A stretch of DNA of 64,000 nt, from the NCBI RefSeq assembly GCF_921293095.1, contig NC_060254.1, positions 55,226,069 to 55,290,068 of the forward strand, given 5' to 3'. The notes beneath the pieces were generated by a model. It made no database searches, was not told the origin of the DNA, and worked only from the letters and a program-made list of their open reading frames with translations. Below, in pieces: positions 1-64,000 of the stretch (positions are counted from its first letter, which is position 1; every line of letters starts with the position of its first letter). The position numbers were made by a program, and so were the translations under genes. The DNA comes from Ischnura elegans (lineage: Eukaryota > Arthropoda > Insecta > Odonata > Coenagrionidae).

Positions 1-222
1 ATTTCTATGTAAAAAGTAAAAGTAAAGCCCTGTAGGGCCGATTTTTTGTTTGTTTTGACCTATCTCTAAGCGTTTACGAGATATTGTCCGTCGTAATGCA
101 ATCCACCCCCAAGGGCGCTACCCCGCATCGCGGCGCCGCTGAGGTACGGCCCGCACCACTTACTAGAGACTTCCCCTCCACCCCCTCCCCTCCCTCGGCA
201 CAGACTTTGCTCCTGCTGGCAA
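1..222 (+). repeat. Left TIR (inner part) of the long-TIR transposon
   Basis: Reverse-complement match to 1952-2173 over essentially the whole length with only scattered mismatches (for example GCTGGC against GATGGC at the inner end). The outer part of this TIR is outside the window. Confidence 0.9.
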
Positions 223-804
223 TATTTGCATGCTAGTTGTACAGAATTGAAAACTTCCTCTTGTGTCATGATTAATATTTTTAAAGCATACAATGTCAAT
301 CTTAACCCTTCAACGCCGTCCTATGTACTGTGCACCGACCCCTTAAACCTTAGTTTGTTGCCACCATACGACCGCGCACAATTACCGCATGCTTTGTTCA
401 AAACTGCTCATTATGTACAAAATTTTATAAGTATTTGATACAATTGTGTTTGTGAATTATAAAGAAATGAAGGAAATGAGCAGGGCTTCCAGGGCCATAA
501 CAGTTGATAGAAATATTCTATGAAGAAGAAACGAGGCAGTCAGTTCACATTTGTAGATCAATGTGGAGAGATAGTTAGTTCTTATGTATAGTGCGCAAAG
601 GATAGAATGTGCTAAGTTTTTTAACGATATACGGAGAAAAGTGGTGAAAAAACTAGTTTATCATGAACACACGTGGCGTTCATTTTAAGAATAGGCCAAC
701 AAGAAAAAGTATGAAATTAAGACTAAATTCACACATGGAAGTGGTTGGAAAAGAAAGTGAAGAAATACTTTGCTCAAAGTTACTAACAGTGAGAGAAGTG
801 CTGT

Positions 805-1695
805 GTGTTTCTCTATAATCTAATGGGTTTGAAATGTATCAGATTTAGTGCGAGAAAAACACTAAGAAATGCGTTTCATCCATGGAACAAAATGAGAATT
901 CCTGTAATTACAGAAAATAAGGTGACTGAAATGTTAGAAACATTACACAATGAATGGATGAAGGTGCGACGACATAAAGAGAGAGTGGGAACTACCGTGG
1001 AGATTTAGAGAAGAGAATATTTCGTAACAAAACTTGATGATTTGTTTGATATTGCAAGGGGCGGTGCCATTAAATTTTTGACGCTCGCAGTTAATCTCTC
1101 AGATAAATGTGCGTGGGATGAAGAAGTAAAATTCTTATACAGTCAAATAGGAGCACGAAATGCAGTTATTAGTGGAATAGATTTCAATATACTCAAGAAA
1201 AAAGAAAAAGTTGTGATTCCCCGCTCCTTGTGCTGCATCTGCTCCCAACAGTGACTTACAGATTCTAAAATTACGAAAGTGTTAACCTGGACATAGCGAA
1301 AGGGGTACAAAAGAGGTTTTCAAACCACTAGCGGTACCTGAATGAGGAGTTCATAGGCTTGTCATTCTTTGACGGATCCTTTTCTGTGTGTGAAAAGGAA
1401 AATGTGATACGCCATATGAGGACACGAGAGGGAAAATATGATCCACCAAAGATGGCATTCTATAAACGTAAAGACCTGAAAACGGTATCTCTATCACAGG
1501 TTGTCACTACTAATTCGAGAAAGCTATTTAATGCATTGGAAATATGAACTGCATTCTTTGATGTGCCCACGCAAGAATGGTATAAACATCCTGATTACAA
1601 GAACGATTTTCAAATTATTCGGGGCCTTCAAGCGGTAGATGATTGTGCAGAGAGAGGGGTGAAACTAATTCAAGATTTTAAGTCAGTCACGTAGA
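805..1695 (+). pseudogene. Decayed transposase-like protein of the long-TIR element
   Basis: Read across stops and frameshifts, the + strand gives a series of blocks: KVTEMLETLHNEWMKVRRHK near 920-980, LDDLFDIARGGA near 1033-1070, CAWDEEVKFLYSQIG near 1112-1155, then SFFDGSFSVCEKENVI near 1361-1410, VVTTNSRKLFNALEI near 1500-1545 and DDCAERGVKLIQDF near 1648-1680. I recognise these blocks, in this order, from a widespread arthropod and cnidarian family of transposon-like proteins that end in an AERGV-LIQ motif, but I cannot name the superfamily with certainty. Several in-frame stops (after about 1005, 1252 and 1544) show it is dead. Its position between the TIRs supports it being the element's own gene. 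Confidence 0.6.
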
Positions 1696-1951
1696 AGAAA
1701 GGGAGCTTTCAAAATTAATTACTAACAATAAATGTGTATTTACATCGTAGCACAGCCCCTAACGTGCGCAAATACACTTTAAATGCCAAATATGAAAGAT
1801 TAGAAATATGAAAATGTATTTTGTTTTGGTTAATATGTATTGAAATTCATGGACAAGTGAAAATACGAGTAAATTGATCACTTTGATTGGAAGCATTGTC
1901 ATGGCAATTAAATTCTTTTTAACGGAAGCACATTTCTTCAAAGACTACATC

Positions 1952-2356
1952 TTGCCATCAGGAGCAAAGTCTTTGCCGAGGGAGGGGAGGGGGTGGAGGG
2001 GAAGTCTCTAGTAAGTGGTGCGGGCCGTACCTCAGCGGCGCCGCGATGCGGGGTAGCGCCCTTGGGGGTGGATTGCATTACGACGTACAATATCTCGTAA
2101 ACGCTTAGAGATAGGTCAAAACAAACAAAAAATCGGCCCTAAAGGGCTTTACTTTTACTTTTTACATAGAAATAGCACTTTTTTGGCCCCAAAATCTCAA
2201 TTGAGGGTCCTCAGTACTTAGGGCCCTTGGGGCACGGGTTGCCGTTATTTTAAAGTAACCAAATTTTAACACGTGAATATGAACCTCATTTGGATCATTT
2301 TGAGACTAGGAAAACATAACTTTTCTCAATTCTGAAAAATAAGGGCCGGCCTACTG
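1952..2356 (-). repeat. Right TIR of the long-TIR transposon
   Basis: The inner 222 bp pair with 1-222. The outer 183 bp have no partner at the left edge because the window starts inside that TIR, but they align inverted with the sequence starting at about 63525, which supports the boundary near CCTACTG at 2350-2356. Confidence 0.8.
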
Positions 2357-3021
2357 TATATTGCGTGATTTTCATGAAATTTGAATATTTGCTGTTATAT
2401 TTCTACTTCATCGAGTGATATTATCGAGTGATGAATACAAAAAATTTGTTTTCCGTGTTGTTTCTGGAAATTGCAGTTTAAAAATCCACATTCCATACAG
2501 ACTAATATGCCGCTACTGGTGTTAGTACGTAGATAAATGCTTTACGCTGTTTAAAAAAAAATACAGACATAATGATAATTTTTTATTGTGTGAAATATTT
2601 TGAAAAATATTATAATAAATTAAAATATAATTCTAAAACCCACGTTTTTATTCGAACTAAAAAGAACAAAATACCGCATTCGCCATAAATTTAGCATTGG
2701 AGCGTTGTTATAAATTCATCATCATTTGTATTTAAGATTTTAATTGTATTATTGGAATAAATATTTATAGGTATAGAATTGATTTAATATTTTATAATTG
2801 ATGCACCCCGCGTTCTTGATTTTGAACATGTGGTCTTTTATTTGTAAAATTTAAACGCAGGACCTCGGGCCAAGTCAGGGTGGTTTATTGTCTTATTTAA
2901 AGTTCGATATAAATTTGGGTTTAAAAAAATTGACTATTTAATTTGCTGTTATATTTTCTTCTTTTTAGTTAAAATAGAAACGTGGTTTTAAAGAGTATTT
3001 TAAAAATTATTTTATACACTA
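2357..3021. other. AT-rich spacer with diverged repeat segments
   Basis: No coding signal. A segment near 2620-2690 resembles the flank of the foldback that follows, suggesting a further degraded copy of that element. Confidence 0.4.
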
Positions 3022-3550
3022 ATCTCTCAATATTATTTTATGAAAGTGAGGCCTAAAAGGCTATCAAAAATTTCTGCATAAAAAGTGCAAAATATACAAC
3101 AATGGAAGACACGCAAAGCCAAATTGTAAAAACAATATTTTAAATTGTAGGGAAAAAGTTGTGGCTATACCCGAAATCGAACCTGGAATATTCTGGTCAC
3201 TAGTCAGGAGCGTTATCCTTTGCGCCAATTTTTGCTCAACTTTCATCTGCAGTGAAGCAATTAATACTAACGCTATCTGCCAAAAATTACTGGCTGCCGA
3301 TCATGAAATTCCAGGGTCGATTATTGTCAGAGAAGTTCCGTTTTCCTTACTCTTTAAAATGTTTTTTACTAGTTGGCTTTGCGCGTCTTTCATTGCTTAA
3401 CGTTGTGAGCGTCTTCCGTCGCAGAAGGCTTTGCTATTTCGAAGTTTTTAATGCAGAAGTTATTGATAGTTGTATATACCTTACTTTCATAAAATAATAA
3501 TGAGAGAAAAATATTAAATTAGAATCCACGTTTTTATTTAAACTCCAATC
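2960..3550. repeat. Large imperfect foldback element
   Basis: The arm 2960-3165 matches the reverse complement of about 3340-3550 in ordered blocks: the ATGAAAGT-AGG block at about 3040 and 3490, the TTCTGCAT block at 3071 and 3450, and the CGCAAAGCCAA block at 3111 and 3370. The ~175 bp centre holds a tRNA-like fragment. AT-rich copies of the arm sequence recur near 2640, 3690 and 37760-37850, so this is a dispersed family and not a one-off palindrome. Confidence 0.65.
3160..3235 (-). repeat. tRNA-like SINE fragment in the foldback loop
   Basis: On the - strand the segment reads as a tRNA-like stretch with AGGTTCGATTTCGGG resembling a Pol III box B and GGATAACGCTCCTGACTAG resembling a D-arm/anticodon region. 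Too diverged to be a functional tRNA; best read as a SINE head remnant. Confidence 0.45.
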
Positions 3551-3559
3551 AATAATATG

Positions 3560-5484
3560 TGACATAAATTTATTTGAATAACTCACCTTTTCATGTGAAC
3601 TGAAAAGAAAGAAAAAAACCATTTATTTGCTATTTGGCACTCTTTTGTGCAAAAGTTTTTGTTAGCCTTACAGGACTCTTTTTCATAATGTTATATTGAG
3701 AGAATAATATTACTAAAAATGAAAAAATAAAAAATAATTTTTAAAAAGCTTTGGTAAAATATCCTTATTTTTTCCGTGTTTTCGTCCATCGTCTAATAAT
3801 CTATTCGCGGCGAAAAATCGATCCTGAGTCTTAATTCTTTCGAAGAAAGGTTAATGAAGCATCGAGCTTATACCGAGCTTCAAATATTAAGCAAGAATTT
3901 ATTAAGGATTCTTGTTAGCTCTCGATATTCTTTTCATCGAGTTCGCATTCCTCCTCGTATTGTGGTTTCGGCGATCAATGGTCCATCGGAGGCGAGAGCA
4001 AGAGTTTAATGGCACCACAAAAGAAACCCGGAAGTTACGACGGAAATCGGGTTTCCTCCCCACATTGTTGGCGAATGAATGAATCCATGAATAATGAATT
4101 ATCCATTAGCATCAGTGGTTCTGTGTTCCACTGCTCGTAAATCTGTCTGAATCCATCAAGCCCATATCCAAAGGGATGTTCCCCGCCTGACGTGGTTGAA
4201 TTCCATGTCGGTTTCTCACCCGCGGTTGGTGCTCTATTTTATATTCATGTGGCATTTAAGGCATGATAAAACTCTCCCGGTGACCCCATGGTTCAGATTT
4301 TGGAGTGAAATCGTGCCACCTCAATGCTCAGTTGTATAAAGAGGCAATTATTGATTTTTATTTCACTTTACTGTTAAATTGAATATATTTTAGCATTAAT
4401 GCAACTATAATGCTTTTGCAATTGTCGCAATTTGTTCCTGTGTATAATGATAGATTTTAAAATGCAATTTCCGCGAGCGAGAGCTAAGAACCTATTTTAT
4501 TCCGTCATCGGTCGATAAAATTTTATTAGTAGAAAATATTTTAAACTTTTTTTTATGAATTTGACGTTTACTTTGTTATAATTGTTATGAAAATACCTGT
4601 ATTTCAACGCAAATGTGCCATCATCTGCCGAAACATCATATTACTTGGCGTGCATTGAAACCTCGTACCTTTAATTATGAAATTGAACGCTTTCGCAAAG
4701 GTAAGCCTAAAATTAAATATTGTGTAAATGATTTACTTTTCTTTAGTATTTCAGTCCTAATATAGGTGTACTGTAACCCGCCATGTCTCCTTTTCTCAAG
4801 ATTCTTACTTTCCGGATATTTTTCTTCCTTATGTCCTTCTTCATATGAACCATGTACTTTACCTCTAGGTTCTCCTCCGTGGACTTTCTTGCAATTTTTC
4901 CCTCCACGCTACTCCTCGCATAATTATTAACTCATCGGGCTATATTCTTACGCATTGAATACTTTAAATTAACCTTGGATTAGTACTTTTTTCTCTATTT
5001 TCGAAGTTGCATCGTGGCGAATATTGGTTATGAGAAATTCTGAAGCATTTCATTGTTACGTGATCCGCGGTAGAAGCAACAGGTCCTCCAGCCCGCAGCG
5101 AAAGTATTTCTCCTGAATTCAAACTGGTGAATAGTACGGCCAGATAAAACTTTCTACGACACAACTGCGCCGAAGGCGCGAATAGGCAATAGGCATAGGT
5201 AATAATCATAGGTATAGGCAATAGGCATAGGTAGGAGCTGTACCGATGAGCCTTGGCTCACACCTACCAGCCAGTTTACAATAATATTTAAAATGACGCA
5301 CGTGTTCTTTTGCTGGTGTATAATGTTATTTGGGAGAAAGATAAACTTAATCTAGAATTTGATAGTACTTAATACAGTTAAAATTCAAGGTAGCATAAGG
5401 TAAATTTATTTTTTCCATTAATTATTTTTTTTACATTTTTGTTACCTGCTCATGCTTTTATCCAAGAGGACTGCATGGTGGAGG
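3560..5484. other. Non-coding, no recognised element
   Basis: I see no coding homology or transposon structure here apart from the short tandem repeat at 5181-5233. The part 3780-4320 is less AT-rich than its surroundings and looks like single-copy sequence. Confidence 0.4.
5181..5233. repeat. Short tandem repeat, ATAGGCAATAGGCATAGG unit
   Basis: Two main copies of a unit close to ATAGGCAATAGGCATAGGT with partial units between them. Confidence 0.7.
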
Positions 5485-5745
5485 GGGCCAAATCGGGTGA
5501 ATAAGGTGAATTTTGTAATAATTGGAAATTCAATTCCACAATTTTAGACATCGCAGGTGTCCACCTGGGCATTTTATTGATGAAAGAGGATCTTTTTCCA
5601 TTTCAAATGAGGACGTTTTTCCTTGGTTTCTTCGCTCAACCGATTCAATAACGATGCATAAAATTCTCCTGTTATTGATTTTCCCTTTTCCAAGTAATCT
5701 ATGAAGATTATTCCGCGTGCATCCCAAAAGAATGGGCCCAATTCC
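5485..5745 (-). pseudogene. mariner transposase fragment (copy 1)
   Basis: On the - strand the translation contains FFWDARGIIFIDYLEKGK, ITGEFYASLLNRLSEE and KKILFHQ followed by a degenerate NA-V-T stretch, the standard mariner transposase block that contains the second catalytic Asp region and the third-Asp approach. The C-terminal third is missing and the N-terminal side stops abruptly at GPFFWD, where it joins an unrelated dispersed repeat at 5746. The 3' side ends at GGGCCAAATCGGG, the same sequence found inside copy 2. It is a dead fragment. Confidence 0.85.
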
Positions 5746-5870
5746 ATCCCATAGAATTTTGATTTCTGTTGCCACTTCGGTCGCATTTAAATCTGTTTTC
5801 AAAAATGTCCGTAGCGGGGTGATGAGTACAATGCGATCCACCTGTTTCCAATATTTTGCAGTATGTTCTT
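5746..5870 (-). repeat. Dispersed repeat B fused to mariner copy 1
   Basis: The - strand sequence from about 5870 to 5746 matches the - strand of 29690-29815 in order (blocks TGGATCG, CTCAT, GCTGCGGAC/GCTACGGAC, GGGATGGAAT). Family unknown. Its junction with the mariner fragment at GGATGGAATTGGGCC is the point where one of the two repeats was broken. Confidence 0.55.
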
Positions 5871-7041
5871 TTAAAATGCAGGGAATAGTGCTGAAGAGTT
5901 ATGAATGTAATGGATCACATTATTATATGTATAAATTTTGGTTGATACTCCTAATTATGCCTTATTTCCCCGTGAAACTCGGATCAATTCGTTCGTCAGC
6001 GTCACGAGTGGCGACTTTTGTAAACCCATTTAAACGCGCGGTGGGTGACAACACATTTAGAAGCCGACTTGAGCATCCTCTTCCGTAATATTCGTGCTTT
6101 TATCGATGATATCTGCGTTTCTGATATTGGAAATTTTGTTGTCATACACTATGACTTTGGTCTAGAAGAAAATAACCCTTAGGGAATCTTCTCACACCCT
6201 TTCAAAATATTATCTTTGACTCTGCATTGGTGTCATTCACTCACACCTGAAATCGGCGTTTATTAATACAAGGATGGTTCTATAACTTTTTAAAAAAGTG
6301 AAAAAAATATTTTGTATCTATTTTTTTTCAGAATAGTTTCCATTCAGTTGGATCAATTTTTCTAAGAATTTTTCCTACTTCTATAGCCGTCATGAGAATA
6401 GAATATAGGAGCTCGTCAAACCTGACATTTTTTCGGGGAATAGCTCCTTGATTGACGCTAAGCTTTGTCCGCCAAGCCATTTCTTAAAGTCATGGGAAAT
6501 AAGTATCTCGGGCCAAATCGGGTGAATACGGTGAATTTTGTAGTAATTGGAAATTCAATTCCACAATTTTAGACTTCAAAGGTGTCCACCCAGGCATTTT
6601 CTTGATGAAAGAGGATATTTTTCCATTTCAAATGAGGACTTTTTCCTTGGTTTCTTCGCTCAACCGATCCAATAACGACGGATAAAATTCTCCTGTTATC
6701 GATGTTCCCTTTTCCAAGTAATCTATGAAGATTATTCCTCGTGCATCCCAAAAGAATGGGGCCATAAGCTTGCCGGCCCATTTCACTATCTTCGCCGGAT
6801 TTGGAGCCCCTTCTTCTTCACATCCACTGTTCTGACTGGGGTTTTTGTATCTGTAGTGAAGATATGAATCCAGTTTTCATCAGAAGTTATGTAGCAGTGC
6901 AGAAAATTTCAGCATTGCGATGGAAAACCGCCAAAAGTGCCTCAAAGTCGACCACACGATCGAGTTAATTTTTACACTGTGAGCGAATGCGGCGCCCATC
7001 TTGGCGAGATTTTTTCCAGGCCCAATTTTTCGTGCAAAATA

Positions 7042-7697
7042 GGGTAGTTTCGTTCATCAAAGAAAAGGAAAGGCATTAATTAAGATTCGTTACCCACCAT
7101 TAGTGTATTCGTAATATACAAACGATTTGATTTTAGAAATCCCAGTTTAGACGAATGGCAATGGTAAATTTTAACCGCATTTGAAAAACGCCAGATTAGC
7201 GCCCATGCGATTCCACTACACCTGACGTCACATGGACCTAGTTTCTATACGAGTAATCAGGAGTTTTACATCGTCTGAGATTACCAATTCATGCATGAGG
7301 CACAGTGCTCAGGGAAGTATCTCTTAATCACCTATTATAACTGCCTATGGTCGGAAAGTTTCCTTCATTTAATAAGGTATTAATAATCCTTATTTAAGCC
7401 AAGCGCTACCTGCTCGCAGGATACTCTGCTACCTGCTACCAGCCAGCATCGCAGCGGCGCACAATATCCTCGCCCCAAGGTCACCTCACCCGGCGGAAGG
7501 GGGAACCAGAATGACGTCACATGGGGTTTTCCCAGCATTCATACTTAGCCGTCGTGTTTTCGCGCGTTTGAAATTTTTCTGTTTTCATTTAATCGCGAAA
7601 AATAGATATCGTCATTTAAAAATCTAAAAGCGGGGAATGCATACTCCAGGAGTAACAATCTTTCGATTTAGGCAATGAAAAAAATAGGAAACCACCC
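7042..7697. mobile_element. Non-autonomous TIR element inserted at TA inside mariner copy 2
   Basis: Ends are GGGTAGTTTCGTTCATC and, inverted, GGGTGGTTTCCTATTTT. It is flanked by TA at 7040-7041 and 7698-7699. Excising it and one TA rejoins the mariner protein motif ISKGTIA to ILHEKLG, which confirms the boundaries. It contains two TGACGTCACATGG blocks (7223 and 7512) and no coding region. 656 bp. Confidence 0.85.
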
Positions 7698-7789
7698 TAT
7701 TCAAGCGATTGTGCCCTTCGATATTCGTTTGGCCTCAGCTATTTCGCGCAATATCAGTCGTCTATAATTTGGAATTACGTCGTGGATTT

Positions 7790-8038
7790 TTACAAACGTA
7801 TGAAATTGTTTCAGGCTTGATTTTGTGAAGTTCGATATATCCATGATGAAAGAACGCTAACGCCAATTTCCACGCTTTCAATTCAAAACTCAACAACCGA
7901 CAATGGTTGCAGCACAATTTTCATGAATGAAAGGATTTGTTTCTCATTGAAAATGACACAATATTTGGTTTGGTCGGTTGCTGAGTTTTGAATTAAAAGT
8001 GTGGAAGTTTCCATTTGTGTTCTTTTGTCATGGATTTG
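7790..8038. mobile_element. Second nested insertion in mariner copy 2, with internal foldback
   Basis: Flanked by near-identical direct repeats GTCGTGGATTT (7779-7789) and GTCGTGAATTT (8039-8049). Removing it rejoins mariner codons for EIHD and V-I-P-N-Y-RRL. Inside, 7838-7905 and 7972-8036 are inverted repeats built around TTCAAAACTCAACAACCGAC. The inverted repeats do not reach the left boundary, so its class is uncertain. Confidence 0.75.
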
Positions 8039-8311
8039 GTCGTGAATTTCGTCAATCATTTACGATACAGAAACTTCGAGAGGGCGTCCGGAACGATAAT
8101 CATCTTTTTATGGATGTATGGCCACGATTAAATTAAATTACCCTATCGCAAATAGTGGAAAACACAGAAGCAGATATTCCAAGATTTTCATAAAACTTGA
8201 CTCCGATTTCTGTCTGTGTTAACCCTTTCAAAAACAAGTATTTGATCAACGCTTGAAACTCTCTTCTAACATTTTTGTAAACAAATAAAAGCTGTTTATT
8301 TCAATCGATAA

Positions 8312-8801
8312 CACTGTTCTGCAACAAAATAGTTAAAAACATACCCCCCTTCCCTCTCTTATGTTTTATGTTACATTTATACTTTACAAAATAGGATGGG
8401 TGAACAGTGTATTCATCCCTTAAAAACTTATCCATTAGCTACCATATCATATGCCATAAAAAACGACGAAAAATGGTTATTTTAATGTTTTTTAAAGTTT
8501 TGTTTTCAATTGTCACCCCCTAAATCTTTTCAACTCCAGTGAAGTTTGTCTCTCTCTCTTGACCCTGATAGCCTCAAAACGTCAATTTTTTAAATCAGAA
8601 TCTGATAACATTAGTAAAAATCCATTGAAAAGCGATAAGTTTAGATAAGGGGTGGTTTTCCCCAATTTAGGGGTTGCGTAAAAATGGAGGGTGATAGAAA
8701 AAAACGGAGGTCATTTTCGAATTCAGCGACCCAAAATTAGCCAGAAACACCCTAAATTGTAGCGGGGCATTGTTTGAACTATTTATTTTTGCAGAACAGT
8801 G
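8312..8801. mobile_element. MITE with TAA target duplication, PIF/Harbinger-like
   Basis: TIRs begin CACTGTTCTGCAACAAAAT and, inverted, CACTGTTCTGCAAAAATAA. TAA flanks both sides (8309-8311 and 8802-8804). A 3-bp TWA duplication is the PIF/Harbinger signature; the assignment rests on that alone since there is no transposase. Confidence 0.7.
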
Positions 8802-8804
8802 TAA

Positions 8805-9380
8805 CAGCAATGAAACTACGGGATGGGTACTACTAAAACTCTTTAAAGCTGACTGTGAGTCATTATAGTCACGAGTGTTGCGTACCTAAAAATATCACTT
8901 TTGATAATAAGGGAGCAAACTCACGGAAATTCTAAGGTCTCATTGAACGACCCTCACAGGATTCGGTAGATGGTAGGGAAATAGTAGTTGCAAGGCGAAA
9001 TGCAAATCTCTGCCATTCTGCCATCTCCTTTGTTTAAATTAGTAAAATGCGAGAGTTGTCACCGACTTTTAATTACTTGGTGGCATAATTAGAATTCTGA
9101 ATCAATTGTTCGTTCAAGTTTAACTTTTCACTGGGGGAGGGATTCGCTCTCGAATACCAACTAATAAACCAGCCGAACGAATTAATAAACGAGCAAAGTG
9201 CAATTATAGATCTAGCTTCGGTACAGGGGTGAAATAAAGCCGTCGTTTTGTGGATGAGCTTGGTGGTATACAATGGGTAACTTTCTGCTATTATGCGTTT
9301 GAGGTATGATATGCGTCGACGAGTGGCTTTTAGATCAATCATTTTGAAATATTTGAGCAGGCGAAACAAATACTTTCATT
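8805..9380. other. No recognised feature
   Basis: Mixed AT-rich sequence. A 98-codon open frame on the - strand (9073-9369) shows no family resemblance I can identify. Confidence 0.35.
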
Positions 9381-9471
9381 AGATAGCCGCCCTAATAATT
9401 ACAATTTTTTCAATTTTTCCGGAAGTTTCGGGGGCGGACACCATCTGCGACCCCCCTTCATTCCGCCCTTG
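9381..9471. repeat. Short ~90 bp dispersed repeat (copy 1)
   Basis: Aligns with 25491-25580: both start near GCCGCC/GCGCCACCTAA, share TTTTCAATTTTTCC, a G-rich block, a CCCCCCTT block and end in ATTCCGCC/AATCCGCC. Possibly a minimal DNA-transposon derivative. Confidence 0.5.
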
Positions 9472-10087
9472 CTTCTACGGGACGGAGAAGGGCCTCCTTT
9501 TGGTAGTTCTCTTGCTTACAGGATGGCGACAGATTGTAGGACGAGGCAGGTCTCTCTGTCTCGCCTATTCCCGTCGTGCTTTGCGGCATGAGAGAGTGAT
9601 TTCACGTTCCGTTGGCTTCGCCCGTTCGACATGTCCTTCTTCTCGCTCTCCTTGTCTTTCGACGAACTTTACGCCTCCGCTGATGCGCTCATGTGCAGTG
9701 CGTCGACGACGTGACAGAGCTAAGACGCTCTTAGCACTCGTATGTATACACTTGCTACTTTTGGATACAATACATAGAAAATAATAAAAGTTACATCTAG
9801 TGTACCCCAAGGAAGTGGCATAGGACTTCTTTTGTTCCTTCTTTATGTGAAGGACATTACTACCGCAGTCACGGGAAAAATTCTCCTATTCACAGACGAT
9901 AAAGTTGTTCACGGAGAAATTATAACGATTCCGATGAACTTCCATTAGAAAAAGATGTCGCTTCCACAAATGAATGTTGAAGTACTTGGGTCTTTAGATG
10001 TGTCGCGGGTGGTATTGGATCTAGGATGACGACTCTTCTCGAAAAAATGGGAAATTAAATTTTTAATCCTTAATCCTGTGAACTTAA

Positions 10088-10224
10088 TCGATAACACCAC
10101 TGCACAAACGCTCAACAATCCCCCACCAAATCAAATCCGCTCATCTAGTAGCCCTATTAGTCCTAGATAAGCGGATTTGATTCGGTGGGCGATTGTTGAG
10201 CGTTTGTGCAGCGGAGGTATCGTG
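10088..10224. repeat. Foldback hairpin inside LINE tail A
   Basis: 10100-10148 and 10163-10211 are near-perfect inverted repeats (TGCACAAACGCTCAACAATC outermost; core CAAATCCGCT-ATCTAG) with a 14-nt loop. Weaker symmetry extends the stem to about 10088-10224. It could form a ~60-bp stem. It separates two parts of one LINE, so it is an insertion. Confidence 0.85.
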
Positions 10225-10391
10225 ATACAATACAAAGAAAAACTGCGTGAGTCGTCAAAAATTGATTCGAGCGAAAAGTTGCATAGCTTCTGCGCTCATT
10301 AAGCAGGAAGTCGCTTGAGACTCGAAGGCTACATACTACTCTTAGATAATTTGAGCTGTTCGGAACAAATATCTTTCAGAGTGACTCGGAG

Positions 10392-10701
10392 CAGCGGCGC
10401 AGAGGTTTTAGAAATTACTCCCCCCCCCCCCCCCCCAGAGCTTAGAGAATAATTTTTTTATTAAAATATTTTAATGTGACAAATGTTTTTACTAATATTA
10501 GGGAACGGATGGCTAACAAAGCATCAAACTATTCACACAGCCGTAAAACTCACCATTTTGAACCATTTATCTTATCTGGGGAAGGGTCACCGTACCTCCC
10601 GCCTACCCTGGCGGGCATTCCGTACCCCTCAGACCCCACTGTAGTACTTGCGCCGAAACCCTGTCCCCCCCTCCTAGCCTTGATTCCTAACTGCGCCTCT
10701 G
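10392..10701 (+). mobile_element. hAT-type MITE, family 1 (copy 1)
   Basis: Starts CAGCGGCGCAGAGG and ends CCTAACTGCGCCTCTG. It is flanked by ACTCGGAG (10384-10391) and ACTCAGAG (10702-10709), an 8-bp duplication with one change, as expected for hAT. It carries a C17 tract near 10420-10436. Sister copies at 19712-20025 and 21924-22197. Confidence 0.85.
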
Positions 10702-11260
10702 ACTCAGAGTTTGTATTCGAATCTCACTTTGTTTTTACGTCCGAAAAAAGCAATTAAGTGGAAAATGGGAGATATTTTTGCCGAATGGGTAGGTATATAA
10801 ATTACTTTTGCCCCCGAACAATAAAAAATGAATACAATTTCTTGGTGAACTTTGTTTGCCAAATACCTCGAAAGCGCACCTTCTTTTCTATTTTGTTTTC
10901 AACTGCAGACTTAACACTCCCTCCACATGCTTATTATGTCGGCTTGCGCAGTCTAACGTAGATGTAGGTGGTAGCAATCGAATTTTAAGGACATTTTTAT
11001 CTGAATGATCATATTTGAATATCCCGCGTAATGAACAAGGAGTTTTGCTTCGGCATTAATGACTCTCTACTTGTCTCGTATTCATGGCAATAACGATGAT
11101 GTTAGCTATGTTGGATTTATTTTAAACAGACTTATCGTCTACAGTGCACAACAAAGTGGGGCACAGGACATGCGATTGGCTTCGATGAATCTGGAGTACT
11201 TGTGAAGGTAGGAAATTTATAACCATGACTCATCCTTGATGCCATAAAAATCAAGATTAA

Positions 11261-12617
11261 CCCTTAACCGGTGACGTGCGGTCTGAGAGACCGCTGGGTT
11301 CTAAAATTATGAATATTTTCAAAATTGCCATTTCAAAATATCTAAAACCCTCGTGAGCGTAATAATTTTGCATAATAACGACATAGCACTCTTAAAATTT
11401 AACGTTCTTATAATTTTTTTCTGAAAATTTGCGACTGAATTTTGGTAGCGGCAGGGTATTTTTAGGAATTGGGACCTTGATCCCATTACCCGTCACTAAA
11501 TTGGAAAAACCAATAAACGTAATGCTGGCGGAAATAATTCAAAAAGTTTTTAAAAACAATTCCTAGTGATTTTTTAAGTGTAATAATAATAAAAAAAGGA
11601 TAAAAGCCTAACAGATGACAAATGTAGAAAGTGTTTTCAAGTACCTGAAACAATCCAGCACATTATATCTGGCTGTAAGATGCTAGCTAATACAGAATAC
11701 TTAAGTAGACATAATCAAGTTGCAAAGATTATCCACCAAAAACTGGCCTACCAACACAAGTTAATAGATACTAAGACCCCATATTATGTGTACCACCCTG
11801 AAACAGTGCTTGAAAACGGCGAATTTAAAATCTATTACGATCTGCCTATTCAAACAAATAAAACTATAGTTAATAATAAACCAGATATAGTGTTGATTGA
11901 CAAGAAATATAGAACTTGCTACATAGTTGATATTGCCGTGCCACTGTCGCATAACATCGAAAAGATAATTACAGGAAAAATTAACAAGTACCAAGAATTG
12001 GCAATAGAAATAAAAAGAATATGGAATATGGAACAGGTTTATATAGCTCCAATTGTCATCTCAGCTACCGGTATCATTCCAAAACATACACAAAATAGTT
12101 TCAAAATACTCAACCTCCATCCAAATACATACATCAAACTGCAAAAGGCTGTAATAATTTCAACCTGTCATATCACGAGAAAATTTCTCAACCCAATTCA
12201 ACAGTAAAGAGTTACCTTGGTGAGAACCCGTGCTCTTAACACCAAAGCTACTCAGTGAAAACTGAAGAAAATCAAAGAACAAAATATAATAATAATAATT
12301 AATAATTTGCAAGGAAGTATTTTTAGTTGCACAACGTGGATAATTAAGTACTTAATTAAAAAAGTACGTTAATAATAACAACTCAAGTGTTTCGATAACA
12401 GTTTTTTGATCCTGTTTCAAATAGCAATTTTTACTGAAAACGTTGGTTTGCATTTGGAATGCAAGTATAAGTTTTATAAAAGTTGAGAAGTCAAAGAAAA
12501 ATTAAACAAAACAACAAAAATGCCGTTGCAACGTTTTATGAATTTTTGTTTTGTTGCGGTCCCCCACACCATACGTCACTGGTAGTGTAACAAATATTTC
12601 ACGTCACCGGTTAAGGG
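11261..12617. mobile_element. TIR element at TTAA, piggyBac-like, carrying a LINE insertion
   Basis: CCCTTAACCGGTGACGTG at 11261-11278 is perfectly repeated, inverted, at 12600-12617. Outside lie TTAA (11257-11260) and CTAA (12618-12621), consistent with a TTAA duplication with one later change. TTAA duplication and TIRs that begin CCC suggest piggyBac; there is no piggyBac transposase. The centre is occupied by the R2-type LINE end at 11599-12300. Confidence 0.7.
11599..12207 (+). CDS. C-terminus of an R2-type LINE: CCHC finger and restriction-like endonuclease (5'-truncated)
   Basis: An open frame of 203 codons continues upstream of the ATG at 11680. It begins with a C-x2-C-x7-H-x4-C finger (CRKC ... 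IQHIISGC, about 11617-11672), followed by LSRHNQVAKIIHQKLA, then PDIVLIDKKYRTCYIVDIAVP-like sequence in which PD and a later D (11884-11945) fit the PD-x13-D pattern of the restriction-like endonuclease of R2/R4-type retrotransposons. It ends RKFLNPIQQ. The reverse transcriptase is missing, so it cannot move itself, but the domain is uninterrupted, suggesting a recent insertion. The 3' UTR ends in an AATAAT-rich tail near 12285-12300. The enclosing TTAA element shows it inserted into an older transposon. Confidence 0.85.
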   Translation, partial: DKSLTDDKCRKCFQVPETIQHIISGCKMLANTEYLSRHNQVAKIIHQKLAYQHKLIDTKTPYYVYHPETVLENGEFKIYYDLPIQTNKTIVNNKPDIVLIDKKYRTCYIVDIAVPLSHNIEKIITGKINKYQELAIEIKRIWNMEQVYIAPIVISATGIIPKHTQNSFKILNLHPNTYIKLQKAVIISTCHITRKFLNPIQQ

Positions 12618-12621
12618 CTAA

Positions 12622-14622
12622 CTAACAGAATTTCAATGGAGACACCGGATCAAAGATAAGCATTACCTGAAAGGAACTCAGTCATTCATTAAATTTCTCC
12701 CAAAAAATTTCTCGATCTCCCTCTACCAGTCCTAACTCCTTCCACCTCTCCCACGTTCAATAAATAAAAATCCAGCATAATAGCCAGCATTCACCTGCTA
12801 TCTGTTGCGACGCCACGACGAAAACTGTGGTATATATCAAAATATGCGCTTATCACTGACAGCAATTCAATGGAACTTCCCTTATACGAGGAAAAACGTG
12901 GAGAAACGAGAAGACCTTCCCCTTCATTCCCCCTTACATAAATGTTATCTCAAGCTAACATTCCCTAATTTTAGATTATTTTCTCAATTTTACAGTCGGT
13001 TTCATGAATTGCAAATTTGGAATTTTTAGCGTCTTTTCCATAGATCAACATTTGATCAAGCCATCAGAAATATTCGCCGTAAAAAAGTAAATTTACAAGC
13101 GAAATGATTCTTAACCTGTCCATAATGCATTTTACCCGTTGTTTTACAAAATTATCTTAAAAAATGATAAATTTACATTGAGTGATTAACAATGATTTCA
13201 GGATAAGGAAAACAGAAAAGATTTATACCTTGCGGTAGTAATACACTTCTCTTTCAGTATTTTTAAAAATAATAACAATTAAAATCTCGATAACGTCCTG
13301 ACAAGCCATTCATTAGCTCTTCATCAAGTGCCTTGTTATACTCTCTAAATGCATAAAATACTTTGTTCAGTTAAAAAAGTTAGCATTATGTCAAACATAA
13401 TACTTGGTAAAATCATATCTTTCTAGCAACCTCACTTTTACTGTGTCTTTTACTTCCTTCATTAAGATAAATCCTTTGAAAAGCTGAGAAAATGCGGGGT
13501 CGTCCCGTCAGTCCCTAATTTAAAAATCTGTAAAATAATTCGGTAAACAGAGGAGAAAGATAGGATATGGCGAATGAAAAGTCTTCCACATTCAGCTATG
13601 CTCTCGTACGAATAAAATGAGATTTTGCTAAAGTAGCGGCCCTCTTTTCATGAGTTGGTGACGTCATAAAAGTTCATTCACTCCCTCAGGATACATATTT
13701 AATTGAGTGATTGAATCGCTCACAAGTGTGTTAGAAGCAACGAAGCTCGCGTGGCCTGCGCTCTAAGCTGAGGGGTAGTTGAGGAGTGGTCACGTACTCT
13801 GCATGAGTTAGTGACGTCATCAACTTATGCACAAAATGTTTTAGGCCGTCAATCCTGCGCCCCAAATACCTCGAAAAGTCGGCGACGGACAAACAAACAA
13901 ACGGAAAAGAAAGGGTGTCTTTGTTTAATGAAACAATAGCAGAGTCGACAATTAAAAATTAGTCAATGATCCCTTCAATAAATTGTGTCGGTGATGATAT
14001 TTTCCACTTGTGCTTCCCTGAATTATGTAGCATTTTTTCAATCATAATGTAATAATACTTAACCAAGAAATATCCTATGAATTTTATGACAACAAGTAAT
14101 GAAATGTGTCAGGCCTATTGTTTGTTGCCTGTTAACCTCACTAAAGACGTGGTTTATATTCCATGTCTAATTTTCCAATGGGAATTTTTTTTTCCATCCG
14201 CACTATTCTCTATTATTCTTTATGTGAAGTTTATAGACAAGGCACCGATTTCCCGAGCTCAATCGTGTAACCACTTTTAGTTCTTCATTTTCGATGAAAG
14301 CCTGTCTTCGTTTTCTCATTTTAACTCCGGGGAGTTGGATAACGTGGAGCAAGATACCCTCTTTCATTAACGTGCGTAAATTATTCACAAAATTCTCTAA
14401 ATGGCAACCACGCGTACGCCGAAGTAAATCAACGCTGCTTAATTTTGTCTTATGTTTTTTCTCACGGAGAAAACGCGATATGGAGTGGTATCGTGCATGT
14501 ACGTCCTGTCCTGTGTCATCCATTTGAGATCTGAAGTACTTAAAGGGTTGCGTGTATGCTAGTCAGGGGGGTTCAGGGGGCTCGGACCCCCCCCCAACGA
14601 GACAGGCACAGCATAAGTTGAC
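12622..14622. other. Non-coding, no recognised element; two TGACGTCA blocks
   Basis: No coding homology. Two direct repeats of ATGAGTT-GTGACGTCAT lie at 13649-13667 and 13802-13820. The first matches the - strand of 58975-59035 over about 60 bp, so part of this stretch is a dispersed repeat. A 106-codon - strand open frame at 14203-14523 is not recognisable. Confidence 0.4.
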
Positions 14623-14627
14623 TTATG

Positions 14628-15780
14628 CAGGGTTCCCACTCAACCGTGAAAACCTTAAAACCGTGAATAAGCCGTGAATTTCGTCTGCCGTGACAAAACC
14701 TGGAAATAACCGTGGATTTCGTTATAAAACCTTAAAATCGTTTCAAACTTGATTGTAGAACTACACTTGACCGTTCAAAAGGAAAATCGATATGTCGATC
14801 ATGTTTCAAGGTCAGTCACTCGCAAACAATGTCCACGCATTTGTCTGCACACGTACTATCATTTGCAAAAGTCTTGCAACAAATCGAGCGGCGCCACTTT
14901 CGCTCCACAAAGGTTGTGCCCGGAAATTGTATGGTTTTCGGGTGTATGCAACAATCCAATACTAGTCTTCATGGTTCAATGCATGGAGAACGGGTCATTG
15001 GGTGGGTGAGGTATTTTGTCATCCTTTTCAGTCTCGGGATTTGACCGCTTCCATTTAAGTGAAATTAATGTTAATGATATTCCCCCGAACACATTGTAGC
15101 ATTTAATGCAGTAGGAAAGATCGAAGGTAATTCCTCGGAGGGATTTTAAAAAGTTGGTTGCTTGGCTCTTTTTGAGTGATCTCAGCTCTTTTCAGAGAGC
15201 TGGAAATCACGAGTCGTTCACTGTGAACATGGCAGACTTTTGTTTACATCTATCGACTCGGGTTGATGTTTTAATATAATATCTACGACATATGATACGA
15301 GGCAGCTTTGAAATTCCCAGTGTTTCGGAGCGAAAGTGGCGCCGCTCGATTTGTTGCAAGACTTTTGCAAATGATAGTACATTCGAAGTGCAATTATTGG
15401 TCCGTGTGTCATGACTAGACACAGACCTTAAGCCTGTGATTGGAAGACCGGTAACCAAAGTGCTCATCAATCCTTGCGAAAAATCAGACACCTCTTCAAT
15501 TCCCTGCCACCCTCCATTTTCCCACTCTCAACATTTATCCGGCTCTAAATTTTGTTAACGATATAGGCGACGTAAAAAGAGCACTTTCATTGCTGCGTTT
15601 GCATTTCCGTCGTTTATCGCGTTTGGTAAATGTTTAGTAAACGTGCGGTTGGTGATTTTTATGTGATCAATATTTATTCCTGAAATAAAAAAAACAGACC
15701 GTGAATTTGACGAAATATAGATCGTGAAAACCTGGAAAAAACCGTGAATTTTATATAATTCTGTTCGAGTGGGAACCCTG
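14628..15780 (+). mobile_element. Non-autonomous DNA transposon with 5-bp target duplication (copy 1, with nested element)
   Basis: Starts CAGGGTTCCCACTCAACC and ends in the inverted equivalent (GAGTGGGAACCCTG). Flanks are TTATG at 14623-14627 and 15781-15785. The subterminal regions are rich in repeated CCGTGAA-type blocks on both sides. It is collinear with the 620-bp copy at 40487-41106 apart from the nested insertion at 14857-15376. No transposase. Confidence 0.85.
14857..15376. mobile_element. Nested TIR element with GTAC target duplication
   Basis: 14853-14906 and 15327-15380 are a perfect 54-bp inverted repeat (outermost GTACTATCATTTGC). The paralogous copy of the host element at 40487-41106 lacks it and reads CACAC-TTAT-ATTCG where this one reads CACAC-GTAC [element] GTAC-ATTCG. 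The palindromic GTAC is therefore the target duplication and the true TIR starts TATCATTTGCAAAAG. About 520 bp, no coding region identified. Confidence 0.85.
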
Positions 15781-15785
15781 TTATG

Positions 15786-16299
15786 CCATTAACTCACCTC
15801 CTTAAGAGTTAAGGTCATAAATATTTTGCAGCGACCTGAAGAAGTAGGTGACAGATCGAAACACGGAAGAATAGTGTGTCATAATTTCCCAACTCTTTTT
15901 CAATCAAGTATAAAATAAAATTATTGAACGAATTCATTAGAAAGAGTGTTAACAGAAATGGAGTGCTTAACCCGGAGGGAAGCCTGAGAGACATTCACGG
16001 GGAAAGAGTCAAATCCTTTACGGCATGTGTCATTTAAAGCTTACATGCTAAGCATAATTTACATGCTTAAAAATTGGAATTGAAAGAGAATAGGCTAGTG
16101 CTTCTTTCCTTCTAAATCCGGCCATGGATGCTACACTATCCTTTCCATCATTTTACAGTATTTGCGAAAAACTTATGAGAGTTGGTTGAATGGGGAAGAT
16201 TCGATAATAACTTAACTTTCGTGCTAGTGGTAACTTATCTTGCCATTCCTTTTCATAAATTATGATTTCGTATCTAGGTAAACGCCCCCATTATCATCA
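15786..16299. other. No recognised coding feature; PLE-like motif near the left edge
   Basis: Near 15835-15872 CTGAAGA is followed by CGAAAC, a pairing also seen at 21554, 27090, 45470 and in the 45654 foldback. Otherwise nothing identified. Confidence 0.35.
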
Positions 16300-16820
16300 T
16301 CAGCCGCGTAGTAATGGAAAAATCGATTTCGGTTAATATCCAAATTCGAGTTATATATGCGAATGAGGGAGGAAATCAATATCGAACATTGATCTTCGAG
16401 TTTAATCGAGTTTCGATACAAACTCGATTTTTCAACGACTATCTCGACCATTTCGTTTGATCTCAGCAGCGTCTCTACCGGCTTCTAATGACGTGATCCG
16501 TTCCATGTGAAAGAATTTTCTCTTAGGCAGAAAAAAATTGGAAAGCACGACCTCCATCATCATGAAAGCATCTCAATAAATTTATCCTTCTTAACCAAAA
16601 ATTTAGAGGAGCCAAATGGCTCCAAACGGTGAGACCAAAACTTTAATGTGCGTGCATTTGTAAATTTTTACAACTTATTATTGACGTAGGTTTTCTAAGT
16701 ATCCTTTATTGGGAATTTGTTCTGTCTTAAATGTGTATTTTGAGTGTTTTAACGTACATTTTTTGTAATAACTGTATTTCATTAAATAAAGAACCGTCGA
16801 TTTTTTTCGATTAATCGTAT
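16300..16820 (-). repeat. ATCGATTTT-ended dispersed repeat (copy 1, - strand)
   Basis: The - strand aligns with the + strand of 43780-44370 across several blocks, including GACGCTGCTGAGATCAAACG and GGAGCCATTTGGC/GGAGCCATTCGGC. Both copies have ATCGATTTT-like motifs at and near their ends. Probably a non-autonomous DNA element; transposase not seen. Confidence 0.65.
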
Positions 16821-16849
16821 TTCGGTTCATATTTCTGTTTTTGCGAAAA

Positions 16850-16968
16850 ATCCACGGGGAAAAGATTCCCGGTCAAGGCGAATGATTTTTTCTCTGTGGA
16901 TTTTTCGCACAATCTGTGCATTGCGGGTGATTCCCGTAAAAGCTATCACCGTCGCTAGTCCAGATATA
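16850..16968 (+). repeat. SINE fragment (SINE family 1) in the gene's upstream region
   Basis: Contains GGCGAATGATTTTTTC, TGTGCATTGCGG and GTGATTCCCG-AA-GCTATCACCG, matching the body of the tRNA-derived SINE at 62160-62320 (inverted) and 22795-22958. Most of the tRNA-like head is missing. It lies about 540 bp upstream of the ATG of the SMYD4-like gene. Confidence 0.75.
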
Positions 16969-17039
16969 CTTAAATCATTTCTGTTTTCGTTGAAAATCCG
17001 AGCTTTTCGTTTCGAAAAAAATCGATTCCTCGAAAAATC

Positions 17040-17509
17040 GGCATATTTTCCAACCGGCTTCGGCCGCGATAGCTTCAATGGAGTGAAAACAACCATTGAA
17101 TTTAACATCCATCCCTTTCCATCTTTCTCTCTTTCCCCAGATCGACCGCCGTCGTGTTGGCAACACTGCTCCGCTGAATCCGATCCCATCATCCCTCCCC
17201 TCCAACCCCTCTCTCTCTCCCCCCCTCCCACTATTTATCCCCCCCTCCACCACCCCCTCCCTCCCCTCCCCTCCATCGCGCTCTTTGCCGTCGCTTCGGC
17301 TCCAGATACCGTCACGGCAGCTCCAACGCAGGACCGCACGCGCGTGTGGCTGACTGCCTCCCGCCGTGCGAAGATAGTGCGCGAGGATAATAAAGTAATA
17401 AGAGTGATCCATTTGAAAGAAAGGGTGCTGTTCTTTCTTTTAGTTTTTATACTGTGATATCCCTCAAGAGTAGTGTGTTAGTAGTTTTGAGAAGAGGAGT
17501 AGAAGTGAT
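17040..17509 (+). promoter_or_regulatory. Probable promoter / 5' UTR of the SMYD4-like gene
   Basis: The only strongly GC- and CpG-rich stretch upstream of the gene, with a long C/T-only tract at about 17195-17275 (CCCTCCCC-type runs). The sequence directly before the ATG (GAAGTGAT then ATG) is an acceptable insect start context. I see no clear TATA box; a TATA-less CpG-rich promoter is inferred. An in-frame TAG at 17471-17473 bounds the reading frame. Confidence 0.5.
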
Positions 17510-17722
17510 ATGCAGCCCGAGGCAGAGCCCCCACCGGGCCTCCAGGGCCCTGCCTTCCGCCCGAGGGGCTTCTTCCAGGAGTACCTGTCCCGCCTCCGGA
17601 CTTCCCTGTCTCCGCAGCAGTGGGATGATTTCCGCGCCCTCAAGACGGCCAAGGAAAGGCTTTCGTTCGTCGGAAGGCTTCCGGGGTCCGCGGATCCGCA
17701 GTGGCCGGTCGACCTCTCCAGG
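17510..17722 (+). CDS. SMYD4: SMYD4-like protein, exon 1 (N-terminus)
   Basis: 71 codons, starting MQPEAEPPPGLQG. The start is supported by an in-frame TAG 13 codons upstream and by the sharp rise in GC and codon bias at the ATG. The protein has a proline-rich beginning, then a helical segment (FFQEYLSRLRTSLSPQQW, about residues 21-39) and VGRLPGSADP leading to the splice. Exon 1 ends CTC TCC AGG followed by GTGAGT at 17723, phase 0. This layout, a short N-terminal helical region followed directly by a TPR exon, fits the SMYD4 class of SET/MYND lysine methyltransferases, which are proposed to methylate histone and other proteins. The catalytic SET and MYND domains are beyond the window, so identity rests on exon 1 plus exon 2. 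An alternative is another TPR co-chaperone-like protein, which I consider less likely. Confidence 0.75.
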
Positions 17723-17832
17723 GTGAGTGACGTTCAGGGGCACTTAGATCTTACGCAGGGGCGGTCTGGCAAGGTCGGCTGGTCGGCAATCGCCGAAGGC
17801 CCCGAGGTTAATGGGCCCCCACAACGCTCGTG

Positions 17833-18884
17833 TCTTTCGTAAAGCGTGTTTGAAAGCTGTAATAAAAAAAGATTCAGTTTGCTCGAATCAAATTTTTTTG
17901 CCATTATGAAATTCTAAGTTTTCATTAGTTTATTTATTTACAACATATTCAGCATAAAAATATTATACATTAAAAATAAATTAAATAAAGGTCTCATAAG
18001 GTAAAGAGAACCTAATGCTTTTTGAAAGGGTTATTCGAACATGTTAGTTTAGAGTTTTTTTAGATTTCAGTGCACTTTCAAGGATTTCAGGAGGACTTTC
18101 AGATTCACTAAATATATAATAAAATTATAATATGTTATAAAATTTTATAAGCTGTGAAATTCTCAACTTTCATAGTATTTTTTTTATTTATAAATTGCTA
18201 TTTTTGTTAACTTTTATGTATTTTTTAAGAGTCCGAATAGCGTCAAAATCCATTTCCGAATATGCAATTTCCTGAAATTTTCTGGGGAAGCACTCACGAA
18301 TCCCCCCAGTAAAATGGGCCCCATCATCTAGCCGAGAGCCCCCGATCACCCCATACCATTCCTGATCTTATAGCAATGCGGGGTTGGTTCTAGATATTTT
18401 TCTAGTGTAAGCGAACAAAATTCGCTCCCCCCCTCAAAAATAGCCTAAGAGGTAGTAGGGATTCCATCTGGATGTATTTTAAAATTAATACAAATACTAT
18501 AGGATTAAGTATCTGGTCGCGAGTTAAGTATCAGTTTGAGCTCGTAACATGCATGCTCTTATATAGTGAAAGTGATATTTTTAGGGCTTAAAAACCAGCG
18601 CTTAGATATCCTTAACGCTTCAACCGGCCCGGCAGCAATGCTATAAGATTAATACGTGGTTTAAATATATTATTGAATCAAACAGTACCTCGAATTCCCA
18701 GGAGAGAGACATTAGGGTGGGCCCCGTGGATTATCAACTAAAGATGTACATAGTGATGATAATTGGTACTTATATATATAGGGACTCAATATCGGTTGGG
18801 ATGAGCCCTTAGTAAGTGTACGAGGTATAACGTAAACAGTTCTATAGTTTCCATCCAGTTTAGATCATCCTCCTCCATCCTTGC
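17833..18884. other. Start of intron 1, no recognised element
   Basis: AT-rich from 17860, with G/C homopolymer patches near 18285-18440 similar to those in hAT-type MITEs but without identifiable ends. Confidence 0.35.
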
Positions 18885-18889
18885 CGACG

Positions 18890-19346
18890 CACAGTGGGCT
18901 AGAATCGAAAAAAGCTGGCCAAAACCTCAAAAACGAGTTTTTTGAGCTAGGAAGTTGAAACTTCGCATACATGTTCTCAAATAAATTGCGCAGAGCTTTC
19001 CAGATTATTTCTTTCCTGTGTATTCACCTTAAAAATATATTTGAGTTCGAAGTTGAACAAATTTAGCGAAAAACGACCAACCTCGATTGTTTCTGAAAAC
19101 TGCCAAATTTATCCTCGTGCAGTGGTTTCATGAATAGTTTTATGGACAAAACTGTTATACCATCTTAATTGATACTTCTTTTTCTTCCATTTGAGGGGTT
19201 TTTAAAGATTTTGTTTCTTCGATAACCTTAGATATATAACAAAATGGCGGAGCCTGTTTTCAGCCTTTTAGCATTTTCAACTTCCTAGCTTAAAAAAAAT
19301 CCTTTTTGAGGTTTTGGCCAGATTTTTTCGATTCTAGCCCACTGTG
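18890..19346. mobile_element. Transib-like non-autonomous element with RSS-type heptamer ends
   Basis: Both ends begin CACAGTGGGCTAGAATCG; the inverted repeats run about 70 bp to the AGCTAGGAAGTTGAAA block. The flanks are CGACG at 18885-18889 and 19347-19351, an exact 5-bp GC-rich duplication. A CACAGTG terminus and 5-bp GC-rich duplications are the described hallmarks of Transib, the superfamily related to RAG1. In both ends GCCAAAACC lies 21 nt inside the heptamer and matches 7 of 9 positions of the RSS nonamer ACAAAAACC. There is no transposase; 457 bp. Confidence 0.85.
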
Positions 19347-19711
19347 CGACGTTTCGATGAATGACTTATTCATTTTCAGCAAGGCTGTTGATGCCTGTTC
19401 TCGAGCGACCAGGTTTGTGTAGTTTTTTTTCAGGTGAGGTCGGTTCCTGAGAGAATCACACTATACCAACCCAGCCACTCGAGAACCCTAAGGAGAAAGG
19501 CTAACAACAGACATACATCACAGTAATGATGTATTTTATTATCTCTCATGTAATTTACAAACTCAAATCTGGGAGGTAAAAGGGCCTCATATGTGGTATA
19601 CCCTAGGGCTTCTTTTTCATCTATATCCGCCCGAGCATGGGAGGGACATGTAAAATATGATCAGGAAATACATGATATGTAAAACTTTGGAAATTGAATG
19701 ACACACAGGGG

Positions 19712-20025
19712 CAGTGGCGCAGCGAGGGGGGGTTTTGGGGGATAAACCCCCCCCCCCCAGAGCTCAGAGAAATTTTTAAGTTTAATCCATTTTACTTATT
19801 TGGATCAGTATTAATTATAGAATATTGTTAGGATTTATCAAATATCCATTAGAAAGCCGTAAAAAAACTCGCCATTTTGAACCATTGTTCTTCAAAATTT
19901 TCTGGAGGAGGGCCCCTGCAACTCCTGGCTTACCCTGGTAGGTATGCAATACCCCCACACCCGTAAGTATTAGTTGCGCCTAAACCCCCCCGCCCCCCTA
20001 GCCTTAATTCCTAGCTGCGCCACTG
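19712..20025 (+). mobile_element. hAT-type MITE, family 1 (copy 2)
   Basis: Starts CAGTGGCGCAGCGAGG and ends CCTAGCTGCGCCACTG. Exact 8-bp duplication CACAGGGG at 19704-19711 and 20026-20033. Contains a C13 tract near 19746-19758. 314 bp. The exact duplication suggests it is the youngest of the three copies. Confidence 0.92.
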
Positions 20026-20084
20026 CACAGGGGCACTTATATAAAAGGATCCAAATTCGGTTGGGGTGGGCCCTTTAATGTATA

Positions 20085-20470
20085 TACGACGTGTTATTGC
20101 GTGCACGAAACTTGTTCAGAAAATGTCGGGAATTTGTAGTTTTTTTATAATATTAATGTATTCGTCTATATTGAAGTCATCGCCCTCAAAATAGTCCCCT
20201 TAAGATATTGTATACTTGTGCCAGTGCTTCTCCTAATCCTCGAAACAGTTATTCAACTCGATCTATAGGATCGAGTTTAGCTCTGCCAGCGATTTCTTTT
20301 TATGTCATCTAGGCTTGTAAAACGATGGTCCCAAAAGGTTCTCTTTATTTTTGAAAAAAAAGGAAAAAGTCACTCGGAGCCATGTTTGGAGACTATGGAG
20401 GATGAGACATCGTTTCCCTATTTTTTTAGCCAAAATTCACGAACAAGTAGTGAAGTGTGACCCGAAAACC
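20085..20470 (-). pseudogene. mariner-like transposase C-terminus (family 2, copy 1)
   Basis: On the - strand: HTSLLVREF near the 20465 end, then KKSLAELNSI, CFED-EKHWHKYTIS and GDYFEGDDFNIDEYI to about 20170. This is the C-terminal end of a Tc1/mariner transposase distinct from the one at 6285-8290. The N-terminal two thirds are missing. The - strand 3' end near 20105 shares CTTGTTCAGAAAAT with the copy at 29985. Confidence 0.85.
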
Positions 20471-20624
20471 GTCGAACTCATAGAAACGCTGTTAGACACC
20501 TAAGCGGCTGCCGCAGACTAACAAAACAAATAATTTTATAAGTAAACAATGTAACAAATGTAAGTAAACAATGAATATAACTGAACATTTTATCATACTT
20601 CAGAGGCATACATACCACCATAAT

Positions 20625-20885
20625 CAGGGATGCCGACTCACAAAAAATATTGGGGGGGCCCAAACCAGGGATCTTGCCCAGGTAAATTTTATAAGTAGAG
20701 AGTTTAAAGTTTTTTAAGCATTTTAGAAGAGTCATATGATCAACATTAGAACCCTGATAACTCGATTCTCGATATCTGGACACTCCGGGGAAAATCGACA
20801 AGCCTGACACATTTTTTCCTCACGCACATAACGAATTTTTGAGGGGGCTCGGGCCCCCTCAAGCTCCATGCTGTCGGCGCCACTG
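20625..20885. mobile_element. hAT-type MITE, family 2
   Basis: Ends CAGGGATGCCGACTCACA and, inverted, CAGTGGCGCCGACAGCATG. Flanked by ACCATAAT (20617-20624) and ACCATAGT (20886-20893), an 8-bp duplication with one change. Contains an internal GGGGGCCC-rich stem. Confidence 0.85.
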
Positions 20886-21039
20886 ACCATAGTGATATTG
20901 AAGTTGACAGTCGGACTCTCATAAATCGCGAGAAATTTAAGAATTTAGTTCTCGTTATTTTCTGAATACGCCTCGCGTTCAGTGGACTAGACGAAGTTAT
21001 TTTGGGTTTCCAACTAGGTGAGGACTGTATCTACATAAT

Positions 21040-21110
21040 ACCCTGCGAGCTGCCCATAAGGAGTATGGCAGGGGGTGATCTTTCACCAGCATGCAACAGG
21101 ATTCCCACAA
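21040..21110 (+). repeat. GGCAGGGGGTGAT dispersed repeat (copy 1)
   Basis: Shares GGCAGGGG-TGA, TCACCAGCATGCA-CAGGAT with 23095-23180, and a weaker version with 46250-46300. Origin not identified; possibly a LINE 3' region. Confidence 0.5.
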
Positions 21111-21553
21111 CCACGCCACACGGTCATAAAAAACACACATACAATCACAAAAACAATGCATGTACGTTCATGCAGGTGGTGTGATCTCCCACCAAGCACG
21201 CATCGCTGAATGCAACCCGAGAGCGCAACACAGTTACCCTCACATATGAAGCCAGAAACTAGTAAAAGGCTCTTATTCAAACACCTCTCGCCGCACGCCT
21301 ACCTTGACGGCTTTCGGGTTAGTAGTTATGTCGACGTTGAAAATTTGCTTTGGAAAAGGGGAGAATCTCTTGGACATTTTTATCTGGGAAAGAATTTCAT
21401 CCCTTACATTCATTCGAGAATCCAAATCGATAACAATGAATTTTGCTCATTTACAGTTGAATGTTTCTTTTTTATTTTATCAATGTAAAAAACATTGTCA
21501 TATATTTTGTTTGTGCATCAACATTATATGTATACTCATTTTCATTTCAAGCC

Positions 21554-21600
21554 CTGATGATACTTTATAAGTAAGCCGAAACGTCGGCAAAACTTGCATT
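21554..21600 (+). other. CTGATGA ... CGAAAC motif with hairpins
   Basis: CTGATGA (21554-21560) is followed by a small hairpin (TACTT-TAT-AAGTA), then GCC-GAAAC (GAAAC at 21578-21582) and GTCGGC. CUGANGA plus GAAA is the hammerhead ribozyme core pair and such motifs occur in Penelope-like element termini, but four extra bases separate the hairpin from GAAA, so a working ribozyme is doubtful. Confidence 0.3.
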
Positions 21601-21900
21601 TCAATTTCAAGACCTACACTCCAAGATTTAAATTAAATATATTTTAAATATAGATCAGGATAAGGAAAAAATGGATACTCGAATTGGTATTTCTAATGTT
21701 TTCTTGTGTGATTGAACGAATAAATGAATACCAAGGAGCTTCAGCTTGCATTGAATATATTTTCATTGGACCAATATCCATGAAAGGTTAGTTTTGGTAT
21801 TTAAAAAAGAAATGATGTCTCATAAAATCATTTCATGCTTAATGTGGTAGACGTTCTACATTTTCATAATAAAATATAAAACAAAAAATAGTTATTTCCT

Positions 21901-22320
21901 CACTTTAATATATGACTCCACTAGGCACGCAGCTTGGAATTAAATTTAGGGAGTGATAGGAGCAACTAATACTGGGGGTATGGAATACGGGAGGTGTGGG
22001 TGCCGTCGTTCAGAAAATTTTCATGATTAATGGTTCAAAATGGTGAGTTTTACGGTTTTCTGAGGGATATTTTATTGATACTCACACTATTCTTTAAGTA
22101 ATATTTATCTAATTAAGTAAAATGGATTCAATTTTAAAATATATCTGAGTTCTGGGGGGGGGGTTTATCCCCAAAACCCCCCTCGCTTGCCTCTTGGCTC
22201 CACTACCCACCATGGTCTCGACTCACAATGTCCTTCTCAAGGATGACAACATAGAATGACATATGAGTGTCGAAATCATGGTCGATAGTGGAGTTTTATA
22301 TTAAAGTTTGTAAATTACTA
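21901..22320. repeat. Foldback element split by a hAT-type MITE
   Basis: With the MITE at 21924-22197 removed, the arm from CACTTTAATATATGACTCC to about 22232 pairs with about 22262-22319 (CATGGTCGATAGTGGAGT, TTTATATTAAAGT). A related segment lies at 41320-41470. Confidence 0.65.
21924..22197 (-). mobile_element. hAT-type MITE, family 1 (copy 3, - orientation)
   Basis: Exact 8-bp duplication CTCCACTA at 21916-21923 and 22198-22205. The - strand interior matches copies 1 and 2 (AACCCCCC block, TTGAACCAT, CCAAGCTGCG). The ends are more worn than in copy 2. It sits in the arm of a foldback element. Confidence 0.88.
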
Positions 22321-22794
22321 TTTGTTTATTATATTTTATCGTGCACTGAGGTCTGATATTTAATTTTTTAAATAAATGTGAATTTTAAAAATAAAGAAAA
22401 TACGATAGGGCTAGTAGACGGATAATAAATACTAAATTATTGTTAGCGTCTGGCTAAAGGTAGATATAACGCTTAAACAATGCCTCGTTTCGGGGAGGTC
22501 CGGGCACCCTTGGGCCTGATCCACCACACCACCCCTACGAGATGCCCCTCCCCCCTACGCCTCTGCCCTGGCTAATGAATTATCGTACAAACTTGTGCCT
22601 TTTAATTTGCATTTTACGTATTGCGACAGCCACTGTCTGTATACTTCTTGTCATAAGCATCGCCTCTATTTCCATGCGCTGGTACTTAATTTAGAGAGTT
22701 ACGTTACGTACGTCATCAGCTCGATGTGTGCTGTCCTGCTGTGCTGACCATCTTGTCCGGTTAAGTCCAGAAATTTCCACTGAAGGAATTGACG

Positions 22795-22958
22795 CCGCGG
22801 TAGTTAAACTGGCTAATGCACTCGGCCGGAAATCTAGGGATCTGGGTCCATAATCCCGGTCCGGGTGAAAGGTATTTTCTCTTTGAAAATTCGCACATTT
22901 TTGCATTGTGGATGACTCCGTAAAGTTACACCGTGGCTCGTTCCGGTATACCAGAATC
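22795..22958 (+). repeat. SINE family 1 (copy 2)
   Basis: Begins in a tRNA-like head (GCTAATGCACTCGGCCGG, then CATAATCCCGGTCCGGGT) followed by the family body with TTTGCATTGTGGATGACTCC and GTTACACCGTGGCTCGT. Box B is degraded. + orientation. Confidence 0.75.
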
Positions 22959-23094
22959 ACTCATAATATTTGTTTCATCAACATTGATTTTGCGTCGGAC
23001 GGTAAATACTCCTCCCCTGTACGTCAAATGTCCTTTATTTCAATAGCTGCGGTATGCCGATTCCACAGGTCCCCAATAAGTATCAGATATGTCT

Positions 23095-23180
23095 ACTTCC
23101 ACATTATAGCGTACGAGCCATCTCTAAGGTGTTTGGCAGGGGTGACCAATCACCAGCATGCAGCAGGATCTCCAAATTCG
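23095..23180 (+). repeat. GGCAGGGGGTGAT dispersed repeat (copy 2)
   Basis: GGTGTTTGGCAGGGGTGACC and TCACCAGCATGCAGCAGGAT match copy 1 at 21040-21110. Confidence 0.5.
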
Positions 23181-23189
23181 CTTCGACCA

Positions 23190-24090
23190 TATAACATCGC
23201 ACGTAATAAACCTAATGATCACATTCATAGGGGTGGTGTTAGTTCCCAATAAGCTACCATCGTTCCATGCCACCCGAGACCAAAACACAAGAACACACTC
23301 TTGGAAAGTCCAATCTCGCCTACGGTTTGTAATTAATATAATGAATGCGTGCACGGTAAGAACAATTAAAATGGTTTCCACTAAGAAACATCGTTCTAAC
23401 GTGCTGAAAAATGATAAGAGTGAGACCAAGAAAAATTCATGGAAAATGCAGTTTGAGCAAATAATACACCAATAGAAAAAGATAACATGCAGTGAGTCGC
23501 TCTGGCGAGTACGCCATTAATTTCATTTATCGATAAACTATTGCTCTCCTTGATTGAACGAGAGATAAGGATATGTATCTGCTTATGAAACATTTGCTTT
23601 GGATAGTGATATCCATTTCATCTACTATCGTATAATACCACCGAGTGATAACCGAGAAAATTTCCTCTTTGAAATTATAAATTTATTGATGGAATAAATT
23701 AGTAATTGTAATTGTAAAAATTAATAATTATAATTAAATTGAAAAATAATGTTTGGAAAAATATGCAGCATTCGCAGAATGAAAGATCGTAGCGTGAACT
23801 TCTCTTTGCATGTGTGACCTTAGTTTCCCCGGCTACACTGCAGCCTTCTCGTGGCGAAGTGTTGAGGCTAAAGAAAAGCTAGTAAAAAAAGTAAAGTAAG
23901 CATGGTATCTGATTTTGATTTCATTCCACATCTATCGGAAAGTTAGCGCTATAACTTAATCTCCTTCTATTTTAAAAATTACTCTAGGAAAAATAATTCG
24001 GTAAATTTAATGTGTATGGAAAAATGAGAAATTGCCAACACAGCTGCGTAGACATTCTTCATATATAATCTTTCTCGATTAAGACATTTC
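23190..24090. other. No recognised element
   Basis: Mostly AT-rich; several overlapping open frames of 60-105 codons at 23124-23593 on both strands have no identifiable homology. Confidence 0.35.
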
Positions 24091-24094
24091 TATG

Positions 24095-24412
24095 TCTTGA
24101 AGAAACTCGGAGGCTGCATGCTACGCTCAGATTTATTGAGCAGTTAAGAGCAGATATATTTCAGAGCGACGCGGATAACATCTTAGAACCTCACTACGTT
24201 TCTGTGTACTACAGAAACGAAAACATAAGAGAGATATTTTTCCGAACCAAATGTAATGGCAATTTGTTTTTCCCCCTACAATAAATTTCTTAGATACATT
24301 TAGAAGTCAAATCTTTTCTGTGTGTATCTTATCTTTTTTCAAACCGCCGCGCTAGTGTCTTAACACGCACACGCCTATAGAAGTGGCTTGCGGGATAATA
24401 TATAGATGATTT
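24095..24412 (+). pseudogene. CR1-like LINE 3' end (LINE tail B)
   Basis: Translation gives EETRRLHATLRFIEQLRADI then FQSDADNILEPHYVS and REIFFRTKCNGNLFFPLQ, the C-terminal end of the same LINE family as 49542-50735, followed by the family 3' end (GTGGCTTGCGGGATAAT near 24381). Confidence 0.85.
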
Positions 24413-24524
24413 GTTTAAGAACTTTCCTATACCCGATCCGACTTTTGGATCGAAAAGTTACAAGGCAGGGCCGCTGGTTGCCACGGTATTTTTCTTGGTA
24501 TTTATTTTAGGGCACGATGACGGT

Positions 24525-24845
24525 CAGGAGGAAGATAGATGAGGATGAGACGGATGGACCGAGTAAGTGATGGGGAAGTGCTACAAAGAGTGGGACAAAG
24601 TCTTCCAAAAACCTTAAAGAGAAGACGGACAACTTAGTTGGCCAGAGTATGAGGCATGATGGCTTGATGAAATAACCGTCTAAGGAAAGGTGGAAAGGAA
24701 GAGGGGTAAGGTACGAATGAATTACATGCGACTGGTTATGAAGGATGTAAAAGAGAAGAAATACGTCTCTATGAAAAGGCGGATGGGAGAGGGGAACGGA
24801 CAGCTTCGTGAAACCAATCTTAAGATTTTTGACTTATGATGATGA
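24525..24845 (+). pseudogene. LINE-2-type C-terminal fragment (copy a)
   Basis: Degenerate match to the C-terminal end of an endonuclease-reverse transcriptase LINE: LKRRRTT-LARV-GMMA frame blocks corresponding to RRRDNLVGHILRHDGLMKT, then a Lys/Gly-rich segment and MKRRMGEGNGQ. Many stops and frameshifts. At least nine further copies exist in the window. Confidence 0.7.
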
Positions 24846-25490
24846 TTTATTTTAAAGATTTTATTCGTTTATATACAATCATTTGACTTGGCGTTAAAGA
24901 AGGGGCGGGTTAAGGTCGTTTTTCTCCTTGTGGTAAGGCCGTTCATTACTTACTCTGCGCCTTGGTGGTAAGCAATATTGCTTGAACGCCACGCGCTTCC
25001 TGTCAAGTTACTGAATGAAAAGGAATCAAACGATTGTTCTCCGGGATTGAAGTAAATTAACAAAATAATTCTTTTATTTTAGCTTTCTTATTTTTGCCTT
25101 GTATGTTTTAATAGCGTCTCTCAGTTAATTTTAAGACTTCAACTCTACTTCACTTTGCCCCCCCTCCACCAATGAACACGCTATATCATATCATCCCACA
25201 TCATATGTATGACTTATCATAATAACACCCTATATCATATATATGACTTATCATAATAACACGTTGAAAAATCGTCGATTGAACAAATAAAATCGTCGTC
25301 GACCACATAACGATCTATAGACGTCTAATCGACGTAGATTCGAGGTAGATTCGATGATCCATTTCTCAGTGGAAATGCTTCGTAGGTATAATTCGCGAAA
25401 ATTCTGATAATCGTAGATAAGTGGGTTTTGGTTATTCCTAATTTATTTTTAAATGTTATTTATCAAGCTTGTGAAGTGAAGACTTGCATT

Positions 25491-25580
25491 GCAGAGCGCC
25501 ACCTAAAAAATTACCATATTTTCAATTTTTCCATCATTGGTTTTGGGGGAGGGGGTCTGTTGCCCCCCTTAATCCGCCGA
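25491..25580. repeat. Short ~90 bp dispersed repeat (copy 2)
   Basis: Collinear with 9381-9471; see that entry for shared blocks. Confidence 0.5.
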
Positions 25581-25584
25581 TAAT

Positions 25585-25712
25585 AATAATTATACGTCTT
25601 TATTGGGCGAGATTGGGACTAGAAAGGCCGATGTCCTCAGGTGATAGTGAGTCATACCTTTTGACGAACTCCTGCAATAAATTCCTGCTCGTATCGAACT
25701 TATTCATGTTTA
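25585..25712 (-). repeat. LINE 3' end with ATT-rich tail (copy 1, - strand)
   Basis: The - strand encodes NLLQEFVKRYDSLSPEDIGL then SSPNLAQ-stop, followed by AATAAAGACGTATAATTATT. The nucleotide end CCCAATCTCGCCCAATAAAG is identical at 40430-40450. Probably the C-terminus and 3' end of a LINE that ends in a short A/T microsatellite. Confidence 0.55.
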
Positions 25713-25718
25713 CAAATC

Positions 25719-25958
25719 CATGGGCGTACCCAGCGAGGGGCAGAAGGGGGCAGCTGCCCCCACCCAGAAGCAAAAATCGCAAATGTCTTTAAGGAAAATA
25801 ATATTTTTTCAATCAAATTATTTTTAAAACTAATAAAGAGCTGTTACAGTTTCCTTAAAATGTTGAGTTCATTCACCTTTTCCATGATTTAATCTTACCT
25901 ACAACTGGAACAACCATGGCCTGCCCCCCCACTAGTTTTGATCCTGGGTACGCCCTTG
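25719..25958. mobile_element. hAT-type MITE, family 3
   Basis: Ends CATGGGCGTACCCAGCG and, inverted, CAAGGGCGTACCCAGGATC. Exact 8-bp duplication TACAAATC at 25711-25718 and 25959-25966. It inserted into the LINE-derived segment to its left. 240 bp. Confidence 0.92.
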
Positions 25959-25969
25959 TACAAATCAAC

Positions 25970-27055
25970 GACCTGTGTGCTAAGTGAGTGGACCTAACCT
26001 CAGAGCGGTTATACCGCTGTGGTAGTCTGTGAGGGGGAATCTGTTGAGCTAAGTTTAACAGCAGAGTCACGAATGGCTCTATTTGCGTTCGCCTTCTCCG
26101 TGCACGTGCCTTCTTCCACAGAGGAGTGAGTTTTCATGTCGACTTGTGCGCTATCGTTTCCGCATGGATCAGGTTCAGACCCCGCGCATGTCTTTTCATT
26201 TATCTGGTCGCTAATTTTACGTAACGGCACTTGAAACAGTTATCGAACCATAGACTTTTGATTTATTCCGTTAGCGGATTGTAGAATAAAAACTGTTTTC
26301 TCATCTATTATTTTGTTGGAAATAGATTTTGGTATGGATAACGACGCTAATGGTGGAAAATCTATTTCAATTTGAAATGCCATAAAATCATCAACCGAGT
26401 TAAATTTCTGGAAGAAAATAAATATATTTTCATTCCTTTTATCATTACTCTCCTTATTTATTAGGAGACTTTTCATGTAATTGCTGGTAATGTTTCATCC
26501 AGATTTTTTCCATTGAATCTATCTTAAAATTATTTTGAATTGCCCGGTTGGGAATGTAGAATATAGCCTTAAGAATGCTATAAGCAAAAACTGGAGCATT
26601 AATAAAAAGAAAAAATATTAAATTAAATATAATTAAGAGAAAAATACGTGATGAGAATATGAGAAGAAGTGTGGCTTTATTAAGTATACCGGGTGTTTCA
26701 AAATGATCAGCGGGATTTTAGTATTTTCCGATATTATTTCAGTAAAACTTATAACAGTTGGTAGTTCTTCCATTCGAATACGACTTCATGAAGTGATAAC
26801 TTCTATAGTTCTTCCATTCGAATACGACTTCATGATAACTTCGTGACAGAGCCGATTCTGACAACTAGCATCTTTTCGCCCATCCACTTCATAATCATCA
26901 GTTGTCAGCAATCTTAATATTGGCTTGACATAGCTATCCATTCAAATAGGCTAATCTTTTCAAGCTTACGTATTCCTATGAAATAATGAGTTCACTTTTT
27001 GGAATCGTGACATGATAGATTAAAAAGTAAACTTTGTCGTATTCTTCATAGTATT
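25970..27055. other. Non-coding with one tandem duplication
   Basis: Nothing recognised except the 44-bp tandem duplication at 26762-26849 and a GGGTGTTTCAAAATGATC motif at 26692-26710 that resembles a transposon terminus. Confidence 0.35.
26762..26849. repeat. 44-bp tandem duplication
   Basis: TAGTTCTTCCATTCGAATAC followed by GACTTCATGA occurs at 26762 and again at 26806; the shared 30 bases are identical and the spacer between them is duplicated in part. Confidence 0.85.
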
Positions 27056-27059
27056 TATT

Positions 27060-27395
27060 ATTAAAAACTCAACCGATTTCGACCTTTTTCAGTTCATGAC
27101 CTGCTTCCGCTTCCGATCCGCTTCTCATGACTTTTACATTACTCGCACGATCCATTCATTTCATCTTAATCATTCTTTTGCAGCAACTCATTTCGATTTT
27201 CGCCATCATTGATTTCTTACCTCCTGACATCGTCCGTGCCTCAATGCCATAGAGATGTATCCTGTTGATGCAAGATCTGATGAATTGTTTCCTTGCTTCT
27301 ATACTTATATTTCCAACTGTAAGTAGATCATCGCCTGGACTGTTGTACTGGTTATTTCTTACTCGCTTCTTGCACTGCCGGTATACTTCATATGC
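27060..27395 (-). pseudogene. LINE-2-type C-terminal fragment (copy c, - strand)
   Basis: The - strand gives ISIEARKQFIRSCINRIHLY, GIEARTMSGGKKSMMAKIEM and CCKRMIKMKWMDRASN, the region corresponding to the LLYG-ETWT / RRM-KI-WTDR-N block seen more intact at 52545-52980. Its - strand continues into a CTGAAAAAGGTCGAAATCGG motif at 27075-27095, also found at 45455-45480. Confidence 0.75.
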
Positions 27396-27899
27396 TGGCA
27401 CATTTTAATGTACCAGAAGTGACTCACCTTTCCATGAGTGCTAACGCCCTTGTGTATCCAACATAAACTTACGCCGCATCTGCGTAGGAGACGCACACTA
27501 TCACGTTGAATTACTTGGCAAACGTTTGCTCTCACCTGGCGTACACCATTTATTCCGTTACCGACGACAGCACTGAGATCAATATGTATCGGACATACAT
27601 CAAGATATGGGCGTGCAAGAATCTCATCAACTATTTTTTTCATCAGATCATTCGTATTTTTCTAGTAAATTTGCATTCTATAGTATTCTGTGTGAATTTG
27701 TGTTGCCCGAATAAGTGATGAACTTTGCTTTATTATTTTAATTTTATCAATTAGTTCTTATTCTTATTGGACTTCATATGGCGATTGCTTCATTCGTTTT
27801 TAGACAATCCACGTTATTTTAGTTACCATCCTCCTGAACAGAATATCTGCTGCTTTAAATTTGCTTATTTCGCTCTTAATTAGTGTCCATCATCACAAA

Positions 27900-28180
27900 T
27901 TCTTCATATCTTACTTCAGGGGGATGTTTCTCTATGGTAGGGAGGCTTTGGGGACGACAGAAACTAAGAAATCAATGGTGGAGAATATCAGAATGAGGTG
28001 CTGCCAAAGAATGGTGAAAAAACAATGAATGTATCGTGTGACTTATGTGGAAGTGCTAAGACATGTTGGAGGGGCCTAATGGAAACTTTAAGAAGAAGAC
28101 GGAACAACTTAATCAGGTATATCTTGAATCATGATGGCCTGACGAAGACAATTGTCGAGAAACAAGTAGGCGCAATGACA
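27900..28180 (+). pseudogene. LINE-2-type C-terminal fragment (copy b)
   Basis: Blocks RRRRNNLIRYILNHDGLTK then TIVEKQVG near 28090-28165, preceded by a degenerate CCQRMVKK-MYRVTYVEVL segment. Truncated on both sides. Confidence 0.75.
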
Positions 28181-28239
28181 TCGACTATTTTGTATCACTG
28201 GGCATCTTTTTCGGTGGTAATAAGGAGAAAAAAAAACAA

Positions 28240-29365
28240 CTAAGTAACAAAACTATCAAATTTAAGACAATTTCTTTTCCGCGCATGAATTCTGTTGTAG
28301 CCTTTTACTTTTTTCGGGAAGATGATTTTTTTTAACATCTGCACTATTAAATCTATTCCCGTGAATTGGTGTTCATTTTCCGATCTATTGTAGTTCCTGG
28401 GAACTCCTGGGAACCATGAAAGTCATGAAAAAATTAATTCTATGATCCAAACGACATCTGGAGAATGGTGGCCATCCTAATGGTTGCAGTGGATTTGTAA
28501 CCCTAATAAAGTTATTGAATCGACCTGTAACGTTCCTAACTAGTACCTACCCAACGCTACTGCTATATCGGAGACGCTCACTACTTTTACTCATCACTAA
28601 CTTCGTCCATTTGTGTTTGCGGAAGGCGTTGAAATCTTCTCAACGATAAGGCGACCTACAATCTCTCCGTCGCGTAAGTACTCGAATCTGAACACGTTAT
28701 CCGCAAACCCGGATACTGATATGAGGAGAATAAGGTGCAATCACTGATAAGCTGAGGCAGGCCGAGTAGTACGTACCCACCTTTCTTATTTATAAGAAAT
28801 GATCCATCGCATTGTAGATGTACCAAGACCTAGAGTAGAAATCTTCAAGCAAAGTTTCCAATTCCTTATAGGACCCAAAATATATTGTGCGTTGCCTAAA
28901 AGTAAGTAATGCAAAGAATGAATATCATAAAAGTGGAATAAATTATTTACCATTGATGATGTATCCAATTTGATTAAATAATGTATGGAAGGTGTTAGAT
29001 TAGTGGATTGTCGGTTTCCTAGTTTATTTAGTGCTTTCATGCATTCATTTCTTAGGAAAATTAGGAAAATTCAAATTTGTTTGTATAAATGTACAAAACT
29101 ACTACTAAAAATGCAACTAAAAATCCTGAATTATGTGTGCACATAGATTTAATGGATTAGTGGAGTGAACAACAATAGGAGGAGTGAATGATAATTATAA
29201 AACGATATAGTAATAATATTATAAAACAATATAACAAGGGCAACATATACTAGAATGAATGAGAGTTTAACGATACAGAGAATACAAAAATCAATTCAAA
29301 AATATAAAAATGAAATTTCAAATTTCAAAAAATTCAAGAATAGAATTCAAAAATCAAGCCTTCTA
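28240..29365. other. Non-coding, no recognised element
   Basis: AT-rich; an 84-codon open frame on the - strand (28786-29040) is unrecognised. Confidence 0.35.
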
Positions 29366-29815
29366 TGTGATGGAATTGGGCCTTCTCTATGCAGTCCCCT
29401 TGATTCTATGGATTGGATTAGGGCCTCCTCCATGTAATCCCTCCGAGTTTAGCTGGTGTCAACAAATCATGGATACTACTCCCTGATAGTAGTAATACAT
29501 GTAGATCGACAACCGATGGGATTATTCTAGTCACCATTCATAAATGGGCCCGATGCCAGAGCTGTGTGTTCGAAGGCAAAGCCGATGGGCCGAAGAACAC
29601 CGAGTTGGCACGGATATTGGCTTACGCATGGTCTGGTAGCCATTCTATACGATCGAGGGGAATGCATCGAGGAGGCTTTATTCCATCCCGTATGAGTTTG
29701 AATGTTGTTACCGCTTTGGAAGCATTTCAATCGGTTACCAATTACGTCCGCAGCGCGGCAATGAGTGCTACTCGATCCATTTACTCTCAGTATTTGCAAT
29801 ACACGTAGCTTTTGC
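29366..29815 (-). repeat. Dispersed repeat B (copy 2)
   Basis: The - strand of 29690-29815 matches the - strand of 5746-5870. The + strand motif GTGATGGAATTGGGCC at 29370-29386 matches the inner junction sequence of the first copy, inverted, so the family may have inverted ends. Family unknown. Confidence 0.5.
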
Positions 29816-29984
29816 ACTCACGAGGAATAACATTAAAAGTTAATGAATTTGGGATACAATATTATCTGTAATTTTTCCTGTGTAATTTAATCTGGGATTT
29901 TTTTTTAATCTTTAAGATAGAGATACACGTTGAAAAGAGTATACTTACTCTACATATTCTTAAAGTTTCAAGATGATAGCGCAC

Positions 29985-30235
29985 GAAGTGTGTTCAGAAA
30001 ATAACGGTAATTTTATTTTTTTGTAATTATTTATTCGTCTACATTTATGTTGTCGCCTCCAAAAAGGTCCCAATTAGATTCTCTAATGCTCTTGTGCCAG
30101 CGCTTCTTCCATCCTCGAAACACTACTAAAAACTCCATATTTGGGATAGCCATTAGCTCTGATAAATGTATTTTTATCTATGCTTGTAAAATGACGGCTT
30201 TAAGTATCTCTTTAATTTTCGAAATAGGAAAAACT
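29985..30235 (-). pseudogene. mariner-like transposase C-terminus (family 2, copy 2)
   Basis: The - strand gives LMAIPNMEF then KKRWHKSIRESNWDLF and GDNINVDE, matching the C-terminal end of the copy at 20085-20470. It abuts a LINE tail at 30240. Confidence 0.8.
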
Positions 30236-30239
30236 CACA

Positions 30240-30460
30240 CGGATATTTCCAGGTCCGATGGAAGCGATAAATTAAGAGAGATGTTTTGCCGAACGGATAG
30301 ATGTGGGAATTCGTTTTTCCCCCGAACTATAAAGGACTTTAACAAACGCTAGTCCCAAATTCGTTAGAGCACTTCATTTTTGTAATCTGTAAACGGCTGT
30401 TGCCCTAACACCTCCAGCCACACGTCTTTTAGGCGGCTTGCGGGGTATTATGTAGATATA
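30240..30460 (+). pseudogene. CR1-like LINE 3' end (LINE tail C)
   Basis: SDKLREMFCRTDRCGNSFFP then RTIKDFNKR, the last residues of the CR1-like LINE protein, followed by the family 3' end (TTTTAGGCGGCTTGCGGGGT near 30427, then GTAGATATAGA). Confidence 0.9.
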
Positions 30461-30564
30461 GACCGTGCATTTTTACGCCAGTGATTTGCAGCGTAAATAG
30501 ATTGTCCTGGAGCGAAGCGTCCTCTTATTATATCCGTAACATGCATCTCTGCGGCTATGAAGCG

Positions 30565-30745
30565 TGGAAGATGAAAATTTCAGGAAATCTATTGTGGAGG
30601 CGGGAGGAGTACGGTGCTTCAAGAGGGTGATGAAGATAAAGTGGGTCGAATGTGTGAGTAAAAGGGAAATTTGAAGAACGGTCGCATAGTCGGTAATGGA
30701 GTCTTCCGAATCCCTCGATAAGAAGCGGGACCGCCTAATCGGACT
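30565..30745 (+). pseudogene. LINE-2-type C-terminal fragment (copy d)
   Basis: MKIKWVECVSKREI then a frameshift to MESSESLDKKRDRLIGL, matching RRMMKI-WVERVSNEE ... KRRDRLIGH of this LINE class. Confidence 0.7.
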
Positions 30746-30752
30746 CAACCAG

Positions 30753-30830
30753 GCACGTAGCTAAGGAGTATAGGGGCTCATGCTCCCCTCCCCAGAAATT
30801 TGTTCAGTTTTCTCAAAAATATTGTGTGCG
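30753..30830. repeat. Possible hAT-type MITE end
   Basis: CAGGCACGTAGCTAAGG followed by GGGGCTCATGCTCCCC resembles one end of the family 1 MITE. No matching right end or duplication found. Confidence 0.35.
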
Positions 30831-31019
30831 ACCAAGTGAGCGTAATTATTTTGTTAACGCATGGTAACCTTTATGAATTTATTTTGTTTATGAATGCATA
30901 TTTCAATATTATTGCATGAATCTCTCGTAGAAATGCTCTTATTCGAAGGTGATGGTTTGACTGTGAATAGATTTTGCCCATGAAATATTAAGAATGATAC
31001 TCGGAGGTTTATCTCCTAA

Positions 31020-33142
31020 TGCCTTTTAAATTCGAATCAATATCTCCGAAAGCGGTTTTTCGGTTGGCTAGGCAACCATCATAGGGGAGGATATTATTTC
31101 TTGTCCGAAGGTATGGTAAGAGTGACTACCACCTTCTGAGACAGATTACGACACATCCTCTTCCCCAATGACGGTTGCGAAAACGAGCAACAGAGAACAA
31201 ACCTGTTCCGCAGATATTAATTTCTATTTCAGTTGGCTTTGGGATATATACATCTAAATTTCATTTCAGCTAATTAGCGGCACCACCCAATTTAAGAATG
31301 ATGAATATGAATTTTCAACTCTCATTTCGAGCTCCTATTTTGGTTTTCAATATCAATCATCTATTAAAGTAAAACTTAATTAAAACAAAATATACCGAAA
31401 GAATTATGTTGAGTTGTGCAGTGTCGATGTTATTTCCTCTGTAAGTCCCTACTTAATCATATTCCCATCCACCTATGAAGTGCTTACCTCCTCATTCCTG
31501 TCTTTTAACGTTTCTTCTTCATACCCATCCATACTTATTTTTGAAAATAGCCTTTGTAAAAGTCCTAACAAAGATAGATGTTTCCTGGAAGAAGACGAAT
31601 CTGATTGCAGATGGGAGCAGCAATAAATCTTGGGTGGAAGCATTTTAAATACGTTGTTAAAGACTCACGATAAATATTGAAAAAATACGAAAAAGGTTAG
31701 GAGAAAAGAGAAGATAAAAAGTACAAGTTTCCTTGGACTTTTTCGTTGAAATCATTTAAAAAACTACAATAATCATACTTTTGTAGATAAAAAGCATTGG
31801 ACACAAATATTTTGAATTGAAGAACGGCAAAATAAGATAAAGAGTTGGAACGCAAGACTTTGGTGATAGAATCCGACATCGCTATCCATCATACCAAGTT
31901 TTGATAGCCCAATGATGCAGTTTTTTTAGTTCATAGTCACCCGTTTATCTAAGGAATACTACATATTGATGCATCAAATTCTATTAAAGGTCTCCTTTTC
32001 TATTTTAGTTGTAGCTTTAGCGCTCCCTAGCAACACCCAACTCTGCGTGGCGACGGTCTCTTAAAACGCATCTCTCTTTTCAGTTAGTTTTTTCCTCCTC
32101 GTCCTCATGCCACGAATTCTTGAGTCGAATCTAAACTTCCTTTAGGGAACTCCACTTCCTTCGGCCCATCCTAATTCGGGAACCCGAATTTCGAATCGGT
32201 CCCGATCGTTCGAAGAGCCTATAAACAGCGTTTCCACCCTCTGTTCTGAGAAATATAGGACGTGCCAAAGTTCTAAAGAACTGTTCAAGTCAAATCTTTA
32301 TGAGACTCCCTGTCATCATAAAAGAAAGACAGAGTTATTTTTGATTTCACTCTACTAAAGAAGCAAGCAGCCGAAGTTCTATTTAGGCCAAGCCGCCTCT
32401 GCAGTGAAAAAATTAATTAGTCTGCGTAGAGTCTACGTATGCTTTTCATTGCTAGCTATGAAATGTTTTCAGAGATTATTTTCCGCTACATTTTCCATCA
32501 ATCGTATTTTCAGTTTCCTTTTAAGATTTAAATATTTAATTTATATGATAAATATTTATCATTCATGAAAATGTACTTCCTCTTCGTCAAACTTGTTACA
32601 GTTCAATGTATATTGGGAATATATACTTTTCTCTTGCATCAGAAAGTGTTTAGTATTCCTAATTTTAGAGTGAATTTGCACGCGATCACTAGAAGCCTGT
32701 CTTTCTCATTCTCCTTCGCTAACACTGGAAAGGTTACATTGGTCCCCTACGCACTTGTTTTTTCATACTTGTCCCGCGTACGCACTTTGCGTACAATCAT
32801 CGCCGCTGAAGAGGTGGTATATATACTCACCGGCAGCTGGACCATCCACGGGTATATAACCCGGTGATAATTGAGGTAGCAGCAGAAAGTGGCATTAGTG
32901 AATTAAACTTAAAAACTAACGAGAAGAAGACTTTAATTTCTGGGCTTGTTACAATTTTTTATTAAATGAAACGCTTACAACACGAAATCGGAAAAAAATT
33001 ATTTTTCATTTTTTTTTTCTTTTTTATCGGCAGTCGTTTTTTAAACGAAATTCACCCTCTCTCACCCTTATCATCATCAATCATTTTCTAGGGAGTAATT
33101 TATGTAAGCGAATGAATACTTATGTGAATGCAGTAGCTTATA
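31020..33142. other. Non-coding, no recognised element
   Basis: Includes a short palindrome ATTCGGGAACCCGAAT at 32173-32188. Open frames of 60-100 codons show no homology I can identify. Confidence 0.35.
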
Positions 33143-33424
33143 GAGACTGTGCATAGATACCTCCCTAGTCTTCGTCTTCATCGACGTAAATGCTCTCGCT
33201 GTCATCCTCTCAGAGGAAACGGCTGCACTGCAAAAACTGGGGGACGTGATCATCGCTTTTTTGAGCTCAAACGAACTACTTTGTGTACACACATTCCTCT
33301 CGACGCTGAGCAACGCAAAAAAGGACGTAAAAGCTTCTTATGGGCACGTGTTAATGGGCTGTTTTGAGGATACCTCGGCGGTTTATACGCAGCGCATTGC
33401 ATTGCGACCCTGGCAGAATATGTG
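33143..33424 (+). other. Unassigned stop-to-stop open frame, 93 codons
   Basis: Open between a TAG upstream and the TGA at 33422. Translation includes SLVFVFIDVNALAVILSEET, AALQKLGDVIIAFLSS, LCVHTFLSTLSNAKKDV and SAVYTQRIALRPWQNM. Composition looks protein-like but there is no early ATG and I do not recognise the family. Could be an exon-like TE remnant or chance. Confidence 0.25.
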
Positions 33425-34380
33425 ATGCTCCCTGCATCGAGAAGTAACATGTTGATGAATGGCGAATGACGTCACCAAAAATGACACCAACACGACAGTG
33501 TTCTTTGCTACGTGACAGTGGAGAAATTTCGCGGGAGATTCGCTGTTGAAATGTTGAGTAGGTTACTCCGGGAAACGAAGTTGGAATTCTTATGTTTATT
33601 TATTTGACTTGCGATATCAGAGCGCTCGTTGAATGCGGATTCCAAATTTTGTAAATGTAATGGTTTGTATTGGTTACAATATCATCATCATCATCAACTG
33701 GTTTTTTGCATACAGCCACCAAAGTTGCCACCTCCTCCCGACCTGTGCCTCCTCCTTGGATTTCAAATGACTCTTTTTATTTTATTTTTTTTTGTCTGTA
33801 GTCTTCAGCCGTCTTCTTCCTCTTTCTTTTTTCCTTCGACTATTTCCTCGACTGCTGCATTCAAAATCATTTTCCCTCTTGAAATATGCCCGATCGAATT
33901 CCCGTTTCTCTTTTGCATAGTTCTCAATAATGTTCTTTCCTCCCCAACTCTTTCCTTCACCTCCTCATTCCTATTAAATATAGATATATTTTATATTAGT
34001 AGGTTACCATTTGCATCATCAAAAAGTTGAAGATACAGGGTGCGGCAACAGAACTTCCTTTTTTTAAATGTGCGCCATTCGGTCGGTTGATGTCGTAGGA
34101 GGGCGCTAGTGGTCTCGTTCGAGAGGCGTGACTATAAGCCACATGAAGCGACAAGCCACAAGAAGCGGGAAACCAAAAACTTGGTGTATAACCCGATTTT
34201 TTAATAACGCAATGCTACATGTAAAATGTTACACGGATTTGTAACTCTTTCGTAAAACATGTTCTATGTAACTTGTTTTGTATAACATGTTACACCGTGT
34301 AAATGCACCTTTTAGTTTTGTTTGTGCAAAACTCAATCGCTATCATGCGTCGCTCATTCGGCTCACACTTCAAAAGCATA

Positions 34381-34720
34381 GATGGCTGTTTTGAAGGAAC
34401 ACTTCCCCGAGTGCTTCGTCTCAACTAGGGGCGATTTGGAGTAGCCGGTCCTCTCTCCCGATTTGGCCCCTTGTGATTTTTTCAACGGAATATTTTGCTA
34501 TCTTATGTTCATGTGCACAGTCCAAGGACCCTGAAAGCTTTGAATACCAACATTCTGGGTGAATTTGCCAGCATAACCCCTGATATGCTGGTAACAGTAA
34601 TGAAAAACGGTTTACTCATTGTCTGGAGAATGGGGTACGTCACCTACCTGGCTTGGTCTTCAAAATTGCGTGAAACAGTACTTTAGATATGTGCTTACAT
34701 TATAAAAAAACAAGTAGAAT
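34381..34720 (+). pseudogene. Transposase C-terminus of the 34036 element
   Basis: AVLKEHFPECFVSTRGDLE, a stop, PVLSPDLAPCDFF, then (with frameshift) LGEFASITPDMLVTVM and CVKQYFRY. SPDL-PCDFF carries the third catalytic Asp region of this transposase class. Stops and shifts make it inactive; the N-terminal half is absent. Confidence 0.8.
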
Positions 34721-34942
34721 TTTCTGATCGGCACAATGGGATTTAATAGGATGATCATTTTTCGGGTTCATTCCGCATCGACTCATGTTTTGCGGACGAC
34801 AGTTTCGGGCGCGTTGCAGCTCCCGTCTTCGGGCTCAAATTATCAGCAGAGCTGCAATTCTTTATATGTAAGGCTAGTCAAGCGCACGCTGATTGGTTCG
34901 GTTTGAATTCCGTTGTTGGAAGAGGCGTTTGAATGATGATGC

Positions 34943-35116
34943 ATTGGCTACTATGCTCCTTTGGAGGAAAAATCATATTCTGCAACACTATTCACATATT
35001 CTCTTTAATATGCATTTATTTGCTCTCAAATTCTATTACAACTGCGAAAACTTTACCATGTGTAACTTTCCAATGATAGAATCCTTTTTCATTGTAACAG
35101 CAAGGTAAGATTAGTC
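34943..35116 (+). repeat. ~175 bp dispersed repeat (copy 1)
   Basis: Aligns with 36304-36478 from ATTGGCTACTA-GCTCCTTTGG to AGATTAGTC, sharing blocks such as ACAACTGCGAAAACTTTACC. Lies inside the 34036 element. Confidence 0.85.
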
Positions 35117-35169
35117 ATGGGATTTCATAGATTTTGAAGAAAAAAAAGAAATTATGTTGCCGCGCCCTG

Positions 35170-36303
35170 CACGATGTTTCGCTGATAAATTACTCTATGC
35201 CGAACAGTTAACATGGCATGTACTCCATTCTTGTATATGATACATTTTTACTCTGAGCCTGTAAACAGAGTGCATTCCGTGGTTGTCGTGTCGGATTCTG
35301 CGATGGACCAGAAAGCAGGAAAGTAGGCTGTGGGCGCAAGTTGAAGAGCGCGCCGCGGCTTTCGATCGATTGGGTCCGTGGCCAAACAGCAGCGAGTAGA
35401 GGGTGGAAACAAAAGAGACGTAATCCCTGGATATTTGGGTCATTGAAATTTTTTGACGTTTCGGAATGGATGTGACATTCGCTTTCCAACGCAAGAGCCC
35501 TGCACCACAGCGCCACTCGCGGCGTTTGCGCCAACTTTTTCAATCCACTCCCTTCAATCGACTTGACACAAGTTGGGAGGCCTGCAATAAAAAATCATGT
35601 GACAATAGTAGACGAAAAAAGAATTTTTTTTCAGTTGAGTCAGTGACCTCAAAATATCAGCGTGAGGAATATTTCGTTTGAGTGAAGTTATGAATGGACG
35701 TAATATTTTATATATTATAAATAGCAGAAAGCAATTCAATCAACCATAGTTTTACTTGAAAACGTAAATTTTTAAAATAAGTAATGTAAATGAATCCATG
35801 GTAACGATAAAGCAAAAGAATTAATGGTAATTCTACCTGTATCTACTCATTCGCTACCACATTGCTAAGCGGCCTGGAAAACAATATCATATAACAGTGA
35901 TTGGCACATAGGGTATTTTTCTGTTGAGTTCACCGATAATTGTAATCGTAGAAAAATAATGTATTGAAGTAATTATAAGAAGAACTGACATAAAAAACGT
36001 AAATCACATAAATAAATGCGAAAAGCAATGGTTTTACTCATATCACCTGTTGCAATTCAAAGAAATTTCGTTTAAAAATCTCTTAAGGAATTACTGGATT
36101 ACAATCGTTTTACTTACTCACTGATACCACCTCGTGGTTGAAAAGGCTAGGTTAGGGTAGGGCTTACCCGTGGGTAAGCCACAGCTGAGAGAATTTTCAT
36201 ATAAATTTTCACCTAACACTTCGAGAATATTTTTCTGGGGTGTCTGAAGACTTAACTCGAGAATCGAGCCTGAGATTCCTCAGTCAAAACACGGCTTTAC
36301 TGT
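35170..36303. other. No recognised element; one GC-rich block
   Basis: 35300-35540 is GC- and CpG-rich (GAGCGCGCCGCGG near 35346) with overlapping open frames on both strands but no recognisable protein. A perfect 20-bp palindrome GGCTTACCCGTGGGTAAGCC lies at 36161-36180. Confidence 0.4.
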
Positions 36304-36478
36304 ATTGGCTACTACGCTCCTTTGGAAGTAGAAATCATATTCTGTAACACTGTTCAAATTTGTTAATTATTATGCATTTATTTGCTCTTAGATTCTATTA
36401 CAACTGCGAAAACTTTACCATGTGCAACTTTCCACTATTAGAATCCTTTTTAATTGTAACAAAAAGTTTAAATTAGTC
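36304..36478 (+). repeat. ~175 bp dispersed repeat (copy 2)
   Basis: See copy 1 at 34943-35116. This copy is outside any identifiable transposon. Confidence 0.85.
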
Positions 36479-36479
36479 T

Positions 36480-37880
36480 GAATGAACCGTATGACATTAA
36501 TAGAGGAAGTTTAAAAAGAAAAATATTGAAACCGGAGTCGAATTAGTTCTTCTGGTAGAAAATTACGCCTCATTTTCCAGTGCATATTGACATCATCATC
36601 ATCAACAGTAAAAAAAATCCTGAGATGGCTTTTATGCTGCTCTCAACTCATCAATTTTATCAACTAATATTTTTATGTTAACCCATCTCTTCTCTTTTAC
36701 ATCCGCCATTGTATGTTTCGTTTATTTCATTCGGAGTTTCCCAATGAATTTTTATTATATTTTCCACGGAGTGAATCCTGATATTTTCTTAAACATATTC
36801 GGGGTCGCCCTATGCTGAATTTCCCGTCAAAGAGGCTCATATTAGAGAAACCAAGATGAAAACTATGTTGTGGGAATTATCTACAATTTCAAGGAAATTT
36901 CGGACCCAGCTGTGTTGAGAACCATATTCCTAGGTTTCATACTCATCATATTTCAGAACTGTTGAATAATTAGGTCAACCGCCTGTGTCAGTAACACAAA
37001 AATTCTGAAGGTCCTTCTTTAAATCTGCACACCTATTGTCAGTCACCGTTTTGCCCATTTGAAGATGATGTTGTAACAATGAAAGCCAGGTCGTATTAAA
37101 AGTATTTGTGGAAAATCGCGCTGTATTGTTTCAATTTTTTTTTCGTACTGTTTCATTGTCTCATTTTAAATACTCTTGGAACAGGGTAGTGGCTTTGTTG
37201 CGATGATAGCCGTCGTAGTTTCTTTTTTCAATTTGATCGTACAGCCATTAGAAGGTTGCCAACCCCTGCACAAAGGAATTAAATTCCCATTTAATCCCAT
37301 ATTTTTATCACTCTCTTTCGTATTTCTATTGACTTAACGGCCGGAAATAACGTTCAGCAGCTAATAAAACACCCGCGCCATCGTTTCCGGCGCGGGCATC
37401 GTCTTCCCACGTCACCTCTCCCACCCCCTTCTCGAAGTCGTAAGCGGTGGAATACACTGGTCAAATAAAGTCCGGATACTTGTAAAATATGAAGCTGTAG
37501 GAGCTATGAAGTGAATGCTAGGAGAACTTAAAGTGAGGTTTCAGTGCCCATATGAACAGGAGGTTTTTAAAATAAAAAAATAGGTTTTTAAAAAGCACGA
37601 TTTTTCCATTAGGTTTATTGGAAATTAGTGTACAAGAGGCTGATAGGTGAGTTAGGATTAGCAACCACGCTTTACTTTACGGGTGATGAAAAGCTTATTT
37701 TTGATACGGCTTGTTTTTACTTTAACACGTTACTTCAAACATTATAACAGTGTAGTATTTTAAAGCGTGAATTTTATCTCGTTGTTTTCTACCTTTTAGT
37801 TAAAATATAAACGTGAATTATAAATTAATTTTTTTTGCCATTTCAAAATTTCTTCATAATTTTATAAATTGCTTGAGCCA
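36480..37880. other. Non-coding; isolated terminus-like motifs
   Basis: A GC hairpin CCCGCGCC-ATCGTTTCC-GGCGCGGG lies at 37373-37397. TACACTGGTCAAATAAAGTC at 37453 looks like a Tc1-type TIR without a partner. 37690-37850 resembles the arms of the 2960-3550 foldback. Confidence 0.4.
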
Positions 37881-37884
37881 TTCA

Positions 37885-38125
37885 AAATAGATATCTTTAA
37901 GAGCGACGCGAAAGATATCCTATTAGAACCTCGCTCTATTTCCAGGTCCCACGGTAACGCTAAATTATAGGTATGGGGATTCATTTTCCTTCCTACAATA
38001 AAGAACTTAAATAAAGGCGTAGTGTAATTTCGTTAGAGCATTTTCTTCACATTTGTTAAGGGCTGATGTTCTAACATCCCCCGCCACATGCCTATTAAGG
38101 CGGCTTGCGGAGTAGTATGTAGTTG
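37885..38125 (+). pseudogene. CR1-like LINE 3' end (LINE tail D)
   Basis: ATATCTTTAAGAGCGACGCG (I-F-K-S-D), LEPRSISRSHGNAKL-like sequence, then the family 3' end with TTAAGGCGGCTTGCGGAGTA near 38095 and GTAGTTGTA. Confidence 0.85.
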
Positions 38126-38279
38126 TAAAAATGGTGAAAATAGCATGAAAATTTGGAAAAGATGTGGAATTTTAATCCTGTATCTAATTGAATAGCTACC
38201 TTTTGGGCTGTTTCACGCTGTAACTTCCATTTAAAGTTTTCTACACCCAATATTTCGGCACTTTATCTGAGTAACTAAT

Positions 38280-38640
38280 CTCATCTGTGTGGATAGCGAG
38301 CGACGACCCCTCTTCCGCGCGTCAGTGCTTTGAAGTCTCCGCTCCTATTGGAATACATTGGATGGAGACGTCGTCTTCTCTTTGAACCCATTGTCAACCC
38401 TTTAAGCACTTCGACCCCCGCAGTCCCCCTCTATTGGCCCCATTTGGGATTCTCCGCGCGCATTCTTCAGAGTCTGTCTGCAAGGCGTGAGACGCGCATC
38501 CGGACAATGAATGCAGGTTAATGGGGTTAAGAATGATTCTTCTTCGCAAATTCCTTTTGCGATCACGAAAATCCAGCAGTTTATTTAAGTTGCTCATAAG
38601 GTGGTTGCCCATTGGCCACAAGAGGAGCGGTGACGTCATG
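38280..38640. promoter_or_regulatory. Intronic cluster of CCAAT-type boxes with a CRE palindrome
   Basis: Reverse or forward CCAAT cores occur in CTATTGGAA (38345), CTATTGGCC (38432) and CCATTGGCC (38610), with TGACGTCA at 38631 and a CpG-rich patch (GCGCGCATTC near 38456). This is unlike the surrounding AT-rich intron. It could be an internal promoter, an enhancer or the end of a transposon. No transcript evidence. Confidence 0.3.
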
Positions 38641-38864
38641 GCAAAAATTAGCAGTGCCGGAACGCACTTTCCTTAACTTTTTTTAGAAGTGAAATAATAT
38701 TCTTTCTCTTTTCTTATTACAAGTCATAATTTACATTTTATTACAATTTTTTGTTTTAGTTACGAATTTACATATTAGAAGTTTGGAGGCAACAAAATTG
38801 ATAGAAGTGTTATTTGATTATTATGTCTTATGTTAGTTAACCAATCCTCTAAATACCTCTAAGA

Positions 38865-39110
38865 ATAAGGCGGGACAAGTAAATCGGCAATATTATAAGG
38901 CGTGATGGCCTGACGAAGACCATCGTCTAAGGACCAGTGGACGGGAAGGAAGGCAATGGGCGGCTTCAAATGAGTTACACGGGACCGGTTATTAAGGATA
39001 TAAGAGAGAAGAAATACTTTAGCATGAAAAGGTTACCAGACGGTAGAGCTTCATCAAACGAATCTTCGGATTGCTGTCTTACGATGATCAGGCGTCCTTA
39101 TAAGACGTCG
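38865..39110 (+). pseudogene. LINE-2-type C-terminal fragment (copy e)
   Basis: IIRRDGLTKTIV, a stop, then EGNGRLQMSYTGPVIKDIRE, KKYFSMKRLPDGRASSNES and CCLTMI, matching the C-terminus of this LINE class (MSYIGQVIKDVKEKKY-SMKRLADRR). One of the better preserved tails. Confidence 0.85.
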
Positions 39111-39111
39111 A

Positions 39112-40400
39112 CATGGGGAGTGCGACCTCACGGCTGCATTGAGAATAAGTGGATGCGAGGTCGAGCTGAGGACACGTTTCCATCTTCATCGACTTGATTG
39201 GTTGGGATTTCCGTCGAGGGGGAAGCGCGGTTTGAGTCTCGGTATAACTCTGTCTGATGCGTCATAAAGGAAATTGAACCACTTGGCGAAACAATTGGAG
39301 TAGCCGTCATCGGGACTGAGATAAACGTGCTGGAAGGCGGTAATCTCTGTAAACCGACTGACAGCCACCAGATCATGGAATGATCATTGTTTGCGTTGTT
39401 ATGGTCGCGGAAGCCTCTTCTCATTTTATCCCTCGCATTAATCCACTCTAACTCTCTTCCTTCTTGAAAATGTATCATCATCGTTGGTCAATAGGGTGCC
39501 ACGTTTTGCCACTTTTTTTAGGAGCGAATCGTAATACCCGGAAAAAGTTGCGTACCAGGGTGGATTTTACAGATATAATTTTTTTTTTTTTCAAAATCTG
39601 TTTATATCTTTTTCTCGCCATTTTTGTCTTGAAATTTCGAATTTTTTTAACGAAAAACGTTAAAAATGTAAATAATTTAAATTTGGTTTTACCAAGCACT
39701 CATTTTTTCCGATGGAGTAGAACATTGGTCTTTCCTTGGTATTGTCCCATCCATTTACCATAGTTTTAATTTCCTCTGAGGGTGCTACACCAGCATACTA
39801 ATTTGAGATGCGCGCCCTCTCATTGAACGGTAGATTTTATTGTATGTGATTGGCTGTGGTGTATGTCGGGATCCTTACCCACAGTGCCTTCAGAATCACC
39901 AACAATTACTTTCATAAACCCAGCTCACAAAATTATTAATGTACTATTTTTAACAATTTTCCACCAGCTTCACCATAAATTTTCCCCTCTATGCGATTTT
40001 TTTAATCTCAAAAGCAACATGTCATGGAGGAATGTCCCCTCTATCTCCTGCTCCCCTGTGTTTACAAGTGCCTTGGCGCAAAGTTCTGCTGGCTGGACTA
40101 TTAGTGCCTTCTCCCATCTCTCTTCCTGTTTGTGTCGACGCACTTAATTGCGGATATCTCATGATCTGAACCGCTTTAAAGGGGAAAACGCGTCGTTATA
40201 AGCCATAAAAATTGCCTGTTTTGAAACTTAGCCTTGTCCGTGGCTCGCTTATATTACACTTGGTCAATAGTAACTTTGTTAAATTATAATGCTAATTGTT
40301 GATTGAAAATGGAACTTCTACTTATTTTTATGTAATTTTTCTGCATTTAATTTCATGAGCAACTAGACAATGTATTTAACTGCATATATTTACTGTTTGA
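39112..40400. other. No recognised element
   Basis: A 117-codon open frame on the - strand (39128-39481) is unrecognised. 39560-39700 is strongly T-rich. Nothing else identified. Confidence 0.35.
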
Positions 40401-40404
40401 CGAG

Positions 40405-40480
40405 AGGTTAGATGGAAGATGGGACTTTCTAGTCCCAATCTCGCCCAATAAAGACGTATTAATATTATTATTATTATCAT
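40405..40480 (+). repeat. LINE 3' end with TTA-rich tail (copy 2)
   Basis: CCCAATCTCGCCCAATAAAG followed by a TTA microsatellite at 40458-40479; the same end occurs on the - strand at 25585-25640. Confidence 0.6.
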
Positions 40481-40486
40481 TATAAT

Positions 40487-41106
40487 CAGGGTTCCCACTC
40501 AACCGTGAAAACCTTAAAACCGTGAATAAGCCGTGAATTTTGTGTGCCGTGAAAAAAACCTGGAAATAGCCGTGAATTTCGTCGTAAAACCTTAAAAAAA
40601 CTCTCAAAATTGATTTTATATCTACGATTGATGGAACAAAAGAAAAACGTCTATCTTGTTTCAAGGTGACACGCAGGCACTGCACACTTATATTCGAGGC
40701 GCAATTATTGGTCCGTGTGCCATGACACATTGACCCCAAGCCTGTACCAAAGCCATAAGACTGGTAACCAAAGTGTTCATTAACACTTGCGAAAATCCAG
40801 ACACTTCTTAACTTCCCTTGCACGCTGGTCCCTCTCTCTATTTTCCCACTCACAACTTTTAGCCGGAGCTGAATTTTGCAAACGATATGTGACGTCAGGA
40901 GAGACAGCACTTTGATTGCTGCATTTGCATTCACAGCTTCTGTTGCGTTTGTAAAATTTTAAGTTAATGTGCGACCGGTGATTGTCTCATGTTCAATATT
41001 TCTGCCTAAAATGGCTTCTCAACAAACCGTGAATTTGACGACATTTAGACCGTGAAAACCTGGAAAAAACCGTGAATTTTATAATTTACTTTGAGTGGGA
41101 ACCTTG
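40487..41106 (+). mobile_element. Non-autonomous DNA transposon with 5-bp target duplication (copy 2)
   Basis: CAGGGTTCCCACTCAACC at the left and GAGTGGGAACCTTG at the right, flanked by ATAAT (40482-40486 and 41107-41111). Collinear with 14628-15780 but lacking the nested 520-bp element, so it serves as an empty-site reference. A 193-codon - strand open frame inside it (40353-40934) is not a known protein. Confidence 0.85.
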
Positions 41107-41194
41107 ATAATAAAAGGAAATGAATGCACAGTAATCACTATCAGACCTCCTTCATTTTTTTCGTTGACGTCATCATCTACGGTAATCAATATTA

Positions 41195-41300
41195 GTATGT
41201 ATTGGTTTGACGCAGCTCTCTTCTCCGTGGGGGTCCCCTCATCGGCTACTCTTTTAACACCTACATTTTTCATGTGCTTTACATCCATGATAAAAGATAA
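41195..41300 (-). pseudogene. LINE-2-type C-terminal fragment (copy f, - strand)
   Basis: The - strand gives VKHMKNVGVKRVADEGTPTE then KRAASNQY, the end of the LINE-2-type protein. Confidence 0.65.
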
Positions 41301-41319
41301 ACTACAAATGGTAATTTCC

Positions 41320-41470
41320 ACACTTCAATATAAAACTCCACTACCGACCATGGTTCCAGCATCATTTTATATCATTTCATGTTTACTTTAAAATGACATA
41401 GAATCTCGAAATAGTGGGGTCGTGCATGATATCGGAGAGAGAAATAACGTAAAAAGTAAGTTTTAAGTCT
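41320..41470. repeat. Segment related to the 21901 foldback
   Basis: CACTTCAATATAAAACTCCA followed by CTACCGACCATGGTTCC resembles the arms of the foldback at 21901-22320. Confidence 0.5.
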
Positions 41471-41574
41471 TAGAAGACGAGTACTATAATGCTTTCTTTC
41501 ACTAAAATGTGATTTCGCATTTCCACCGAGTCAAGCCTGAAACGATTTTATCCGCTGCATACATTCTTCACCAC

Positions 41575-41775
41575 TTGCTCTACGTATCTCATCTTTATGC
41601 CTGCCTCTGCCGAACTTCTCTTCCACCTGTCCATCATATTTAGTTTTCATCAGGCAATCGCTGGTCGTGATGTGACCGATTAAGCTGTCCCGTCTCCTTC
41701 CCAAGGTTTTGGAAAGATTTCTTCTCCTACTACTATCCTATTCTTCTTAGAACTTCCACATGACTTACCTGATAT
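41575..41775 (-). pseudogene. LINE-2-type C-terminal fragment (copy g, - strand)
   Basis: On the - strand RRRD(S)LIGHI-like, CLMKTKYDGQVEEKFGRGRH and KDEIRRAS blocks can be read with frame changes. Confidence 0.6.
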
Positions 41776-41799
41776 TATTTCTTTTTAGGGGTGGTAATA

Positions 41800-43775
41800 A
41801 AATATTATAGTAATTCCTCGCTTACGATTCTACAATTATATTATCATCCATATGTCTGGAATTTTATTGATAGTATTATTTTTATTTGTATTTAGAGTAT
41901 TATCGATAACAAGTTTTTTATCTGTGAACAAAATGGAGCATAAATTAAATATGATTTACATCATATACATGCGATCAATTTTCAAATACTAAATGGTTGT
42001 TTTTTGTGGACATCATGCATAAATTCTCCTCCCTGAGTGTCACAGTGTACATATTTGTCGTCGCATAGGTACTCGAGGCATAGATAGATGTTGAACCGTG
42101 CTCCTATGTTATAATCCAGTGGTAAACGTGTGATCACCGAGAATTTAATTAGGTAATCTATGAAAATCACAATGGTTGATGAAAAAAGCGTTATAGTAAT
42201 CGTTGTAAAGTAATTACGAGGGTTCGAAAACTATTTTCTTACCCGGAAAGAGAAATTTAATAAATTTACGTAATTTCTCTTTCCGGATTTCCTCTTTACA
42301 TGCGTAAATTTTTAAATGAGATGTACGCCCACTTTCTTGGGATTACGATCGTGAGTTTTGAATTTTTTCGCAAAGGTAAGACTGATGTTATTTCAGATGA
42401 GTGAGTGAGAAGCAAAGGGGTGCTAGTGATTTCTTTTTTCTTTGCACTGTTAGTTACAGAAATTAGGTATAGAAAATAAACCAATAGATATTTAGTACTG
42501 CATTTGATTTTCCACTCGATGTCAGCGCAGAAGAGAGACTCACTCGTATCACATGGCAACCAAGTTTTCGTGTATTTCTTCTAACAAATACTTTACCTAA
42601 CTCAGTTGAGAAAAATATCACTTGTACCCCTTGGCTCCTCGCCCTCTCATAAGTATTATTACTCAAGAATAATTCCATTAGCTCCCTGTTTTTTTTCCTC
42701 GTATTCTTCGTCATCTGCCCCACAGTACTTACCTCTTGATCTTCATCGGAGGACTTCTCATTATTTTCCCACCATGACATTTATTACGTAATGAGTGTTT
42801 CTTATAGCATACGAAATGCACTAGATCTCGCCTCTTTGATATATGGTGCTCCTCAATTCTCTTTCTTTTCCCATTCTTGGGTACACCTCGTTTCTCTCCC
42901 TATATTCGTCCGTTTTATCTTTAGAACCCGCCACCATCGCCAATTTCAATTAAGTTCCTTTTGCTTTCATTCCATTTCCTTGCCGTTTTTTCAATGGTAC
43001 ATATTTCTTGGTACATATTTCCATGGAGTGCCTCTGCATACGCGAATTTTTTCATTAGAAATGGTACATACTTCTTGAAACGCTGTTTTAAAACTCATTA
43101 ACAATGAAAGTACGTAATCTATTGTTTTCCCCTTTATCGATCCCCGATAAATTTAATCACTGCTTTAGGCTCTCCATCAATTGGAAATACTTTTTGATCA
43201 TCGAGGTTCAGTGAAAAATTAAGATCATATAAAAAGTTAAGGTTACATCTCTGGTTTCAATTTTATGTAACCTCAAATCGAGGTATTTATTTTTTTTGCT
43301 GTTTATTTCACGGGAATCACTTAATCACGTGCGTTAATGAGACATTGCTTCAGCCTATTTTAGCCTTAATATGCTTCTTATATATGTATTTATTCATACC
43401 AGTGACAAATTGATTTATTTGTTTACCCCTTAATTATTAATTCCGTTTAATAAATCAAACGAACTCCTTCGTTATTATTCAGTTTATTCCCTTCCATTTC
43501 CGTAGATGTTCACCCGAGAGCTATTTTAGCTCCAGTTTTGTGGGAAGCCCCCTCTGATATTATACCCTCAATCAATTCCACGACTGTGGGTCGTTTAGCG
43601 TGTTGAATATCTGCCTCAAAACAAGAATGTTTAATGGCACATCATTAAAAGGAGTTATAGGCTGATGGAATGTTAATGAAGTCATTCCGAAAATTCATCA
43701 AGCGCCCACAGCCCGGTAGTCGTCCCAAATGAACGGAACCAGTTCGCTGGAATACAAAGTGCTTCCCGTTTATTG
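41800..43775. other. Non-coding, one short hairpin
   Basis: No coding homology identified. Contains the hairpin at 42243-42286; T/C-rich stretches at 42600-42990. Confidence 0.35.
42243..42286. repeat. Short perfect hairpin
   Basis: CCGGAAAGAGAAATT and its exact reverse complement AATTTCTCTTTCCGG separated by 14 nt. Confidence 0.8.
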
Positions 43776-43779
43776 ATGA

Positions 43780-44370
43780 AAAAATGTCAGTCGAAATCGA
43801 TTTTTAATCGAAATGAAAAGGTCGGCTTTTCGACAAATATCGAAATTTGCACCTGAAGATCGATCTATCGAAAAAATCGATGGCTTTAAAAAAACTCACA
43901 GTCAGTTTGCACAAAACATTTCTGTATTTTATTCGAAAAACACTCAAGATACAAATTAAAGTTGTGCAAAAAAGTCTATGTAATATACATGCTTGAATTA
44001 TTATTAGTAAAAATTTACATATGCATCCACATTTAAGTTTTGTTATCACCGCCTGGAGCCATTCGGCATAACTAAAATTTTTAAAAAAGATGACCTGATT
44101 GATATGCTTCCATGATGATCAAGAGCGTGCATTTCCAATTTTACCGGCCATGGAGAAAAGTCTTTTACAGTTATGGATGACGTTATGATAGGCCGGTAAT
44201 GACGCTGCTGAGATCAAACGAAACGGTAAAGATCGAAATTGAAAAATCGAGTTTGGATCGAAACTCAAAAATCATGGCTCCACCTCGATTTCCTCGATCT
44301 TTGACCATTAAAACTCGATTTTTTATTTTGATCAAGATCGATTTTTCCGTCACTACCCCCATTCACTGCA
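43780..44370 (+). repeat. ATCGATTTT-ended dispersed repeat (copy 2, + strand)
   Basis: Aligns with the - strand of 16300-16820. Ends contain AAATCGATTTTTAATCG and, inverted, GGAAAAATCGATCTTG. Contains many TCGA/ATCGA motifs, giving internal self-complementarity. Confidence 0.65.
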
Positions 44371-44524
44371 TTAATTTGAAGCTAATATTTGTCTAGCGCA
44401 TTGTGGGAAGGTTTACGAATGAGAAAGTGAGAGACAGGTGCAACTCGTCCGACTGGACCTCAAATACATAAGTAGATAGATGCATCCTGGGAATATATTT
44501 GAATTTCCATAATAATGACGACTG

Positions 44525-44812
44525 GGGATAGGGTTGGTATGGCGACTAGAGTGCTGACTTCCCATTCAGATGGTCCGGGCTCCAATCCCGGCGTTGGCAG
44601 AGATTTTTCAGAAACTGCCCGATCCCTACATGAGTGCTTTGTGGAGGGCACTTCAAGCGCAACACTCCGTCCGTCAGATGAGACGTTAAGCCTGTTGTCC
44701 CCTTGGCGCCTTTCGTTGAGATAGGTAAATGCCGACGCCGGGTTTCCCTCCACTATTCTCTCATGGCACAAATGACCTTAGCTGTCGGTAGTCTTCTCCA
44801 AAAACCCTACCA
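44525..44812 (+). repeat. tRNA-derived SINE (family 2)
   Basis: Head: GGTATGGCGACTAGAGTGCT resembles a tRNA with box A, and GGTCCGGGCTCCAATCCCGG contains a box B-like GGCTCCAATCC. The body contains GACGTTAAGCC, CCCCTTGGCGCCTTTCGTTG and GCCGACGCCGGGTTTCCCTC, then GACCTTAGCTGTCGG, a SINE body I recognise from many arthropod genomes. Nearly full length. Confidence 0.85.
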
Positions 44813-45129
44813 ATAATGGCAACCTCAAGCAAAATATGTGAAAGTATTTCTTTTGAATGCTTCAGATATGGTGGAAGCTTCTTGATGGTTCTTTCTTGTT
44901 CGGGCATGATCAAATTAAGGTTTGATTTATTCACTTAAAAGAAAGAGTGCCCACCGACGATATTTTATATCAAAATAGTTATGATTAGTAGTTATGCATG
45001 TGACTGGCATTCTAAGTCTTAGCATATTTCATTTAAAATTAGCAAACAATAAAACGCAGTTTGTGAGTGATTTCGGGGCCGATATTTATTAAATATAGTT
45101 TAAAATAGGGGTATTAGTACACTGTTTGT

Positions 45130-45400
45130 GGTGCTATAAAAGGATGATGAGGATCAAATGGATTGACCAAGTTAATGATGAGTAAGTCATAAGAAGAGTC
45201 AGGAGGAGAAAGAAGTCTCATGAAAACCCTGATAAGAAGACGGAACAAAATTATAGGCCATATCTTGAGACATGATGGCTTTATGAAGACTATCGTCGAG
45301 TGAGAAGTGGATGGCAAAAACGGTAAAGAAAGACCTTGAATGAAACATTTGGAGCAGTTAAAGAAGGGTGAGAAAGAGAAGAAATGCGTATGTTTGAAAA
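45130..45400 (+). pseudogene. LINE-2-type C-terminal fragment (copy h)
   Basis: RMMRIKWIDQVNDE near 45141-45182 and, in another frame, LIRRRNKIIGHILRHDGFMK then TIVE near 45230-45300, followed by a Lys/Gly-rich degenerate segment. Confidence 0.8.
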
Positions 45401-45439
45401 TATAATAGAAACAAAAATAAACGTTGTTGTATTCCACAC

Positions 45440-45500
45440 AATATATATTAAAAACTTTACCGGTTTCGACCTTTTCAGGTCAATATTAAGAGGTAACGTA
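45440..45500 (-). repeat. Retroelement terminus with CTGAAAAGGTCGAAACCGG
   Basis: The - strand motif GACCTGAAAAGGTCGAAACC followed by GGTAAAGTTTTTAAT is shared with 27060-27095. It resembles the termini of Penelope-like or related retroelements in arthropods; family not proven here. Confidence 0.45.
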
Positions 45501-45653
45501 ATTGTTCTGTTACTTCTTGATAATGACCTGAACTCGTGAACCATTGATTTGATTGAAAAGATTAGCTGATAGGATAATTGGGTGGAAAGCTGCGTCAAAC
45601 TAATTTCAGGATGAACGAATTTAATTTCTCCTGGTTATTACTATTGATGAATT

Positions 45654-45864
45654 CTTCTCGGGTTCTCAGCCAGGTTAATTCTTTCGTATAAGCCAGCGTT
45701 TCGAGAGACGACTTGTCTACCATCTTCAAGGCCGTGTTACTCTTTGAAAGTTTGAGTGTGAAATTGGACTTACAAAGAGTAACACAGCCTTGAAGATGGG
45801 AGACAAGTGTCTCTCGAAACGTTGGCTTATGCGAAAGAATTAACCTGGCTGAGAACCCGAGAAG
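45654..45864. repeat. Foldback hairpin with ~92-bp arms and CTTGAAGATGG ... CGAAACG motifs
   Basis: 45654-45746 and 45773-45864 are about 93% identical inverted repeats separated by 26 nt; outermost CTTCTCGGGTTCTCAGCCAG. Each arm contains, on one strand, TTGAAGATGG, a small stem (GGGAGAC-AAGT-GTCTCTC in the right arm) and CGAAACGTTGGC. Confidence 0.9.
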
Positions 45865-45869
45865 AAATC

Positions 45870-48800
45870 AACTTCTAGATCGTTGACTAGTGATGATGAT
45901 AAGCGTAACGTCAGCCAATAAAGTGCTACTAGATTGGAATGTATCTGAAAATGTCATTTACTTCTTTCCTTGGGACGACCTCTTTAAATTGTATCGTGGC
46001 GGGGTATTTCCTGGTTCTCCCTCCCTGCCTCCCCTCACTCTCCCTCCCCTCTTGAGGGAGGAACGACCCCTCCCTCATCCCCCTCGTGAGTTTTATTTTC
46101 GACCGCCGACGCATGGGGCCTGATCCGAAATTAATGCGCGACCACACTCCACTCTGCGGGGAGTGGCTCATTCCATCTCCACTACTACCATACAGTATAA
46201 GTGCTTCCTGTCTCCTCGTTTAACCGTGAGCACACAATGCACCCAAGTAATACCTTACGAGATAACTCGACGGTGTTTGGCATGGGGTTGAGTTTTCACC
46301 TGCATACGCTTCAGACAATACGCTTCATTTGAGCTTCATGCGTATCCAAAACAAGCGGGTGATTCCATTTGCGTCGGAAATACCTTTAGAGAAGCTATGC
46401 AATAGGATATTCCGATAAAAGTGTAAAATACAGAAAAAAAATTGCCAAACTTCTTACTAAGCATTGTCAAAAAACATTTATGAAGGTGATTTTCATGTAC
46501 AGAAACAAAATAAATTCTCGAAATACCTTATAAATATGCACAAATTTAACATGTGACGGAATAACTGTCAGGTCAACCTCCTAAGTGTAATAAATTCAAA
46601 CATCTTCAAAACTCTGTGAATCAAAGAATAATTTGAAAACTTTTAATAAGGCTCTGAATAATGTTTCAAATACTGATTTCATAAAATTATATCATTTAGC
46701 TGTTGATTTATCAAGATAAAATATTTCCAGCATAAATTTTAATTTGAGAGAAAAAGTTGAAATTTTCATGGAAATGTCCAAATATTAAGTTAGGTTCGTG
46801 CTTCGAAATTGACGGTTACTATTGTTATCAGCACAGGAGCGCGAAAGCGCTTCGTGATGGCATAGGTAGAAAAACAAAAGAAGTTACTGTTGCGGAAGAT
46901 AAATAATGTCATCTTCTCCTCTTTGTGAAAACATTAAATCAATTGTTTGCTCACCCTTAATGCCTTATAAGCAATAAATTGAAAAAAAATAAATCTAATA
47001 ATGTGTTTTGCTTGTGTAGTTAAATTAGGATTGCCGCTTGCGATATATCCTAAGCCATGTTCCTGTTGCATTCAAAGTTTTTATGTGTTAAAGATTTAGC
47101 AAAAGTTACTTTCTTTAGTCTAATTCAATTTAGACTGACTTACGAAGTGTCATCATGCTACAAATATTAAAGAATGAAGTGGAAAATGAAAATTATCCAA
47201 TCTGTCTCCCCAGTGAATGCGGAGATTTCTTTCGTGACTTGCGTTGACGTCTCTATAATTTTCAAACCCTATCATTATTCACAGTAATTGATTAACGAAT
47301 CCATGTACTGGAAAATTCGGAAGCTTGGCCACTGTGCTCGCTACTAGTTTCCGTGTGGACTTGTTACCTGTAGAACTAACCGTTTCTAGTGACCAAGCTA
47401 TTGCAGCCTCCGATTCTCCGGCTCCCGAACTAAACCACATAAAAGAAAACAAGTGCAGGTGAGTAGCAGCGAAAAATAAAAATGCTTTTTCATCTTGATT
47501 GGTATTTAAAAATAGTAACAGAACTGGATCCAAAAGATGATTTTGTGTGCTAGACGCTATACCTGCTACGGTTGAAAATTTCTCTTGGACAATATGGATT
47601 GTTGACGAGTTAACTATGTGGAAATTTATCGTAGTAGATACAACAATAATAATTTCCTAATAATATTTATATGCTTGTGATCATTCATCGGATGCGTGTT
47701 ATTTCATATTATTTTATGAGTGGAGCGTATTCTGATCGAAAGACTTTACGAACATTTACAATTTCACTATTAACTCCAAACTCGCTATCGACAACTTCAA
47801 AGTACTAACGAATACGTTAACATACAACAGAGAACGATTGATCATCGCGTAACATAAAAATAATCGCAAAACGAAAATGAAAAGACCACCACCATATGTT
47901 GCCATACTTTATAAATGTTTTCCACTGAAAGATAAAATATATTAAACTGAGGCATTTTCAAAAAAGTATACTAGAAATACGGTGCCGACTTACTCACCTT
48001 TCGCGGCTGTGCAGGTCCTTCCCCCGCCTAAGGCTCTGTGGCCCTGACCAAGTCCTTTCCTCTTATTTGACCTACCAACTCCTTCTTTTAACACATTAGC
48101 CCTCCTAACCTTCCTAATAATATATGTATACGTCAGGATTTCTGCTCATAACTCTTGAAAATTACATCGAAAGTACATCGCATTGTTCGAGAAAAATGAA
48201 AAAGGTATGGAAAACGACTACGGTTGTCTCTTCATCTATATCTCTCGAACGTTTCCTGGACGTCGTGGGGCCGAGCATATCTCGGTGCGGAGAGAGCTGA
48301 ATGGTAAGACGAAAGGGAAAGAGCGCTGACAAGCAAAAGGTTTTACTCGCTGATTACTAGTGCGCTCTAATTTCTGGCGTTTGTGGGACAGCGTCCTTAA
48401 TCTTACGCAAGGCCGGAGCGTGTGGAACCCTGCTCGTGATGAGGACCGCAGATTTATGAAACGATGCCTATGCCAGGGTGTCCACTGGGGTGTGGCTTAT
48501 TTTTTTGTGATTTTTTTCGGATTTTCGATTTCAACCTTCTGAAATATGCTGTGAGAAATTGAGTCTACGTGCGAAAAAAAATCAGTATTTCCTTTTATCA
48601 TTTAGAGGTTTCACATAAGCCCTGATTGTAAAGAATTTTTTTCAAATCGATGAAGGATTATCATTTCTTAGGGTAAAATAAAAAAGTTAGAATGAAGCTT
48701 TACGAAACAAAGGTATATTCTAAATAATTATGCCATACTTCTTAGTTATTCTCAAGTCTTTCACTGATTGCATAGTGATTATTATGCATTTGAGAATGTG

Positions 48801-48990
48801 TACATGAAACATGGGGGAGGCAAAACGTGTGAATGAAGTATGTAGCGGAATGGGGATGTTAGCACCTGAGTTAGAGGGAATAACATTTTATAAGCGAGGG
48901 AGAAGATGGAAGAGATTAAGAATTAAAGAAGGAATGAAAGGGATCGGGCCTTGCTGTGAATTGAAGAGGAAGATTTAATTGGGAGGAGAG
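45870..48990. other. Non-coding; one pyrimidine/GC-rich block
   Basis: 46000-46180 is C/T-rich then CpG-rich with no coding match; 46250-46320 weakly resembles the 21040 repeat. The rest (46400-48350) is AT-rich and looks single-copy. 48360-48510 is GC-richer but unrecognised. Confidence 0.4.
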
Positions 48991-48999
48991 ACTAGCTTA

Positions 49000-49150
49000 G
49001 CTGAATATTAAAAATATTTTTTATTTGTCTACATTAAATTTGTCGCATTCATAATAGTCCCCTTTAGATATTATGCACTTGAGCCAAATGCATTGTCATT
49101 TTTCCTCGACCTGTACTTTGAAACGCTCTGCTAAATTTGCGGAAAACAAT
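49000..49150 (-). pseudogene. mariner-like transposase C-terminal scrap (family 2, copy 3)
   Basis: The - strand gives KCIISKGDYYECDKFNVDK, matching the last block of the copies at 20085 and 29985. Confidence 0.65.
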
Positions 49151-49157
49151 TAGTTGA

Positions 49158-49540
49158 TGGCGTTTATAAATAAATTTGCATTAATGTCATTCTGACACTA
49201 ATTTAATCTACTTATACCATTTAAATAATTGTAATATTAACAATAACGTTTATTATTACTCAAAACAGCAAAAAAAAAGTTAAAATGTATTAATTTTTAC
49301 GTCATGAGTGTTTTTAAGGTGCCAAGAAGGTGGAACTTCATGTGGACTGCCAACATTTGATAGGAAGTTATGCCTTCACGTATGTAATTGAACATGGGAA
49401 ATAAGTTAAAAAATGGAAATATCAGAACCTTATCAGAATCAGCAATATTATCTCGATTATAGGCAAGATACTTGAGCATATCGTCGTTAGCAATATCATG
49501 ATTTTCTTGGACAGTCGTAACTTCATCCATGGCTGTCAGT
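49158..49540 (-). repeat. Unidentified ORF-bearing repeat (copy 1)
   Basis: About 380 bp duplicated at 51700-52062, same orientation, roughly 90% identical. Both copies keep an ATG-to-stop frame on the - strand; here 77 codons (49297-49530) beginning MDEVTTVQENHDIANDDMLK and ending KTLMT. I do not recognise the protein: no signal peptide or membrane segment; the first half is acidic and polar. The right edge coincides with the 5'-truncated end of the LINE at 49542. Confidence 0.7.
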
Positions 49541-49541
49541 A

Positions 49542-50735
49542 TGGCTTCGGAAAAGGTGGATCATGCGAAACGTAGCTCGCGCTCTTTCTTCATGACGTTC
49601 TCAAATCTGGTGAATCGAAAAGACAAGTTGACTCATTAATTCTAGATTTTAAGAAAGTTTTCGGCACATTACCGCACAATAAACTTTTACACAAATTACA
49701 GTCATGCGGATTAAACGAACAGTGGTAAACTGAATATGAGACTTTCTGAGTGATCGTAAAAAAAAGTAGTTCTTGACGGAATTAGCTCTGATGTAGTTAA
49801 AGTGACATCAGGTGTTCCACAAGGAAGCGTAATCGGCCCTATTTTGTTCATTTTATACATTAATCACCTCTTCTCCCGAATTAGCAATAAAATATGTTTG
49901 TATGCTGACGGCGCTGTCACCTATCGTGAAATTAGTGATCATTCTGACTATGAAATTCTATCATCGGGTTTAAACAACGTTCATCTGTGGAGCGAACAGT
50001 GGGGACTCGAACTTAATCTGAGCATTTGTACGGCGGTACATTTTTTGCATAGTTCGTCATACTATAACCATGTTTATGCTGTGGTTGATATTAAAATAAA
50101 TACAACAAACGAAAAGAAGTACCTGGGAGTTGCGATAACCTCGTACGTCTCGTATGGAACACGTATAGGGAATATTTGCGGTTTAGCATCGAATAAATTA
50201 GGATCCGTCAAGCGTATTGTGGCAAGATTTACGGATGAGAAAGTAAAAGAATGTTGCTATATCGCACTCGTCCGACCGCACCTTGAATATGATGCAGCGA
50301 GCATATGGGATCCGGTTTAATCTGTGAACTGAATAAAACACAAAGGAAGGCTGCGCGGTTCGTCAAAAACTGCTACGGACGTACAGACAGCGTTACCCAG
50401 ATATTAAGCGAGTTAGGCTGGGAGCCGCTGGCGACTCGGAGGCTGCGCGCTAGGCTTAGATTGCTTGAACAATTGAGAATAGATATCTTTAAGAGCGACA
50501 TGTAGAACATAATATTAGAGCCCCTCTATATTTCCTTGTCCGACAGAAGCTATAAATTAAGAGAGATTTTTAGCCGAACGGATTGATATTGGAATTCGTT
50601 TTTCCCCCTAATTATAAAGGACTTTCATAAATGCTAATTGTAATTTCGCTTTTCCTTTTTATATGAAACGGCTGGTGTCCTTACACCCCTACCACACGCC
50701 TTTTAGGCGGCTTGATGGTTAGTATGTAGATGTAG
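49542..50735 (+). pseudogene. CR1-like LINE reverse transcriptase, 5'-truncated and mutated
   Basis: The longest LINE in the window. It starts inside the reverse transcriptase (GFGKGGSCET near 49545), continues DSLILDFKKVFGTLPHNKLL (motif with the first Asp), TSGVPQGSVIGPILFILYIN, then LYADGAVTYRE, where the second Asp of the YADD box is Gly (49900-49912). After the thumb region (KKYLGVAI, ECCYIALVRPHLEYDAASIW) a frameshift at about 50320 leads to KTQRKAARFVKNCYGRTDSV, LGWEPLATRRLRARL and FKSDM, then the 3' end with TTTTAGGCGGCTTGATGGTT near 50700 and GTAGATGTAGA. The endonuclease and ORF1 are absent. Dead on arrival or soon after. Confidence 0.92.
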
Positions 50736-50794
50736 ATCTCATAATAGTTTAAAAGGCATCTTCTCCAGTATAAGGTATTCCAGTGCTAGGAAGA

Positions 50795-51075
50795 GGTGTG
50801 GAAAAGAGTTGGAGAGTGGGAGAAAATGAATTCTTAAAGAAACCTTATGGAGAAGACGGGACTATATTGTATGCCACTTATTGAGATGTGATGGCCTGAT
50901 GAAAACATTCGTATAAGGACAGGTGGAAGGGAAGAAGGGCAAGGGACGGCCCCGAATGAGTTACATAGGACAGATTATAAAGGATGTAAAAGAGAAGAAA
51001 TATGCCTCTATGAAAACGCTAGCGGATAGGAGAGAGGAATGGAGAGCTGCGTCGAACTAATCTTAGGATTGTTGT
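50795..51075 (+). pseudogene. LINE-2-type C-terminal fragment (copy i)
   Basis: Frames give RLYCMPLIEM-WPDENI-like and, better, KGKGRPRMSYIGQIIKDVKE, KKYASMKTLADRREEWRAAS N. It ends in a GATGATGATGA tract at 51083-51093. Confidence 0.85.
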
Positions 51076-51099
51076 TAATGTGATGATGATGAAGGTACA

Positions 51100-51695
51100 T
51101 ACCATACTTTCTTGTTGTAACCACCAAAAATGTAGCACATCACTCAATATTGCATTAAGAGGATTGGAGTTGACTCATGAAGTAGGAAATAAATTGAATA
51201 ATGTCTGTACTACGCACAAAAACATCTTTTAATTGAAGTTTGTTTATTTATCAGAAAGGCCATTGAAATGTCTCATTATTTATATGGGGAGAAATCACAT
51301 TTACTAAGTTCCGTGGTGGTACCACTTCTTTAAAAGGAACATAAAATCCAAGCCTTTCCTTTAACGTAAGGCATTAGTTATTTCTGAATGACTTTCTTCC
51401 AACTGTGTTGTTGGCGCGCTCTGACGCAATGATTACTTGACGTTACAATTCTAACCAGCTGCATTGGAATTTATTGCCCAATCGCCGTTCATCCAGTTGG
51501 ACTTGAAGACGAAGTGAGGAAACGTGAAGGCGAGTAACTCACCGCTGTGATGTAACGCCCCACCGCCTCACTCATTCAAGAGTTCTTGTGGCGGTGAGAG
51601 AAAATCGTAGTTCCGTGAGGAAGATTATTGAATGAGAGAGGGGGAATCGGAGGTCAAACGGATGACTTATTTATGCGTACTCTTGTCAATCTTGA
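51100..51695. other. No recognised element
   Basis: Nothing identified between the LINE fragment and the second ORF-bearing repeat. Confidence 0.35.
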
Positions 51696-51699
51696 TGAA

Positions 51700-52062
51700 G
51701 TTTATAAATAAATTTGTATTAATTTCATTATGACCCTGATTTAATCTACTTATACCATTTAAATAATTATAATATTAACAATAATGTTTATTATTACTCA
51801 AAAACAGCAAAAAAAGTAGAATGTAATAATTTTTACGTCATGAGTGATTTTAAGGTGCCAAGAAGGAGGAACTGTATGTGGACTACCAACATTTGATTAG
51901 TAGTTATGCCTTCACTTACGTAATTGAACATTCGAAATAGGTATAGAGCATTATCAGAATCAACAATATTATCTCGATTATAGGCAAGATACTTGAGCAT
52001 ATCGTCGTTAGCAATATCATGATTTTCTTGGACAGTCGTAACTTCATCCATGGCGGTCAGTG
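51700..52062 (-). repeat. Unidentified ORF-bearing repeat (copy 2)
   Basis: Counterpart of 49158-49540. The - strand frame is 72 codons (51833-52051), again MDEVTTVQENHDIANDDMLK at the start and KSLMT at the end; a 15-nt difference in the middle removes five codons without breaking the frame. Homology ends within a few bases of the ATG on one side and near GTTTATAAATAAATTTG on the other. Confidence 0.7.
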
Positions 52063-52172
52063 TGAATTTGTCTTTTCAAAGTCATCATAACTGGTCAACA
52101 ACAATCCTAAGCTTTTTGAAAGCTTTTCTTATGGTTTCAGACGATTTTAGAGGGGGTCATTTCTATGACTAA

Positions 52173-52385
52173 ATGTTGTATATCGTCTTCTTCACACCAA
52201 AAATTTATATGAGGCAGTCATTTAATGGTCAGAAGTGGGTTTTACATTATATAGATAAAAAGCGTAATGGAGACATAAATTTATACCAATGTGATAATTT
52301 AGGAGACAGGTGTGGGAGCCTTTTATATGATTTCCGGGATGCCAACGTCACAGAAGCGGAGACAGCATCCGCCTGGAGATCTTAA
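52173..52385 (+). CDS. Short ORF with FLYWCH-like zinc finger pattern
   Basis: 71 codons (70 residues). FNGQKWVLHYIDKKRNGDIN then LYQCDNLGDRCGSLLYDF resembles a FLYWCH finger (aromatic - G - W - Y - NGD - Y-x-C - C pattern), with the final His pair not evident. FLYWCH fingers occur in host DNA-binding proteins and in MULE-type transposases. It may be a transposon exon or a decayed copy. No neighbouring transposase found. Confidence 0.35.
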   Translation: MLYIVFFTPKIYMRQSFNGQKWVLHYIDKKRNGDINLYQCDNLGDRCGSLLYDFRDANVTEAETASAWRS

Positions 52386-52544
52386 TCTATAGTGAGATCT
52401 TCGCGCTTGGAAGAAATCCAAGTTTAGTCCGAGTTCCAGAGACCCAATTACCTGTCCTTCCTACTCTGCTCTGTTGGATATAGTGAGCTACCTTAAGCCC
52501 CAAATGATTGTCTTTCTTAACCTTTGTTTTTTTTTCAAACTTAA

Positions 52545-52980
52545 GAAATGGCAAGTGATATGGAGTATTGCAATTTACGGTGCGGAAACATGGACACCTG
52601 GGAAGGAGGACGAGATAAGACTGGAGGTGTTCAAGATATGGGTCTGTAGGAGAATGGAGTGTGTGAAGTGGACGGAGAGGAGAAGAAACGACGAATTACT
52701 GGAATGATGGGTGAGGAGAGACAGCTTTTAGATGAGATACGGAAGAGACAGAAGGTATGGATGGAGCGAATACTTAGTGGAGAGCGGATGTTGAAAACAG
52801 CGCTGGAGGGTACAATGTTAGGTAAACTAGGGAGGGGAAGGAAAATAATAGGATTGTTAGATAGAATTAAAGGGATTACAGCTTATAGTAAATTGGAGAA
52901 GGAAGTGCTTGAATGAAGGAGAGGCTCCCAGAATGCTTCCTAAGCACTCCATGGAAGCCTACCTTAATCGCTAGAATAGT
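52545..52980 (+). pseudogene. LINE-2-type C-terminal fragment (copy j), best preserved
   Basis: VIWSIAIYGAETWTPGKEDE, IRLEVFKIWVCRRMECVKWT and ERRRNDELLE (52550-52706) then, after a frameshift, MGEERQLLDEIRKRQKVWM, LEGTMLGKLGRGRKIIGLLD and KLEKEVLE (to 52915). This is the conserved tail found after the reverse transcriptase in many arthropod LINEs. The reverse transcriptase is missing; AAT-rich 3' end near 52985. Confidence 0.88.
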
Positions 52981-53002
52981 TTAATAAAAATTAAAACTCT
53001 TA

Positions 53003-53300
53003 CATCTACATACCACCCCGAAAGCCGCCTCAATAGGCATGCGACGTGGGATATTAGGACACCAGCCTTCAAAAAAAAAAAAAGGAAAAGGAAATGCGTC
53101 TACTTATTTTTCCACCATGCGTCTATTAAAATGCTTTATTGTTTTTAGGGGGGACGAATTCCCATAACTATCCGTTCGGCGATATACCTCTCTTTCTTTA
53201 TCGTTTCAGTCGGACCTGGAAATATGGTGGTGCTCTAAGATCATGTTCTCCGTGCCGCTTTGAAAGATAGCTATTCTTTACTGCTCGAGCAAAGTCTCTA
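53003..53300 (-). pseudogene. CR1-like LINE 3' end (LINE tail E, - strand)
   Basis: Reverse complement of the family 3' end (TCTACATACCACCCCGAAAG then CCGCCT near 53010-53035) followed on the - strand by degenerate LREIYRRTD-like and SLSSRLEQ-like coding remnants. An A13 tract lies at 53074-53086. Confidence 0.8.
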
Positions 53301-53310
53301 GTGGCTCCCA

Positions 53311-53470
53311 ATGCCTCGTTCAGATTACGATTGTTCCAGCGATCGTTGGAACTATCATGCATTCACGCATTCACACTACGATGGCTAAACCTGTGCTGCC
53401 CTCCAGTGCTAAAATTTAAAGTGAACGAGAAATTGACGGTTGGCAATGCAAAGTTGAGGTATTTAGGGTA
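53311..53470 (-). mobile_element. TIR element fragment (partner of 58517-58952)
   Basis: ATGCCTCGTTCAGATTACG and the following 150 bp match the reverse complement of the right half of 58517-58952. Only one end is present. Confidence 0.7.
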
Positions 53471-53999
53471 ATGTGACATTCAGTAGCTGCACATTATTTT
53501 GTCCTCGAAAGCCTCACATAGTTGCTTTTTAGTAATCGGCACAAAAGTAAGAATAGATAGCGCTCTAATGGAAGCGGGCGTGACTGAGCCACGTGTGTGA
53601 CCCACGCGCCTTAATGTGTAACCTTTTCCTTTCAGCATCACTTACATCTGTGCAGCAAATTTGGTATGATATTAGTTTGCTTTGAAGTGCAAACAATATT
53701 CGGCACGTTTATGTCACTTTTATGGGTACCTCGGCAAGTGGCCTGCTTTCTTGCTACCTTCGCAGGGAATGGGGACAGGGGTGCTTTTGTTCCACTATCA
53801 ATTATAAATGCGTTCCATAGAGACAAAAAGTTCGTCAAACAATTACAAAATTCCAAATTTATTGTTCGTGAAAAAAATTTGTACAAAATGTGGAAAACTT
53901 AAGGAAATGAAAAAAGTGAATTTGGACCACCAGAATGGCCTGCGCGCCCAACCGCGTAACAAAATTTAATCCACCCTTGTGAAGCATTAAAAGCTGTTT

Positions 54000-54170
54000 A
54001 ACGCTTTGTATTTGCTCGCAGCTGTTTTTGACAAATCACACGGCTTTCCTTTGTATTTTATCGAATCTAAGTCTTCCTTCACTGGATCCCATGTTCCCTC
54101 TGTAAATTCAATGTGTGGCCTGACAAGTGTGAATGAACACATTTCTTCCACTTTTTCACCCGAAAACAAT
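54000..54170 (-). pseudogene. CR1-like LINE reverse transcriptase fragment (- strand)
   Basis: The - strand gives GEKVEEMCSFTLVRPHIEFT then EGTWDPVKEDL, corresponding to the LVRPHLEY-A-WDP segment of the LINE at 49542-50735. Confidence 0.8.
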
Positions 54171-54189
54171 TATTATCGGAACAAAATAA

Positions 54190-56365
54190 CACAAAATTAA
54201 ACAAAAATATTTGTTATCAATTATTTTCAAAAATTTTAATAATAATTTAGTGAAATAAAAACTTTTTTTGAGAGACGCCTTTAAAATTACCATCTTTTCG
54301 ATACTTACCGTCATTTCACCATTGCTAGCAACAAATTTACCATTATTAAATTACCATCATTCCCAGAATTCACGGGGCTGCTACCTCTCCCCCATAGCCC
54401 GTCATTGATGCATTTTCCCCTTCGAACCCCCCCCCCAAATTTTTTTCTTGCCTGCGATCTTCGAGCAAAAATAACCGAGTGGGCTCACAACTGTCAGTGC
54501 ACTGTATGGCATGAAGGGTACAGGAGCATTACCGTGATGGGAGGTTATCCCTTTGGATGATATTTTATTCAGATAATAGGTAATTAGTATTAATATTAAC
54601 ATAACGGTTAACACGTTTAATTAATATTAACATATCTATTGACACGTGAGGCATATGCTCTTCGAAAGAGGAGAACAATACACTTATCTAATGGACGAAA
54701 GAGCCAGAGACTAGACATCAATGACATCAATGACTAGACAATGGAGGAGGTCGTTAAAACTTTTGAATATACAATTGAGGATTTACCTTCAGAAGCGCTA
54801 CTCTATGAAGAAAGGGCTTCCAGAGGGAACTGTCTTCATTAAGCGCTTTTGGAGGGATAAAATGTTTCATATTTTTATCTAAGAATTTATGATGATAGTG
54901 GAGAAGAGAACTAGTTAATCGCGCAATACTTTTTCAGAATATTGTTCGTTCTCCCCGATTTTTCCATGATTTCCCTGATCTCCGGAATTTTGGCAGCACC
55001 TGTTCCTACCCTATTCCTGGGTGTCAATTGACATCCATTAGTAGAAGCCAGATATCTCGGTGTCAATCCGTACGCTGTCTTCCCTGTCTGATAACGTCGC
55101 GTTACATGCTTGCTCCGTCTGCGAAGATAGTGTAGTATGTACACAAGATATGCCGTTGCTCTTGCCATTGCAAACATGTATAAATACTCCAGGTCTGAAG
55201 TTCCGAACGTGCAAGTGATGCGCAACCGGTGCAGTGTTATCAATGGAATTCTTGTTATCATTCAACCTTTGGAATGGCTGAGGAACATATGTTCAACCCA
55301 TGTAATGTGTTTCATTGTATGATTGAATAAATTACTTGATAATGATTTGATTATACAACAAAACGCATTATTGAAAAATTAATTCATGGGGAAATTTTGT
55401 AATCCTTATTTTAACAATTTTAAGAAGAACCTTAAAATCGCAGAATTGACGAGGCAGCAATAAAGACTACTTTGTAAACATTTACATTACCTTGATCTAA
55501 AAATATTGTCAATTCATTTTGGAATTGTGGAGAGTTAATCATTAACTATGAAGGCATTTCTACTAAGTGATAGAAAATAATTATGTATCTATAAGCCAGT
55601 TTCAGGTAATTTTTCGCAAATATTTTTCTTATTTTATCATGAACTTATAATTTCCCTTACATATTTATATTTTTCCCTCCTTCTTCCTCTAATTTTGCCT
55701 CTAATGAGTGCCGTCTAAACAACGTCTTGTTATAAACAGCTTCGCTAGCTCGTAAAAACCGTATTTCTCCACAAGAGCTTATCCTAATTTTACCGTCAAA
55801 TATCTCGAAAACGACCCCTGGGAATCAGGTTTTCTTTAGATAATTTTAAGGGCGTCTTTCAAAGATTATGTGACCAAAGTTACATCAAGTTCTAATTATT
55901 TTTACCGAGGCGCCCTCACTACCATAAGAGGAAAGTACTACGACAAAATATTTTAAAATATTTTGAATCAGGCCATTCGATTTTTTTTCATCGCTCAGCG
56001 GGAATTTTCCGCCATCTGCCTCTCAGCCCCTCCGCTGATCCTTTCCAAGCGACTCCACTGCCCCCGTTCCAACTTTAGCTACATTCGCGCCTCTGCTTCC
56101 TATCTGGTCACGCCGCCGTATTTACTCTTTCCCTCTATAAACTCGGACATAATCTCGGCGTTCTTTGCCCACGAGGCGAGTCTCCACGCCCCTGAGTGCA
56201 CGCATTAAATGAATCGTTTCGCCACTTTTTTCTCGGTGCTCAAACTCATGCCCCGTTTGCACTACGCCGTTTCTACGCCGGTTACAGCCGGCCGTGGTAC
56301 ATAGACGAGGTGTAAACGCATGTTACGGTTAACCGTGGTTGGGATTCCGACAACTTTTCTGCGAC
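54190..56365. other. Non-coding; one GC-richer block
   Basis: 54911-55261 (- strand, 116 codons) and 55963-56208 (+ strand, 81 codons) are open but unrecognised. 55960-56340 is CpG-richer than its surroundings. Confidence 0.35.
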
Positions 56366-56370
56366 ATGTA

Positions 56371-56582
56371 AAGGCCGTTTTACACGGGGCACGGAATTGC
56401 GCAGGTTAGAGCTGCATTAATTTCTAAAATGGCGTGGAATTGCGCGAATGCATGAACGAAATTAGAACAGGGGCTATTTTGCCGTCTCGCATCCACGCAT
56501 TCTCGCATGTGTTCTAGTAATTCACCGCTTTACACGACGCAATTTTGATTGCGCAATTCCGTGTACCGTGTAAAACGGCCTT
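56371..56582. mobile_element. MITE with AAGGCCGTTTTACACGG ends
   Basis: AAGGCCGTTTTACACGG at the left and CCGTGTAAAACGGCCTT at the right, followed inward by GGAATTGCGCA and its complement. About 212 bp, no coding. The target duplication is ambiguous. Confidence 0.8.
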
Positions 56583-57094
56583 AAGTTGTTTAATTTTCAA
56601 TCAGAAAAGATTATTACGGATTATTCGCCTTTTCAAATGACGAGCTTCATCGCCCTATAGTAAATAAATAATTGTTAATATGTTATTTTTTTCTTTCTCC
56701 TTCGCTTTCCTTAAATGGAATTGAAAAAACTTCCATGCGGGTAGAGGCAACTACAACATAGGCACTGCAAACCATTTCAATCTTCAAGAGCACGGCCTTC
56801 GAGTTACATAAAACAAATGAGAAAGTCATATTCTGTCCAAGACTTTTATAAAAAGTTTATACTTTCAGCCTTTTTCGGCTATCGTTAGCAATATGCGACA
56901 GGGAAAAAAAATTCTTTGCCCTATGTTCATATGAAAAATATACCCGTATTCGACTTAGAGATATTGTTAATATATTCTCTGCTTGAAAATTGAGAAGATA
57001 TTCCAAAAAAAAGAGCCATTTCAAGTTCAAACCAAGTCGCAAAAGATATATGTTTTTTGCATTGTGTCTAGATCAAGGTGGTATGGTTCTTGGT

Positions 57095-57345
57095 CAAAGG
57101 ATAAGTCTATCGTCCTCTCCCTCGTAGATGATTATCTCGAGAAAGGGTGATTCTCCAATCTTCTCGAACTCCATAGGGAATCGTATGTTGGGATGGAGTC
57201 CGTTAATATGCTCCAAAAAGGGTTCCAGAGCATCCATACCATGTGGCCAAACGACGAAGGTATCGTCCTCATTTCTAAAAAAGAATTGGAGGCGGAATGG
57301 AACTGATTCTAGGGCACGCTCTTCGAACTCCTCATCCGGCTTGAC
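57095..57345 (-). pseudogene. Penelope-like element reverse transcriptase fragment
   Basis: One - strand frame is open across the segment: EEFEERALESVPFRLQFFFR, NEDDTFVVWPHGMDALEPFL, EHINGLHPNIRFPMEFEKIG and ESPFLEIIIYEGEDDRL. DDTFVVWPHG is the catalytic box of Penelope-like reverse transcriptases (usually YVDDTFVVWPHG, here NEDD), and LHPNI-F-ME-E---PFL is their next block. Flanking parts of the element and its GIY-YIG endonuclease are absent. Confidence 0.88.
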
Positions 57346-57349
57346 CCCT

Positions 57350-58510
57350 GGGCATGCCGGCCTATAAGGCTGATTTTTCGATCCTGCGTCAGATTGCCAT
57401 AAAGACCATAAAAGACTCGCTTTTCGTTACGTTGGCGTCGATTCAGTTTTTAACCCGAACGGAAACATTCAATTTTCTTGGTCTGTTTCAACGTTTTTGT
57501 TCCTTTCGTATTTTCCTAGCATTTTTTCCCATTTTATCAGTTTTGAGTATTTTTTAACGTTTGTTCTTCATGGTTATCGCTTTGTATGATTCTAACCTTG
57601 CAGGGATGGACTAACCAATAGTTGGGAGTTAGCTTTATCTAAAATTGAATTTGTGTTACAATGTTCTGTTGAATGGGGATATGCATTCTCAGTGGCATCT
57701 CACACCACCTAGACGAAGGTTTACGTTTTATGTTTATTATTATACATACATTTATTTGTTGACCATGTGTAGCGATGGAAAAGATCGTTTTCGACATTCG
57801 TTTATAGAATTAATTTACGTGGATTTTACGCCATTTATCAGTCTTCTGCGTAAGTAAAACAGAAAACTGCCGCAAAAGAGGTATTTGCATTGAGTTCAGC
57901 TGTTTCGATTTCTTTTCCGCAATCAAATTCCCAATCCGATATTATCTCAGCATGATTTTTCATTCCGATGTGTTCTTCTTCCATGATTTACGATTAGAAC
58001 TAACAAAACATAGCGGCGAAACGCATTTAAAAAATGAACACGACTCTGCGCGAAGCATAGTTTCAGGCTAATCTTCCGTTAATTCAAAAATCGACCAAAC
58101 CCCTCGCTGATTTTCGCACTGATTTCATAATGTTTCGCTTTAAGTTATTTCTTTAAACGCCGACTTTGACGTTCTGGTACCAGAATTTCGCGCTTGGAGC
58201 TCCGCACGAATGATCTATTACAGTGTTGCCAATTGACTCTGTGCTGTTACTTTTTGGGAGCATTTGGGCGTCAAAAAAACGATTTTTTTCAAAAGTGTAA
58301 TTTTTCTAACCTGGGCCACGTCCACCACGATACGACACGACCACGATATGTAGAAAAACCAATTTTCAAACCGATCGCAACACTTTTAATTTTGGCCAAA
58401 TAGTGGAATTTTACTATTTCGTGAATTATTATCTCAAAAACGGTGGAAGGTAAGGTGTTGCGTAATAAGGTTCAACCAAAATTGAAAGAACTGGCAGAGC
58501 CCCCCCAGCG
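57350..58510. other. No recognised element
   Basis: AT-rich with no identifiable coding or repeat structure. Confidence 0.35.
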
Positions 58511-58516
58511 AGCGTA

Positions 58517-58952
58517 ATGCCTCATTCAGATTATGATTGTCCAAGCGATCGCCCATACGATAATTGGCCGAACTAGCAGTGTGAATTCATGTCCTGACAA
58601 TAGTTAATGTAGTTCCGAACGTTGCCACTTAACGATGGTTTGGCGCTAGGAGACCGGAAGAGGAAGCGACAGGAGAAAGACGAGAAGTTCGTGAAGCACC
58701 CTTCGCTATATTTCTTTTCATGAAATCCTAGTCCTAGGAAGGAAGAGTATGGGTGGAAGAAAAATTATTCGGTAAATACAAGTTGAACACAGTAATATCT
58801 TGACCCTGTATGCCTCAACAGCTGTGCTAACCGTCAATTTCTCGTTCACTTTAGATATCAGCACTAGAGGTCAGCACAGATTTTAACCATCGTTGTTTGA
58901 ATGCACGATAGTTCCTACGATTGCTGGAACAATCGTAATCCGAACGAGGCAT
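58517..58952. mobile_element. TIR element with ATGCCTCRTTCRGATTA ends
   Basis: Left ATGCCTCATTCAGATTATG and, inverted from the right, ATGCCTCGTTCGGATTACG. Inverted similarity extends about 37 bp. 436 bp, no coding region. Confidence 0.8.
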
Positions 58953-58974
58953 AAGTGAGTTTTTCCTTTAAACC

Positions 58975-59040
58975 GGCCTCCTAATGTATCAGAACTTTAA
59001 TGACGTCACCAGTTCATGAAAAGTGAGTGGCAACTTTTGC
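58975..59040 (-). repeat. TGACGTCA-bearing dispersed repeat
   Basis: The - strand CTTTTCATGAACTGGTGACG followed by TCATTAAAGTTC matches the + strand at 13638-13680. Confidence 0.7.
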
Positions 59041-60560
59041 ATTTCAAATGTATAATCAAACGGTTGAATGAGAAAGAATATTTTTTGTTGTAACTTACCT
59101 TACCAAATTGTCTTAATAAATTTCGAATTTGGCTCTGATTGAAATGAAATTTGGCAATTGTGCGTGGACAAGTACGTGAAGTGATATTCAGGCTTATGGT
59201 AAAGGAATATGGAAATGAAGCAACTCTTTGAAACTGACCTACGCCGAACGGAAAGCTTCTGGGGCTTCGAAATTTGGTTTCCAATGCGTCAGGTGGAACT
59301 CTCCGAAAGATATCTCGTCTCGCACGTGGCGGCTTCCTCTTGTCACTCAAGTCCAAACACCTTTGGCCCTCGATCAAAATAGATTTCGTCTGAATGCTTG
59401 AAACACGGGAGTTAGTCAGCTGAGTTACTCGAACCCCCCAAATTCTTTGGTTCAAATATTTGTCTTGGGGAATGTCTCCCATGGGAATTGATGTTCCATT
59501 TTTTGACAGCGGAGTTCAAAAAAATACCACTTTTGATGCATAAAGCCAATCAATTTTGCTTTCAAGCGTGACATCCTTTGATCTTAAAACTTAACACAAG
59601 TTGCATCAAAATGTAGAGAATCGAGTATGTATCTGTATTTTACCGTCAAAACTATTTATCGCAATTTCAGTCAACTGTGGCTCTATTATCGTTCAACTAA
59701 TGTATTTTTATATTATTGAAGCATTAATTTTAATTATTAAATTAATTAGAGAAAGTAGTCTTGAGACGAACCTAAGGTAAATCCAATCGTAATTTTTGCC
59801 TGTGATATCAGTTATTTTAGTTATTTGGCAAATGCATATTTATCACACTTCTTTTTGTAAAATCAGACATTTTTTGTTCCAAATCTCCTTTATTTTATTT
59901 GAGATACAGTTTCTAATTGCCTTTTTCCTACGTGCAATTTTCCCTTTACCGCCCTTCTTCAACAACCACATCTCTCCTCCCATCAACAACTCCCTCACAA
60001 CATCAATAATTAAATATCAAACGTTACGTATCGCATCTTCTTCTAATCCCTTCGGGATGCCAAGAGCCTCTTCTTACGCAAATCCGGTTTAATGGGTACA
60101 TTTACAAAAACTTTGACAGCCGTTGATTTAATTGTGCTTGTACACATACACACGGAGAGTATTCATTGGATCCTTTTTTCCAGTCTTCACACCCAAACAC
60201 GTATTATATTCCTCCTCCATAGCGTACTTCAACGGTACTCATAGCTAATAACACACGATTTTATGGCATAAATACCATAAATAAGAATGCAAACAATGTT
60301 ACTATAGCGAGAAGCGATGGCTATACCTATAGGTTTATTTATGTCGTAGAACATGGCCGCCAGCCGTTTTGGCGCAAGGCTCAAAATAACATTTTTAAAC
60401 CGTTATACTTAAATAAATATGTAATATAATGACCAAAAAAATTAATTTAGGTTTTTTATGCGCCAAATATATATTTTCTGTAGTTACCAAAAGTTGTGCA
60501 AATACCTTATTGTTCGCTGCAATGACAAAGAAAATGATCATGAGCTATGGAAAATTTCCA
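59041..60560. other. No recognised element; one long unassigned open frame
   Basis: A 158-codon - strand open frame (59006-59482, beginning MGDIPQDKYLNQRIWG) is long for this AT-rich background but unrecognised. T-rich sequence follows at 59790-59960. Confidence 0.35.
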
Positions 60561-60599
60561 ATATTTACATGTGCATTTTCCTAAAACTTCATGATTCTG

Positions 60600-60900
60600 A
60601 TGACGTGTGGAAAAAAGGAACACAAGACACGTGGGATTATTCCAGGGCTTCAATTTGGAAGTGTTCGAGGGAATCGCTCCGCTAGCAACGCACGTGAGGG
60701 GGAGGTTTCGAAAGTTGGGGGATTTATGTTAGGAAGGGAATGGGCGGAAGTGAATTCTGCCCTCTATTTAAAAGGGGGGGAGCGTCAACAGAGTAGGGCG
60801 TTGCTACGGGAGACTTGAGGATGGGGGGAACGCTGCCAAGTATTTGTGGAGCGATTGCTAGGGGGTGTGACGTCATGGGTCTAGAAAAACCCAGCGCGCT
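60600..60900. promoter_or_regulatory. GC-richer block with TATA-like motif and CRE palindrome
   Basis: CTCTATTTAAAAGGGG at 60761 and TGACGTCA at 60868, with AAACCCAGCGCGC after it. The TGACGTCATGGG...AAAACCCAGC order resembles, loosely, the block at 7512-7545 of the TA-inserted element, so it may be a transposon relic. Confidence 0.3.
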
Positions 60901-61141
60901 CCACCACTTAGAAAATGCTAAATTCGTACGCGACCTACCACGCCCCACTTCTGCCTACTAGTTGCTTAGGCATGTTCATGATGGATAGTGCCCTTGCGAC
61001 TTATGTGATGACTCGTTATCACTCTCTGGGGGGGCCTCTGCCCCTGGTATAATAAATGCGAACATGTGAGCTATAGTATAAACTTAAAGACATATCTGAC
61101 TAAAATGTCACGGCATATCGAATTATAATGGATGTTGTATC

Positions 61142-61424
61142 AGTTTTCCTGGATATACACAATTACTTATACCACTTATTTTTTATCAGAGCGCGACCCG
61201 GGTTTCAAAGAATTAGCATCATATTCAGGCGCAAATTATGATTTTAAAAATTTTAAAAATTAGTTATGATTTAAAAAACTAATTATGATTTAAAAAATTA
61301 ATTATGATTTAAAAAATAAAAAAAATCATAATTTTAGCCTGAAGATGATGATAATTCATTGAAACCCGGGTCGCGCTCTGATAAAAAGTAAGTGGTATAA
61401 GTAATTGTGTATATCCAGGAAAAC
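61142..61424. repeat. Foldback with ~100-bp arms and AT-rich tandem loop
   Basis: 61142-61245 pairs with 61325-61424 (AGTTTTCCTGGATATACACA, TATCAGAGCGCGACCCGGGT and TTCAGGC blocks). The loop holds three to four copies of AATTATGATTTAAAAA. It lies about 470 bp upstream of exon 2. Confidence 0.9.
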
Positions 61425-61895
61425 TTATAATGGAATAGCACAAAGTAAAGCAAGAGTTAGTGAATTTTGGATGTTATATCGTTTAATCGGATATTTATGG
61501 AATTACATGACGTAATATTTTGTCGGGAAACAAATTTTGAGGTGTATTTATTCACGATATTTTATCGTCGTTTTTATCAGTGTATTTTTTTCTTAAGTTT
61601 TTATTTATTTTTAACTCGCCCTTTCATATGAAAATTTATCTATTATAGATTAAAATAGGCGTTTTATAAGATTTCTAGCTGAATTACATCGTGATATATA
61701 TCCCAGAAACTGGAGACAAAATTGTTTAAATCTAAACTTGAATAAGAACAAAAACTCCGGAAATAATTAATATTTTATGAAACAGATCTTCTCGCATAGT
61801 TTGTTACTATTGAGCACAATGTGTACCAAGTATTATCTATGTTGGAAATTACTCGTATTTTTATATGAAATATTCCCTATCTATTTGGTTCGCAG

Positions 61896-62022
61896 GGCAT
61901 GAAGGATGCAGCTGGTGCTAAGGCTTTCAAGGACAGGGGCAACCAGGCGTTCCTCAAGGGCGACTTCAAGGCAGCCCTCGACCTCTACACCAAGTGCGTC
62001 CTGCTCACACCTTATGGCGACG
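61896..62022 (+). CDS. SMYD4: SMYD4-like protein, exon 2 (first TPR-like repeat)
   Basis: Acceptor CGCAG ends at 61895 and the exon reads G-M-K-D-A-A-G-A, then FKDRGNQAFLKGDFKAALDL, Y-T-K-C-V-L-L-T-P-Y-G-D, and ends after the first base of a codon at GTGAGC (62023), phase 1. The sequence has the TPR helix A/B signature (G-N-x-A-F, then G/D-F-x-A-A-L-x-L-Y) that SMYD4 proteins carry ahead of the split MYND-SET core; TPRs bind partner proteins. 127 nt, strongly GC-rich at third positions compared with surrounding intron. It joins exon 1 as ...VDLSR + GMKDA... without a frame change. Later exons are outside the window. A generic TPR protein is the main alternative. Confidence 0.85.
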
Positions 62023-62074
62023 GTGAGCGACCCTTCATAAATCATCATTGTCATAAGTCAACGTTCCTAAGATT

Positions 62075-62125
62075 GGTTTGACGCAGCTCTCCATTCCTCT
62101 CTTCTACCCGCTAGCCTTAGCATAG
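62075..62125 (-). repeat. LINE-2-type tail scrap (copy k, - strand)
   Basis: GGTTTGACGCAGCTCTCCAT at 62075-62094 is the reverse complement of the common LINE-2-type end ATGGAGAGCTGCGTCGAAC-type sequence seen at 51040. Confidence 0.6.
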
Positions 62126-62159
62126 TGGCTTATCTCCTCTATCTTGAATCCTTAATAAC

Positions 62160-62320
62160 AGTTTTAAGCATACCGGCACTAGCCACGGTGATAACTTCAC
62201 GGGAGTCATCCGCAATGCACAATTTGTGCGTATAATCCACAGGGAAAAAATCATTCGCCTTGATTCGAACCCGGACACCCCGATTTCCGGTCGAGTACTT
62301 TAGCCACCGTCAATCCATAG
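62160..62320 (-). repeat. SINE family 1 (copy 3, - strand), best preserved
   Basis: Read on the - strand: GGTGGCTAAAGTACTCGACC (box A region), GTGTCCGGGTTCGAATCAAG (box B GGTTCGAATC intact), then GGCGAATGATTTTTTCCCTG, TGTGCATTGCGGATGACTCC and GTTATCACCGTGGCTAGTGC. It lies 138 bp after the exon 2 donor, in intron 2. Confidence 0.9.
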
Positions 62321-62339
62321 ATAGGAATGTGTTGGAATG

Positions 62340-63130
62340 TATGTGTGAATCCAATTTCAATGTTTATTTTTCTGAGTTACTATGTGCATTGTTGTTTGTT
62401 ATTTTTTATATAAGTTTGTTTTGTGAAGCTTTCAGTAGACAATATATCGATGGCTAACAATAAGTTCTAAAAACACGTGTCTCAAAAAGATAAACACTTC
62501 AGGAGAGCACAAGAAACGATTTATATTCTTAATTGTACAATGTTATTAAAAAACAAAAATTCATAAAACTGAAAAAGAAGTATACATTTGCAAACAAAGA
62601 GTTGTTTTTTGCTTGCATTTTATTTTTTAAACGTAATTACAGTTTGTTTAAGATACCTGTCTCAAACCGGCCAAATTTGGAGATACGCGTTGTTCTATGC
62701 TTTTATTCTCAGCTATTAGAAGATTCTTCTTTTTGTAGAAAGCCATCTTCGCCTACGCTACACATTTCGAATGCTTCCACTCTTGACTTATCTGCTGCTG
62801 TTAACGTTCAAGCCCCGATCCCATGCATAAAAATGCTCCATTTGTAGCATCCGATGTACTGTTTCCATACTTCTTTTCTTATTCTCGGCTATAAGAAGAT
62901 TAGATCTCGTTTTTCTGAAATGTCCTCTTCGCCTGTTCTAGTGTACTGACGATTTTTGTCTTGCTTTACCCAACTCTGTGTAATCGACTTCCGTTGGTGA
63001 ACGCAGCTTAGTAATTCATATCCACATTATATATGCCACAATCAGATCGTACCTTGAGCATATCTTCGAGTGACAGACACTTCATTGGACTATGTTGAGG
63101 TTTTTAACCACCATTTAGGTCGTAACTTAA
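62340..63130. other. No recognised element
   Basis: AT-rich intron sequence; TTCTCAGCTATTAGAAGATT (62706) and TTCTCGGCTATAAGAAGATT (62882) form a diverged ~180-bp-spaced direct repeat. Confidence 0.4.
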
Positions 63131-63140
63131 TACTTAAGGC

Positions 63141-63445
63141 CAGGCCCGCGCTGGGCCCCCGGGACAGCCGTACATATCCCGGTGCGCCCTCCAGCCTGAA
63201 AATCTTTGGAGCCCTCCTGTTCCGAAACTAACAGATCTTACAGTCAGAATACCAAAATTGAACTCTTAACTTAATTTCAATGATGGACAATTTAACAGCA
63301 TAGTTAACACCACATTGAGTAAAAAAACTGGTTAAAATTAATATAATTAATGCTGGATCATTCCGGTAGTCCTCCTGCTGTTTAGTGCTGACGCCCTCTG
63401 GCCATGGCCGTCCACCGCCTTAAGAAGGGGTCCAGCCCGGGCCTG
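63141..63445. mobile_element. hAT-type MITE, family 4
   Basis: Ends CAGGCCCGCGCTGGGCCCC and, inverted, CAGGCCCGGGCTGGACCCC. Flanked by CTTAAGGC (63133-63140) and CTTGAGGC (63446-63453), an 8-bp duplication with one change. 305 bp. Confidence 0.88.
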
Positions 63446-63524
63446 CTTGAGGCGATATGGTGTGTTATCACCTACCGCAAATGCTTTCACCGGTGTATTA
63501 CTGCACAGATTCGTCTACAAATGC

Positions 63525-64000
63525 CCACTAGGTGGGACCTTAATTTCAGAATTGGAAAAAATTAGGGTTTCCTAGTCACAAAATGGCCGAAATAAATTGA
63601 ATCCTCACGTGCTAAAATTTGGTTAGTTTAAAATGATATGAGGCCGTGCCTAAATGGCTTTAAGTAATAAGGACCCGAAATTGAGTTTTTGGGGCTAAAA
63701 TGGCTCTACCTACCTGTGAAAAATGTGACAGGGTAGTTCTGAATGGACAAATGTATGGGGTTTTTTCGCCCCTCTCTTAGGCTTTATGAGATATTCTCGT
63801 AGTCTCCAGAAATCTGATTTTGCATTTATTTGAATGGCATGGCCCTTAAATTATTTATTAAGCAACTGGTAGAGTTGGCATAGTGCTCAGTGGACGATAT
63901 GAGAGTTGTCCATTGAAAATGAAGTGGTACCTCCCGTAAGGAAGAGGAAAAGGGTAAATAGGGAACTCGACGGGGTAAAACAAAAGAAAAAACTCGCCGG
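63525..64000 (+). mobile_element. Second long-TIR transposon, left end (cut by window)
   Basis: 63525-63710 aligns with the reverse complement of 2174-2356 (ATTTCAGAATTG, TTTCCTAGTC-CAAAATG, CACGTG-TAAAATTTGGTTA blocks). The match continues more weakly into the inner TIR (TATGAGATATTCTCGTAGTC near 63786 against TACGAGATATTGTCCGTCG at 77). Same orientation as the left TIR at the start of the window. Confidence 0.7.

Follow-up and report, generated by a model that had tools for sequence, protein, structure and literature searches.

The 457-bp element at positions 18890-19346 of the window (the whole stretch of 64,000 nucleotides of Ischnura elegans DNA analysed here) is almost certainly a non-autonomous, MITE-sized member of an I. 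elegans Transib family. Transib is a group of cut-and-paste transposons related to RAG1, the enzyme that rearranges antibody genes. The first-pass annotation, made from the letters alone, had read the element as a non-autonomous Transib derivative, and this interpretation is supported by 5-bp target-site duplications (TSDs) and by the remnant of a Transib transposase, which lies between the same ends in longer relatives. The terminal anatomy seen in the raw sequence, namely the heptamer and the 5-bp GC-rich duplication, sufficed to name the superfamily, and the linked remnant then agreed. The features of the element and its surroundings are the following.

18830..18889, plus strand: left part of the older repeat hosting the insertion (paralogues match the joined empty-site query across the junction, many at 96-252)
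18885..18889, plus strand: TSD, left copy, CGACG (sequence; joined empty-site query)
18890..18961, plus strand: left terminal inverted repeat (TIR) of about 72 bp (93% identical to the right TIR over 72 bp)
18890..18896, plus strand: left terminal heptamer CACAGTG, equal in every letter to the consensus heptamer of the recombination signal sequence, RSS (sequence; excerpt of PMC8289069)
18890..19265, plus strand: arm-derived body, 376 bp aligning at 94% with bases 1-374 of the long arm of the family
18918..18926, plus strand: GCCAAAACC, 9-mer resembling the nonamer (7/9 to ACAAAAACC), separated from the heptamer by 21 nt
19275..19346, minus strand: right TIR of about 72 bp
19310..19318, minus strand: nonamer-like 9-mer of the right end
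19340..19346, minus strand: right-end terminal heptamer
19347..19351, plus strand: TSD, right copy, CGACG (sequence; joined empty-site query)
19352..19448, plus strand: right part of the older repeat hosting the insertion (joined-query paralogues)

The inverted ends are 93% identical over about 72 bp with a 1-nt indel, which confirms the TIRs of about 70 bp starting with CACAGTG that had been noticed earlier. The left heptamer CACAGTG occupies 18890-18896 and its inverted counterpart 19340-19346; GCCAAAACC is found at 18918-18926, with its complement at 19310-19318, in both cases 21 nt inward of the heptamer, as the first-pass annotation had described. The exact CGACG duplication that it reported is also present on both sides (18885-18889 and 19347-19351), and the TSD is exactly 5 bases long, since the adjoining base differs at both sides. 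No stop-to-stop frame of at least 150 aa is found in 18890-19346. The ends of the family to which the element belongs read CACAGTGGGCTAGAATCG. The 16-mer CACAGTGGGCTAGAAT, searched for with up to 3 mismatches, has only two sites in the window, both exact, and these are the two ends of the element; shuffles average 0.28 matches, and two matches are reached in 3 of 100.

The family is large. The search of the genome for further copies with these TIRs, proposed in the first-pass annotation, gave 525 and 509 occurrences of the exact 20-bp terminus (1034 in all) in the I. elegans genome, against 0 for the backward control pattern. With the window element as the query, 2852 first-look candidates were obtained, 40 of which were scored. 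Each heptamer position is conserved in 93-100% of 42 ends, the ends themselves having been found by their likeness to the window end. Terminus matches in contig collections (one genome-contig locus with an 18-mer, 35 viral-contig loci with a 15-mer) were rejected as chance, because a second end with at most 2 mismatches is absent from all 36 stretches and blastn matches there extend over no more than 20 bases.

One contig (C1) carries 87 exact family ends, including 22 neighbouring plus/minus pairs less than 12 kb apart; 18 of these pairs span 3234-3341 bp and the other four 1113, 3441, 3493 and 5252 bp. Of the 20 regions fetched first (L045-L064), 14 show a single family end in about 6 kb, and the homology breaks off at varied interior points. 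Once ends were seen to pair at a distance of 3.3 kb, we abandoned the view that the copies are naturally one-ended. A two-ended copy at L064:5355-5996 retains only 25 bp of the terminus at its left end, with flanks matching in 4 of 5 bases; hence the minimal end required may be short.

By walking through copies, we assembled a form of about 4.07 kb, in which inverted arms of some 918 bp each enclose roughly 2.2 kb of interior sequence. Two loci were combined into this chimeric reference, together with a majority consensus of the fetched copies; no single end-to-end copy stands behind it, and the 98.9% identity of its arms is not an independent figure, because the arms share copies. The window copy corresponds to bases 1-374 plus 3992-4062 of the reference at 94%, as would be expected if it arose by internal deletion from a longer, long-armed element. 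One copy was read of a young subfamily of about 3.3 kb, and its two arms share 99.6% identity over 728 bp. This identity suggests recent movement of dead copies, and hence a transposase that was live recently, with the caveat that gene conversion can also keep arms alike.

For the TSDs of the young subfamily, ten members were drawn from the list of remnant matches described below, the left end of the tenth lying 4 bp outside the fetched stretch. The TSD is exactly 5 bp in all nine copies with both ends read: CGAGG, CGTCG (four copies), CGCCG, CGATG, CGCTG and CAGCG. Among the seven older two-ended copies four have an exact 5-bp TSD (the window copy, L046, L050 and L060), and the flanks of the other three agree in 4, 4 and 3 of 5 bases (L056, L064 and L038, the last identical with L055). 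Copies consistently showing another duplication length, which the first-pass annotation had named as evidence against Transib, were thus not seen in either group.

The duplications also bear on the explanation that the element is a hAT or CACTA/Chapaev-type MITE, the end of which reads CACAGTG by coincidence. CAGTGG sits two bases inside the end of the window element, and hAT ends often begin with CAG. The hAT target-site duplication, however, is 8 bp, and such a duplication around an end starting with CAGTGG misfits the window flanks; the exact 5-bp duplications in 9/9 young copies and the Transib nature of the coding remnant linked to the ends argue against hAT and CACTA alike. We give this explanation next to no chance, and proceed with Transib.

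Transib targets resemble CGNCG. This motif abuts 26 of 42 distinct family ends and none of the 42 at -15..-11, and it occurs at 0.2% per site in the window. The GC content of the five flank bases (-5..-1) is 82% over the 42 ends, versus 46-48% further out; ends matching only from after terminus base 5, or lying at a locus edge, were dropped from this count. The GC-rich 5-bp duplication that had been invoked as typical of Transib is matched by these ends. A GC bias of Transib targets is also given in the excerpted text of PMC8289069.

When 13 two-ended sites, the window site and 12 fetched ones, are symmetrised, C at -7 (17/26) and G at -6 (14/26) from the centre are favoured, which suggests an extended palindromic target like TCGAAA-CGNCG-TTTCGA. 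CG stands at the palindrome position in 9 of 42 ends, whereas any other single position between -40 and -6 has it in 0-6 ends. We treat the extended palindrome as a lead only, because a repeated target may be common to some of the sites.

The site of the window insertion was examined with an empty-site query of 305 nt, made by fusing the two flanks of the element at a single CGACG, for which 40 of 190 candidates were scored. The 52 matched stretches comprise the two own flanks and 50 others. Among the latter, 46 cross the junction (from base 140 or lower to base 165 or higher) at 72-86% identity; they are not 46 independent sites, since some are inverted pairs at one place. As the empty paralogous sites cross the junction, the element entered an older repeat, and its target at the window locus was the CGACG within that repeat.

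The long relatives carry the remnant of a transposase. In the interior of the 4.07-kb form, the minus strand has a 75-aa frame that matches residues 413-462 of the HzTransib chain (Helicoverpa zea, 6pqn_A) with E 5.4e-7. A read-through frame of the same interior strand recovers the C-terminal piece in a search of PDB (E 1.7e-5), and another gives a weak piece at residues 382-406 of the chain (8.3 bits, sequence E 0.37); a third showed nothing notable against PDB. A trace at residues 76-115 scores 2.3 bits and alone is not significant. The three pieces are collinear and all on the minus strand (1819-1851, 1549-1608 and 1457-1537 of the reference), and about 570 bp are apparently missing between the first two regions. 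The gene is broken by a frame shift and stops. The 75-aa frame presumably holds the Glu of the catalytic triad, as judged by comparison with RAG1. Of the DDE triad, the first-Asp and Glu regions appear in the relatives only as remnants, the first of which is not significant alone. In HzTransib the triad is D126, D225 and E436 (excerpt of PMC6941560).

With the 75-aa piece as the query, 150 of 2755 genomic candidates were scored. Most of them contain stops and very many have one TAG and one TAA; these recurring stops indicate a dead gene amplified together with its element. On C1, 18 remnant matches fall among the 150 scored; of these, 14 are flanked on both sides by inward-facing exact family ends no more than 6 kb away, three on one side and one on neither, and near this last (L068) lies a mutated end. 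By comparison, an inward-facing exact end is near 0.25% of random C1 positions. The Transib/RAG1-like core that the first-pass annotation had proposed to look for between identical TIRs was found as a broken remnant, near the ends in 17 of 18 cases on C1; an intact enzyme with these ends was not. The first-pass annotation had also asked whether a relative with these TIRs might encode a different transposase, and the longer relatives carry the Transib type. The Pfam RAG1 model gave no match to this genome, and this null is uninformative, because the model detected 0 of 14 controls.

An alternative is that the element belongs to the RAG-like transposons (RAGL/ProtoRAG), which carry RAG1L plus RAG2L instead of a Transib transposase (PMC8289069 and PMC7204232, in excerpt). 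The window element has the exact RSS heptamer, and RAGL transposons are likewise reported, in the same excerpts, with ends starting CAC and 5-bp GC-biased duplications. However, the remnant matches HzTransib, and in the search of PDB chains with the 75-aa frame no RAG1 chain appeared at E up to 1, the sole other match being a Homer protein (E 0.41). The protostome RAGL end consensus CACTWMCAAACKTYKBB (excerpt of PMC7204232) mismatches CACAGTGGGCTAGAATC, and the ProtoRAG heptamer is CACTATG (excerpt of PMC8289069), where the window element has CACAGTG. A RAGL origin is thus very unlikely, and Transib remains the reading that we follow.

We also weighed the explanation that the mover is a PF20700 (Mutator-like) plus YqaJ element, with the Transib remnant as a passenger. 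One locus (L089) holds an old fragment of the family together with minus-strand PF20700 and YqaJ frames, and it is one of 12-13 places that share the same match pattern and have nearly equal scores. The fragment, however, is only about 81% alike, truncated and with a degenerate end, in line with a piece that another repeat has carried along, and the remnants between paired CACAGTG ends are Transib. PF20700/YqaJ as the family's own transposase was set aside on the state of this fragment and on the C1 linkage, and we hold the passenger explanation to be extremely improbable. The minus-strand frames lie within L089:2218-7920 (C6:36085717-36091419): PF20700 appears twice, one match just under the cut-off and one over it, along with PF09588 (YqaJ). 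The L089 repeat is probably a young DNA transposon in its own right, the ends of which were not found.

With the Transib assignment in place, the ends can be compared with the RSS of V(D)J recombination. The heptamer CACAGTG is identical in both, and its identification as the RSS heptamer in the first-pass annotation agrees with the consensus quoted in the excerpt of PMC8289069. Unlike the RSS, the window element has no 12/23 asymmetry, its nonamer is weak, and its sequences flank a transposon. The spacers are 21 and 21 nt, so that both ends are alike and form no 12/23 pair, and the 9-mer matches the RSS nonamer ACAAAAACC in 7 of 9 positions. A second 7/9 nonamer-like match is found at spacer 30 of the left TIR. 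When the letters of the left TIR body are shuffled, 0.4% of trials give a 7/9 match at spacer 21, 1.2% at spacers 20-22 and 17% anywhere. Beyond the heptamer, the RSS likeness of the element is weak; of the RSS-like subterminal order claimed earlier, the exact heptamer stands, and the symmetric spacers and 7/9 nonamer do not bear it out.

Transib ends with symmetric spacers of 20-22 bp are described in PMC8355894, and according to PMC8289069 the TIRs of most Transib families are symmetric, clearly resembling the heptamer and resembling the nonamer little or not at all; as far as the excerpts of these papers go, the window element fits both patterns. The symmetric-ended Transib elements (PMC8355894, PMC8289069 and PMC9435367, in excerpt) share with it the spacer length, the heptamer likeness and the near lack of a nonamer, and beside them the window element would be a further sequence family, as far as their descriptions allow a comparison. 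HzTransib shares the Transib transposase (here a remnant), long TIRs and a 5-bp GC-rich duplication, GCTCG in that case (excerpt of PMC1852546), its TIRs being compared with the window element by description and not by letters. It differs in being 3518 bp long with a deduced protein of 489 aa (same excerpt), whereas the window copy has 457 bp and no gene and the gene of its long relatives is broken. The element is textbook-like in the Transib superfamily features tested, save for an intact enzyme with these ends.

Hence, we suggest the following course of events for the window copy and its relatives.

Step 1: An internal deletion in a long-armed element would have left about 376 bp of one arm together with the terminal 72 bp of its partner. 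Supplied from outside the element, a Transib transposase would then bind both ends, mobilizing the element in trans.

Step 2: The cut would fall at the 5' side of each CAC via the nick-hairpin route reported for HzTransib.

Step 3: The joining of the ends to a GC-rich target, CGNCG, would be staggered by 5 bp, in keeping with the observed duplications and target preference. Host repair would fill the stagger, giving rise to the TSD.

The autonomous Transib with these ends was not found when HzTransib-like matches on C1 were compared with the exact family ends. The 50-aa HzTransib piece reveals many Transib frames in the genome (150 of 2684 candidates scored), including open frames without stops of 585 aa (C8:105835770, minus strand) and 517 aa (C3:129493824, minus strand). 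On C1, 13 HzTransib-like matches are among the 150 scored, and not one has an exact family end within 6 kb. The 585-aa locus, read over 260 bases as LSEEAMEARNKDFRRFRE..., is closer to HzTransib (score 174) than to the remnant of the family (126), the aligned lengths being different. Since open frames reach 585 aa and 0 of 13 matches are near family ends, other Transib families with longer frames inhabit this genome.

The present family adds an abundant Transib family of Odonata, with arms of about 0.9 kb and the exact RSS heptamer. No report on Transib together with Ischnura or damselflies was found among the matches listed in open-licence PubMed Central, which is weak evidence of absence. 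It is possible, and on balance somewhat doubtful, that a Transib transposase acting on ends with the exact RSS heptamer is active in I. elegans now or was so very recently, that it mass-mobilized the dead 3.3-kb subfamily, and that it prefers a target like TCGAAA-CGNCG-TTTCGA. If true, this damselfly would offer a living enzyme and its substrate, on which RSS-heptamer recognition by a relative of RAG1 could be tested.

We note several further repeats in the window. Inverted arms of 225 nt at 1-225 and 1949-2173, 98% complementary and 1.7 kb apart, with one at the window edge, mark another inverted-repeat element. Inverted blocks at 53311-53445 and 58825-58952 are 88-93% complementary and about 5.4 kb apart. 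Three hairpins (45648-45870, 61138-61429 and 10089-10222), with arms of 60-123 nt that are 89-95% complementary, are possibly fold-back elements. Direct repeats 85-96% alike and about 2.5 kb apart lie within 49154-52064, around a reverse-transcriptase fragment (PF00078, 49760-50320).
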